From: Sistotremastrum niveocremeum HHB9708
Taxonomy: Eukaryota > Basidiomycota > Agaricomycetes > Sistotremastrales > Sistotremastraceae
Assembly: GCA_001630475.1 (NCBI GenBank)
Contig: KV419400.1
Span: 930,940 to 994,939, forward strand
DNA: 64,000 nt
Reading direction: 5' to 3'
The notes beneath the pieces were generated by a model. The model was not told the DNA's origin, ran no database searches, and was given only the letters and a program-made list of their open reading frames with translations. Shown here piece after piece: positions 1 through 64,000 of this stretch. Position 1 is the first letter of the stretch. Each line of letters begins with the position of its first letter. Both the position numbers and the translations under genes were made by a program.

Positions 1-470
1 GTTGGACATATCAGGATCGAATGAATGTACTGACGGGTTTGTTCGACTCTGATGAAATTGACATAATGAGCGGTAGTATGTACCATGGCCCAGAATGCCA
101 TCTGATAAGCTACTTGTCGATGGAACCAGATATTTTCGTCGGCGGGGAACAACCATGCCAATTTTGGGCGAACAACTCGAATGATGTTGCGTAACATGGG
201 AACTAAAATCATCCCTCCATCGAAGGCTAGAACAAGACCAGCACCTCGAGAGCTCCATACGGACCATTTGAGCGTGTTCAAACCAGCCAGTCTGGCATTG
301 GTAGCCTGGCACCCGTTTCAATCACACTGACAACCCGAAAAAACTGTAAAATGTCGTACCTGACTGTGCCAGCCATACCCAAAGAGGAAGAAGTGCAGTC
401 CGTACCAGATAACATTGAAACAAAGCTTCCTGGGCGTAAGGAACTCTCTGTGAAACCATGATTCGGGCAT
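1..470 (-). CDS. NADPH oxidase, NoxB-like, 5' part only (runs off left edge)
   Basis: The catalytic subunit of fungal NADPH oxidase moves electrons from NADPH across a membrane to oxygen to make superoxide. Only the N-terminal part is in the window. From the ATG at 470 the reading is MPESWFHREFLTPRKL followed by a membrane segment ending in GYGWHSQ. An intron follows (donor GTACGA, about 45 nt), and then a second exon with LAGLNTLKWSVWSSRGAG, FDGGMILVPMLRN, FPADENIWFHRQVAYQ and VHTTAHYVNF. These stretches, including the heme-region histidines, are highly typical of fungal Nox proteins and closer to NoxB than NoxA. A further ATG at 669 opens a short frame that could be an extra upstream exon, but I found no clean in-phase junction. 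The FAD and NADPH domains lie beyond the edge. Identity is firm; the exact start is not. Confidence 0.88.
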
Positions 471-837
471 TGTAGACTCGAAATAATAAGGCGGGCAACG
501 ACTATGTCTTTATTGAAAGGAAGAAATGTCGGTCCTGCCGATTAGTAGCGAAAGGAGGGAGATGTAAGTAAGGAGAGCGGGTCAGTCGCAGACTGGATGA
601 TGGATGATAAGGAGAAGGTGTTGTGGATGCGCCCGAAACCATCATAGTGATATCGAAAATGGGAGCCATGCCAACCGTGACCGTACGCGACGCGGCCCCT
701 GACAAACCGGACGCGTTCTGATTTTGTATTCCGATTTGATGCCCATGGTCAATTGCTACCAGACATCAAACCATCTAATTATATCGTACACTTGCTAACA
801 AGAAAGAAAGCTATGTCAAATTATGGATCGGATACAC

Positions 838-1661
838 TTATCCATCATAGCGATACGCCACCATCGCTTCAATTCGATGGACATCTGTGCTGAAGCTACG
901 AAGCTTGACCTGTTGGCTTTTGCTAGCTTCGATAGCAAGAGGGTCTGTGTCAACCCATTCATCGGCAGGAACATCCGCAGACTCGGAGGTGTAAGCAAGA
1001 ATATTGAAAACTGTCGGTTCATCGACGATGGGCAAGAAAGTGACCGTCGACACGATTTGTTTCAGGATGTATCTGATCTCCTCTTGAATTTCGGATTCAG
1101 GCTTCGAATGAGTGCTGTTTTGTGTGAGCCAATGTCACCACAATTATGCCGAGTACATACGGCGCGCTTTCATCTGAGGGTGGTTCGGTAAGGGTTATGT
1201 CGAATACCCAACGTTCCAGGGTAGTGCGAGACTCTTTCGCTATGATCGCGAGAACCAGTTGGGTCACGGAACCAGTCAATAACCATTCTGCAACTCATTT
1301 CAACACCGCTGTCGCGCCTTTAGACTCCTCAACTCACTATTGACCTGCGCCAGGATCCTTTTCATTCGCTTCAGCAGAGCAACCACTGGATGGGGTGAAA
1401 CAAACCAACCGGTCGAGATAATTTTCAAGCGCAAGATCCTGGGTCACGAGCAATGTCTGGCCATATTTTTTAACCATATGAAAATCATCTGAAGGATAGA
1501 CGCCTCGCTGGAACAGAATGCTAGAACCGAGGCTCAGAAATAAGTGGCAAAAAGGCCGCAAATGAGGCTGACGTGTTGACAGCGTATTTGAAGAACTCTG
1601 TTACGAGCTGGGTCGATCCCTTGAGACTGATGTTGCCGCGAGTGGCTTGACGTTGGGCCAT
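838..1661 (-). CDS. MAD2: Spindle assembly checkpoint protein Mad2
   Basis: Mad2 is the HORMA-domain protein that binds Cdc20 at unattached kinetochores and restrains the anaphase-promoting complex. The ATG at 1661 gives MAQRQATRGNISLKGSTQLV and then EFFKYAVNT. An intron whose acceptor reads TTCTAG leads to ILFQRGVYPSDDFHMVKKYG. Further exons carry VTQLVLAIIAKE, LERWVFDI and the C-terminal safety-belt part TFLPIVDEPTVFNILAYT, VQLRSFSTDVH and MVAYRYDG. The whole HORMA fold is present and the product is about 205 residues, the usual family length. It lies directly upstream of the oxidase gene on the same strand and is divergent to the aminotransferase gene. Confidence 0.95.
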
Positions 1662-2319
1662 AGTGTGCAGGTCGATGGATGCACCAAACAAGCCGGGACA
1701 ACAAAGTAAAGGTCACGTGGCGGCTCAATGCGTTGCCTAATTTAGCTTATTTCCTCAACAGTGCCGAAAGTCAAAAACGATCATGCTTCGCGATTTGTTA
1801 CAAGGAGATCGGTATCTATGTGTGCCCAACTGAGTCAGGAAACTATTTCCGCGGCCAGAAAGCTACCCCGCATCCGCATATATGTTCCCCGGCGATGGCT
1901 CACGGGAATTGACTTATCGAGTGCGCTTGAGGCGATCATAATGTTGAGCAATCAGAGCCGTCGCTTATCCGCCAGGCTTGCTTTCCTTTTTCATGAATGA
2001 AGTTGTTGCAGACTTCGAATGAAATAAATAAATAAAATGTCGCATTTCCAATGCACGAGGAGAGCGCAAGTGTGGGTCTGATGCAAGTGCGAGGCAGAGA
2101 AGGCTTGATGTGGTCATCGCGTTATCATCGTCTGCTTCAGATGGTGATGATTTGATCAGGGCGACGTGAGGCGATGCCCTAAGACCGAAATAGCCAAAGG
2201 GGTTCAGCCCCACGACGATATATTAGCACGTTCTCTGATCCCACTCCTTAAGTAGCACCTCGAGAACTAGTTCCTGTCCCTTCATTCCCTCGTACCAACG
2301 ACTAGACCAGCAATTGACC
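1662..2319. other. Divergent intergenic region, Mad2 / aminotransferase
   Basis: This stretch separates two divergent start codons and should hold both promoters. A CACGTG E-box lies near 1715, about 50 nt upstream of the Mad2 ATG. Short open frames on both strands have no recognisable product. Nothing else was identified. Confidence 0.5.
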
Positions 2320-5017
2320 ATGGCTCATCATCACGACCCAACTCCCTATGGCTCGCGCTCAGGAACACCTCTTGCACATTTCAAGGATACCATCCGCGAC
2401 GTCATGAAGACCGTGAAGCACGAAGACGATTCCGAAGCTCATCAGGTGCGTCTGACGCGCTCGGAAAGATAATGTGCAGCGCTGAAGCAGCTCCCGCTTA
2501 GATCTTCCGTTCTTCTGCTGGGCATTCAAAGGTCAGGGAGCCGTCCTTGGCGTCATCACAAATTAACGTCTTTGTAGGCCCTTCCTCAAGTATCGAATCC
2601 CGAAGAGGAGACAGTCCCGGGTATTGCTCATCCTGGAAGCACTGGTGAGCTCTGCGCGGATAATGTGTCTCCGAACGTGCCTAACTGCGTCCAAGGCGTC
2701 ATCTACTGCACCGACCGAGCCTTCGCCAATGGATTCACGTCAGTACACGTCTTCCCGATCCCAAAGCGCGTCGCTCAAAGCAATACTCGTTCAGCTATGA
2801 TTCCAAGGAATGGTCGAATTTGGGTCAAGGCGCACCAGAAGTCGGGCCCATTCCTGGAGCCGCACCGCGTGAGAACCATATTTCTTTCCCGGTGGATGCC
2901 AATGAGTGCGTTAGAATCCTGTTCAGAGGCCCGGGAAATATACTGACTATTTTCAGGTATGCTCCCACTACCGGCGTCAAAGGTTGGTGTAGCATATCAT
3001 GCGCTGTTCGAACTTGTGCTGATGGAACGGTCGCAGAATTGAGACAAGCCGTGGCAAACCTCTACAACGTCGAGTATCGCCAAGGCAAGGCATCAAAGTA
3101 AGAAGTTTGCGTCTTGATAAATATCCTATTTGACACTCTTTAACATTAGATACACCCACGAGAATGGTTAGAATTTCAGCTGGACTGAAAACTGAACAGT
3201 TTTGCTAACGAGATACCAGTCTGCATCGTCCCTGGAGGCAGGGCTGGCCTTTCGCGAGTAGCCGCAGTCATTTCAGACGTCTATTGTGTATGTTTCCCAC
3301 CCGCATTTCCTGGATTATTTCTTAACCAATGTTCAGTCATATCAAGTTCCCGATTATACGGGTAAGAAGGAGCATTCCTGTCAACCATGTTTTCGCCTAA
3401 CATCAAATGTTAGCCTACGATCAGGTGCTGGGCGTGTTTAAGCGGTTGATACCAATCCCCACAGCGTCAGTCTTTTTGTTTCACGTGCATATACCCTTGA
3501 ACTCATAGGACATATCTGCCATTCAGACTGGATGCCGAGGTACGATTGTGCGCACTAGGCAAATGCAACTGACAGCTCAAACATTACGTAGAATAAATAT
3601 GAATTGGATATCAATCAGATGAAGGTTGGATACTATTCGATCCTTCTCCGGCATTGACTAACTCTTTCCAGAAAGATATCAAGACTCAGGGTGTCCAAGT
3701 CATCCTTGCATCAAACCCTCGCAATCCTACTGGTCAGGTTATCAAAGGGGAGAAGCTTAAGGAGCTAGTCGGACTCTCTCGCGAACATACTACCGTTATT
3801 CTGGACGAGGTAAATATGCAGTTAATCTGCTCAGCCAAGCCTGACCCGACTTTCCACTCCACAGTTCTATTCATGGTACACTTCAACTGTGTTCCGTTAC
3901 TCATTCCATTGACTTGGATTCCAGGTACATGTACCCAGAGGAAGGCGAAGAGTTCGGAGGAAAAGTGTCCTCAGCGGAATACGTCGAAGGTCTACGATAT
4001 TGACAAACAAATTCGGTCTGTTTACTGACGGGTGATCATAGACGTGAATGAAGACGCTGTAATTATTGTTGATGGATTGACAAAGGTGGCCAGCCATGTT
4101 AGCAAAAATAGTCCTATCCTAACGTGCTTTCCTCAGAATTGGCGACTTCCGGGTTGGAGGGTCTGCTGGGTCGTGGGCCCAAAGAACCTTATCTCGGCCC
4201 TGTCTCAGTCTGGTAAGGAACATTATTATCTGCCCCGGGATGTTCTGACATTGCTTTAGGCTCCTTCCTTGACGGAGGGGCTAATCACCCGTAAGAACTC
4301 TCCACATTTTATGCTGCTCCTTCCTGACCACCTCTCAAGTCTGCAATTGGCGGCAATCCCCTTGTTGGACCCCGAACGCGTTAAGCAAGACAGACTTGCT
4401 CTTCAAAAGCATTTCAAGGCCAAACGTGACCACATCCTTGGCCGATTGGAGAGACTGGGTCTTAAAGTCGAGATCTATCCTCAAGCCACTTTCTACATTT
4501 GGTTGAATCTGGAACACTTGCCTGCCCCTATCAACAACGGATTGGTAAGTCCTCAAAAGAGAAGACAAAAGTCCATTCTTGACCTATATTATGTCAGACT
4601 TTCTTCGAAGAGTTGTTGAAAGAGAAGACCATCGTCATTCCTGGCAGTACGTGTGTTTAGTTCCGAGTCACTCACCTCGACTAACTCATGTTTTCTAGTC
4701 TTCTTTGACGTTGATCCCAATCATGTATGATACAGACTCATTCTCTCTCTTCCTTGAGGCTATAGCTAACCCGGTTTCTTCCAGCGTCGCAATTTGTTCA
4801 ACTCACCGTGCCACCATTTCGTCCGTCTGTCCTTTGGTCCACCGCTCGCTGATCTCGACAAGGGTAAGCCAAAGTTCCATTCGACAATAAGCCCTTTCTG
4901 AACATCGAAACAGGTATCGATGCAATTGCCCGTGTCCTCCAGAGGGCGAAGAAAGAAGGTCTCGGTGGTTTCGGCCACAGCTACAAGAAGAGTGTCGACG
5001 GCGAGCTCCCATCTTAG
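2320..5017 (+). CDS. PLP-dependent aminotransferase, class I/II
   Basis: This is a fold-type I pyridoxal-phosphate aminotransferase in many small exons. The start MAHHHDPTPYGSRSG is followed by a long hydrophilic lead-in, then QGAPEVGPIPGA and the cofactor-phosphate region VCIVPGGRAGLSRVAAVISD. Next come LASNPRNPTGQVI (the conserved N-P-x-x-P-T-G), the Asp of VILDE, and the Schiff-base lysine in VDGLTKNWRLPGWRVCWVVG. The C-terminal domain carries YPQATFYIWLNLEHLP, KTIVIPG and HFVRLSFGP, and the protein ends SYKKSVDGELPS. The length is about 470 residues. The fold and cofactor residues are intact. The substrate cannot be told from sequence; the N-P-R-N-P-T-G signature fits aspartate/aromatic or related aminotransferases. 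It has no pathway neighbours. Confidence 0.88.
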
Positions 5018-5375
5018 GGAAGTATAAGGAGTGGTAAACTAATGGTTTCGATTTTGGGTTTACTTCAGAGCCGTCACAACCTTCAGAAGCAGTAGAACAT
5101 CATGCGAGCCTGAAAACGAAGTCTCACACTTCTCAATTTTCCGGTCTATTGACCACTTCAATTATGCAAATTTTAAACCTATTTTGATATACAATATACA
5201 ATTGAACAGACCTGAACATTGTGGTTTGCTGTCCGCTGGATAATTGGGAGGAGAGTGTTCGGAGAGATATAATATTAGAGAATTCTGATACATTTACATA
5301 CACCTATGCCCGAGGCATGATACAGTTACAATGACAGAGTAGAGATCCAAGCAACAACAACAACACAGCACAAGA
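5018..5375. other. Convergent intergenic region
   Basis: This is the 3' flank between the convergent aminotransferase and MCM5 genes. It is AT-rich around 5160-5215, as expected for two facing polyadenylation regions. No gene or RNA was recognised. Confidence 0.5.
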
Positions 5376-8288
<2,913 letters not shown>

Positions 8289-8339
8289 GGCGTTCAGTAG
8301 CTGACCCCAAGGTTGATCCAGAGGATTTGTGATCTGGAG

Positions 8340-8355
8340 ACGCGACGCGACGCGA
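8340..8355. promoter_or_regulatory. Triple ACGCG (MBF/MCB-like) cluster in the MCM5/CSN6 divergent promoter
   Basis: Three ACGCG motifs start at 8340, 8345 and 8350 in perfect 5-nt phasing, 52 nt upstream of the MCM5 start codon. ACGCG is the core of the MCB element bound by the fungal G1/S factor MBF, which is known to drive MCM genes. The match and its position are seen directly; binding is inferred. Confidence 0.6.
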
Positions 8356-8426
8356 CTTTGGTGATTCAGGGCAGGCACTTTAGCGTTTCGGTTGACTTGT
8401 GCGGAATCAAAGCCACGCCGCATCTC

Positions 8427-9793
8427 ATGCAGACCGAATTACCAGTAGTGTTACCTTCATCGACGAGCTCGACGCTCTCTCTCGCACTGTGAGACGGTTT
8501 GTAATGTGTATGGTCCTCATCTGACAGAAAACCTAGCCATCCTCTACCGGTGCTGAATATCTCAGAGCATCTCACAAGGGCCAAGGTTCAAACAGGCAAT
8601 CCATCGCCCAATGGTTTGCTTCTATTACTTGTATTTAGCCATGTCGCTCACTCTATCATAGTGCTGGGTGCACTTTTGGGAACGCAGAATGGCCGAGACA
8701 TAGAGATCGTCAATTCGTTTGAGCTTGCGTTGACTCCCACCACTGAATCGGGCGAAGAGAAAGTCGACCACGAGTTCCTGGCTGCCCGACGGGATCAGTG
8801 TGAGTATCCGTCACTAAAAGATAATTGAAACTCGCTTCTTAACTTGAGCCAGACAAACAAGTATTTCCCGCACTCGAGTTCATTGGCTGGTACACAGTCG
8901 CGCCAATCCCAACCGCCAAACATATCTCCCTTCACGAACAGGTACTTATGGTTTACATCGGCCCTAAATGACAGACTGAAGCCACACAGTTTCTGCCGTA
9001 CCTGCCAACCCCTTTACTCCTGATCCTTCAACCTTCCAAACTTGATGCTTCCGCGCAATCGCTGCCATTGAAAGCATATGAACCTACTATTGAGATCAAG
9101 GATCGCAAATCACGCTCCGTTTTTGTCGAGGTGCCTTTCAGCATGGAGACGGGTGAGGCTGAGCGCATAGCGGTCGACTGGACAGTCAAGGGTGCCGAGG
9201 GTGGCACCAGCTGTACGTTTATCAATCAAAGCTCAACTGCCTGTTTCTAACTCAATTTCCAGTGGTGTCGCATCTGCAAACGCAACGAGCGGCCATAAAG
9301 ATGCTGCATGATCGAATTCTTATCCTGATTCAGTATGTGACAGGAGTCATCGCCAGTACGGTTTTGCGTCTTTGCCTCGTCCACCTATTAATGGCTGTTG
9401 GCAGATCAGGCTCCCCGTGATCATGCGACATTGAGAGCGCTGGGATCCTTAATAGCATCCCTCCCTGCAAGTGAGAGTGCCGCTTTTCGAGAGGAGTTCG
9501 ATACTGTGAGTCAATTAGACTGTAACCGTCTTCTGACTTGCCTCACCTCTCATACAGGAATTCGCGGATGTACAATTGACTGCATACCTGTCGAGATTAA
9601 CAAAGACAACAGATACCTTGAATAATGCAAGTAGTATCCACGAATTCTGCTGCCGTTGCTGACGCGTTTCCCAAAGCTTGTAGACAAGCATCTCGTGTTC
9701 ACGGCTGGGAGGATTGAAGACCGAGGAAACGGGCCTAGAAGGCGCGGCTTGGGAGGAAGAATGGGGATGGAATGGGGAAATGAGCGTAATTAA
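8427..9793 (+). CDS. CSN6: COP9 signalosome subunit 6 (MPN-minus)
   Basis: Csn6 is a structural MPN-domain subunit of the COP9 signalosome, which removes Nedd8 from cullins. The ATG at 8427 (MQTELPVVLPSS) is joined across a GTGAGA intron to give SLALHPLPVLNISEHLTRAK, the typical start of the MPN domain. It continues IIVLGALLGTQNGRDIEIVN, KVDHEFLAARRDQ, FIGWYTVGPIPTAKHISLHE and PLLLILQPS. No HxH metal-binding pair is present, as expected for the catalytically inactive Csn6. The C-terminal helical part has ADQAPRDHATLRALGSLIAS and VDKHLVFTAGRIEDR and ends MEWGNERN. The product is roughly 330 residues. It is divergent to MCM5 with only 138 bp between the start codons. Confidence 0.92.
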
Positions 9794-9920
9794 AGTCGTT
9801 GAAGGTTTAGCATTAGCACATGAAATCGAATATCTGAGTCGCTGTCTGTCTTCCAGGCACCTACCCACGCCCTCCACAACTCAACTCCTAACCACGTCAA
9901 CGTGAATTCAAATTGCAACG

Positions 9921-10806
9921 ATGGCCCATGTCGAAGTTTTGGATTTCAAGAAACTGCTAACTGCTGATAGTTCGTGAAGCGCAACCACTAGAAACTCCTC
10001 TTCCAATGCTAACGTCGCTCGGCGATTTGAAGGTGCCTACCTTGTCGGTTATGGTTGGCTTGCTGGCATGTGTATGGACGGTTTCACTTCGGTGGGAGAA
10101 GAGGAAACTAACCATATCTTCAGCGATTTGGGTCAGCTTCTTTGGCGGTGAGTTTCCGTTCGTTGAAAGTCGCAACTGGTGAACTGATCGTGCATATACG
10201 CCGTATAGGAACCATTGCCTATAAAACACTTCGCGAGTCCACTGTATCTCGTTCATTTGCCTTGTCTCAAGCTACCGTCCTTTACAGCGCGACAATACTT
10301 CAGCATCTTGCAACACAAGACTTTCCCAATTTACTTCCGCTCCTCGATCATCCTTTCCGGAGCCCTTTTAGCGCGATGGGTCTACACCCATCCCAACACT
10401 CTGGCATATTGGCAACGCCCGCTTGTGGCTGACGTCGCTCAGGCTTATGCTCTACTGGTGGTCTTTATCTCGCAAGCATCAAATCATTTCGTGGTTGGTC
10501 CTTTGACGAGCAAGTAAGTAGGGGATGCACCAATGCAGCTCGGTCGTTGATTATTTCCCTCTAGAACAATGTTTCAGAGGCAGAAATTAGAGAAGGACGA
10601 AGGCAAGGACCACCATGACGCTGGCGTGAGCACTATAAGCCAACCCCAGCTACCCATCTTCCTGATCCTTTCTCCAGGCATCTGATGCCCTCAAGGCGCT
10701 CAACCGTCGATTCGGAGCTCTACACGGTATCAGCTCACTTGCGAACCTATTCGCTGTGATTGCACTTGTGTTCCACGGTCTTTGGATTGGGAACACCGGG
10801 TTGTGA
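9921..10806 (+). CDS. TMEM205-like (DUF4149) membrane protein
   Basis: This is a small four-helix membrane protein of the TMEM205/DUF4149 family, whose molecular role is poorly defined. The first exon reads MAHVEVLDFKKLLTAD. In-phase introns then give AYLVGYGWLAGMSIWVSFFG and the conserved GGTIAYKTL. These are followed by RQYFSILQHKTFPIYF, a helix SSIILSGALLARWVY, and VADVAQAYALLVVFISQASN. The C-terminus has LNRRFGALHGISSLANLFAV and ends HGLWIGNTGL. One junction needs comment: the family pattern YK-LPRQ-F-LQHKTFP is reproduced only if the intron at 10233-10287 begins with GC (C|GCGAGT). The nearest in-phase GT donor would insert a few extra residues. There is no signal for a binding site or enzyme motif. 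Confidence 0.8.
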
Positions 10807-10996
10807 GGGGATGGCCATCAAAGGAATGAACATGCAAGGCATGCGTGCATATGAGGAACGCAGTGCGACACAATGAAAGGGAATATTTAGCCGAGCTATG
10901 TACAAATTGCCATACACAGTTATTTCGATAAAGGGAGGCGGTGGACTGCAGACTCACAGCGGCAAGAAAATAAAATAAAAAGGCTTCATCGTCGTG

Positions 10997-11886
10997 TCAT
11001 GCACCGACTGGTCCCACAGGCGGCATCCAGCCCTCCTTGAGACTTCTTTCCAGTTTTCTGATCTCCTCCGCACTGGTGGCGTTCTGGATTGCGATCCTGA
11101 CGCGTTTCTTTTCCTCCTCTGTCATCAGACGACCAGCCTTCCCGCCTGTTCCGGGCGCTCTCGGTTCATCGATAGCGATTGGTGCCTTGGCAGCCTGAGT
11201 CGAGACTGAAGCGGCAAGGGTTGTGGCAAGAGCGGTAGGGAGATCGTCAGAGGTCAAGAAGAGGGTTTTGGCAGTCACACGTTCCTATACTGACTGTCAA
11301 TTTGGGTTCGCTCAAAAGAGGTAAATGGGAGGACTTTATCACGTATGCGCTGGAAGTCCAATACTCGGAGAGATTTTAATCGCCATGCAAGCCATTCGCG
11401 ATACCACTTTTTCTCGCGGACTGGGTTTCCCAACAAACTGAGGTATGTCAAATGACGCAATTCTTGCAAAGGCTCCAAATCTCCGAGTTCGCGAACGTTG
11501 TTATTGGTGAGTATTAAGGAGGTGAGGTTAGGTGCAGAGAGGTGTAAGGATTGGGATATAGAGGATACGCGATTGTTCGCGAGGAGGAGCGTTCGTAGCC
11601 TTTTGAGGAGGGGGAGGTTGGCAAGAGTGGTTATGGAGTTATCGGTGAAATCTATACAGTCATGCTGGTCCTGAAGGGCTTATGAGAACAAGCGTAGCAG
11701 GAGCTAAAATGTATGACCTTGGTTATGCCCAAGTTTTCAATGGCTGGTATTTTGTGGCCTATGAGAAGTTGAGGCGTTGGGTGAAGAGCGAGGGCCACTA
11801 GTCATACCTCTGAGGTCCAGCTGTCGCTCTTTGACAGGATTGAGAAAGGATGGGGACTGGGCGATGAGCTCTGGAGTGAGCTTCAT
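10997..11886 (-). CDS. LEA1: U2 snRNP protein A' (Lea1), leucine-rich repeat
   Basis: U2A' joins U2B'' on U2 snRNA stem-loop IV in the spliceosome. The ATG at 11886 gives MKLTPELIAQSPSFLNPVKE and RQLDLRGHKIPAIENLG, the standard N-terminus. Leucine-rich repeats follow: FTDNSITTLANLPLLKRL, TLLLANNRVSSIS, LTSLILTNNNVREL, LQELRHLTYLSLLGNPV. The LRR cap reads WYREWLAWRLKSLRVLDFQR. The C-terminal exon has LMTEEEKKRVRIAIQNATSA and ends PPVGPVGA. The length is near 235 residues. It is convergent with the TMEM205-like gene. Confidence 0.93.
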
Positions 11887-12572
11887 GAGAGGCGCAACAC
11901 ACTTGGATTTTGAAGTTCGCTAATCTCCGGCTCAACCGACCTTCGATGAAGCTCGAGCACGACAGTCGCACTGCACACGCCCTTGCAAGCCGAGCCTCCT
12001 GAATGTCCAACCGGGTTGAATAGACAGATAATTATCAAGATTAAGATAGCTAATCGAAACTACAACTCTATCGTCTTTTCTAATTTGACGAAGGCCACTC
12101 TCGCGCAAGTGAGTATAAACGAGTCTGGGCACGCAAGGGGCCCTATATAACATACCTACACCACCAGCATACGAGATGCGCCGAACACGAGAGAGACACG
12201 CGTTTGCAGTGCATTTGTGGGTCTTGGGGCAGACCTGGTGTGAAGAGAATAAGTGGATTGAGCGCCTGCACTCTTCCACCATGTCGATACGAGGTTCCAG
12301 AAAGTCGTCTGGGGTGTCCTGGTCTGGCCGTCCATGGAGAAGTTACAGCATATTTGGTGGAAAAACAGACAGTGAAAGCGAGTCCCCGCCAAAGGTTCTG
12401 CTCTTCCAAAGGCGGCGAACGCCGGCGGAGCACGAACATCGCGCTGAAGCAACGACGGACAACCTTGATCCCCTCTCACAGAGCCAGAGTCAACCCTCGT
12501 CCTTCATTCCGACGACGACAAACGTGAGTTTGGTCAGATATTTGTCTGTCTTCGCGGTTCTCAGTATTGTAG
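11887..12572. other. Divergent intergenic region and septin leader
   Basis: This separates the divergent U2A' and septin starts. A TATATAA element lies at 12144-12150 on the + strand and an ACGCGT (MCB) hexamer at 12198-12203. A canonical intron (GTGAGT near 12525, acceptor CTCAG near 12563) ends just before the septin ATG, so the septin probably has a spliced 5' leader. Long open frames here on both strands have no recognisable product. Confidence 0.45.
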
Positions 12573-14317
12573 ATGTCCGACTCATACGCTTCCACCCCTA
12601 ACGGCGAATATCCTGATACTCCCAACGGCCATGCAAATGGCAACGGCTCCCCTCTGGCGTCCCAAAACTCCGGCTCGACTGTCGTCCGAAAAAAGCTGAT
12701 GGGATACGTTGGTTTTGCAAATTTGCCAAACCAGGTGCACAGGAAAAGTGTCCGGAAGGGCTTCCACTTCACAACAATGGTTGTTGGTTCGTCACACCCT
12801 TACCCTCCGTCTCTATTCATCTGATCACTTCTCGCGTTAGGCGAATCTGGCCTGGGAAAATCTACTCTCATTAATACTTTGTTTAATACCCAACTTTATC
12901 CCGCCAAGGAACCACTGCCTCCAAGTGCTGAAAGGCCGAAAACTGTCTCCATTGAAAGTATCAGCGCAGGTGGGTTTCACGCAGAAGCGCGTCCTTCTTC
13001 CTTTCATGTGATGTTTTTCTCCTAGATATCGAGGAAAACGGTGTTCGCCTTCGGCTGACTGTCGTCGACACCCCAGGATTCGGAGACTTTGTAAATAATG
13101 ATGAGAGGCATGTTACCATGTTTTCATCTCGAGCTTCTCTAATCATTTTTGCAGCTGGAAGCCTATAGTGGATAACATCGAATCTCGTTTCGACGCGTAT
13201 CTGGAGCAGGAAAATCGCGTCAACCGCCAAAAGATCGTAGACAACCGTGTGCACGCTTGTCTTTATTTCATTCAGCCAACCGGTCACTCGTATGCATTCC
13301 GATTACACCACTCCTCCCTCTTACCTATAGTCGGTTTCCTACAGCTTAAAGCCAATTGACATCGAATTCATGCGACGCTTGCACGCCAAAGTCAACTTAA
13401 TCCCCATCATCGCTAAGGCCGATACCCTCACCGACGATGAAGTTTTCAACTTCAAACAACGCGTAGGCTATTCCTTATATTCCTCCGCTCTGTTACAATT
13501 TTATGTATTCAGGTCTTGGCTGACATTGCATTCCACAACATTCACATTTTCCAAGCCCCGATATACGAGAATGAAGATGAAGAGACAGTTGCTGAAAACG
13601 AGGAGATAGCGGTATATTGTCTCATCGCCTCATGGTGTATCAATGCTGAAATTGATCACTCTCACAGAGCAAGATTCCATTCGCCGTTGTTGGTTCGAAC
13701 CAAGAAGTCCAAACTGCCGATGGGAGGACTGTTCGTGGTCGTTCCTATCCTTGGGGCGTAATCGAAGTCGACAATGAGGATCACTGTGATTTCGTCAAAC
13801 TTCGTCAAATGCTCATCAGAACATACATGGAAGAACTTCGCGAACACACTAACAATGTTCTGTACGAGAACTGGCGAAGCGAGAAATTGCTGGGTATGGG
13901 CGTTGTGCAAGACATTAGCGTATTCAAAGAGATCAAGTACGTTGATCTTGATGTTGTTGCGGAACGTTTACTAAAAGATATTTGCAGTCCTGCAGCCAAG
14001 ACAGCTGAGGAACGTGCCCTCCACGAGACGAAGCTTGCCAAGATGGAAGCTGAGATGAAGATGGTATTCCAGCAGAAAGTACAGGAGAAGGAAGCCAAGC
14101 TCAAGCAATCGGAGGAAGAGCTCTATTCAAGACATCGGGATATGAAGGATTCCTTGGAGCGACAACGGCTTGAACTGGAGGACAAGAAGAGGCGTCTTGA
14201 GAGCGGAAGGCCTTTGACGCCCGAGAGGACGAACGTAAGTCTTGAGTGCTGCTCAATTGTTCGCAACTCACCAGTTTCTCTCAGCCTACCAAGAAGAAGG
14301 GTTTCTTGAGAACGTAA
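12573..14317 (+). CDS. CDC3: Septin, Cdc3/AspB group
   Basis: Septins are GTP-binding proteins that form filaments at the bud neck or septum. The ATG at 12573 opens [19 protein letters not shown] and then [20 protein letters not shown], characteristic of the Cdc3/AspB group. The G1 P-loop is GESGLGKST, split by an intron. G3 is [14 protein letters not shown] and G4 is [14 protein letters not shown]. The septin unique element includes [19 protein letters not shown] and [19 protein letters not shown]. The C-terminus is a coiled coil ([20 protein letters not shown] onward), typical of this group, and the protein ends KKKGFLRT. About eight introns were placed. All nucleotide-binding motifs are intact. 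Confidence 0.95.
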
Positions 14318-14697
14318 TCATCGTTGCACTAGGTGTGCACTCTCCTCAGCTCGGCATAGCCAGAGCTCTGGGGTACGCCTATATATGACCACCTCTTCAT
14401 GGACAGTGTCGCGATTCGCGCCCCCTAGGGCCCTTACTTTCGCTATTTAGTTACACTCCCTTCGGGATTTTTTCTGCTATGATGGATTATCCTTTTTTTA
14501 GTCTTTTCTATTCACTGTTATCGTGTCCTAGTCCATGTTCTCCCTATACCACAGCAAGAGATGATCGTGTAAACGATCGTGATGCCATTGCCACTATCAT
14601 CAGTGTTATCACTTTGATGCCTTTGATTACGATTTTTTTACTTCTGCGTGCGGCAAACAACGTGACACACAAAGTGGCCTTGAACCCTTCTACATCG
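14318..14697. other. Intergenic region, septin 3' flank / Mtr10 promoter
   Basis: Two genes on the same strand are separated by 380 nt. A frame starting at 14479 is open in phase with the next gene, but its N-terminal extension is unlike the family. The segment is therefore read as leader and promoter. It has pyrimidine-rich tracts and no recognised element. Confidence 0.4.
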
Positions 14698-17600
14698 ATG
14701 GCCTCCGCCTATAACCACGAAAATCTCTTAGCTGCACTGCAGGTATTCAGCACAGCAACAGACAAGGCATCTATTGAGCGAGCCAACGTTTGGTTGCAAG
14801 ACTTCCAGCATTCGGTGATTGTTCAGCCGTCCAAAGGTCCCTCCACTCTGGCTCAACCTGCCTCGATGTTGCTCTTCAGGCGGAAGCTTGGGCGATTTGC
14901 AACTCCCTTCTTCTATCCCCAGATGCCCCCCAGCCAGCACGATTATTCGCTGCGCAGACATTCCGCACCAAGGTCTTGTTGTGATTTGCAGGCGTAGTGC
15001 ATCTCTGACCAATGATACAGGTCACGTACGATCTCAATCAGGTCGAAGAACCCCATGTCGTGGCGCTGAGAGACACTCTCATTGCTGCATTAACGCGTTA
15101 TCAGAGTGGTCCTAAGGTTATCCAAACTCAATTATGCCTTGCTCTGGCGGGGTTCGCTTTGCAGGTGTCGCAGTGGGAAAAGTCAGTTCAAACCCTTATA
15201 CAAGACTTTGGAAGAAATCCCTCCATGGTACCCATTCTTTTGGAGTTCTTGACTGTGTTGCCGGAGGAAGTCAATGGCAACACCAAAATTCCAATTTCGG
15301 TGCGTTATCACTTTCTCAGGGCTGTACGGGGTTCTTACCGCGTGAACAGAACGACGAATACCGAACTAGAGCACCTCTTCTGTTAACTGACAATGCGAAG
15401 CAAGTACTGGAATTATTGTCTATGTACATCCAAGCCGAAGGTAAGTGGCCCGAATATCCCTACCTTGTCATCTGACTGGCAGAAATAGGTGTGACATCAG
15501 AAGTTCAGAGTCAAGTCTTCCAATGTCTCCGCAGTTGGCTAAACGCGGGGGAATTGCTCGCACAAGATATCGCCTCAACACCGCTCTTCGCCTTCGTTTT
15601 TGACAGTTTGAGCTCAGAACAACTGTTCGACTCTGCGGTGGACGTCGTCTGTGATATCATACACGAGACCCAGGAAGTTTACGAAAATGAGGACGTCATC
15701 CAGTTGATCTTACCTCGTCTTGTCAACTTGAGACCACGCATTGCTCAGGCCAATGACGACCCCGATAAAATGCGTGGGTTTTGTCGTGTCTTTGCCGAAG
15801 CGGGAGAAACCTACAGACAGCTTCTTCTTCAGCATCCCGATAGTTTCGTTCCCCTGATTGAGGCCATCGCGGAATGTACTGCTTACCACGACCTCGATAT
15901 TGTGACCATCACCTTCGGTTTCTGGTATAGACTGGCGCAGAGTATTGGCAAACATCGGAATGTGCCACCCGTGTTTCTGGACGCTTACAAAGCTCTTGTC
16001 GAAATCATCATTAAACACCTCCGTTTCCCCAACGACGCACAAGATCTGGTGGGACAGGAGGCAGATGATTTCAGGAGCTTTCGCCACGTTATTGGCGATA
16101 CTCTGAAGGATTGTTGTTATGTCCTTGGCGCAGACGTGTGCCTCATGCGGGCTTACGAAATGGTCGTGAACGCCATCGCACTGGGAAACTCTGGCAGCGG
16201 AGCAAATATCTCTTGGCAAGAAATTGAGGCGCCGTTGTTCTCAATGCGTTCGATGGGAGGAGAAGTTGATGTTCGAGACGATGAAATCACACCTCGTATC
16301 ATGGACCTCCTTCCTCAATTACCCAATCATCCCAGGATCCGATACGCTGCGATGCTTGTCATTGGAAGGTACACCGAATGGACCAATATGCATCCTCAAC
16401 ATATTGCTTTCCAACTCACCTACCTTTCATCTGGGTTCGAAGATTCGGACAGCGAAGTCGCAGCGGCAGCCGGACAGGCTATGAAATATCTATGCAAGGA
16501 CTGCAAACGAGTACGTGTGTTTTCTCATTTAAAGCACGACGAATAATGATGCAATATCGTCGTAGCACCTTGTCCCGTCTCTACCCCAGCTGTATGCTTT
16601 CTACACAACAGCCGCACCAAAGCTCAGTCAGGACGACCGGGTACAAGTTTGTGAAGCCATTGCCCACGTTATATCATACATGCCCATGGAACAAGCCGCT
16701 CAGTCTTTGCGCACATTCTGCCTTCAAATTCTCGCCAGTGTACACACCTTGACGTCCAAACCCAATCCTCTTTCAAAGGAAGAGTTAAAACATGTTGCAG
16801 GTAAGAGAATATCCTGAACCCTAGGCTTGAGTAACCATGCTCCCTAGATTATCTGGAACAAATCGAGGCAGTACTGCACGTAGTCGATACATTTGGAGAA
16901 GAACTCCCTGCAGCGTGTCAAGGGACATGCCAGGAAATATGGAACCTATTCAACCCCCTATTACAATCATATGGCGGCACATATTTCATTACCGAACGAG
17001 TCACCCGACTTCTGCGGCAGGGTCTGCAATTCTTCGGGGCGGCTGCATTGCCTGTGATTCCCTCCGTAATCGAAACACTCTCCATCTCTTTCACAACCAC
17101 TGGGTTCTCGAATTGCCTATGGGTCGTCGGAAAAATTGTACAAAGATATGGCAGTAGTCGAGATTCTGTCGTTCAGCAAGCAATCAAGAGCAGTTATGAG
17201 AACATGAGTCTCAAGGTTGCCTCTTTACTCCGCGACAACTCACCTACAGAGCTGCCCGATAGTGAGTCCATCTTACTAGCATAAATTTGCGTGTCGAGCT
17301 CAATATCATGCAGTCCTCGAGGATTATATTCGACTGCAACAGGCGATAATGGAATATTGCCCAGACATATTCTTCCTCTCTCCAGCTTTTGTCATTGCAT
17401 TCACTGCCTCTCTGACATCATTGGGCGTCGTGTACACCGATATTATATTCGCGTCGCTTGACACCTTGCGTGATATTCTAACTCACGAGTGTCTAAGCCA
17501 GAAATCCAGCTCACCAACTTCACCACCTAAGTTCCCTCTGTATGCCGAACAAATACGGGCGGCATTTTCCTCTCATGGCCATCAGTTAGTAGGCGCACTC

Positions 17601-17937
17601 CTAACAGGCCTTGTTGGTGATTTCCCAGAAGAAGCTGCATCCTCTGTGATCACCTTGCTCCGGGCCATTGCACAGACGTGGCCAACAGAATTCACCACTT
17701 TCCTCCCCGCCGTCCTCGATTCACTCCCTCTTGCGACCTGTCCTTTAGCGGCAAGGAAACAGTTCGTGACCTCTTGCAATGCGTATGAGTTCATGCTATT
17801 TCTTTCGCGGTATTTCCTTACTGACGTTTCATAGGGCTGTATCTCGGAAGGATTTTGATAAGGTGAAGCATGCAGTAACACAACTTCTGAGGGACAGTCG
17901 TAGAGCAAGAGAAAGACGAGAAACGAAGCTGAAGTAG
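14698..17937 (+). CDS. MTR10: Nuclear import receptor, Mtr10/transportin-3 type
   Basis: Mtr10/TNPO3 is an importin-beta family karyopherin that carries SR-type RNA-binding proteins into the nucleus. The ATG at 14698 gives MASAYNHENLLAALQVFSTA. Further exons give HEAT-like helices such as ARLFAAQTFRTKV, LCLALAGFALQVSQW and VPILLEFLTVLPEEVNGN (the ILEFLTVLPEE stretch is typical of the family). A long exon (15491-16512) contains VQSQVFQCLRSWLNAGE, DSAVDVVCDIIHET and FGFWYRLAQSI. Later exons include FTTTGFSNCLWVVGKIVQRY and DIFFLSPAFVIAFTASL, and the end is basic (RRARERRETKLK). The product is near 940 residues, as in orthologues. Confidence 0.93.
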
Positions 17938-18109
17938 ACCCTGATTACACAGAACCACACGTATATTAGTTCACATCCATATTGTGCCTATTCAGTAAGG
18001 TTAGTATCTCTATATGATTGAGAGTGTTAGGAAGTACAGCAGGAAGTATCTCGTCACCGGAAACAGATGCCGGCCGTCTCCGAACTAGAACGCTTCACTT
18101 GACATTGCG

Positions 18110-19510
18110 ATGCTACGCCAGGCAAGCCAATCTTTGAAGACCGGTGGTGGGATCCCATGCATTTGGCTTTGAGTAAATGCTGAGAGTCGTCTTATTCAGT
18201 CCGCGGTCGTGGCTTTGCGCACTCTGCGACGCGCCAGAGTTACGACGATACCATCCAGAACCTCCGAATTCATAAAGATACACGGGTGCTATGCCAGGGC
18301 TTCACAGGAAAGACGGTATACACGATCCATATCTCTTTGCACCTCGTGCTCAACTCTCTATCCAGGCGACCTTTCACGTCAAGGAAGCTCTTGAGTATGG
18401 GACTAACATGGTTGGAGGAGTGTCGCCAAAGAAAGCTGGACAAACTCATCTTGGCCTACCAGTATTTGGTTCCGTCCGCGACGTAAGTGTTGTCGGCTCA
18501 ACTTATAGATCACATATGAACACTCAGGAACAATGCAGGCTGTTCGTGATGCCAGACCGGATGCCACCGTCCTTTATGTTCCACCGCCCACCGCCGCCGA
18601 TGCCATCATCGAAGCTATTGAGAACGAGATTGGCCTCATCGTCTGTATCACCGAAGGGATACCTCAGTCTGATGAGATTAAGGTACGTGTGACGCAGAGT
18701 ATGAGTGCAACTGTGTCTTGACTGGTGCCAGGTCATGAACGCACTCAAGAGTCAATCGAAATCACGTCTTGTTGGGCCCAATTGCCCTGGAATCATCAAT
18801 CCTCTAGGATGCAAAATGGGTATCCAACCTGGTCACATTCACAGGCCCGGGAAGATTGGTAAATTTCGCCTTTTACTGTGTCTCTTCAAATCTGATATTT
18901 GGTCTAGGCATTGTATCCCGATCTGGTACCCTGACATACGAAGCTGTTGCCCAGACGACCTCCGTTGGACTAGGCCAATCGCTTTGCGTTGGAATTGGCG
19001 GTGACCCATTCCCGGGTACTCAACATATTGATGTCGTAAAGATTTTCTTGGAGGACCCTAATACTGAAGGTATGTTCGCTCAAGGCCATAAAGGCTAATG
19101 GCTCATGTGGGCTTCAGGCATCGTTCTTATTGGCGAAATCGGTGGAAGCATGGAGGAAGAGGCCGCTGAATACCTCGAGAAATATAACAAAACTAGAAGC
19201 CACCCTAAGCCGGTAGTTGGATTCATCGCGGGACGCACCGCGCCCCCCGGAAGACGCATGGGACATGCGGGTGCTATCATCGCTGGCGGAAAGGGTAATA
19301 ATTTCATCCGCTGTCTCTCTTTCTTTCCGATTAAACCATTCGTAGGTGCTGCCTCCGACAAGGTGACAGCTCTGGAAAAGGCTGGCGTCATCGTCAGCGA
19401 CAGTCCCGCCAAGATTGGATCATTGCTGCTCCAGGTATAGTATTTCAGTATTTGAATGGCATCCTATTAATACGTTTTGATAGGCCATGAAGGATGCTGG
19501 GTTGGCCTAG
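18110..19510 (+). CDS. LSC1: Succinyl-CoA ligase alpha subunit, mitochondrial
   Basis: This TCA-cycle enzyme subunit converts succinyl-CoA to succinate with formation of a nucleoside triphosphate. A spliced mitochondrial presequence ([20 protein letters not shown], rich in Arg and Ser, no acidic residues) leads into [13 protein letters not shown]. The CoA-binding and ligase parts follow: [72 protein letters not shown] and [15 protein letters not shown]. The phosphohistidine loop reads [15 protein letters not shown], so the active-site histidine is present. It ends AMKDAGLA. About nine introns interrupt it. The beta subunit is not in the window. Confidence 0.96.
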
Positions 19511-19611
19511 TGGGTTCAAGGGATTGACGGGATATTGAATAAGGATTATGTAATCAAAGAAATTCCACTAGAGAGCTTGTCCAGAGCTTGTTTCGACCTT
19601 ATTCTAATTTG

Positions 19612-20521
19612 ATGTCTGAGGCATTTCACGCGGCAGCAGCTTACTTGTCATCTTCTACTGCATTATCTTCTGTCTCAGATGCGCAGAAACTGGAGGTCAC
19701 TGCATTGGCTTCCACAGTCGTCCTTCAGCTCATACAAGGAGACAGCTCTACGGACTCTTCAAGTGTGTCACAGTCGGCTTGAATCCGCCTACTTCCAGAC
19801 CGTCCTTCTTTGATTTCGCCGGAAGAGCGAAATGGGACGCATGGCAGAAAGCTGGAAAGGAGTGGTCCGGCCAAGGAGGAACTTCAGGCGCAGAAAGCCT
19901 CTATATTGAACGCGCAAAAAGCCTGGGATGGGTCGAATCATCATCATCAGCTCCCAGGAGTGGTACTGATAAGAAAGCTGCTGTTAACGAGGCTGATGAT
20001 GTGGACCTGGATAACTTGGACGACTCAGATGAGCCGGGGAACGTGGGTGGCCCCCGTTCGAATCTTGGAAATTCAGTCAGCGTTCTAGCTGCACCTGATG
20101 AAGACGACGAAGACGATGTGCCTATGCCGGAATTGCATCGTCTTACTTTATCAACGGAACGAGGGTCACTGGAAGCCTACTTGAAAGCCAACCCTACGGA
20201 AAATCTCAATGCGAAAGATTCATTTGTACGACTTGTCCATTCGACGCAAGGAATGCCACTGATGTACCATTAGGGTTACACTGCACTGCATCTTGCCGCA
20301 GATCGCGGGCTACATGAGGAGGCTTTGCTATTGACGAGTCGAGGAGCAGACCCTCACATCCAGGTCAGTGTTATCAGGAATACTGAAAGTCATTATATAC
20401 TGATAGCCTGCAATATTTACAGGATGAAGATGGCTTCTCAGCAGTAGATCTGGCAGCAGCAGCGGGTCATGAACGTCTTGTCAAGTTATTGAATGGAGAA
20501 GCAAACCAGAAGGAAGCCTGA
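19612..20521 (+). CDS. Acyl-CoA-binding domain + ankyrin repeat protein (ACBD6-like)
   Basis: This small protein has an N-terminal acyl-CoA-binding domain and C-terminal ankyrin repeats, the layout of ACBD6. The start is MSEAFHAAAAYL; after an intron the domain continues LYGLFKCVTVGLNPPTSRPS, then FAGRAKWDAWQKAGKE and ESLYIERAKSLGW. The tyrosine, lysine and tryptophan positions that contact acyl-CoA are kept. An acidic linker (EADDVDLDNLDDSDE and DEDDEDDVP) precedes ankyrin repeats GYTALHLAADRGLHEEALLL and DGFSAVDLAAAAGHERLVKL. The stop is at 20519-20521. The intron after LNAKDSF (GTACGA...CATTAG) restores the ankyrin frame. The length is about 240 residues. Confidence 0.88.
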
Positions 20522-21035
20522 GTGTCTTCAGAGTTAGGTTCCGATCTAGACTCACACGTCTCTGCGGCGCGCTATCATGATATCTTTTATACTCGGGATA
20601 TTTATTGCATTGTAATCAAAGCAACTGCGAAGTTTGGCATTCGCGGAACATCCAGGAGCTCACTAAACCAAACTTGCCATAGCCAATTGGTCGTCCTGTC
20701 GAGCGCGAGATGCAAACGACGCGTTGTTTGTTGCTGTTTGCGCGATAGCACAATTTCTCGAGCTGTTGGTGTCGTAACAGGTTATCCAAGTTCTAAGGGC
20801 ATTCAGAGCTCCCTGAAGCCAGCCACACCCATGCATGAATCATGCATTCATACGTGCTCATGGTTGGTCAGTAATTGGTGTCCGGCAGTTCACCATCCTA
20901 TGTCGTCGGCCCTTGAGACACAATGTCCAGGGCCCAGTAGATTTCAGTCATGACATCCACAGCACACAGTCAGCTCGGTCCCCCCTACTCTATTCTTTGA
21001 TTTGTCTGAAATATAGCTCAGTTCTGAACCCAAGC
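20522..21035. other. Unassigned intergenic stretch
   Basis: This lies between the ACBP/ankyrin gene and the PPR-like gene. It has an imperfect palindrome around ATGCATGAATCATGCAT (20831-20847). No gene, tRNA or confident RNA was found. Confidence 0.4.
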
Positions 21036-22507
21036 ATGGTGGACGCCTCAGGAATCTGCTGCCTGTAATTTCTTATGGTGTTGGCGATGACGCTCGCGAG
21101 AAGAGTCAACATACCTGCCACACCAATGCCGACAACCTCATAACGTCCTCTGAAAACCTCACTGAGGAACTTGAGCACTCACGTGTTGTCTCTGAAAGAG
21201 ATGAACCCCCTGGCTTGGCCTCGCACACCTCCGATTCCTCAATTCCAGCCGTGCCCCAAACGCGTTCGGGACTTTATCAGCATCTTATTTATTTTCTGCA
21301 TACCTCACCTCCAACGCACATCAAGACACTCGTCCAATATCACGCCGCATATCCCCACCTACAATCAACCAGAACTTATAATCTGCTAATACAACATGCC
21401 ATTCGACTGAATCACGATCGCCTCGTCGTTTCCCTGTCTCGTGACCTTCGTACAGCGAGATTATCGCCTAATCTAGAGACCCAGAAATTGTGGATTCGCT
21501 TTCATGTTCGTCGGGGACAGTGGGATGATGCTTGGGATTGCCTTCTTGGCGGTCGGCATCGCGATCTCACCCATGTCCCTCTGATTTTGTGGGCCGAATT
21601 CCTAGGCCAACCGCGCAACAAACATCTACGAGACTCCTTGTTATATAAAGAGAAACCGACGCTTTCACACTTTGGTCCTGTGGGTCATGACCTCCATACA
21701 CTCTCCCGAGACTCCGTGAAGTCCGTTTTCCGTCTCGTACGTTCGGCCGTCGTGCGTTTTGCAGATGCGGGCCACCTAGATATTGCAATTCAGATCCTCC
21801 GCGACGTCCTTCGGAAATCGCCACAGCCCATTTCTTCAGACTTGTCCCGTGCAATCATACCCGCGATTGATTTGCTGCTATCTCGTGCGCCACAGGACAC
21901 TTTGTCTCATCTCAAGCTATGCAATGCTCTTGATGAGTTTTTGGTCATTTGTCCAGCATTGCAATACAATGCCGGGACCCTCCACGCTCTACTTCGAACG
22001 TTATCTACCACAAAGAACCCGGGATGGAGAGGGATACGACTTGCCCAGGCATGGTTGAAGCGCTGGGGAGTACGCATCGTTGATAGTGACGTCCGCTATC
22101 GCATTGCCAAGTTTGCAATGAAAGAGGGCCGTTTGGATATTGTCCAGGCGATGCTAGTTCGCGAATTTGCCCATTGGAAGGCCATCCAGTCTGAAGATCC
22201 CACCGTGTCTACCCCGCGTGTGGCTCGTTTCCCTAGGAAGATGACGGACATCTACCCGCGGGAGGGGCAAAACAGAATACGATGGCGTATTCTCCAAGTC
22301 GAGTTGCGAAAACGGTTCCTCAGGTCCCAACCACTTTCCGAACTCGACCATCAAAACGCTTGGCCGTCCAGGCCCACGATTTCCAGAGGATTACGACGAT
22401 TGCTGCGAGACTTTGACATTCCACAGGATAGTTCCGGGAGACACGTAGAGCCCATCGCCATAACTGTCTCGTCGGATGTTGTTGAAAACAATCATGACCA
22501 TGTATAG
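21036..22507 (+). CDS. Pentatricopeptide-like helical repeat protein, probably organellar
   Basis: A long uninterrupted frame (open from 21017 to 22507) encodes a basic alpha-helical protein. Its repeats resemble pentatricopeptide units, for example TRTYNLLIQHAIRLNHDRLV, WIRFHVRRGQWDDAWDCLL and AKFAMKEGRLDIVQAMLV. Such proteins usually bind organelle RNA. No ATG is in frame near the N-terminus. I propose a short first exon from the ATG at 21036 (MVDASGICC), joined in phase through a GTAATT...GAAGAG intron, but that intron is weak. The core 21215-22507 is solid. The exact family is not recognised and the function is not assigned. It is convergent with the Cas1-type gene. Confidence 0.6.
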
Positions 22508-22791
22508 TAATTTTATTCAAACGCTGAACCCGCTACTAGACCAACTCCCGAGTGACCCTTTTATGCACGCAACTGCCCAATTGGCGTTGCGTTCTATTAT
22601 TCAATGCATGGAGTATGAGGATAGAGAAATGAGATAAATAGGGTAAGGAATGTCGAAGTGACTGGATGCATCACCGGCCCTATGTGTACGCGGGCTGTGA
22701 AGAAATAAATTAGATCCACTACAGATTACTAAGGAAAGAAGAAATCGAGTCCATTCAAATCGTCCATATCTCGAAAATGTAAAGGAAAGCT

Positions 22792-25637
<2,846 letters not shown>

Positions 25638-25806
25638 AGCGTGTGCGCCGAGCGGACGGTCCACACAAGGGAGGCGCGATGAAGTCAAAGTTCGGAGAAA
25701 GACGGACTCTAAAGCTCACGGAGCAAAAACGTGGGAAAATGTGGCATGGCCAAATATGCATAAAATACTAAAATAATACAAGAGCATGGGTACGTCGACA
25801 CAAAGG

Positions 25807-26631
25807 TTATGACTTGGATACGATGCCTCCTGAACGTATCAGATTCATGAACTCGTCCTGTTCAAGATCAGCTGCACAAAAAACGTCAGTTGTCGTGGCC
25901 TTGACAAGAAAATGAAGAAGCAGACCTCGTTTTGCTCTCCCTAACAGATTATCGCCCTTGTTGGATTTCGAAACCTTCGCCTTCTTACTGGACTCTGGAT
26001 TCGGTGCGGGGAGTGTAGGTTTTCCAGATCCTCTGGTTTGCTTCAACGCAGTTGATGCGGTAGACGTATGTGCCTGCGACTGTTGTATGGCGTTGAACAG
26101 TTTAACCACTTGACATGGACTGTGAATAATAAAACACGACCATAGGATAAGAAACGAACCTCCTCGTTGAGCAATCTTTCTCAAAGCTCGCTCATTTTCG
26201 CCACCCCACTCTCCGATGACATCTCTCACCCTGCCTCTGTCCTCTCGTTCCTTTCTCTCAACATCCTGTATTTTCTTTACCCTTAACTCTTCCTTCTCAG
26301 CTCGAGACTTGTGTTGGCCAACTGGCTTGAGTGATAGCGGAGCAGCAGATGTGTCGGTTGATAGCAGAGACTGGAGTGTAGCACCAAACTGCGAGGGTGA
26401 AGTCGCTCTCCGTTTGCGTTTCTGAGTCTTTTTCGATTTGGAGAATTTCGCGGCCGTTATTTCATCGTCGGTATTGGGCTCTGAGCCGCTCGACGGTCCT
26501 TCGTCGTTTGACTCATCAGCAGAGCCAAGTTCCTCGTCCGCTGACGACTCGTGCTCGCTGTCTTCATGCTCTTTGGGCGAATCCCGAGACGGGCCAGGCT
26601 GGACTTTTTGACGTTTGAGTGTGGGTGCCAT
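25807..26631 (-). CDS. RRP15: Ribosomal RNA processing protein Rrp15
   Basis: Rrp15 is a nucleolar factor for pre-60S maturation (27S and 35S pre-rRNA processing). The ATG at 26631 gives MAPTLKRQKVQPGPSRDS, then an acidic/serine stretch and a basic nuclear signal (KSKKTQKRKRR). The Rrp15p domain follows: FGATLQSLLSTD, AEKEELRVKKIQDVERKERE, ENERALRKIAQRG and, after an intron, VVKLFNAIQQSQ. The last exon has ADLEQDEFMNLIRSGGIVSK. Two introns near the C-terminus also read open in frame, but the junctions GTTCGT...GTCAAG and the second donor restore the family sequence. The promoter shared with the carrier gene is about 125 bp. Confidence 0.9.
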   Translation of the reverse strand: MAPTLKRQKVQPGPSRDSPKEHEDSEHESSADEELGSADESNDEGPSSGSEPNTDDEITAAKFSKSKKTQKRKRRATSPSQFGATLQSLLSTDTSAAPLSLKPVGQHKSRAEKEELRVKKIQDVERKEREDRGRVRDVIGEWGGENERALRKIAQRGGSFLILWSCFIIHSPCQVVKLFNAIQQSQAHTSTASTALKQTRGSGKPTLPAPNPESSKKAKVSKSNKGDNLLGRAKRGLLLHFLVKATTTDVFCAADLEQDEFMNLIRSGGIVSKS

Positions 26632-26756
26632 TTTCTGTAGAGAAACGAGAGCGGAAATTTAATTAGACGCCCGTACGACTTGATCTCGATCGGCGCCTTG
26701 GTTGCCGGCCGACACTCTACCGCGTCACGGTTGAGAGCAACAGCGTACGGTCGTGG

Positions 26757-28220
26757 ATGGCTCAAGATGCAGGCGGTGGAAACCATCTGAGACTTGCAGG
26801 AGCCGTTGCAGGCGTCGGAAGCGGTGAGCACTCATCAGCCAGCACGAAAGGCAGTTCTAAAGCACATCGAAACCCCAGGAGTGACCAAAGTAGCAGTTGG
26901 CCATGGGTAGCGATCTCATCAACGTGGACGCTCATTTTCTGACCGGACTGTGCCAGATTCGATACAATCAAGACTCGTCTGCAATGTGCACCTCCAGGGA
27001 CGTACAAAGGGGCAATTGACTGCTTGGTGAAGACGGTCCGGAACGAGGTACGTAAAGTCGCTCCTTTGTTGACTCGTTCTTCAAGTGATCTGCAGTCTGT
27101 CTTCGCACTTTACAAAGTACGCTCGCCGCTCTCTCCTTGATTTAATTTAACCCTACACGATACTCTCAGGGTGCAAGTCCTCCAGCGGTTGGTTGGGCAG
27201 CAATTGACAGCGTCCTCTTGGGGTCATTGCACAACTATCGTCTATTTCTTGCTCGCCAGGGAATGACTGAACCAACACGGAAAGGAGATGGACGACGACT
27301 GACGTTACTCGGGCACGGGATTGCAGGCTTATTTGCGGGCTGGACAAGGTCCCACTCTTCTTCTCGTGTCCAAAAAAGTGTTGATTTGTAACTAAAGACA
27401 ACAGCGCGCTACTGTCTAATCCGATAGAGATTCTGAAGGGTATGACATCTCCTATCTAGACAATGACCCTCGAGGTAAACCTCTTCTTCCCAAAACAGTC
27501 AAGCTACAGCTGCAAATGGAACGCTCCGTCGAACAAAGACAATTCAAGGGCCCCATCGATTGTGCTAAACAGGTCATTCGTGTCCATGGACTGCGCGGGT
27601 TGTGGCAAGGACTCGGCGGCAGTCTTCTCTTTCGTAGTGGTTTCTTTTTCATGTTCCTGTCAATCGAAGGTCTCATGCGATCCTTTGCGCGACTGGATGG
27701 CACCCGCTTTGAGGTATTGTTTATCGTTTCATCTCTTCATGTGGTCCTCATTGTGTTTCAGATAAGCCCCAGCTTTGCCAGCTTCCTATCTGGTGGTCTA
27801 GCTTCCTTTACTTTTTGGGGATTCTCAATTCCCGCTGACAATGTGAAAAAGTGAGTTCGCTCTCAATGATACACTGCATCGCGACATATTGATGCGGGGG
27901 ATGTTTCAGCCGCATAATGGGTGCTCCACTACAGAGTTCGCCCATGTCAGTCCGAAGCGTGATCCGTCACGTCTATCACACCGAAGGCGTGACAGGGTTT
28001 TGTGAGTGGCAATGCACTTGCTCCTCCGTCTGTGGTCTCTGAGACTCTCCAACAGATAGAGGTTTCACTCCCGTAGTTCTCCGTGCTTTCCCTGTCAATG
28101 CCTCCGCCTATTATGTCTATGAATCGTTAATGGTACTCTTGAACGCCGAGAAGGTGCGTTCGAACACGAACTGAACTATTTGTTTGGGCTGCTGACTAGA
28201 GTTTACAGACCCGAGCCTAA
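26757..28220 (+). CDS. Mitochondrial carrier family (SLC25) protein
   Basis: This is an inner-membrane solute carrier with three repeats. It starts MAQDAGGGNHLRLAGAVAGV. Spliced exons give HGFDTIKTRLQCAPPGTYKG (repeat 1), VGWAAIDSVLLGSLHNYRLF, NPIEILKVKLQLQMERSVEQ (repeat 2), GLRGLWQGLGGSLLFRSGFF and FSIPADNVKNRIMGAPLQ (repeat 3), then RGFTPVVLRAFPVNASAYYV. Repeats 2 and 3 have the P-x-D/E-x-x-K signature (PIEILK, PADNVK). Repeat 1 has Gly where Pro is usual (GFDTIK). The end depends on a final intron (GTGCGT, branch CTGAC, acceptor near 28198). With it the protein ends EKSLQTRA at 28220; without it the stop is at 28174. The substrate is not assignable; the sequence is nearest the carnitine/ornithine-like branch. 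Confidence 0.85.
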
Positions 28221-28619
28221 TACCAGTGCTGGCTCTAATAGATCACTAATGTCACTCCACTCAGTTGTGTTATAATAAACTGCACCTCTCACTAGAATAA
28301 AAGCGTACTCTCACTATTAAAATCTAAGTTTCTACTACATAGTCCAATTAACGAGGGAGGCCTGGGGCAGCAATCGCTCTTGAGAATCGTGAAATATTGG
28401 TGAGGTTCGACGTAAGCGAAGCAGGATTTGAAAAATCTAAGACAGAAAGGTGTAAAAGAAGCAATGAAAAACTCGAAGAAATCAAACGTGAAGACATAGT
28501 CGCAGACCAGAACAACCACGTCGTGATTGAGAAATAAATTTGGAAGGCGAGGAACTTGGAAGCGGTGCATCCAAGGCTGCGAGAACCGCCGATTGGAACA
28601 GAATAACACAGTTATTTCA
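28221..28619. other. Convergent intergenic region
   Basis: This is the 3' flank between the carrier gene and the exonuclease-like gene. A 236-codon frame on the - strand across it (28292-29002) joins an exon of the exonuclease-like gene to read-through of its last intron and 3' flank; it is not a separate gene. Nothing else was recognised. Confidence 0.45.
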
Positions 28620-29493
28620 TCACAAATAACAGCGAGAGTATTGATCCGGGGGGAGCGAGCACGGCCACTTGCCCTCTTGAATAAAGTTTTCCCAAGTGCC
28701 GGCGTTGGCTTTGAATAGCTCCAGGCATGCGGAAGCATTTTCCGACTTCCAGAACGAGAATTAGTCCTCAACAGAAACCGAATGTAATTAACACTCACAG
28801 TCTTTTGGTGCCCTTCTTGAATTTTGCGTTCGAGAAAATTCCAAACGAGTGTTTGCAAGCCAATGACCGGGGCATTGGACTTGATATGCGTACGAAAAGG
28901 AAGATAAAGAGCGAGATCTCGGGTGTCTACGGCGGGGTGCGGAATTCCCAGAACTAAAATCGCAGGTTGAAAGTCATAGAGGGACCCAAAGAGACGGTAC
29001 ACTTGCCGGAAAACTCAGACCAAAGGGTATGCCCGATGATGATTTTGTTTTGAAAGATCTGAGAGGCCAAACGCTGTACGTCACTAAAACGCATGGCGCT
29101 GTCTGAATGAAATGAAATTGATCAGTAAAACAAGGTAGGTCGGTGGAAACTGAATTCTGCGACCCGGTTCAAGATGCTTTGCTTCGATTCCAGTGACAGA
29201 CGTCCTATAGTCGGTCACAGGATTTGTGGGACGGACGTAGGTGCCCAGCAGCGTCCGTCCGTGCACATCTAAAATGGTCACTTGGCTAGAAGGACACAGA
29301 CAATTAGTATCGCTTCCTGAGCTTCAAGCTTTCGAGATAATACGTACGCTAACATCGACGTGGAACCTCCGGGGCCTATCCCGACGCAGAGACAGGAGAG
29401 GGAGATGTATCTTGCGGCGAAATTCAGGACTCGGCAGATCTATAGAGTCGCAAGCTGGAATCGCATGACTCACTGGTCTGGTCTAGGAGACAT
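28620..29493 (-). CDS. RNase H-fold 3'-5' exonuclease-like protein with degenerate catalytic motifs
   Basis: The spliced product is about 200 residues and resembles Rex4/ISG20-type DEDD exonucleases. The start is MSPRPDQ, joined through a 63-nt GTGAGT intron to YISLSCLCVGIGPGGSTSML. Then come VTILDVHGRTLLGTYVRPTN, TDYRTSVTGIEAKHLEP, RFSDVQRLASQIFQNKIIIG, HTLWSEFSVLGIPHPAVDTR, VIGLQTLVWNFLERKIQEG and SENASACLELFKANAGTWEN, ending LPPDQYSRCYL. The fold landmarks are all there, but the acidic catalytic residues are not. D-C-E of motif I reads S-C-L, the motif II N-D reads S-E, and the motif III E-D-A-R-A reads E-N-A-S-A. All five introns keep phase and one is GC-AG (28954-29006). It is therefore a maintained gene rather than an obvious pseudogene, probably a pseudo-exonuclease. 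Confidence 0.75.
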
Positions 29494-30230
29494 TAAAGGT
29501 GGGGAAGCTTTGATAAAGTAACTTATGCCTCTTTCATATCTTCTTCTCGTCCTACTTATAGTTTTTTTCGCATTCTGTGATCCGACAGCCTCAGGAACCT
29601 TGAAGTTTCGTTATTCGGTCGGTCTATCATGCGTTCCCAGTTGATTGCAAGTTGATAAATGGCTGAGGTGGATCTTCAGGCGTATGCTATCGCATGTCGC
29701 CATCGACATAGTAAACGCCAGAGGCGGAAAGCAAATATTTGCGCGCGAAGAAATGATTTGGTCTTCTGAGTCGATCAATAATGGCAAGATCAAGTGCAGA
29801 TACATCGACGATTGATTGCTGATTTTTAGCCCTCATGATACAGGGTAACAGAAATGTCAGGATTGGACGCCAAATCGTCGAAGGACCGAAGTATGCCAGT
29901 ATCAGACTCAATTAGACTTGTAATAGTGTCACGGTGTAGGATCTTGGAGACGACTCAGCGGCAACTGGAGAAGAACGTCCCGGTCTGAGCATAATCAAGG
30001 CGCGGCTAGAAAGGGATATATTTTCTTTTCAATAGGGAAGCTTCGTTGAAGTGACTGACGTTTCGTGGACACGGAGTTTAAAGTTATAGAGCGCGCGTGT
30101 AGCACTTGAGCGTGAGAACATTATAATTAAGCGAAGATCTACCACGGCAATAAAATTGGATACATGTACATGAAAAGCTTATTAAATGTAGTATGGCGAG
30201 CGACAGAGGGTGTTCTGGAATATAGTAGAC
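29494..30230. other. Intergenic region, Dug2 3' flank / exonuclease-like promoter
   Basis: This stretch of 737 nt lies between two genes on the - strand. Apart from the TATA-like element it shows only short open frames (for example 29687-29911, - strand) without recognisable similarity. It is AT-rich near the Dug2 end. Confidence 0.4.
29555..29560 (-). promoter_or_regulatory. TATA-like element of the exonuclease-like gene
   Basis: The - strand reads CTATAAGTAGG here, 62 nt upstream of the ATG at 29493. That spacing allows a start site about 30 nt downstream of TATAAG and a short leader, which supports the chosen start codon. Confidence 0.45.
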
Positions 30231-33200
30231 TCAATCCTGGAATTGGGAAACGGCGACCAAAAACCTCTCCATGACGGACTTTCCCTTCTTGAGATTTGCC
30301 AAAGAGATTCGCTCGTTCGGAAGATGTGCTTGGTCCTGAACTAAAGTGAGCCAAATCCTTTGATTAAGGTTGACCCTTACAGAACTCTGCCCCATTGGCA
30401 GATGGAGAGCTCCACAATTAAGCTCCTTCTCCAAAAATGGAATGGATGGGATAGACTGTGGAGGGAAGTTCAGAACAACCTCAATATATTTGACGGTATA
30501 CGTACGCCGCCCTCTCTGATACGTAAAGGACGTACACCCCATTCATCCAGAACGGCTTGCTCCAAAGCTTTGAACCAACAGCTCTTGAGATTGCCCAACC
30601 ACCAGTCGGCTGTTCTTTCAATGGAGACCTGTAATCTATAATAAACATATTTGCTTTCCCAATTAGATGTATATCGTACGTCAAGTGTGTGACAGCTGTT
30701 CAATTTGGAGAAGGATTGATGCATATAATCCACGAGATGTTGTGAGACAACTTCTATGTTTTGGTCGGGAACAAGGCGGAGAGAAACTTGCGCCTTCACG
30801 GAGGAAGGGATCACTGTGGCATCTGATATGTTATGGTGAGAAGAGAGCCGTATAGAAAATGAGCGATTAACGCACTTCCAGGGCCAGAAACGGAGATGTT
30901 ATGGACGCTTAAAGCAGGTTCTCTCCACTTGGAAGCCAGGGACGCTGCTGGCCGTTGGGTGACTTTACTAAGAAGTTCGTATAGTTCACGTTCTTCGTTT
31001 TGCATTGGTCGTACATTGTCATCTGTATAATTTTAGAAGTTTTTAATACTCGCTATGCAACAGCGCTCACAGAATTCTGGCACTCGGATTTTATCCGAAT
31101 CAGACAGTGTCCCTAATAACCTGATCCTGTCAAAATTTGAGAGGTGAAACACAGTCACGCGGGGTGGCAGTATCACGTACATATCCAACATCGGTTCTTG
31201 TATGGCACCGCCCTCCACTCCTGAATGCAAATCAGGTCGATGGCTTCTTATCTGTCAACCAAACTTAGTAGTGCTCCGAACCAGAAGAAGAGATTGCCGA
31301 CCTCGACGTTCGCTTGTACCACACCCCGAAGCCCGTATGTGATGCATGGCGTCGTCTCGCCTATCCAGTAGGAATTGCTGATTATAGTTATTATTAATGT
31401 TCACTTCAAGAGAAGGAGAAGTCAGGAGCCACCTGATGAATACGACATCGATTGTCCCGATTAATTCCTAGAGCCTCCTCAGTAGTGAGAGTAAAATGAA
31501 CGAATTGAGTAACCTTGTTTGCTTTCACAGCCTCAGCAAATCCCATGCTCCCGGCTTCCTCTTCTCCCTCTATTAACATGACGAGATCGAGATCGAGCTT
31601 TCGTTGTCGAAGAAGATTTGACGCTGCACAAGCAGCGGCCAATATTGGCCCCTTATTGTCCGTAACGCCGCGTCCATAGATGTAGCCATTCGTCCCGACC
31701 GCATCGAATGGATCAGAATCCCAACCTTCCTTGGGCGCTGGAATCACGTCGTAATGTCTAGACAACAGCGTTGTAGGACCATAGATTGATGTGATATACG
31801 TGCTCTCACCCGTAGAACAGGATCCGGCTTTTCTTTCGTTTCCCTTCAGATCCTCGAAACGTCGCGAGTACGAGAGGATTTAAGCCATCTTGCGTCGGTA
31901 CCTGAATACTATGAGAGATTACGCGGAGGCGAACATCCTGTCACTTTACCAGGGACGCCTCGGCGCCGAGTTGAGTCAGGAACTTTCTTAACCATATAGC
32001 CGCTTGGCGGCAATCTTCTCGATTCTCGGGGAGGCTGCTGACCGAAGGAAACTGAACGAAATCGTGCAGGCCCCGAACAAGGGTGTCATCTACGTAGAGA
32101 TGAGTCAGAACGTTTGGCTCGGGTAGCAAATGTTAAGGCGGACCAAGATTTGAATTCTGAGTCGGAGGCGCGATTTCGACATTCCCTGTCGAGACTCGTA
32201 CACTTGACCGTTCGATTTCCCATAACTCGATGAATGTGAGAAAAATATGGCAGCTCCAATTCGGACGTTCACTCACTCGAATCGCGTTATCATTAGCACC
32301 AGTGGCAAGTATGAAGCCATCTGATCTCGATTCGTCATGTGTGATCACTGATGACAGGATAATGCCTTCATGAGCCTGCCAACTTGACGTGCAATCACAG
32401 TGCGCAGACCATCGCTACCAAATTATATGAGCGGTGTATCATGCAACAGACAAGAAAATCCATGCACCCGAACCCAGCCGCTAGCTGAGGAGGTATATAA
32501 ATCGGTGTCAATCATTGACAGAGACAATATATCGGAGTTCTGAGGAATGATAGTCAGAATGAGAATCCAAGAATAGTATGTAACTCAACGTCGGGCATCA
32601 TGATAGTACGGACGAGTGTTCTTGTATCGAGATCGTAGACCTACCAGCAGCAGGAATATTACGGAATGCTCGTTCATCACATTATCGTGATTACCTTAAC
32701 ATGTCCTCCTTGACACCCTGCATAGATCGTACCATTTCGGGCGACAAGAGAAAGGACGCCTCCGTCACACCCCGAAAACGTATGGACCCAAGTGACGCCC
32801 TTCTCAGAACAGCTCCAGACCTGTAGACATTTGGTAAAAGGGTTCGCGAGGGCTTGCGAGATAGATCGATAAAACGGTACCTTAACAGTTTCGTCACCGC
32901 TGCCCGTTACTAGCTCAATGGCGCCATCTTCTCTTGCTTCGTCGTCGGAGACCTCAAGTGGGCTTGGAGTCAAGGCCATGCAATACATATAACCGAAATG
33001 GGCGGAGTCAATAGTATTCTGAGCAGTAATTTGCAACGTCGCAGTCGTTCGCGTAATCACAGATGGCCTCGAATCTCGGCGAAGCGACAACAAGGTCTTG
33101 GTCAGGTTCGGGCTGTCCTCTCCGGGTGGCTTTCTTTCGGCCTGAGGGAAGCTGTCAAAAAATCTGTGCCATTTTGGAGTCAGAGATCCGCTGGGGGGTG

Positions 33201-33888
33201 TTTGACTGCCTGATTTCACGTCAGGTTTAGAAAGATTGATCCACTGCAGCGAGGTGTTTTGACAGCCAATGTATAGTGTATCGAGCACTGGTGAATAGGC
33301 CAACGAAAACAGATCTCCGGCCTCCGCCTCGAGGTACGGGTTGATAACGTATAGCGGAGCGAGATCTACGGTTGACCATATCTTAAATAACGTTTAGCAT
33401 GCGTCAAGAAGGTTATGAAAGATTGCATCATCTCACCCTCACTGTTCGGTCGCCTAAAATGGAACAAAATGAGTCGTTTGACTCTTTGTGGAGTAGCGTG
33501 AAGCGCGTACCTGACGAGCTAAACAACCAATTCTTGGCTGGTGCGAGTTCCAGAGCCAACACACCCTCCGTGTGGCCTCGAAGAGACGTTTTCAGAACAA
33601 AGCTTTTCCTGTCCCAGACCTAAAATGACGATTCGACGGGGAAGATTGATGATCCCTGATCATGCGACTGACATAGATATCCTGACCCTGAGAACCACTA
33701 AAAATCCAGTCTCGGTGTGTTGCCAAACTGAGAACAGAGCTCTGCTCTTGGTGCAGGGTGTGTTTGAGAACAGGCGGTGCCAGAGTCTGCTGGGTATCTG
33801 AGTCACTGTTTCGAGCTGAAGACATACGCGAAGGTGGTCGTGAGATAGGAGGCGTGATGAGGGACACCTCTGCTATCGAGCAAGGCAT
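30231..33888 (-). CDS. DUG2: Glutathione-degradation protein Dug2 (WD40 + M20 peptidase)
   Basis: Dug2 works with Dug3 as a glutathione gamma-glutamyl hydrolase in yeast. The ATG at 33888 opens MPCSIAEVSLITPPISRP. A WD40 half follows with VLSLATHRDWIFSGSQGQDI, LALELAPAKNWLF, LAYSPVLDTLYIGCQNTSLQ, ELVTGSGDETVK and GVLSLVARNGTIYAGCQGGH. The peptidase half begins VRGLHDFVQFPSVSSLPENR and carries the metal-site segments SRHYDVIPAP, GRGVTDNKGPILAA and LIEGEEEAGSMGFAEAV. It also has HSGVEGGAIQEPMLDM, and its last exon GALHLPMGQSS joins DQAHLPNERISLANLKKGKS. The fusion order and about 920-residue size match Dug2. Dug3 is not in the window. Confidence 0.9.
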
Positions 33889-34136
33889 TTTTCTGGTCTG
33901 AGGGACGTAAAAGAACGTACTGAATCGGGCGTAGGGCTTCGGTTTTTCATCATTGGTGGCAAGCGTCTACATGTAATATCCTCGGCTTGCGTCAAAAGAC
34001 GCGACCACTCTTCCGCATTAGATGCTCGTCGCCAGCTGGCTGGCTGATTCGTACTGGTACAAGCAATGCAAAGATAAATTCGTGATGTGGGACAGAAACA
34101 AAATGCAACAAGACAGTAGCTCAAATCTGCAGATGA

Positions 34137-35351
34137 CTATAGCTCCTCCTCCTCCATCATGAGTTGCTGTGGCATGTGCCGCACCAACCAACCAGCCTTA
34201 CTTCTCCACTTGTCGCGCACCTCTCGAATGCGTTCAAATCCATTTCCTGCGGTGGCCCTATTTGAGAGTGACTCCAAATCTTGATCCCACCCTTCCACCA
34301 CGACGCTACTAAACATGCCCCCCTCCTTGTTCACATATTCGTCAATCCGGTCTACCCATGCAAACCACTCCTGGAGGATGCGAGGGAAGAGGTCCTTCGC
34401 AAGTGATTGTTGGCTCAGTGGTTGAAGGGAGAGAATCGTTGAGGTGAGGTGAGAGAGATATCTGAAGGTTTCGTTCGGATGAACCTTCTCTCGATGAGCC
34501 GCAAGCGACTGGCCGGTAGATGGCGTTGGTTGAGAGAGGATGAAGAAGGGAAGATAAGACATGACGGTTGATATGAACTCGGTAAGATGAGGGCGTATAC
34601 GAGACAGAACATATGAATCTCTCATACTTCCACCCATCTGAGACTGTGAATGAGAGTGTGACAATGAGGTGCTTGACATGGAACTTGAGAGACGAGGGCC
34701 GCCGCCGCCGAACCCGAAAGACGTGCTAGCGATGTGTGGGGATGAGTTCGAGTAGGGATACGCGTGCTTGAGCTTTGCAGCGGCCTGATTAAGTGCATTG
34801 AGTGCATGCTCAAGCGTCGGTCGTGGCATCAATGACAGGAGAAGTTGCTTCAAAGAGGGTTGGGCTTGGATGAGGGAGGTGAGAAGGGGTAAAAGCGACT
34901 CCTGGGGTAATGAAGCTATGGTTGCGGTCAGTTACGGTGACTGGGCACATTGATAATCTGTCATACCCAGAAGGACGCCGAGGTCGACATCGTTGCTATC
35001 TGAGACTGCCTTCGACTCCTTGCCACTTTTCTCCTGGTCGTGTGCGGCAGCTGGGGGAGTGCCTTCTGATGAATCCATCCGAGAGCGCTTGGGCGGTGCT
35101 CTCCTTATCCGCTCAGGTGTCGGGCTCCTCATCTCGATACTGCTTTCTCCTTCTGCCTCGTCGTCTATTCTTCGCTTTCCTGGCCTGGAGAATGATGGAC
35201 TGGACTGGGCATTGTGGGTGGCTAAGCTCTGGGCTGGTGAGAACACCGGCCCTGGCGATGCCCCAAACCCGAATGTCAAAGCTGCAGGAGTGCGGGCAGA
35301 ATGACCAAATGGCAGTCTTTGAGGAGGTATTGGTGGGTATATGTTGGCCAT
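34137..35351 (-). CDS. STS1: Nuclear proteasome tethering factor Sts1/Cut8
   Basis: Cut8/Sts1 anchors 26S proteasomes at the nuclear envelope or delivers them into the nucleus. The ATG at 35351 opens MANIYPPIPPQRLPFGHSAR. A disordered, basic N-terminus includes KRRIDDEAEGE and RRAPPKRSRMD, a likely nuclear signal and the family's ubiquitination-prone region. The helical Cut8 domain follows: LPQESLLPLLTSLIQAQPSL, KQLLLSLMPRPTLEHALNAL, VLSRIRPHLTEFISTVMSYL and RILQEWFAWVDRIDEYVNKE. The C-terminus is acidic (MMEEEEL). One intron near 34930 separates the two halves. It is divergent to the snoRNA-bearing DUF866 gene. Confidence 0.88.
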
Positions 35352-35586
35352 CCTGAAGTGTGAGCAGATGGTGGTGGGGGGCAGGAGTGGAAGGGAACGG
35401 TCGCTGCGTCTTACTCGGATTCCTAGTGTCGGAGTTTGGAATCGTGTCAGGCGACTATAAATTTCATACCGCGCCTGCCTCTTGCCTCCACTTGCCATCC
35501 ACTTCGTTGTGAGTTCATTTTCCATCCTTAATCCCTGATGCATTCCAAATCATTAGTCTCGGATGCCTCGTGCAATGACGCCTTCT

Positions 35587-35592
35587 TATATA
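35587..35592 (+). promoter_or_regulatory. TATA box of the snoRNA-host / DUF866 transcription unit
   Basis: TATATA in CTTATATACCC. It lies about 115 nt upstream of the first 5' splice site (35704), so transcription would start near 35617 and give a first exon of roughly 85 nt. The assignment rests on position and motif only. Confidence 0.45.
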
Positions 35593-35723
35593 CCCAAGTC
35601 TCTGACCCTTGTTCCGGTTGTCTTTTTGTTGTTCGATCGCTCACCTGTCTCGTGTAGCTCTTCGTGGACGCGTCGTGTTGTTTTAGGTGGGGTTTCTAGA
35701 GTCGTGAGTACCTTTCCTGTCCA

Positions 35724-35810
35724 GCAGAATGATCGATCCATCTAGAAGTCAAGCCCTGACGCATCTTAAGGATGTTCGTTGATGAGCTATACCATGCTAA
35801 TACTGACTGC
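35724..35810 (+). ncRNA. Box C/D snoRNA, copy 1, in leader intron 35704-35855
   Basis: This candidate 2'-O-methylation guide RNA lies inside a 152-nt intron (GTGAGT...GAACAG). In order: terminal stem GCAG (35724-35727) pairing with CTGC (35807-35810); C box ATGATCG (35729-35735); D' box CTGA (35756-35759); hairpin CATC-TTAAG-GATG; C' box TTGATGA (35779-35785); D box CTGA (35803-35806). The element before box D (TACCATGCTAATA) is complementary over 11 nt to TATTAGCATGG of fungal 18S rRNA and places the fifth-base rule on the A before GCATGG. The D' element (TAGAAGTCAAGC) could pair over about 8 nt with GCUUGACU in the peptidyl-transferase region of 25S rRNA. The C box is degenerate at two positions. 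Copy 2 in the next intron strongly supports the call. Confidence 0.8.
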
Positions 35811-35917
35811 TTTCTATTGCCTTCTTCGATCATCCATCTAATATTCCCTGAACAGCTTTGATTGTCATTGTTCTGCACACGGCAAATCTATTACTGTGAG
35901 TAGTGTTCCTTTTGTTC

Positions 35918-35997
35918 TCTCGGGATGCAATTATCTAGAAGTCAAGCACTGATCGTCTTAAGGACGTTGATGAGTTTCCATGCTAATTCTGAATCAT
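35918..35997 (+). ncRNA. Box C/D snoRNA, copy 2, in leader intron 35896-36043
   Basis: This is a diverged paralogue of copy 1 in the next intron (148 nt, GTGAGT...TTCTCAG). C box GGGATGC (35922-35928), D' CTGA (35949-35952), hairpin CGTC-TTAAG-GACG, C' TTGATGA (35967-35973) and D CTGA (35989-35992) keep the order and spacing of copy 1. The D guide TTTCCATGCTAATT pairs over 12 nt with ATTAGCATGGAA of 18S rRNA, better than copy 1, and marks the same A. By memory this is the site guided by yeast snR53 (SSU A796). The D' guide TAGAAGTCAAGCA is shared with copy 1. No clear terminal stem is seen, so the ends are approximate. Confidence 0.78.
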
Positions 35998-36120
35998 CTT
36001 TATATTTGAACCTTTGAACTGGTACTCATCATCATCTTCTCAGATTGAAGCATGTGAACTAGCAAATGTGAGTATCTTTGTGTTCAACCTGCATATTGGG
36101 ATTATATTCTACTTGGATGA

Positions 36121-36146
36121 GGCATGGCCCTTATAAAGGCCATGCC
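36121..36146 (+). repeat. Perfect hairpin in the third leader intron
   Basis: GGCATGGCC (36121-36129) and GGCCATGCC (36138-36146) form a 9-bp perfect stem with an 8-nt loop. The stem is preceded by GATGA and followed by CTGA. It sits in an intron 36068-36236 (donor GTGAGT, branch TACTGAC, acceptor TTTTAG). It does not make a normal-sized box C/D RNA, and its role is unknown. Confidence 0.6.
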
Positions 36147-36371
36147 TGAGATATCTCAAAAATTTCAATGTCTTCAACCGAATGATTCTTTCTGTATACA
36201 ATGTGATCAGTCCACATACTGACGCCGCCGTTTTAGTCATTTCGCGCTTTCAATTTCTCGAGTTGAGTGATGCAGTTTCTGTAATTTAGGTTAGGCGCCG
36301 TGGTCGTGATAACCGCCTTTACTTTGTACATAGCTGTAAACAATATTAATTCCATTCTATCTCATCTGATC

Positions 36372-37157
36372 ATGGTTGTGAGTATCCAGCTACTTTGTCT
36401 GCCTCGGGCCTCATGAAGCTGAACAGCGCCTTCAACTGTCTATTCGTGCTGAGCTTGAGAATGTGACTGATCTAACGCCGGCCGATCCTTTGGAGTACGA
36501 ATGGACCTTTCAAGTGAAGTGTAACAGCTGCAACGAGGTTCATCCAAAGATGGTGTCTATGAATCGCAAAGCTAGTCTGGTCGAACTGGAGTGACCCTGC
36601 ATATCTGATGACCGATGCAGGAGGAAAGAGAGCTCGCCAATGGCAAGGGCAATACCGCAAATTTCGTGTGGAAGTGAGTGCTGGCATCTAAAGTATAGTC
36701 TCTGAAAGTGATTGACGTCTACGAATAGATGTGGATCATGCAAACGAGAATCATCTGCGAAATTTGAACCGCTTCCCAAGGGTCCTAAAAACAAAGATCT
36801 CCCTCTCACTTACACTGCCGAAGCTAGCGAAGAGCAGAAATTTGCGCCTCTCGCCATTCTCGATTGCAGGGGGCTTGAATTTACTGGTTTCAACCCAACG
36901 GTTTCTGATTCACCTGGATGAATAATTCCGGACTTATGCATTTCTCTCAGGGCTTCTGGCAATGCGCGGGTACAGAATCTGGCACGGTCTTCTCGGATAT
37001 CGATCTTGGGGAGGGCGAATGGACAGAATACGATGAGAAGGTGAACGCTACTCTACTATGTGCTGTTCATCAGGGTTGACATATATCCAACGATAATCAG
37101 GCCAAACAGCCTGTCGGAATCATGAATATAGAGAGTAAATGGGCAAGGGCCCCATAG
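36372..37157 (+). CDS. DUF866/UPF0587 CXXC zinc-binding protein (C1orf123/CZIB-like); snoRNA host
   Basis: This small cytosolic zinc-binding protein belongs to a widespread family of unclear function. The first coding exon is only ATG GTT (36372-36377). A 49-nt intron then leads to RLQLSIRAELENVTDLTPAD and VKCNSCNEVHPKMVSMNRK. Later exons give GNTANFVWKCGSCKRESSAK, so the two zinc CxxC pairs are CNSC and CGSC. Then come PLAILDCRGLEFTGFNPT, GFWQCAGTESGT and GEWTEYDEKAKQPVGIMNIE, with a stop at 37157. The junction after SMNRK is ambiguous (GCTAGT or a GTCGAA donor 12 nt later). Upstream, short non-coding exons at 35856-35895 and 36044-36067 appear to be its leader, and their introns hold two snoRNAs. 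It is convergent with the IQ-motif gene. Confidence 0.87.
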
Positions 37158-37282
37158 GTATAATGTGACATTAGTGTAATATGTTAGTAATACAAGACGT
37201 CCTTCAGCGCCACTCCTACCAAAGCCGCCTGCCTGGCCTGCTTTCCCATAGAAACAAATGAAGCCACGGCATATCCAAACCC

Positions 37283-39127
37283 TCAAGTATCACGACCAAC
37301 CGATTTCAGTCTTTCTCGGAGACTATTAGCCAGTTCGCGTTTCATAAGTTTCAGCTTTCTCAGAGTCCGAAAGCTGAAAGAGATGTTATGATACCGATGT
37401 CCGAAGACTACCAACTGTAGGACTGACCCAAATAAAACCACTTCCGCCTTGGCCACGTTCAGCTTGTGCAGGTCCGCGCCCCTTCGCTCGAGCTCTGTGA
37501 TGAATGCTTGAAAATGCTAGTCCAAAGGTAAATTATCGCGTGCTGATAAGTTAATTCAGGTTCTGACCTGATTTTCGGTCCTTATATTTTTGGTTCAAAG
37601 TGCTTCGAGCTAGATGAGACTGATGGTCTCACCTGTAATGGCCCGACATTGGAGAAAGATCATATAACAGCCCAGCTTTGATTGTAAGATGACCGGCCGA
37701 AGAGATGGCGGCGCCACTAAGGAACGATGAGTGCTGGAAAGTTCCAGAATCCTTGATTCCGACGAAGATGTTCACTAGAAACTAAATTGAATACTGGTTG
37801 ATTTCTAAAGACGACTGACAGACTCCTTTTGTCCTAGAGAGACCATCAGTTATGCAGCGACCTATCATTACTAGTAAAACGCTGACGGCTACAAAGATCC
37901 ATTCAGCTTTCTTAGAACTCTTGAGCTGATCGTTTGCGGACTAATTTCGACTAGTCAATTCAATCCAGATTGGGTCGAAATGTGGAAGGGCACCCACAAT
38001 TGCCAGTGACATTGACGGGGTTCCACCATCCTCTTCAAAACTCGTCCGGCGCACATATGTCTTTCCCTCTCCGTCAGGACTATCAGCCACGGAGATTATG
38101 CCTTTTCCGTGGCCTGCATCCACCCATCGTGTTGAATCGGTGTCGACCAAGAGGTTTGCTCGAGCCCAACGAAAGAGACCTTTTTCGTCTATCTTGACGA
38201 GGTAATTGAGGCCTGCGCACGCTTCATCAATTCGTTCCTGTTTCTAGAGAATATCTGACTTACGTTGTTCACGGGAAAGATATCTGAGGACGTCGGTCAT
38301 TTTACTATAGCGCAACTCGATAATGACACGTACAAAATACGCTAGAAAAGGTTGTGGGAGGGAGAATCGAGTGTCGAAATAGATGCACACCTCTCTTTCC
38401 AGTTTCTCTCGAGGACATTCGGGCAAGTCTACTGCCTTGCCATCTCCGCGGTCCAGCCACTTGAAGAAATTATCTTTAGTATCTGTATTGGACCAGCATT
38501 TGTGGTAGAACTGTGTTATCAAGAGGTCAGCCGGATATGTACATAAGGCTGGCGCTTTGGGTGAAAATACCTTGAGATTTGACCCATAACGATGCTTTCT
38601 ATCTCCAAACGAGGTCAGTCCATCGTCTGCTGCAGAATGGCACACCTACGCATCGGTTAACTCAAGCCAGTGTTGAGTTTCTAGCACTTTCGAAATGAGC
38701 TGAGTTTGCTCTGTTGTATCCTTAGATCCATCTCGTGATCCTAGCCCCTCAGTCATAGCTACACCACGTTTCCAGCGGGATCGAACATCGTTCTTGCCCT
38801 GAGTTGCGGCAAGCCTTCCACGCTGAGGCGGCGGTATGTCAAGCAAACAAATTGCAATTGGACACCAAGACATACCGCGATTTCAGCATGTAAAATTGCA
38901 TCATCCCACCGCGTTTCAGAGCTCAGCTGCAATGAATAGGAGCTTTGGGTCCGCGATTGCCCAATGTATGGCCTAGCTACGTGTCGCCGCCAAGCAGATT
39001 GTATACGGCGAGCAGCCAAATCTAACTGGTTCGTCGAAGTTTCAGTTAAATTCTCGATTTGTGGTCCAGATGAGCCTGCTGTTTCCTGACGATGAACAGG
39101 CAGTTGGTTGATGTCGATAGCAGCCAT
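37283..39127 (-). CDS. IQ-motif (calmodulin-binding) protein of unknown function
   Basis: The start is MAAIDINQLPVHRQETAGSS. An IQ-like segment LAARRIQSAWRRHVARPYIG follows, a probable calmodulin-binding helix. The body has VLETQHWLELTD, then KHRYGSNLKV, NTDTKDNFFKWLDRGDGKAV, DLPECPREKLEREV, RYLSREQR and VDTDSTRWVDAGHGKGIISV. Several introns later it continues SSKKAEWIFVA, DSGAFQHSSFLSG and LYDLSPMSGHY, and ends in a basic helix (FRTLRKLKLMKRELA) with a stop at 37283. This is a conserved fungal architecture (IQ motif, then the W-L-D-x-G-E/D-G-K block and the SGAFQHSSFL and LSPMSGHY blocks), but I know no demonstrated function. A role in calcium/calmodulin signalling is inferred only from the IQ motif. 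Confidence 0.8.
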
Positions 39128-39456
39128 GACATCATGTGTTGCTGAAGCTTTGTTGCTAAATTTATCGGCTTCTCAAACACGGCTGTACTTTTACACAGGT
39201 GATGGGCATGGCGAGTTCATTAAATGCTGGATACAGAGTGTAGATCATAGATGCACTACAATGATGAGGAAAAAGAAAACGTGGTAGTAAAACAGTGATC
39301 AAATCAAGAGTGTGTTTGCAGGGTTGGCATGAATATGCCGGTGAAGACCTATTAGTTGGCAATCGCTCAGCGACGTGCCATGAGATGTGTGTGTATGCGA
39401 AAATCGTCCAAGATTATGAGATTTGCAAAGAGATCATCCGATGAGTGACGAAAAGA
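39128..39456. other. Intergenic region, MAPKKK 3' flank / IQ-gene promoter
   Basis: Two - strand genes are separated by about 330 nt. No gene, RNA or clear motif was seen. Confidence 0.4.
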
Positions 39457-42400
39457 TCAAGGAAGTCCCGTGAATACCCAATTATCAGGCAGTTCAAGAT
39501 ATTCATGGTAGCGTAGTTCAGTAGCCGTAGGTCGTTCCTTCGGATTGCTACACATGTATTATCAATAGATGTAAGAGATAAAGGCAAATGGACATACACG
39601 GCAAAGCATTTACTCCGGAAGTTTTCGCCCTGAAGAGTGAGTTCGACGCCCTCGGGGACGGGAGGGGCTTCTTGCCTTTCGCCCAGCTGGATAATGCGTG
39701 AGCATGCCACATAATATGACAGAGCTATTCACTGACTTTATAGACGACAGCTAGAAAATCGTCTTGATTCCAGGGACGGTGTCCGGCTAACATCTCCAGC
39801 CATAAGCAGCCCAAACTCCATATGTCTACTTTGGCGCTGTATCCTTCCTTGCGACTGTCCACTACCTCAGGCGCCATCCAGAAAACCGAACCCATCATCT
39901 GCGTATATGCGTCGTTCTCATAGATTTCGGCTAGAAAGAATTAAGCCTTGTTCTGAAATCATTTCAGAAATTACTCACAGCTACGCTTGGAAATGCCAAA
40001 GTCAGAAATGCGACAGATCCCGTGGGGATCAATCAGTATGTTGTCAGCCTTGAGATCCTACACATCGACAATGAGCACCTGTATTACAAAGGAGAGACGC
40101 ATCATGACGAACTCTATGGAGGATCCCCCGACCATGGAGATACTCCAGGCCAGCGAGAATCTGTGCGGTGAAAGACTTGACAACATCGGGGCGGAACTTC
40201 CCCAGCTTCCGAAGGCAGGAAGCAACCGAGCCACCGGGCACATACTCGAGAAAGCTTCGGCGACAGTTCAGCTAAGGAGTCCCGTCGATAACTGGGAACT
40301 TACATGCTAAGATGGTCGGCGGTCTCTTCTATACCTAAATATTGCACGATGTTGACATGATCAAGGTCCTTCAGGGTTTCACTCTCGGCCTTAAGAGCTT
40401 CCACGACGCTCTGCTGTCTCGAGTCTTCGCGGTCGCTCAAGGTTTTGGGCAATTCTACTTGCTTGACGGCCACGACTTCACCGGTGGTGGCGTTCATGGC
40501 AAGATACACGCGTCCATAAGTGCCTTTGCCAATGAGTTCGCCTTTCACCCATTTAAAGACCTCTGAAGAGAAAATTCAGATTATTGCAGGCAGCGAATGG
40601 AAACAACTTACGCTTCGACGGAGACGGCGGCACTGCCGGGACCGACGGCGAGGGCGATTCTGGGACTGACGTGGGTAAACCATCCGATCCATGCGAAGCG
40701 ATAACCTCTTCTACTTTGCTTCCCCACATTTTTGTACTTCTCCGACGGAGCGCGGTGGCTGAAGGTGTCTCCATCTGCGATTGACGCACGAGCGCTTTCT
40801 TCCGCTGACTGGCTACGACTCTGATTGACTTTTTGTGCTTGGCTTTGAGGTGAGCCCGGTCGTTCTCGCCAAGTGTGGCAGCATTGTCGTAAGCCGTCGG
40901 TGAAGAGCCGCCAGACGGCGCATCAATGACAGGCTTGTCAAGATCATGGTCGGGGAAGAATTTCTCGAGACGATCATACACAATTTCTGGCTGGGGACGC
41001 GTGACCCATGCTGCCGTGTCCTGATCACTGCCTTTCGTCCTCGGGCCTCTGCTGGCGGGCGGGGTAGGTGTTCCGTTTCCTGAATTGCCATTCGGTATGT
41101 TGGAAGTCTGCAAAGTAAGTGGAGGTCCACGTGCTTTGGAGATAGTTGATCGACGTTTGGCATTCATAGGTTTAGACCAGAGTGCGCCTGAGTCTTCAAG
41201 TTCCTCATCGTCGTCATCGTCGTACTCGTAGTCGTCATCGTTCTCCGTGTCCACGGGACTTAGTTGCAAAGTCGGTTCTACCACAATGGGTGTCGTGGGA
41301 GGAAGTGGAGGAGGCTCTCGAGGAACAGGAGGGAACATGATTGTACTTTCTGGATCGTGGTTGTCATGTTGCTTGTAATACTCGGCCAGATAGGCGTGAG
41401 TCTTAGAGAAGCTGTCATCTTCGTGTATTGGGAAGGATCGACTATTTGTTGGCGTTCGAGGCCGGATAGTCTGACCAGATGAGCTAGTCGCCGAAGTCCA
41501 GGCATCACCATCCGAATTGCGTGGATCGTCGACGTTGGGAGGCTCAAGGCCGTGCGGACTGATGGGAGCGGGAACATCGTGAAGAGGGGGGCGTTGAGCA
41601 TTTGAAGGGGTGACACCAATAGGTAATCGAGTGTCCGAATTGGATCGCGTTTCGTCACTCGGTTGTCTCACTCGAGGACCAACCAGACCAGACCGTGACG
41701 GAGGACCCAGATAGTCGGGCCGTAAAACAGACTGGTTATTAAGAGCTGAACTTCCTGAGCGATGTTGCATGCCTTCGCTTTCGTCATGTCGATGCCGCGT
41801 ATCCCTCGCAGAACGGGAAATACCGTGAGGGGAAGTGATGGGAATTCCAGATCTAACTTCTTCGTCCCACCTCCAGTTGCCCAAGCCGCCACTCCCAGGT
41901 GAATGAGCTTGCTGTTGAGGATAACCGTGATTGTTTGACCCATTGAGTACGGGGATCCCGGATTCATTCTGGGGTGAGACCAGAGGAGCGGCTTCTGGAG
42001 CGCGGCCATGAGGGTAAGGTGCGGCGGAATGTGCAAGACGACTATCGTTGTGCGATCGCGACAACTCTGGACGTCGCCTTGACAAAGTTGACTCGGAGGG
42101 AGGACTAGGAACATAACCAGGGAAGGGGCGTCCTAGGGGTCCAGATCCAGACGGGCGTTCATTTTCAGGACTATTGACGGGAGGTAGAGGTTTAGAGGCT
42201 GGATCGTCCCTGAAGTGACTCCGCAAGTCACCGACACTTTTCCACTTGTTTGGACCTGAGTTAAAAGTTTGCGGACTGAGAGCACTAGGAGGGCCAGCAG
42301 GAGCTTCTGATGAGGGTGGTTTATTATTGTTATCGGCGGGAGTATGGGTGTTGAGCCAACCCGCAGGTACTTGGCGGTGATCCGCCAGTGAGCGCATCTT

Positions 42401-44487
42401 GGGATCGCCGGCACCTGGGGGGAGAGGGCCGGGGGTCCATCGTGAACTCTGATACGGTGTTTGAACCGGAGCACCAGGACGCGACGTGCCAGCAGGGAGT
42501 AAAGAGGGAGGATGTTGTGGAGCGTGGCTAGTCCGAGGGCGAATCCCAGCCAGATTCGGATTGGACTGAGATGCTGTCGGTGAACCAACAGAAGCACCTG
42601 CGGTGGAGGGACGGGTGGAACGACTGGAACGACTGACTTGCGACACTGGCGTCTCGATGCTGATTAAATTTGGCCTAACTCTTGCAGCCTCCTGACGAGC
42701 CCTCTCTTGATCATCAGCGACATATCTACGTCTGGGTTGGATGGTTCCCTGTGAGTCCATCTCTTCCCGATCCCTTCTACGTTCGCGCATTCGCCCACTC
42801 ATCGGAGTCTCTCTTTCACTGACAGCCCGCCTGTCCATCTCAGTATCAGAGGGCCTTCTGCCATGCAATCGCGCGTTTGGATTGAGAGGATGAGAAGGGT
42901 CGTCATACCCACGAGATGGTGGAGATGTTGCGAGAGGGTTAGAGCTGCCACGTCTGTTTATGGTCAGGGGTGGAACCCCGAGACTTGGTAGCGTAGAGTT
43001 TTCGGAAGGTGAGGTGGTCTTTATGGGAGACGTGGGTCGATTCATTCGAGTCATTTGAGGGGAACTGGGTCGGCGGGTTCGATCAGAGGAGAATTCGGGG
43101 CTGGGAGCCTGCCTGTGTGAACGAGGGGTTTTGACAGGTGACGAAGAGGTGGGAACTGTTGGGTGAGGCCGATTGGGGTGCAACGTCGCAGAGGACCCCG
43201 GGTAATTTTGGAAATGAGTGGGTGACCTTGCAGACTGTCGCTCAGCAAGGGCGTCATCAGCTTCTGAAGATCCATCGTATCCGCCGGCAGAAAGGAGATC
43301 AACAGGCCGATCGCTGACCGACGAGATGCTGCCGTGATTGGAATGAGGGGAATGGGGTGGAGGGTGGTTGTTGGACCGAGATGGGTACTTGTTGACTTGC
43401 CATTTCGGAACGGGAGGGGGCGCGTAGTTAGGTGGCGGAGGTAGCGCCGAATTCTCCTTGACTAAGAATTTGGCGTCCTTGTTTTTGAGACATATATCGA
43501 AAAGCGCATCCTCGGAGAGTGGAGAACCAATTGCCTCCTGTCCGATTTCGGTCATGTAGATAGAATGTCGGTATTGTTCGTCATCGGTCACGAGTAACTG
43601 AATCCCAGACACAAGTGTCAGAACCAAGCCCGTAAAGAGATACCAATGTCACGAACCTTTGAGAATATTAGTTCCTTAATGACAATGCCGCTGGAGGCAA
43701 CGGTGATGTCCACCACTTGAAACGAATCACCATCTCGACTGACGAGAATGTTCCGCTTCGACGGACTGGACTCTGTGTTGGCCGTGGGTGAAGACCCGCT
43801 GAGGATGAGCGGTTGGATGGGTGACTGTGTACATTAATGATCAAGGCTGCTCTCATGGTCGTACAGATAACGGGAGCTTACAGTGTTCGGCCTATGTCCG
43901 TCCGTCGATCGAGGAGAGAAACCGATCCCGAGCTTCGGCTCGACAGTCATGGCGGCTCGAGTCGTAATACTCCTAGGAGTATCTCTGGAAGTCCTAGAGA
44001 TGGCGTTTATACCGTCTGGACTGCCTTGAGTGTCCGAAGCATCAATATTGACATCAGTGAATAGCCTGGGGGCTGCTGGGAGAGCCTGGCCGGGAGTGCT
44101 GGGCGGGGGAGTGGTATCTGGTGCTGGTGAAGATCTGGCACTGGAACCTGAAGCAGAGGCGGCAGTGCCTGCAGAGCCGGTGGAGGCGTGTGCCATATGG
44201 AAAGAGCCGTTTGAAGACAGAGGTGTGATAGCGGGCCCGCTGGTCGACGGAGAGTGATCTGGCAGCGGGGGCGGGGGCGGTACATGGGGGAACGAGTTGG
44301 TGGGGAAATACTGGTAGTTGGACTGCTGGTAGTGGCTTGGAGGCGGTCGAGCATTATTATTGCCTTCGTCAGAATCAGTGTCTGGATCCGGGTTGGCGAT
44401 GGTCATGAAGGGACGGCGAATTCGCTGCATCTCGCTATGATAACGAGTTTGCTCTCTCTGGCTGACTGACGAGACAGAGCTAGCCAT
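39457..44487 (-). CDS. BCK1: MAP kinase kinase kinase, Bck1/Mkh1-type (cell-wall integrity pathway)
   Basis: Bck1 is the MAPKKK between protein kinase C and the Mkk/Slt2 kinases. The ATG at 44487 opens MASSVSSVSQREQTRYHSEM. More than 1,000 residues of Pro/Ser/Arg-rich, disordered sequence follow. Embedded in this is a conserved N-terminal block (VDITVASSGIVIKE, DEQYRHSIYMTEIG, LFDICLKNKDAKFLVKENS). The C-terminal kinase domain has the glycine loop IGKGTYGRVYLAMN, the lysine in VVAVKQVELP, the EYVPGGSVASCLRKLGKFRP segment, HRDLKADNILID, ISDFGISKR, GSVFWMAPEVV and VDIWSLGCLWLEMLAGHRPW. The end is ELPDNWVFTGLP. All kinase motifs are intact. The product is near 1,550-1,600 residues, usual for Bck1. 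Bck1 is preferred over Ste11 because no SAM or RA domain is seen. Confidence 0.87.
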
Positions 44488-44801
44488 CGCCGGCCGACGG
44501 GAGCGAGAGCAGGGGAGACGAGGAGGAGGCGGGGTGTGGCGGAGTTGGGAGGAGAGCAAGCTGTAGCTGGGAAGCTGCGCGACAAGCTCAACCCAGATAT
44601 TCGCGCTCGATATTCATTTCGAATTATTTTATTGATTTCGACAACGTGGAATAGAGCTCGTGCCCTCGAGGCCCAACTAAGCTGAATAGAACTAACACAT
44701 GCACTCAAGGGCAGAACACGAACGGCAGCGTTTTCTCTGAGAAAACATTACCAGCCACGCGCACCGTCCATACCAACCATATCGAGCTGCACCACACTCC
44801 G
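44488..44801. other. Intergenic region, Gid8 3' flank / MAPKKK promoter
   Basis: A 314-nt spacer between two - strand genes. Only short open frames without recognisable products were seen. Confidence 0.4.
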
Positions 44802-46045
44802 TCACTCGACAATGTCCATCCCGCTATGTCGGACGTCAGCTGCCTCGCTCTCCCTGCCATCCACTGGTTCGCGCATCGTATCTTCTGGTCGCTTCTGCAT
44901 CATTCCCGGATACAGATCAAGCTAATCCATAACAACAGCCATCACATCAGCAAATCTTGTTCCGAGAAGCAAGATGCCCTCACCTTGGGAAATTCTGCTC
45001 GTTCCGACAACATCGACTCCCCCCAAACCAGTAAGCGTGTAAGCCCCATGAGTTTCGCTTCTTTGCCCTGGCTAAGGCTCTCAAGAATTGCCGTGTTCAG
45101 TTCGGTCGCCGTCTTCATCCGCTGGGCCGGCTGCAGCAAATCCGCAATCTCCGACGGCGCGCCCCCCGCGGCGCTCGGGCTCTGCGTCGGGTCGAAAGCC
45201 AATAGTGCCATTGTACGTTCAAGCTCGTTTAGGAATTCGGGATTTTCTTCGCCACGGGGTGCGAGTTCTTCTTGAGCAAATTGCAGGGCGTCAGATATTC
45301 GACCTTGACGTATTAATTCAATCAGCCGTTGTTGGTGCAAGTGAAAATATAGTTGTGGATTTGTATCAAGGATCTGTACGAACCGACGATCAACATCATA
45401 CTCGACGGTACAGGCATAACAGGAAAGAAAAAGAAAAATCATATTGAAGACTGAAGTTTTGGTGTTATGTATCCGCATCGACTCGAAGAGTCTCAGCGTG
45501 GTGCATGAAACGTTTTAATCCTTTGGACAAGACAGCTCTGCGAAAGTAATGGAGAGGTACTCACTTCCGGGTTCAGGTCGTTCACTTTCTCAATTGCTTC
45601 GCGAAGATCACCTCGTTGAACAGCATCCTTGATCGACAACCGACTCTCAATGGCATCAAAGTCTATAGGTGGTGTGTCTTGAAGATCGGCCTCCTGTGAA
45701 AACTCCTCCGCTGCAGATTTGTAACCCTCGATGACCAGATATTCCATGATGAGGCGGTTCAAATCCCTGTGCACGCGTCAACATCATGAAGCAACACGGT
45801 AACGTTCAAGAAAAGTGTCAGATAATACATGCGATTATCAGGACTCATCAAGGATCAGAGAGATTCCCAATGATAGTTTCTCATCTTGGAGAGAACAGAA
45901 TATCAAAGACAAAGACTCACGATTTTGATACCTGCACATCGCGCAGTCTCCCGTCCCACTCGCTCTGAGTTATCGTGGATTTCGAAGGCTTGGGCACATG
46001 TCAACAGCCACAGTGAAGAACATGTAGGCCGAGGACACTGACCAT
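44802..46045 (-). CDS. GID8: GID/CTLH ubiquitin ligase subunit Gid8
   Basis: Gid8 (human TWA1) is a scaffold subunit of the GID/CTLH E3 ligase. The start codon (46043-46045) is followed directly by an intron (GTCAGT, branch GTTGACAT, acceptor CCCAAG). The next exon reads PSKSTITQSEWDGRLRDVQV and, after a second intron, DLNRLIMEYLVIEGYKSAAE (LisH). CTLH follows: LSIKDAVQRGDLREAIEKVN. CRA follows: DTNPQLYFHLHQQRLIELIR, DALQFAQEELAPRGEENPEF and ERTMALLAFDP. A final intron leads to LDLYPGMMQKRPE and an end at GMDIVE. The domain order LisH-CTLH-CRA and the size (about 260 residues) match Gid8. The start is supported because only this splice removes an in-frame stop. Confidence 0.9.
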
Positions 46046-46164
46046 AGTGTAGACGAACAAGGGAGTGTGTGGATTCTTATAGGGCGGAGTTGAGGGCAGG
46101 CTTTTTGAGCGCAGCGGAGTTCAAATCACAAACGTAAGTCATTACAGAAGAAACGATGAATATG

Positions 46165-48235
46165 CTACAATGAGGGAGACGTGTGGTAACAAAGTCCATA
46201 GCTATCATAAAGTCCAAAATGCAAAAGATATCCATGAGTTGATAGGTCATTAGATGGTACCACTTGACGAGGTGATATTGATTCCGGTGCTGTATGTGCA
46301 ACATCAGACATCAGGTTATGTGAAATCATAAGCCCATACCCTTGACAGTGATTGTTTGCACTTGTAGGGAAACAAGACAAGTAACGACACCCAGAGCATG
46401 CTTTGAGGACGTATTGCAGTCAGTGGCGCATACAGCAGAAAAATGGGAGCCCTCCGTACCAGAATAAGGATTGCCAGTGTAGAAATTACGGATCAAGATC
46501 ACAAACATGACTATTGCCACTGGAATTGTTGCAATTCTGAACGCCCACATAATCGACTTGTGACGTCTTGATGTGCTTATTACTGGATATAACGTCGTTG
46601 CAACGAGAAGGCCCATGAAGAATCCGCCGAGATGAGCTGTGCGAGTGGTCAGATAGGGATACAATTGAGAAAGATAATCTGCTGTTTACCGAAGTTGTCC
46701 ACACCCGGTATGTAGCCAAGGCCGATACCGACAATGAGCTCAATGATCAGAAGCACGAGCTGAAAGCACTGGTTAGCGTGATGGCTGAGTAAAGACCGGC
46801 GAACCTACTTGTCGTACTGGCCGATACTTGTATTTCCAATGCGCAAAGAGATCTATCCAGGTCACAGCGACTGTACCAAAAATTGCGCCTGATGCTCCAA
46901 CTGAAGGTGCGCCTACCAGAGCAAAATTGCCTCCGAGAACATTTCTGGTAGAGTGTCAATAGTAGCCTCCGGACCTGGCAGCAACTCACCCGAAAATGCC
47001 CGCGGAGAAGTACAAGATCAGGAAGCCCGCAGACCCCATTTCTCTTTCGACCTAGAGAAAACCCTTAGTACGGCTCGCTCCTGATTTCGAACAGGGAACT
47101 GACCTGAGCGGACACCGTTAATTGAGCCAGCATATTCAATAATATGTGAACAAGGCCCGCATGTATGAATATAGGGGTGATGAAACTGCAGGTTGCGTAA
47201 GTCAAGCAAGACCGAGTTGTGCTGCAGAATGACATACCGAAACCATTGGTTGGGATTACCACCGTGAAAACCACCGAATCCACACACTTCCTCTAAGGAA
47301 CAAAGAATAGTTGGAGGGTTCGCGGTGTTATTTAGACATCCAAACTGAATGTCTAATGGAATGCCTTCGACGACTTTCATGCAAGCTGGATACCGTGCAC
47401 CTGGAATGGATTTAGATTTGGGAGAATCTAGGAGTCGCGATTCGTAGGACACACACCGAAATTGACCAATGCCGTCTCAGAGGGACCAAGCATAGGGTTG
47501 ACAACAGGATGGAAGGATATAGGAGTGCCTTGTTCCTGAGCATTCCGCACAAGTTCGAATATCATGACCGCAACCATGGCCACTGTCAGAGTCCATACTG
47601 TGCCCAAACGTCAGTTCTGGGGACATGCGTAGACCACGATAGCTCACCTGCATATGGATACTTCTGACGTCCGATGCCACGAATTTTGTCCTGTACTCGT
47701 TGCTCGAGAGGATAACGTGGAGTCTTGTCGCGTGTCTGAGGCGTTTCCTGTATTGGATCTGCATAGTCTGAGGGATACCATGTTCAGAACTGCCCTTTCA
47801 GAAGAATAAACTCAAACACCAACCGAATTTCGCGAAGCCGGATTTTGGACGCGCTGGATCATCGTCTGTCCCGCTGATTTTAGCAGCATTGTCGACCAGC
47901 GATGCACTGGAGCTCTCAATGTCTGGATGTTTATGAGCTGCATATGGATCGTAGTAATCTCCTTCGTCATAGACAGGCTCGGTAGTGCCAGCAGTCACGC
48001 TGGGAGTGATGCCATATCCGTCGGGCCTCTGATCCAGCTCGCCCTTTGAGTGACCGGCGTATTCAAAAGAATCGTCGCGCTGGCGAGACTCGACAACCGA
48101 GTTTGGGTCATTCACCAAAGTTTTCGAAGATTGACCAAAGGGCTGAGGCTCAGAATTATAATTATCTTCGTAGATCCCGGAGTATGTCGAATTGTCTGAG
48201 CGCTCTCTCCCTTTGGGCTGCGACCTCAACGACAT
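46165..48235 (-). CDS. Rhomboid-family intramembrane serine protease
   Basis: This polytopic protease cleaves within the membrane. A long cytosolic N-terminus (MSLRSQPKGRERSDNSTYSG onward, acidic and Ser-rich) precedes a helix YAVWTLTVAMVAVMIFELVR. A lumenal loop rich in Cys follows (ARYPACMKVVEGIPLDIQF and GCLNNTANP). The catalytic core shows PNQWFRFITPIFIHAGLVHI with the conserved HxxxN of helix 2, the serine motif GASGAIFGTVAVTW, and the helix 6 histidine in NFAHLGGFFMGLL. The Cys-rich tail reads ACSGCRYLSCFPTSANNHC. The catalytic dyad (Ser in GASG, His in FAHLGG) is intact. It resembles the Rbd-type Golgi/ER rhomboids of fungi. The exact stop is less sure because the tail frame stays open to 46165. 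Confidence 0.9.
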
Positions 48236-48471
48236 ACTGAGAATAATGGATTCAGAAGGATAAGGGTTCGACGGTTGTCAGAAGAGAACAGGGTTTTATC
48301 GTACAGGCGGTTTCCAAGCGGCAACTTGAGGCGATGAGCATAGCACTACGCGCCAAGCTCGCTGCAGCCGAAGCTAACTCAAGAACGTCATCAAGCGCAG
48401 CACAACCCTGTTTTCATTTCGCGTGTATGATACATCTACAACCCTTTCGGCGCCGCAACTACACCAAGTTG

Positions 48472-50131
48472 TTAACTTATGTCAAGACCTTCACTTTCAT
48501 GCCATCGCCCAAGTAATTGATTGCTTGGCTGCCCAAAAGGGTCGAGAACTTTCTTGGCCGTCGCAATACCAGCCACTGGGAGTGTATTTGGATCAAGTAA
48601 ACCAACCTGTAGATGCATCCTTGTCAGAAAGAGAAACCCAGAGGTCATGTCCGAACTCAAAACGCACTTGTACGAGGACTGACGCTTGGTCCCAATACCT
48701 GAATGCCAAAAAATGTCAATGCCCGTATGGTTGCTGATGACGGGACCATTGGAACGTACAGGTGCCTATGCGAGATGAGTATGGACCAGAAATGATTAAA
48801 AACCAGAACGTACTCGAAAGTCAATTTATCACCTCGGAAGGCCACTACACCAACAAGTGGGATTTCTATTTTCTTCCCAGTGGGCTGCACGCCAGGCAGT
48901 AGCCAGTCAATCTCGTTGGTATGCGTACAACAGAAGATCATTTCCTCCACTAATCGATCGGCACCGACTGGTCAAGCATGAAACCAGCTGGTCAGTATAG
49001 AAGGAACATCGTGAGTTACGCCATACCTGTGCGGGAAATGGTGACAAGGTCGGTATCAGGAGGAGAACCCTAAAAGAGTATAAAATCAACATCAAGTCTT
49101 CGGTACAGCCATTGAATGGTATCACATCTATGAAATGATACTGCATCTGTCAGAATGACGCCAAAAGAAGCAAATAGAATGAGTACTTTATAGAATCTGG
49201 ACAATTCTTCAAATCCCATCCCTCCGATCATAGTAGGCACATGGTTCACATACGGAGTGGATACCTTAGCAAGTCAGCGACACTGATGGTGTGAAACCGA
49301 TGGCTTGCCCACCATGGTAGCCATGGTTTTGCTTGAGGATCGTTCTGCGAACTCGTAGAAAGTGTGCCTCTCCCATAACTTCTCGAGATCGAACCAAGGT
49401 CCCAAGTAGGTTCTCAAGTGTCTCAGCGATCTTGTGTATGACAATCCGACTGCCGAACGAAGAGCTGGGTCAATCGGCGGGCCATTCAACGTTACTCCTT
49501 TGATGAGCGCAGGGGGCCTGACCGAGAGAGCGAAAGGAGGATCAACAGAAACCTTCGGGTAAACCGAGACAGAAACCAATGGTCCACTGGGATTGGCTTC
49601 AGCAGATTCATCGTGTGGAGTGGGCAGAAGGGAGGCATGAAGGCTTTCTTGGCTAAAAGCCAGGTGGTACAGCGTCCTGATTCATATCAGCAAGGTATAA
49701 TATCCCAGTATGGGAATGAGCGAACGGAATCAGGTTTCCTGTTGCTGATTTCCAGGCAAGCTCTTCGCCAGTTTCGTAGTCCGGAGTATAATGAACCACC
49801 GCTTTAGTTGCGTATTGCTCTACTAGGTACTTGAGATGTTCAGAGATGTTCTTGGTGAGCCCATATGTGACAACTCCAACCGGTGATCCGTCTGCCAGCC
49901 TGTGTCGGATAGATGCAATATCGTTAGGGAATCCAATGTCAGAACGTAGCACCAGAACGTTATAGCCTTCCTGAGCATACTATGGGAAGCTTTAGATGCA
50001 TCTTGTGTAGAAGCAGTGTATCGAGGTACCTGGATGGATATGCCCTGATCAACATAGGCGCTGTGCAGAACGATGATCAGATTGGGAGGTGTCTTCACAC
50101 TAGAGACCTGGTTTGCATGATAGAGAGACAT
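48472..50131 (-). CDS. Dienelactone hydrolase-like + SnoaL-like fusion protein
   Basis: The N-terminal part (MSLYHANQVSSVKTPPNLII, YNVLVLRSDIGFPNDIASIR, PVGVVTYGLT and KAVVHYTPDYETGEELAW) looks like the alpha/beta domain of dienelactone hydrolases, but no standard nucleophile-Cys motif was found. The middle includes LRHLRTYLGPWFDLEKLWER and HTFYEFAERSSSKTMATMV, then YVNHVPTMIGGMGFEELSRF. The C-terminal part (VEEMIFCCTHTNEIDWLLPG, IPLVGVVAFRGDKLTFEHI, YWDQASVLVQVGLLDPNTLP) is a SnoaL/NTF2-like fold. Such fusions recur in fungi, usually labelled carboxymethylenebutenolidase. The substrate is unknown. Multiple introns are present and the stop is at 48472. Confidence 0.72.
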
Positions 50132-50313
50132 GGTGTACGTCGTGTGAGTACATCTACATGGCGAGGGTGCTTATCAACTAGTGTCCGAGGAGATGCGAAA
50201 TGTTATTATACAGCGTGAGAACTATGCTAGAAAACAAGATAGCGATGCGAATGTCAGATTTATGAAAGGAAGATTCAAGAACGGCAAAGTCTCTAGAGAG
50301 TTCAGGAGCACCT

Positions 50314-53300
50314 CTAATAAGGGCCAAGCTCCGACTCCACGAAACCGGAAGATGTTCGACGAATGGCCTTGCGAGAAGTGGACGGCTGTCTTTGGATTGC
50401 CGTAAAGCGGGGAGAGTTTGGCGGCGAATGTTCGATTTCAGGATCGGGATTGGGCAAACTCATATCTTCGTCTCCATGTTGTGGCCATCGATAAGTCCCA
50501 TCCACGAACTTGAGGGTTCGGAGGCTTGTAACCCGCACTCTCCTAGGTCGTAACCGATAGACCATAGCGTTTCGAGTCCGCTGGCTGACTCGACTCGCAC
50601 TTCGTTCGCCATCTGGTGTACTTGCCCGTAAAGTTCCCAAAGGAGATACCCTCTGTTTCGGGGGATCGATTTTTCGAGGAAGCGCACATAACATCACGGG
50701 GTCCGATGGCAGCAGGAGGGGAAGCATGTATCTAGATTCCAATAGCTCACCCAAGACTGGAGGGGGTTTGGGGGGAAGCCACTCAGATTTCTCATAATTT
50801 CGATCGAAGAGAAGATCTATTGCCTCCTGAAGATTCCCAGTCTCGGAATCAAGTGTGTTTGTCGATGTGGATGCCGCATATCCTGCGACCGACTGTGAGT
50901 CCATCGCGCTGTCTGAGAAGCTGTCATCGTGGTCGCGATCTCTCTCATCCAACTACAACATGCTTGGGTCAGGTAGATTTTGCTTCTGACGCGTCGAGCC
51001 TACCTCTTTCCTTAAGGTCTCCACCCCAACTTTCACGCGATGTCGCTCCCAGTCCTTCTGAAGTTGGGCAAGGTATTGACTGCATTCTTCAGGCATGCGA
51101 TTCTCTGAGACTTCGTACTTGTAATCGCGGACAGCCCGTCGCATCTAAAAGTTTGTCATGCAACGAAGATGCCGGAAGTAATACGAACCCACCTGGAAGG
51201 GATTCAGATTTCGCATCATCTGGACGGTTGCCACCAGATCGGGGAACTCTGTGATTGAGGACAAGCACTGCGAGATTGGGTATAAGGGGAAGAAGGCCCG
51301 TAACGGAAGCATACCTGCAACCAATGTAATAGCTCTTTCACAGGGGAAAAGTGGGATTCTATGCCCTTCGGCAACTCTACGGTACCAACCCATTCCTCAA
51401 TCACACCGATGTTCATGCCAATCTGAATGGCTCTTGAACGGCAAAGATATTTCTTTCGCGTCAATATCCTGTTAAACATTTCGCCTGTCTGTTTTCAAGC
51501 ACAGTTTTGACAGACTTATGTGCTGGACACTTACAAGCTGTCCAATACATGATCTGGCTGAATGCCTGGACTATCATAGCGGGGTTAACGCCGGATAAGC
51601 AAAGCAGCGTGTGCAAGGCAGTTAGAACCGCTGTGATGTCTCGTGGATTTGGTGCCGGAGATTGGGAGGAAATCTGGTCCAAAAAGTTCTGTAAAGCGGG
51701 CGTTCCGGGCAGTGTCTCCCCTTTCGCTCGAGAAATCGACTGGCGAAGAGAACTGAAACGTGCCGATGACGGAGAGATCAAGGACGCAGGAGGAGAAGAT
51801 GGTCGAGATGGTGGATTGTGGACATTAAAATTAGTCCGCTGGGGTGTTTGGGGCGGAGAGCGTATGAAAGGGGATGGTGTACCTGGGCTCGTCTTTTTCT
51901 TTTTAGAAGTAAGAGATCCGAAAAAAGACCACTCGGATTCAAACTGAATAGAGTCGAACTCAGTGGAAAGAGGAGTGTGGTCAAGGAGGCAGGTATCTAT
52001 TAAAGGGTCGATCCTTCTTTCGACGATCCTGATAATAAAGACTGCCAAATACATGTCAGTTGCCAGAATAACGCAGGCGTTTGTGATGTACCTTGGATTG
52101 CATTGATCAGCTCTTCTATAAGAGTAAATAGACCGAGGACATCGATTGACTCGGCAACATCCTGGTCACATCTAAGCAGGTGTAGGAGAATGGTACAGTT
52201 AGATAGCCAGAATGTCAAGCATGAGAGGTCTTCAGGATGAGCCTGCTATTATCAGCGAATATCTACCTCTCAACAGAGAGGTACACTCACATAAACGACC
52301 TCTTCTATTTTGTCCACCCCGCCGACCACTAGGTCTTCTACCCAATCGGCGTTACCCCACAAGCAGGCGAACCGAGTACACAAATACAAGCCCCTCGCAG
52401 GTTCCATGTTTTGCAAACTCGGTTGGACGTCAACAATAAGCGTCTTTAATATTTGAGGCAATGAATGGGGAGAAAAGGCAAGAATAGAGGTCCAATTCCG
52501 AGGAGGAGTCTGGAGCAAGCATAAGAGATAGAAAACTCAATGAAGGAACTGGAGGTGGACCGACATTCTGTACGTCGCAATCATCCAGATAGTCATCCTC
52601 GTCATCGGATGAATCACTCTCATCGCTTGTGACCCCGGCGTCGTTGCCCCACCAGCCGTCTGGCAGTTCCAAAACCCTTGTCACGTATTCTCTAATATCT
52701 TTCCGAGTCTTGTTGCGTTTGGTGATTCGTTCTTCCTCCCGGCGATTGAGTTCGAGACGACCGCCTTTCCAGCCCTCTTCTCTCATTGATTCCTCCAATA
52801 AAGATACGATGTCTTCTCGTCCTGGGATCGTGCTGTAACCCCGGATTACATCTACGGGGGTGAGATTCCGATTTGTGCGCTGAAGAGTCGAAGCTCCTTG
52901 CATGACCAAAAATGAGATCAGAGTCGGTGGCGATAATAGAGACGCATGGTGCAGAGGAGTCCATCCAGCTATATGAACGAAAATCAAAATCTCAATGCAT
53001 AGCCGGTCAAAGTAAATCATACCTAAGTCCTTATGGTTGATATCAGCCCCTTCCGCAACCAGAAGGCGGATACATTCCTCCCTTTCGACTTCTCTATCAC
53101 TATCAGAGCCAAAGCCCATGATGATCGTAGTAATGGGCCCAAAGCCATCTTCGTCTTGCACGTCTAGGTCAACGAAGGGCCGCACATGAGGATCTGCAAG
53201 AAGATACGACAGCAAGGCGAGATCTCCGAAAATGCAAGCTCTGTGAAGACAATGAGCGACGAAAGCCCGTTTCTCTGCGGGCGTAAGACTGGAGGATGGC

Positions 53301-53386
53301 GAGATCAAAACGGAGACTTGGGATGGAGTCGGATATATAGGCTGCAAGTCAGGCTTAGGCGTCAAGTCTATAGTCTGCGGAACCAT
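50314..53386 (-). CDS. Ankyrin-repeat + DIL (dilute) domain protein
   Basis: The start is MVPQTIDLTPKPDLQ. Ankyrin repeats follow: VAHCLHRACIFGDLALLSYL, ADINHKDL joined to GWTPLHHASLLSPPTLISFL, and RNLTPVDVIRGYS. An acidic segment (DESDSSDDEDDYLDD) precedes the DIL domain. That domain begins NWTSILAFSPHSLPQILKTL and continues FWLSNCTILLHLLRCDQDVA, ESIDVLGLFTLIEELINAIQ, NPAMIVQAFSQIMYWTACEM, IEEWVGTVELPKGIESHFSP and VKELLHWLQ. The tail has MRRAVRDYKYEVSENRMPEE and SRYMLPLLLPSDPVMLCALP. DIL domains are best known from the cargo tails of class V myosins; here there is no motor. An inferred role is a membrane-trafficking adaptor. Confidence 0.85.
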
Positions 53387-53849
53387 GAAAGCCCCTTAGC
53401 AGCCTTTGTATATGATGCGACCTTTGTACTTTGGCACTCTAGATCTTCGACAGCCAGAGAAATGCGTAGGTGTCAATATCGACGCGTTGCCAACGCACAA
53501 CGCTTTCGTCGTTGGCGACTTGAGAGGCGATAGACGCGAGGCAAAGTGCTGGCTGCTGTGCTTTGCCTCTAACACGTGTCGAGAGTCCCTGGACCGCTGG
53601 TTCGCAAGAGCCAGGACTAGTGCGCCCGAATAACTGGTACCGGATTAGGAAAGAAACTGGAGACCGGGGCCGTTTCTTGTGCGCAGGCGACAGGGTCTTG
53701 ACGACACACTCAAATACGATCACGGTACTAATTACTGAATGTGCATCACGGAAACAGAAGTACTGTGTATGTCTATAAACCAACCATCTTGCATTGCACC
53801 TGTAACTCGTATTTAAGAGAGGCCATTTGATCACGTGAGCTTCCTTGCA
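53387..53849. other. Divergent intergenic region, DIL protein / ING protein
   Basis: This holds both promoters. A 139-codon antisense frame fills most of it but lacks recognisable domains and is judged spurious. TCACGTGA (E-box) lies at 53830-53837, just upstream of the ING start. Confidence 0.45.
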
Positions 53850-55047
53850 ATGGACCAAGCGACGCTCATTGCGACCGAGTACATCTCGAGTACGCCTCTG
53901 ATATCGCCCTCATTTCTGCACAAGCTAATCAGCATACAGCTCTCGACAATCTTCCCAGTGAAGTGCAGCATTTACTTGCTGAGATCCGATTCAAAGAAAA
54001 CAGGTCGCAAGGTCAGAATTGAGCGAGATCTCCCCTATTGCTGACTCATGTCGCGTTCGCAGAGCTCCTGCAGAGAATCCAAAGTCGCACACAATCCTAT
54101 ATTCGACACACTATTCGTCCAGGCACAGGACCAAAAGACAAAGACCTACTTCTACCTCAAAAAGTACAGACCGACTATGAAGAAGTAGAGAAACTGGGCA
54201 AGCAAAAAATCGAACTTGCCAACCGTCTTGTCGAGCTTCTCAGTCGCGCCTGTGGCCGGCTAGACTTTGACTTGGGCAGAATACACAGCGCCAATGGGGA
54301 TACATTGCCAGAAGTGCCACCATCCCTGAGCACCTCCGTGAGCAACAGTGGTCCAGCGGACGGTTGGTCATCCGCCCGGACTGCCCGAGACAAGTTGAAG
54401 GAGAGCCTGAAGAACGAGATTAGTCTCGGATCGCCTGAGCCGGCGGTGGTGTCTCAGCCAGTCGTTGTTCCGAATTACACGTCTGTGCCTCCCAAACGTA
54501 TGTACTGCCCCTGGCTCCAAATTCAGAGCCTCAAATCTGACTCCTTTTGCTAGGCCGCCGTATGAATACTCCTTCATCTTCTCAGTTTCCCTCCCCAGCA
54601 CCCCCAGGACCTTCCAATCATCCACGTTCGCGCCTTTCATTGCAATTACATCCGCGTCATTCAGCTCGGCGCTCTGCGTCTGTACCTGATCAAGATGAAG
54701 AGATGGAAGACGATGACGGCAATCCCAATGGTGATCCTGAGGATCAACAATTATACTGCTATTGTCGACGCTTATCATATGGAGAGGTAATGGCTGCAAT
54801 TTTCTCAATACTTCATACTGAGTTGTCTTTTCTTAGATGATCGGATGCGACAATCCTGATTGTCCATATCAATGGGTGAGGTTTTCTTCTTCTTCTTTTG
54901 GTTGCTCATGACTCATGTCCTCCGTAGTTCCACCTCAACTGTGCGGGTCTCAAACCACCCTTGCCAGAGAATTGGTATTGCGAAGATTGCGCCCCGAAAG
55001 TCACCGCTGGGCCGATGGGTCGAAAAGGAAGGAAACGAGGAGGGTAA
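53850..55047 (+). CDS. ING-family PHD finger protein
   Basis: ING proteins read H3K4 methylation for histone acetyltransferase or deacetylase complexes. The start MDQATLIATEYIS joins TLDNLPSEVQHLLAEIRFKE across a GTACGC intron, then ELLQRIQSRTQSYIRHT. The coiled ING segment continues QTDYEEVEKLGKQKIELANR and LVELLSRACGRLDFDLGRI. A long linker follows. The C-terminal PHD is [40 protein letters not shown] and WYCEDC, with the C4HC3 ligands complete and the Met-Ile-Gly-Cys-Asp pocket typical of H3K4me3 readers. It ends MGRKGRKRGG, a basic tail. Whether it is the Yng2 or Pho23 orthologue cannot be settled here. Confidence 0.9.
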
Positions 55048-55259
55048 CCTACCGATTCAGTTGTTTCAAGTAGTGGACTTCAAGCAGTGTACAATACAGA
55101 TTATGTGTAACATTAGGGTTCCATTCAATGACTACGTGACTACGTGATATACAACAAAACGATATGGCAAAGACAAGTACAAAAGCGAATAAAAAGTGCG
55201 TGAGACAGCGAAATGATAAAAAAGACAACGGATGCGATGGTCGAATACAAGAACTTTCT

Positions 55260-57148
55260 TCATGCACTGCTAACTCCAGACTCCCAAACGCTTCTCTTGA
55301 TGTGTCCTTGGGCGCGACACACAAGACAAGGTACCTCCACGACTCCCTCCATCTTGTCTTCACCAGTGGAGTCATCTTCGTGCAAGTTCGGGCCAAAACC
55401 TGCGACTCGAGCAGCAGTGACGAGGCAGCTAGGATGGAAGGCATGTTCGCAAACTTGCTTTTCTCCGTCGTTCGCTGAGACCTGATCCATCCAAATGGAG
55501 ACCGTTCCAGTCTTGGTGTCTTCAGCCTTGGGACATTCGTCAGTCGGACCAACACCGCACGATGGATCACAACATCTGAGGCCCATTTCTCTCTCTTTGC
55601 TCTCCACACGCTCCCTTATGGTCATGCCGGTGCCATCGGGTACCACCCATTTTTTCCTAGGAGGAGGTGGACCAGGTGGAGTCATTGGGAATGCCCCGAA
55701 GAACATTGGGAACGGAATGGCACCAGACATTGGTGGCGGTCTATGATTGTTGGTTGTGCCTGCCTGGGGAGGCTGCTCGGTGTTGTTGGTTGAGGTTGAA
55801 GTTGGGAAGACGGGCACAGGGACAGGGACGGGAATGGGGATAGGGACGGGAATAGACCCAGGTGTAGCAGCCCCTCTGCTGCCAAACGTGAAACTCGGAC
55901 CCTGGAAAGTCGTATAACCTGGTAAGTTGAACGCTGGGAAGGGGGGTGACGCTGGGTTGGGGGTCGTCGAGTTGGGTTCGGTGGCGAGAGGCTGATTTGC
56001 GGAAGGTTCTGCTGAAGGTGAGCCCTCACGACTGGATGGATGCACGTGGAAATGAGGAGGAAGGACCATGTTCAGAATGTTTCGAATGAATTCTGGCATG
56101 TTTGGGGATGCGTCCCTCGGGGTATTGGCAGTAGTGGAATCCGTATCTCCAGGTGGATTATGAGCAGGGGTACTGTCAGAGTTAGGGTTTGCAGGATTGC
56201 CTGGTGCAATCCAATTAAGGTGGAATAAAAAGGGGAATAAACGGGGAAGCACACCTGTCCGACTGGACACTTGAGGACGGGGCTTCCATGTAAGATTTTC
56301 TGGGTCGACATCAAAGCGACAAACGGGACATGTGGTATGTCGGGAGAACCAAGGAATAAGACAAGATGAGTGGAAGACATGACGACAAGGTAAGGCCAAG
56401 ACAGGGGCCAATGGACTGCCGCCAAGCAGTTCATCAGTGTTCTTATCCTCAAGAAGGGAGTCCCAGCAGACGGCACAGCCACTAGAGCCAGACAAACTAT
56501 CATCGTGACTGCCCATGATTCCACCGACAGTCTCTAGACGTTGTAGAAGGCCCACAGGGACAGGCTCCATAGCTCTGACGATGAATTTGGCCCTCTCTTC
56601 GTCTGGCTCCTTTTCGGAAGGAGGCATCCCCATGCCGAGATTAAACTGGAAAACCTGGTCAAAGGTAAACTCTTGCTCTGGGTCCTGAGGCGGGAGATGT
56701 GCCTGATCGGAGTTTCCCTGAGGAGGTTGCTGATAACCTTCGGGCAACACACCAGGATCGAGGTATATAGAGATGCCCACAGGTATACCACCGGTAGGAG
56801 GAGGGGATAGGGGCGGTGCGAAATGGAATTGAAGCGTAGCTCGTGAAGCTTTACATTGAATAGTCAGTCGAGGACTTGCACATCAGGGTCGAAATCTTGC
56901 TCACATTGGGGGTTGGCTGTCTGAGAAGGTTGAGGAGGCTGCTGAGGCTCTTGGGGAATAGTTGGACGCTCGTCAGGATGCGTCGAGTTCGTTCGTTGTC
57001 GCGTGCGCTCGCGATTGTCTGACGAGGGATCGTGTGTACCGTAGTGGTCGTCATCGTCGACACGAGCGCGACGAGTCCCGGCAAGGCGGGGCTCTTCGTT
57101 GTTGGTATCGTTTGGCAAAGGTGGCAAGGGTGGGTCGCGATCGGACAT
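55260..57148 (-). CDS. RING-H2 zinc finger protein, probable E3 ubiquitin ligase
   Basis: The start MSDRDPPLPPLPNDTNNEE is followed by an Arg/Asp-rich first exon. A GTGAGC intron (phase 1) joins it to SSRATLQFHFAPPLSPPP and GGIPVGISIYLDPGV. The RING-H2 is CAVCWDSLLEDK, then LPCRHVFHSSCLIPW and HTTCPVCRFDVDPENL, with all ligands present. A Pro-rich disordered segment follows, including a run of I/V-P repeats encoded by a GGGACGG-type minisatellite near 55810-55860. The C-terminal Cys/His-rich region (RCCDPSCGVGPTDECP, CEHAFHPSCLVTAARV and EVPCLVCRAQGHIKRSVWE) looks like a second zinc-binding module. E3 function is inferred from the RING; the target is unknown. Confidence 0.85.
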
Positions 57149-57271
57149 GGTGGTTATGAGAAGAGGAGACAACAAGGCCGACCTTATAATCAGATCAGTA
57201 CAGGCAAGACCGGACTTAGCGGAGATAACATTATCTCATGCTTACCAGAACGTTCCAGTCTGTCTCCTCTC

Positions 57272-58321
57272 ATGCCCGACGACAACGACAACGACAAGCA
57301 GTGTCGCATCTGTCTTGGAGGTGCTGATCCAACATTGGGAAAGTTGTTCAAGCCTTGTCGATGTGATGGTTAGCTCTATCTCCTTCTTATGACGTTGGCT
57401 GATTATCCCGCGTAGGATCTATGCGAGTTGGTCCCTTCCTCAACGTTCCAAATCTAAATCTAATCAATAGTCTAGTATGTTCATGTCGACTGTCTGAACA
57501 CTTGGCGCAAAGCATCACCCTCTCGCTCTGCCTTCTACTCATGTCAACAGGTAAATCAACCCTTGCTGGGAACTGGGTTGTCCTGACTAGGCGTCTGTCA
57601 GTGTGGCTATCAATATCGTTTCGCAAGAACACGTGTTGTTGGGCTTGCAACCTCACCCTGTTCGTATTTTTGTGCTTACTTTACTTGCTGAAGCTGACAG
57701 GCTCTACAACGCGTTCGTTGCTCAGTCGTCATCGCCGTCACTTCTTTGAACCTCTTCATTTTGGTTGTTTTCATGGCATCATTCCTGGGCTCGTTTGTTG
57801 TGAACTGGATATCTGACGAGACTCCTTCGTCTTGGACTTATTACTGGAGAATGGGCCCCGTGGCGGCCAGTGGTGACCTCATTGGCGCAGCGATTCATCT
57901 CTTCGACGACACTTACGTCCACCCTCGGTCCTTCGCTTCCTCGGTGCCCCTTCGAGAACCCTCGCCGCCTGGTCTCATTGCACGTTTGATCCAACGTTTC
58001 ATGCTGGGTCTTTCTGTCGTTGGTATCACTTCGTTCGTACAATGGCTTTGGTCAATTTCTCTCATCGGAAACTTCGGTTTGTTCCGATTTCGGGGAATAC
58101 GTGAGAGAAGGCAACGTGGAGGTGGCAACATCGTAGCTGCTCTTCTCGTAATGTTTGTCGTCGCAGGAGCCGCAAGGTATGCGTCCTCTTGCATCTTTAA
58201 GCTTGTCACGGTATTTCACGTGGCTTTCAGGGCATTACTTACTACTTATCGGGTGGTGGAGAAATACACCAAACGTTTTCTCGTAAGGGCTGAATACGCC
58301 ATCCTCGAAGTTAGTGACTAA
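57272..58321 (+). CDS. RING-CH (MARCH-type) membrane ubiquitin ligase
   Basis: The N-terminal RING-CH finger reads KQCRICLGGADPTLGKLFKP, CRCDGSMRYVHVDCLNTWRK and SFYSCQQ-type spacing into CGYQYRFARTRVVGLATS. Assembling it needs an 11-nt microexon (57416-57426, encoding the end of Gly and then Ser-Met-Arg) between introns of 47 and 49 nt. With it, the sequence matches the family G-S-M/L-x-Y-V-H. Membrane helices follow: VVVIAVTSLNLFILVVFMAS, MLGLSVVGITSFVQWLWSIS and NIVAALLVMFVVAGAA. The C-terminus is ALLTTYRVVEKYTKRFLVRA and ends ILEVSD. MARCH and Doa10-like ligases act in endomembrane protein degradation. Only about 120 bp separate it from the divergent RING-H2 gene. Confidence 0.85.
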
Positions 58322-58394
58322 CGGTTTCGCGCTTGCACACCCCACTCTGTATATTATCACTGATGCTCAATAAACAATGTATATATCCGGAAGC

Positions 58395-61300
58395 TCAGAA
58401 CTCTCGTCTGATTTTCAGTTTCACTTCTTCGTACAATTTTCGAGTATCTCCTCGGTCCGGCGCCAGTTCTCGTAGGAAAACATCAATCGCGCGATCAATT
58501 TTGTCCGCGGGGAATTCTGCTCGAGCCGCCCTTGTCCGGTCGCGAGTCACGCTGTTCACCCAATCCGACAGAACCACCGCAAGGTCGGCAGACAGTGCTT
58601 GGACGTTTGTTTGCACGTTATACGGAGGGACCTTGTATGCTAATCAGCAGGGGTGCAAATTTATCTGGACTTTCACTTACTTGGGAATCATACATCCGAC
58701 TTAGCAGATTAAAGACGACGTGGTGAGGAACCCCAGCTTGGGTCAGAACTCGAGGCCCCCAGCCAACCGGAATGTGATCTCGATTACGCATCGTCATGTC
58801 CTCGAGAGTCTTCATGATATATTCTGAAGAAAGGTAAGCAAAACTTTGTAGATCCGACAACAACATGGCCGAACCTGTTGGGAAGGCGCTCTCGGAAGGA
58901 TATAGTTGGCGGCCTTGGGTGATTACCAAATTAGCAGTGGCATTCAATTCGTCTTCCAGAGATTCGGCAGTGCTGACTATGGCCGAAGTGAGATGTGGCA
59001 CATTGAGTCTCTGAGAAGAAGGACGTACAGCGATCGAAGAGAAACCGCCAAATGGAAGTGACAAGATGCTGATCCTGATGATCTGAGACGTGAAGCAGTA
59101 AGAGCTTCATTTCAGGCAGATTAAGGGCATCAGCGTAGTCCTCGTATAACTAGGGGAAGGGTTGTCAGTCACGACGGAGAAGACTCGCACAGTACTCACT
59201 GAAGAGATAGGGATTAAGGCGCTGCCTAATTCCTGCAACTTTTGTCGCTCCCATTCGCTTGGCTCAGGGAATTCACGTAAGATCGTATGGAATATTTGCA
59301 GTTGAGCTCGGGCAACTTCCAACTTCTCTTCGTACTCCGTCAAGAGAGAAATGGCGGTTTCTTGGCGGCCACCGTCGGACGCAGAATGCGACTTTGCATT
59401 GCTCACTGCAAGGGTGAGATATTCTATACGTTGATCCAAAGACAAAGAGAAGCTATTTTCATTAGCTATCTTCTGCAAATTCTTAGGGAGTAAATGACTT
59501 GACATACCGAGACGATTCAGAGAGGCTGACAAGAATTTCAGCAGACCGTAAGAATTGTCCCATCTTAACGTAGTATTGCCACAGAAGCTCGGCTTTCTGA
59601 AGAGTTAGAGGTTCTCTCTGAAGGTAGCTTTCCAAGAATGGGCTATTAGACTGCAAAAGGAAAGTCAGAACACACAGATTTCGGATGTGAGGCGCGTTAT
59701 ACCTCCAACAACTCGTCAGCAGAACCACGCTTTATCAGCCAATCGTACAAGTGTGAGTGAAAGACAGGATCTTGAGAACCAATAGCTGAACGATAAGCAG
59801 CTTGGCTAATCGCTTCAGAGTCATCGACCACGATGTCCAATCCCGAAGAACCTTTGGCTTGGGCAGCGGCTGTGTCGAATGTCTGCAGCGTATCAAGGAC
59901 TGAGTCATAACAGCGTATCCGAGACTGGTAGGCTTCTGTTCGAGGATCGTTCGGAGGGCAGCCTGCTTGCCAATGATCGAAGCCAGAGTTGTCATTGTCC
60001 CAGTCTTGAGCGCACCGAAGGGGCAGTTCGATCGCACCTTGTGGCCATAAGACACTAGAGAGCAACAAAAGACCAAAATCCTACCTTTTGCATAATGTAG
60101 ACGTCGATATTCTAGGGCCACGTCTTCAAGCTTCTCGCTCGTCAGATGTCGACTTCCTTTCGAAAATAATCTAGACAATTACTGAGTCCATATTTCAGAT
60201 CAGATCAGAGGAGTTGTTACCTCAATGACTCGAGAAGAATTTTGTTTCGTTCGACGGCGTTGCGCGTCTCTCCTGCTTTCCGAACGTTCTCTTCCGCCTA
60301 TTATCTGTTGGCACATATCTGGTAGAAAAACCATAACGCTCACTTTATACAACATCACATCATCAGTACTACAGAAGGAGCCACATCTCTGCTGCAAGAC
60401 TTCGCTGATTGTATCCACCTATACGCTGAACTCAACAAAGTTGACACAACGCGGAATGAGGAGAAACGTACATTGATTTGCAAGGAAATCTGTTGGTTGA
60501 TTACAGAATTTACCATTACACCAGCAATCTCGCGACCTTGATTGGTGGAGATAAGTTGAGAGTAGGTCAGTGCGATCAAGCGTTGTTGATCTGCTGGGTC
60601 CAAACTATGGAAGAAATTTAGCCTGAACTCGCGGAGGCAAGTAAAACAACTCGCCGTTGTACGAGTTCCGATAGATTATAATCATGAAGTAAGAGAACGA
60701 ATGAGAGCGCTTCCACGGTTTGAGCAATGAGACTAATGAGACTTGCAGAAGCCGAAAGCTCAGCCTACAAAAGAATGTGTCAGCAAGCTCGAATCCGGGG
60801 GGTTCATTTATATACCTTCCAAGCCTCATCCTGCGCGCCGGCCGAACGATGCTCCCCTGGTGGCACTTGAAACAAGAAAGGATCCGTTTCGCACAGTTCA
60901 CGGAGAGACTGAAGGTCCGAATGGAGTGTGACCAACTCGGAGTCCGGGACGTTCAAAGCAAATCTTCAATCAAAAATCAGACCACGAGCAACGGATAACT
61001 GGCGGAAACATACTTGGCGGTGACAATATTCGTATTCCAGATAGAGCGAATGAGACGTCCAAAATACAGGGTAAGACCTTGCAACTTCCCACTGAAGTCA
61101 ATATGCCCTATGATCAGAGGCTCAATCTCAGGCGCGATGGTGCACATTGAACAAAATCACCTATTCGAACCGTGCTGAGTGTGGGCTTTCCGCCAATGCT
61201 GAGGAGAATTTGGCGGGCATTCACTCTGGCATCAATGCGTCCACCTAATCGGGGGGCTGCAGCTCCGCTGTCACCGACCGATGAATCTGTTTGCAAGAAA

Positions 61301-63299
61301 GAATTCCTGGCGAGAATTGCGAAGAGCATCGCGCAGGTTTGATCGCGACCATAACTGCGTAAGAAGATGAGCCTGGACCCCGGGGATCCATAAAATCAGA
61401 ACGGACTTATTATAGTATAGTTCGAGCTCATGACGACTGTCCTGGAGGATGAGGTTATTGAGAACGTCGACTGGTCGTAGTTTAATAACAGGCGTCAGGC
61501 TAAAGTTCGACAGCAGGAGGAACTCTCGCGGTGAAGAAGAGAATTGGGTGACTAATTCGTTAAATGCGACCGGTGACGATGCTTGATTGCCTGAAGAAAG
61601 AGAGGGCGAGGGCAGCTCAGAAATGATCAATGTATGTCCATCCACTTCATGCAATTCCAGATTTTCTGTTAATGCCGGTCGCTGATAGGACAGCGAATAA
61701 CTTGGATAATTAGGATACTGAGGAGCGGCGATTTTCAGAGATGCGGTGGTTGCCAAATCCGGGAATGTACAAAGGATGATAGATCTTAAAGACCCATCCG
61801 GTTCTGTCACTTGCTGCGACGCGAGTAATAAACCAGACGCGTAGTAAGCAGCCCCCACTGAAGAAATGACGAATGCTCTGGGTGGGTCGGGTTGTGGACC
61901 CAAGCCCGGGTGTACGACCCCTTCAGGACGTCCACTGGGATGAGCCAGACTTGTAGGGGGTCCTCTCACGTAAATCACGCGAAGACCTGTCGGTCCAGAC
62001 GTTTTTGAACCCGCAAAACTGGGATAATTGAACCCTGTACCACCTCGGTGAGACAGATAAATACGGGCGCTCTTCGAGGTGACGGCGATGAGATGACAAT
62101 CCCCTTTGGATTCAGAAGGGGATACCACGTGAAGGCTGACGATGTCGAACGCCCTTGGCTCAAGGAGAGTATTCCCGGGCGATATGCTCTGGGCCTGATG
62201 GCATACATCACGCAGGATGAACTTCTGCGTCAGATGAGGGTCAAGACCATTTGATCCGAGTGACATGACGGTGATGGCATTTGTATTGGAGAGGGTGTAT
62301 AAGCAGTTGCGACTGTCATCGACAACGATTGATTTTATCGTGGCTGTTGGAGTGTTAGCCGGGTAGGTAACTGCTGAACGTTTGAGGCACACCTTCAGAA
62401 GCCCCCGAGAGGAAAGAAGGCAGAAGACTAGCACCGTATGAAATTGAATGATTTTTCAGCGCGACTTTTGCGGAGAACCAAGATTCGCTAGATGAATAAT
62501 CAAGCTCGTACAAAAAGCCGTCGGCTCCTGCCATGAATATTCGACCGGTACTGGTGCCCACGGCTCCGCTCATTGACACCAACTTGGTCGATACCACCAT
62601 ATCAGTGGCATATAGCTTGAGGGTCTTGCGAGCTCGTCGCGAAGAACTAGGAACGTTGGTGGCTGAAACACCAATAAGGAGCACGGATGTTCGGGTGCAT
62701 ACAACCAGCAGGGAGTTGATTTCATCCACAAAGATGCCGGACTTGGGCTTCAGAAGAGTTACAGACGTGATGACCTCGGACTGCTCAGTGAAAGAATCAA
62801 TCTCGTTTCTGTGATTGAAGCTAGATGAGACGGGAGCAAACCGAACAGGACGGGGTGCTCGTACCCTTCGACGTAGTCCCACAAGAAGAGCTTATTGTCA
62901 ATCGTTATCCACGCTCGACCAATCTCCACAAAAAGCCCTAGGTCAGATTGCGTAGTTGTATTTTGAAAGTGGCTGAACAGAGGAGTTGGGATTTTGATTT
63001 CGGTTTTCGCGTGGTAAAGTTGCCAGGGTGTTTCATGTTGAGGGACATAAGATGGCGGCGGAGAGATACCCCCTGGCAAAAGAGTCGTCAGAAAATGGCC
63101 AAACCTTGTGAAACGCGAACGTACCAGGAAGAAGTTCGTTGAGGTCGGGAACGAGGCGAGAGTCCTGGACAAACTGGTCTTGGATGGTCTTGCTAGCGTG
63201 TTCCAAACTCGCTAAATCTATATTGGACGACCTGGCTGCACTAGCAGGCTGCTGGGTGTTCAGAGACGCGCTCGCCCCAAAGGATGGATTGTTGGCCAT
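58395..63299 (-). CDS. NUP170: Nucleoporin Nup155/Nup170
   Basis: Nup155/170 is an inner-ring scaffold nucleoporin with an N-terminal beta-propeller and C-terminal alpha-solenoid. The start MANNPSFGASASLNTQQPAS leads to ASKTIQDQFVQDSRLVPDLN. Propeller segments include FVEIGRAWITIDNKLFLWDY, GIFVDEINSLLVVCTRTSVL, GAVGTSTGRIFMAGADGFLY, SIVVDDSRNCLYTLSNTNAI and LRVIYVRGPP. The C-terminal solenoid includes EKLEVARAQLQIFHTILREF, SLSLDQRIEYLTLAVSNAKS, FNLLSRMYDSQ and the last exon KIDRAIDVFLRELAPDRGDT. Many introns break a product of around 1,450 residues. Spacing to the RING-CH gene (convergent) is about 70 bp. Confidence 0.92.
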
Positions 63300-64000
63300 A
63301 AAATGCGCGTCGGAAACAGCAACAGTCTGATAGAATTCCGTTAGACGCCCGTGACCGGGCTCTTCGTCGTTGTCTCCGTCTTTCTCAACAACGTCGGTAC
63401 AGTACCATCATGTTCATACATTTAACGTTTCGAGTCAGCGCTTCAGCATCACCAAATGGACTTTGACACGCATATAATGTGTTCACAATATTAAATCAAA
63501 TTTTAAAATAAGAGTGAAAGTACTTGATGAATCGAAACTGTCCAGATTTTTCCACTTGAAGCTTGAACTTCTGACGGAATTGAGCAAGACTTTGGATTTA
63601 CAGTTCTAATTGTTTCGGAAGCTATTGGCATCAAAAGCTAGAAGCCTTGTCGGTCAAGGGGGCATTGTGGGGCCAGGATCTCGAACGATAGTCTGGACAC
63701 ATTGGAACCTTGGACGCTGCATGTTCAAGTGTTCGAGAACGCCGTAAGCGTCGCTATTATGCAGTAGAGCAGTCGAAGTGCTCCAAAGCACGAGGCACTG
63801 CATACATTGATGCTGTGAGATTGCGGCGAAAGCGGCAGGGATTTCTCCGGGTTGGCTGTGCCTAGATTGCACGACTTCAGCTTGACAAGGGTGTCCGCTT
63901 TGCTCTGAGCCACCATCTTCCAAGACATGTTCTCTCTCAGCTCTCGATGGCTCGTCTTTAGCATCCTGCTCTTGGGCCAGTCTTCCCCCACGTTGGCCGC
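63300..64000. other. Unassigned right-end stretch
   Basis: This is upstream of Nup170. It holds only short open frames (for example 63654-63923 and 63725-63991, - strand) with no recognisable domain. It may include an exon of a gene beyond the edge. Nothing can be assigned. Confidence 0.35.

Follow-up and report, generated by a model that had tools for sequence, protein, structure and literature searches.

Candidate double-guide box C/D snoRNAs in two adjacent presumed leader introns of Sistotremastrum niveocremeum

Two consecutive introns on the forward strand of the window, as we call the whole analysed stretch of 64,000 nucleotides from Sistotremastrum niveocremeum HHB9708, quite probably harbor two double-guide box C/D snoRNA genes, each with an snR66-like D' guide and an snR53-like D guide. 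This prediction retains the core of an earlier note that had described an intronic C/D pair aimed at the snR53 site, and departs from it with respect to the quality of the C boxes and the age of the duplication. According to the proposed mechanism, each leader intron would encode one double-guide snoRNA that is expressed, freed by splicing of the leader with subsequent debranching and trimming of the intron, and assembled into a snoRNP, the expected protein partners being fibrillarin, Nop56, Nop58 and Snu13. The D guide would direct 2'-O-methylation of 18S rRNA at the A that corresponds to yeast A796, the snR53 site, and could also pair with U6 at an A equated with human A53. The D' guide would most likely direct methylation of 25S rRNA at the counterpart of yeast U2417, the snR66 site, and the snoRNA cores would have stayed alike after their duplication.

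Two presumed leader introns with a shared core

Both introns run from GTGAGT to CAG, have the lengths of 152 and 148 nt reported in the earlier note, and are predicted to be spliced (Table 1). They are positioned upstream of the ATG of a gene for a DUF866/CXXC zinc-binding protein that matches Pfam PF05907 and whose spliced product is 100% identical over 173 amino acids to a DUF866 protein of S. niveocremeum HHB9708. Apparently both form part of the 5' leader of this gene, which we presume to be their host. Its five coding introns are 49–60 nt in length, so that the leader introns are longer by a factor of 2.5–3, in line with the roughly threefold difference from the usual intron that had been noticed before. 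The second coding intron (36571–36620, 50 nt) is of the GC-AG type (GCTAGT...CAG). A likely third leader intron (36068–36289, 222 nt) is single-copy in the genome, matched no Rfam family and was discarded as a C/D host, as it contains no convincing box set. It does contain a perfect-looking hairpin with 14-bp arms (36120–36147), nearly self-complementary in 27 of 28 nt, with a z value of -4.2 and no equally stable sequence among 200 shuffles.

Table 1. Features of the two introns and of the presumed host gene, in window positions.
Feature	Position	Strand	Basis
Host intron 1, GTGAGT...CAG, 152 nt	35704..35855	+	sequence; splicing predicted
Copy 1 terminal stem, 5' arm AGCAG	35723..35727	+	
Copy 1 box C ATGATCG, 5/7	35729..35735	+	
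Copy 1 D' guide TAGAAGTCAAGC, 12 nt; likely 25S Um2417 equivalent	35743..35754	+	
Copy 1 box D' CTGA	35756..35759	+	
Copy 1 D'-C' hairpin CATC/GATG	35761..35775	+	
Copy 1 box C' TTGATGA, 6/7	35779..35785	+	
Copy 1 D guide CCATGCTAAT, 10 nt; predicted for 18S Am796 equivalent and U6	35792..35801	+	
Copy 1 box D CTGA	35803..35806	+	
Copy 1 terminal stem, 3' arm CTGCT	35807..35811	+	
Host intron 2, GTGAGT...CAG, 148 nt	35896..36043	+	sequence; splicing predicted
Copy 2 box C GGGATGC, 5/7, GATG kept	35922..35928	+	
Copy 2 D' guide TAGAAGTCAAGC, 12 nt	35936..35947	+	
Copy 2 box D' CTGA	35949..35952	+	
Copy 2 D'-C' hairpin CGTC/GACG, one pair changed on both sides	35954..35966	+	
Copy 2 box C' TTGATGA, 6/7	35967..35973	+	
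Copy 2 D guide TTCCATGCTAAT	35976..35987	+	
Copy 2 box D CTGA	35989..35992	+	
DUF866/CXXC zinc-binding gene, six coding exons, presumed host	36372..37157	+	link to leader introns putative

In both copies the boxes occur in the order C, D', C', D at the positions described in the earlier note, with an exact CTGA at D' as well as at D. The description was too favorable, however, with respect to the terminal C boxes. Scored against RUGAUGA both are degenerate, with ATGATCG in copy 1 lacking the second G of UGAUGA and GGGATGC in copy 2 lacking its U, and the C' boxes are also one letter short of the consensus. Box C is located 25 nt from the 5' splice site in copy 1 and 26 nt in copy 2, and the distance from box D to the end of the intron is 49 and 51 nt, respectively. 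The terminal stem GCAG/CTGC assigned to copy 1 is present and extends to 5 bp (AGCAG/CTGCT); no terminal stem adjoins the boxes of copy 2. In folding calculations neither the cores nor the whole introns were more stable than shuffled sequences, and the D'-C' hairpin appeared in the best structure predicted for either whole intron but not in that of the shorter cores. Note that the boxes alone are no evidence for snoRNAs, since their order is found at chance level: the same order and spacing occurs twice on the plus strand of the window, at the two copies, and once on the minus strand, and 40 dinucleotide shuffles of the plus strand yielded a mean of 2.1 and a maximum of 8 such arrangements.

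Complementarity to ribosomal and U6 RNA

A search of the 111-contig assembly with conserved 18S and 25S patterns did not retrieve the rDNA of the species itself; with up to one mismatch the 18S pattern was found at a single place, with a mismatch, and the 25S pattern at none. Three eukaryotic rRNA patterns had no match in viral contigs, and over the genome contigs such a pattern was found in one only, BQJP01000067.1, inside a bacterial metagenome-assembled genome (MAG). Although filed under a Thermodesulfobacteriota MAG, this contig comprises an entire eukaryotic rDNA unit (18S, 5.8S, 28S) and represents a contamination; it contains three group I intron matches and ends in a G-rich repeat of the TTGGGG type, and another sequence from the same MAG is not rRNA according to Rfam.

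In box C/D snoRNAs the methylated base is set by its distance from box D or D', the fifth-nucleotide rule. In this register the D guides address the A immediately preceding GCAUGG, as the earlier note had proposed, in the Rfam SSU consensus, in the real eukaryotic 18S rRNA of BQJP01000067.1 and in the expected fungal 18S sequence. With AGCAUGGAAU, present in the former two, copy 1 forms 9 bp and copy 2 forms 11 bp. Pairing over 11 and 12 nt had been claimed; with the expected fungal sequence, the 12 nt would stand for copy 2 (ATTAGCATGGAA) but copy 1 would be limited to 10 contiguous pairs (ATTAGCATGG). We take the A in front of GCAUGG to be yeast Am796. This fits the tabulation of snoR53Y (RF01279) beside snR53 (PMC3511168), and the assignment of yeast 18S Am796 to snR53, which the earlier note gave, is found in published tables (PMC8307265, PMC5199042). 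In BQJP01000067.1 the target, TTTAGCATGG, differs from ATTAGCATGG in one position, and as a match of this kind is expected 0.60 times by chance, the value of the site lies in its Rfam alignment.

The earlier note had considered 18S only and overlooked that the D guide also fits the U6 RNA of the species itself. Five U6 matches in the genome exceed the Rfam cut-off and share an identical stretch of 115 nt; one contig carries two of them at a distance of about 3.3 kb. The U6 genes contain AGATTAGCATGGCCCC, with which the D guide, keeping its register, forms 10 bp in copy 1 and 11 bp, including one G-U pair, in copy 2. The A addressed is presumably equivalent to human A53, and the site of Neurospora CD11 is numbered Am47 in its paper. 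At the 18S and U6 sites, 0 or 1 of 500 shuffled D guides paired as strongly. For copy 1 the energies are -16.6 kcal/mol with U6, a value that includes pairs beyond an internal loop, -14.2 kcal/mol with the Rfam 18S consensus and -15.3 kcal/mol with the expected fungal 18S; the corresponding values for copy 2 are -15.2, -16.1 and -17.0 kcal/mol. The differences are small, and it seems unlikely that the copies have divided their labor after duplication, with copy 1 acting on U6 and copy 2 on 18S. Were it so, this one pair of leader introns, with an snR66-like guide fused into both copies, would place marks on 18S, 25S and the spliceosome. Ranked over the rRNA of BQJP01000067.1, from a distant organism whose 18S site is one pair short, the 18S site does not appear in the list of copy 1's eight strongest duplexes and takes second place in that of copy 2. 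A yeast CLASH study describes snR53 as lacking stable, reproducible rRNA hybrids (PMC6171561). The dual fit of such a guide to 18S and U6 in fungi is already published for CD11 from Neurospora (PMC2780460).

The D' guide, whose target had been left unnamed, is in register with the snR66 site of 25S rRNA. Here TAGAAGTCAAGC forms 8 bp with GCUUGACU, followed by a further 4 bp (CUAG) past a bulge of one nucleotide. The base addressed, fifth from box D', corresponds in the Rfam LSU consensus to the second U of GAGCUUGACU. A guide duplex is expected to comprise about 10 or more contiguous base pairs, and the run of 8 remains below the length of an snR66-type duplex. With the Rfam LSU consensus the interaction amounts to -17.4 kcal/mol, and none of 500 shuffled guides paired equally well there. 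When the entire rRNA of BQJP01000067.1 was considered, 22 of 60 shuffled D' guides reached -17.2 kcal/mol or better and 37 of 150 had an in-register Watson-Crick run of at least 8; within this contig the 25S site is the best for the D' guide of copy 1, and for copy 2 a place in 18S is slightly better. The case for this target derives from the fact that the site is known to be methylated, with coincidence estimated at about 1 in 100. Yeast 25S rRNA carries Psi2416, Um2417 (snR66) and Um2421 (snR78) (PMC8307265), and the spacing of positions 2416, 2417 and 2421, which fits U-U-G-A-C-U, suggests that the second U of GAGCUUGACU is yeast U2417. The D' guide is likely to work like that of snR66, on the equivalent of 25S Um2417. 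A second site for this guide, GCUUGACUUGG near the 5' end of the 18S rRNA in BQJP01000067.1 (9–10 bp), was set aside, as the Rfam SSU consensus reads CUUcucUcc at this place.

Conservation and alternative readings

As stated in the earlier note, the D' and D guides are common to both copies, with the 12 nt of TAGAAGTCAAGC and the 10 nt of CCATGCTAAT identical in every letter. The cores match in 56 of 68 aligned columns, and the blocks kept between them are two guide-plus-box units and the intervening hairpin, in which CATC...GATG in copy 1 is replaced by CGTC...GACG in copy 2, a compensatory exchange of A-U for G-C. Outside the cores, the 5' intron flanks (18 of 36 columns; a fraction of 0.278 of 500 shuffles as good) and the upstream exons (0.728) are at background, and the 3' flanks (0.048) and downstream exons (0.012) are slightly above it. 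The two copies probably stem from a duplication, but with flanks near background and identical guides this event was probably not recent, contrary to what had been suggested, although faint traces outside the cores may remain.

In the 34.7-Mb assembly the 14 fixed letters of CCATGCTAAT-N-CTGA occur exactly only at the two copies. A further 16 places have one mismatch, making 18 in all versus 5 for a reversed-pattern control; six of the 16 were read by eye and none was convincing, although one with TTGA in place of CTGA could conceivably be another copy. The pattern GAGTCAAGCN{0,2}CTGA, which an snR66 gene with a degenerate D' box would escape, was found at four places in the genome (control: two), none of them with one-base spacing. 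Six places were obtained for AGTCAAGCNCTGA (control: four), two of which are the copies themselves, and the remaining four were unconvincing by eye. In viral contigs the D-guide pattern occurred once, in a place that appears coding-like by eye and has no Rfam match, and the D'-guide pattern 30 times; plasmid sequences contained no pattern match.

The earlier note had proposed C/D family models as a check, and here the window contains no match at or above the gathering score of any Rfam family. RF00377 (snoU6-53) scores 26.5 bits for copy 2 and 19.8 bits for copy 1 with a cut-off of 36, and RF01279 (snoR53Y) scores 23.2 bits for copy 1 with a cut-off of 43. The candidates are therefore described as working like an snR53-type guide and not filed in those families. 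The Rfam search as such works in the Sistotremastrum genome, since it finds U6 and snR52 above the cut-off, the latter (RF00335) with one match of 65.6 bits versus a cut-off of 47. This snR52/snoZ13-family snoRNA (minus strand, 931233–931347 of another contig) has a GTAAGT donor upstream, as judged by eye, and is apparently intronic.

The degenerate C boxes raise the question whether both copies are active. Possibly, though we regard this as doubtful, only one of them works and the other is a decaying paralogue: copy 2 has neither an adjacent terminal stem nor the U of UGAUGA, copy 1 is missing the second G, and box mutations together with an unstable terminal stem are marks of a snoRNA pseudogene according to the SnoBIRD authors (PMC12309372). 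With two C-box mutations and an intact D box, however, neither copy would come under the first filter described for SnoBIRD (PMC12309372), the two copies have the same guides and D boxes, and the hairpin has changed in a compensatory manner. Moreover, the 65.6-bit snR52-type snoRNA of the same genome, with CTGATGC read by eye as its box C, likewise matches only 5 of 7 positions, and a guide snoRNA for S. pombe U6 A64 is also described with a C box one letter off the consensus (PMC10484740).

That box order is at chance level and no Rfam match exceeds its cut-off would also agree with the absence of any snoRNA, the introns sharing repeated splicing or structural elements in which boxes and guides arose by chance. 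We consider this quite improbable, as the kept blocks are exactly two guide-plus-box units with a hairpin between them, and the register of both guides agrees with methylation sites published for fungi. Very improbable, finally, is an arrangement in which TTGATGA is the true box C, CCATGCTAAT occupies the D' position of its counterparts in CD11 and the Rfam families, and box D follows further downstream: Rfam does align both copies in this manner, below the cut-off, and the 18S guide of Neurospora CD11 is listed at D' (PMC2780460), but intron 2 contains no later CTGA, the only one of intron 1 stops 4 nt short of the end of that intron, and the kept upstream block TAGAAGTCAAGC-N-CTGA and the hairpin would be left unexplained.

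Comparison with known systems

Few basidiomycete snoRNAs have been catalogued. If both introns indeed encode double-guide snoRNAs, the two genes would represent a combination of guides, snR66-like and snR53/U6-like, as well as a paralogue pair for testing how one guide is shared between ribosomal and spliceosomal RNA. The kind of RNA is known, and intronic snoRNAs, guides with multiple targets and recombination of guide halves have been described for fungi (PMC2780460). We have not met in the literature searched an RNA that combines an snR66-like D' guide with a guide of the snR53/U6 type at D instead of D'; we recognised no report of the intron pair or of this guide combination, which in itself does not prove their absence. 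An Rfam-based survey of Pleurotus ostreatus lists seven snoRNAs and mentions three of the snR52 class (PMC5040776), so that multi-copy snoRNAs seem ordinary in such fungi.

The closest parallel for the D guide is CD11 from Neurospora crassa, listed together with snR53 from S. pombe and yeast and with snoR53Y from Arabidopsis (PMC2780460). CD11 is likewise an intronic fungal C/D snoRNA in which one element fits both 18S (Am793) and U6 (Am47), but in CD11 this element occupies D' and the D guide is directed to 26S-Am356, whereas in Sistotremastrum it is at D and is accompanied by the snR66-like D' guide (PMC2780460). The Rfam families RF00377 and RF01279 contain the same block, UGAUGA...CCAUGCUAAU-N-CUGA, but in the first half of the RNA; in the Sistotremastrum copies, which remain below the gathering score, it is in the second half. 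For the D' guide, Neurospora CD2 and yeast snR66 (25S Um2417, 26S-Um2379) have the same likely target nucleotide, but CD2 is a separate snoRNA with a 13/0 match, in contrast to the 8 bp, bulge and 4 bp that are joined here to an snR53-like guide. The joining of guides that are separate in yeast within one RNA has its counterpart in Neurospora CD5, which combines those of snR72 and snR78, although with other guides and other targets (PMC2780460).
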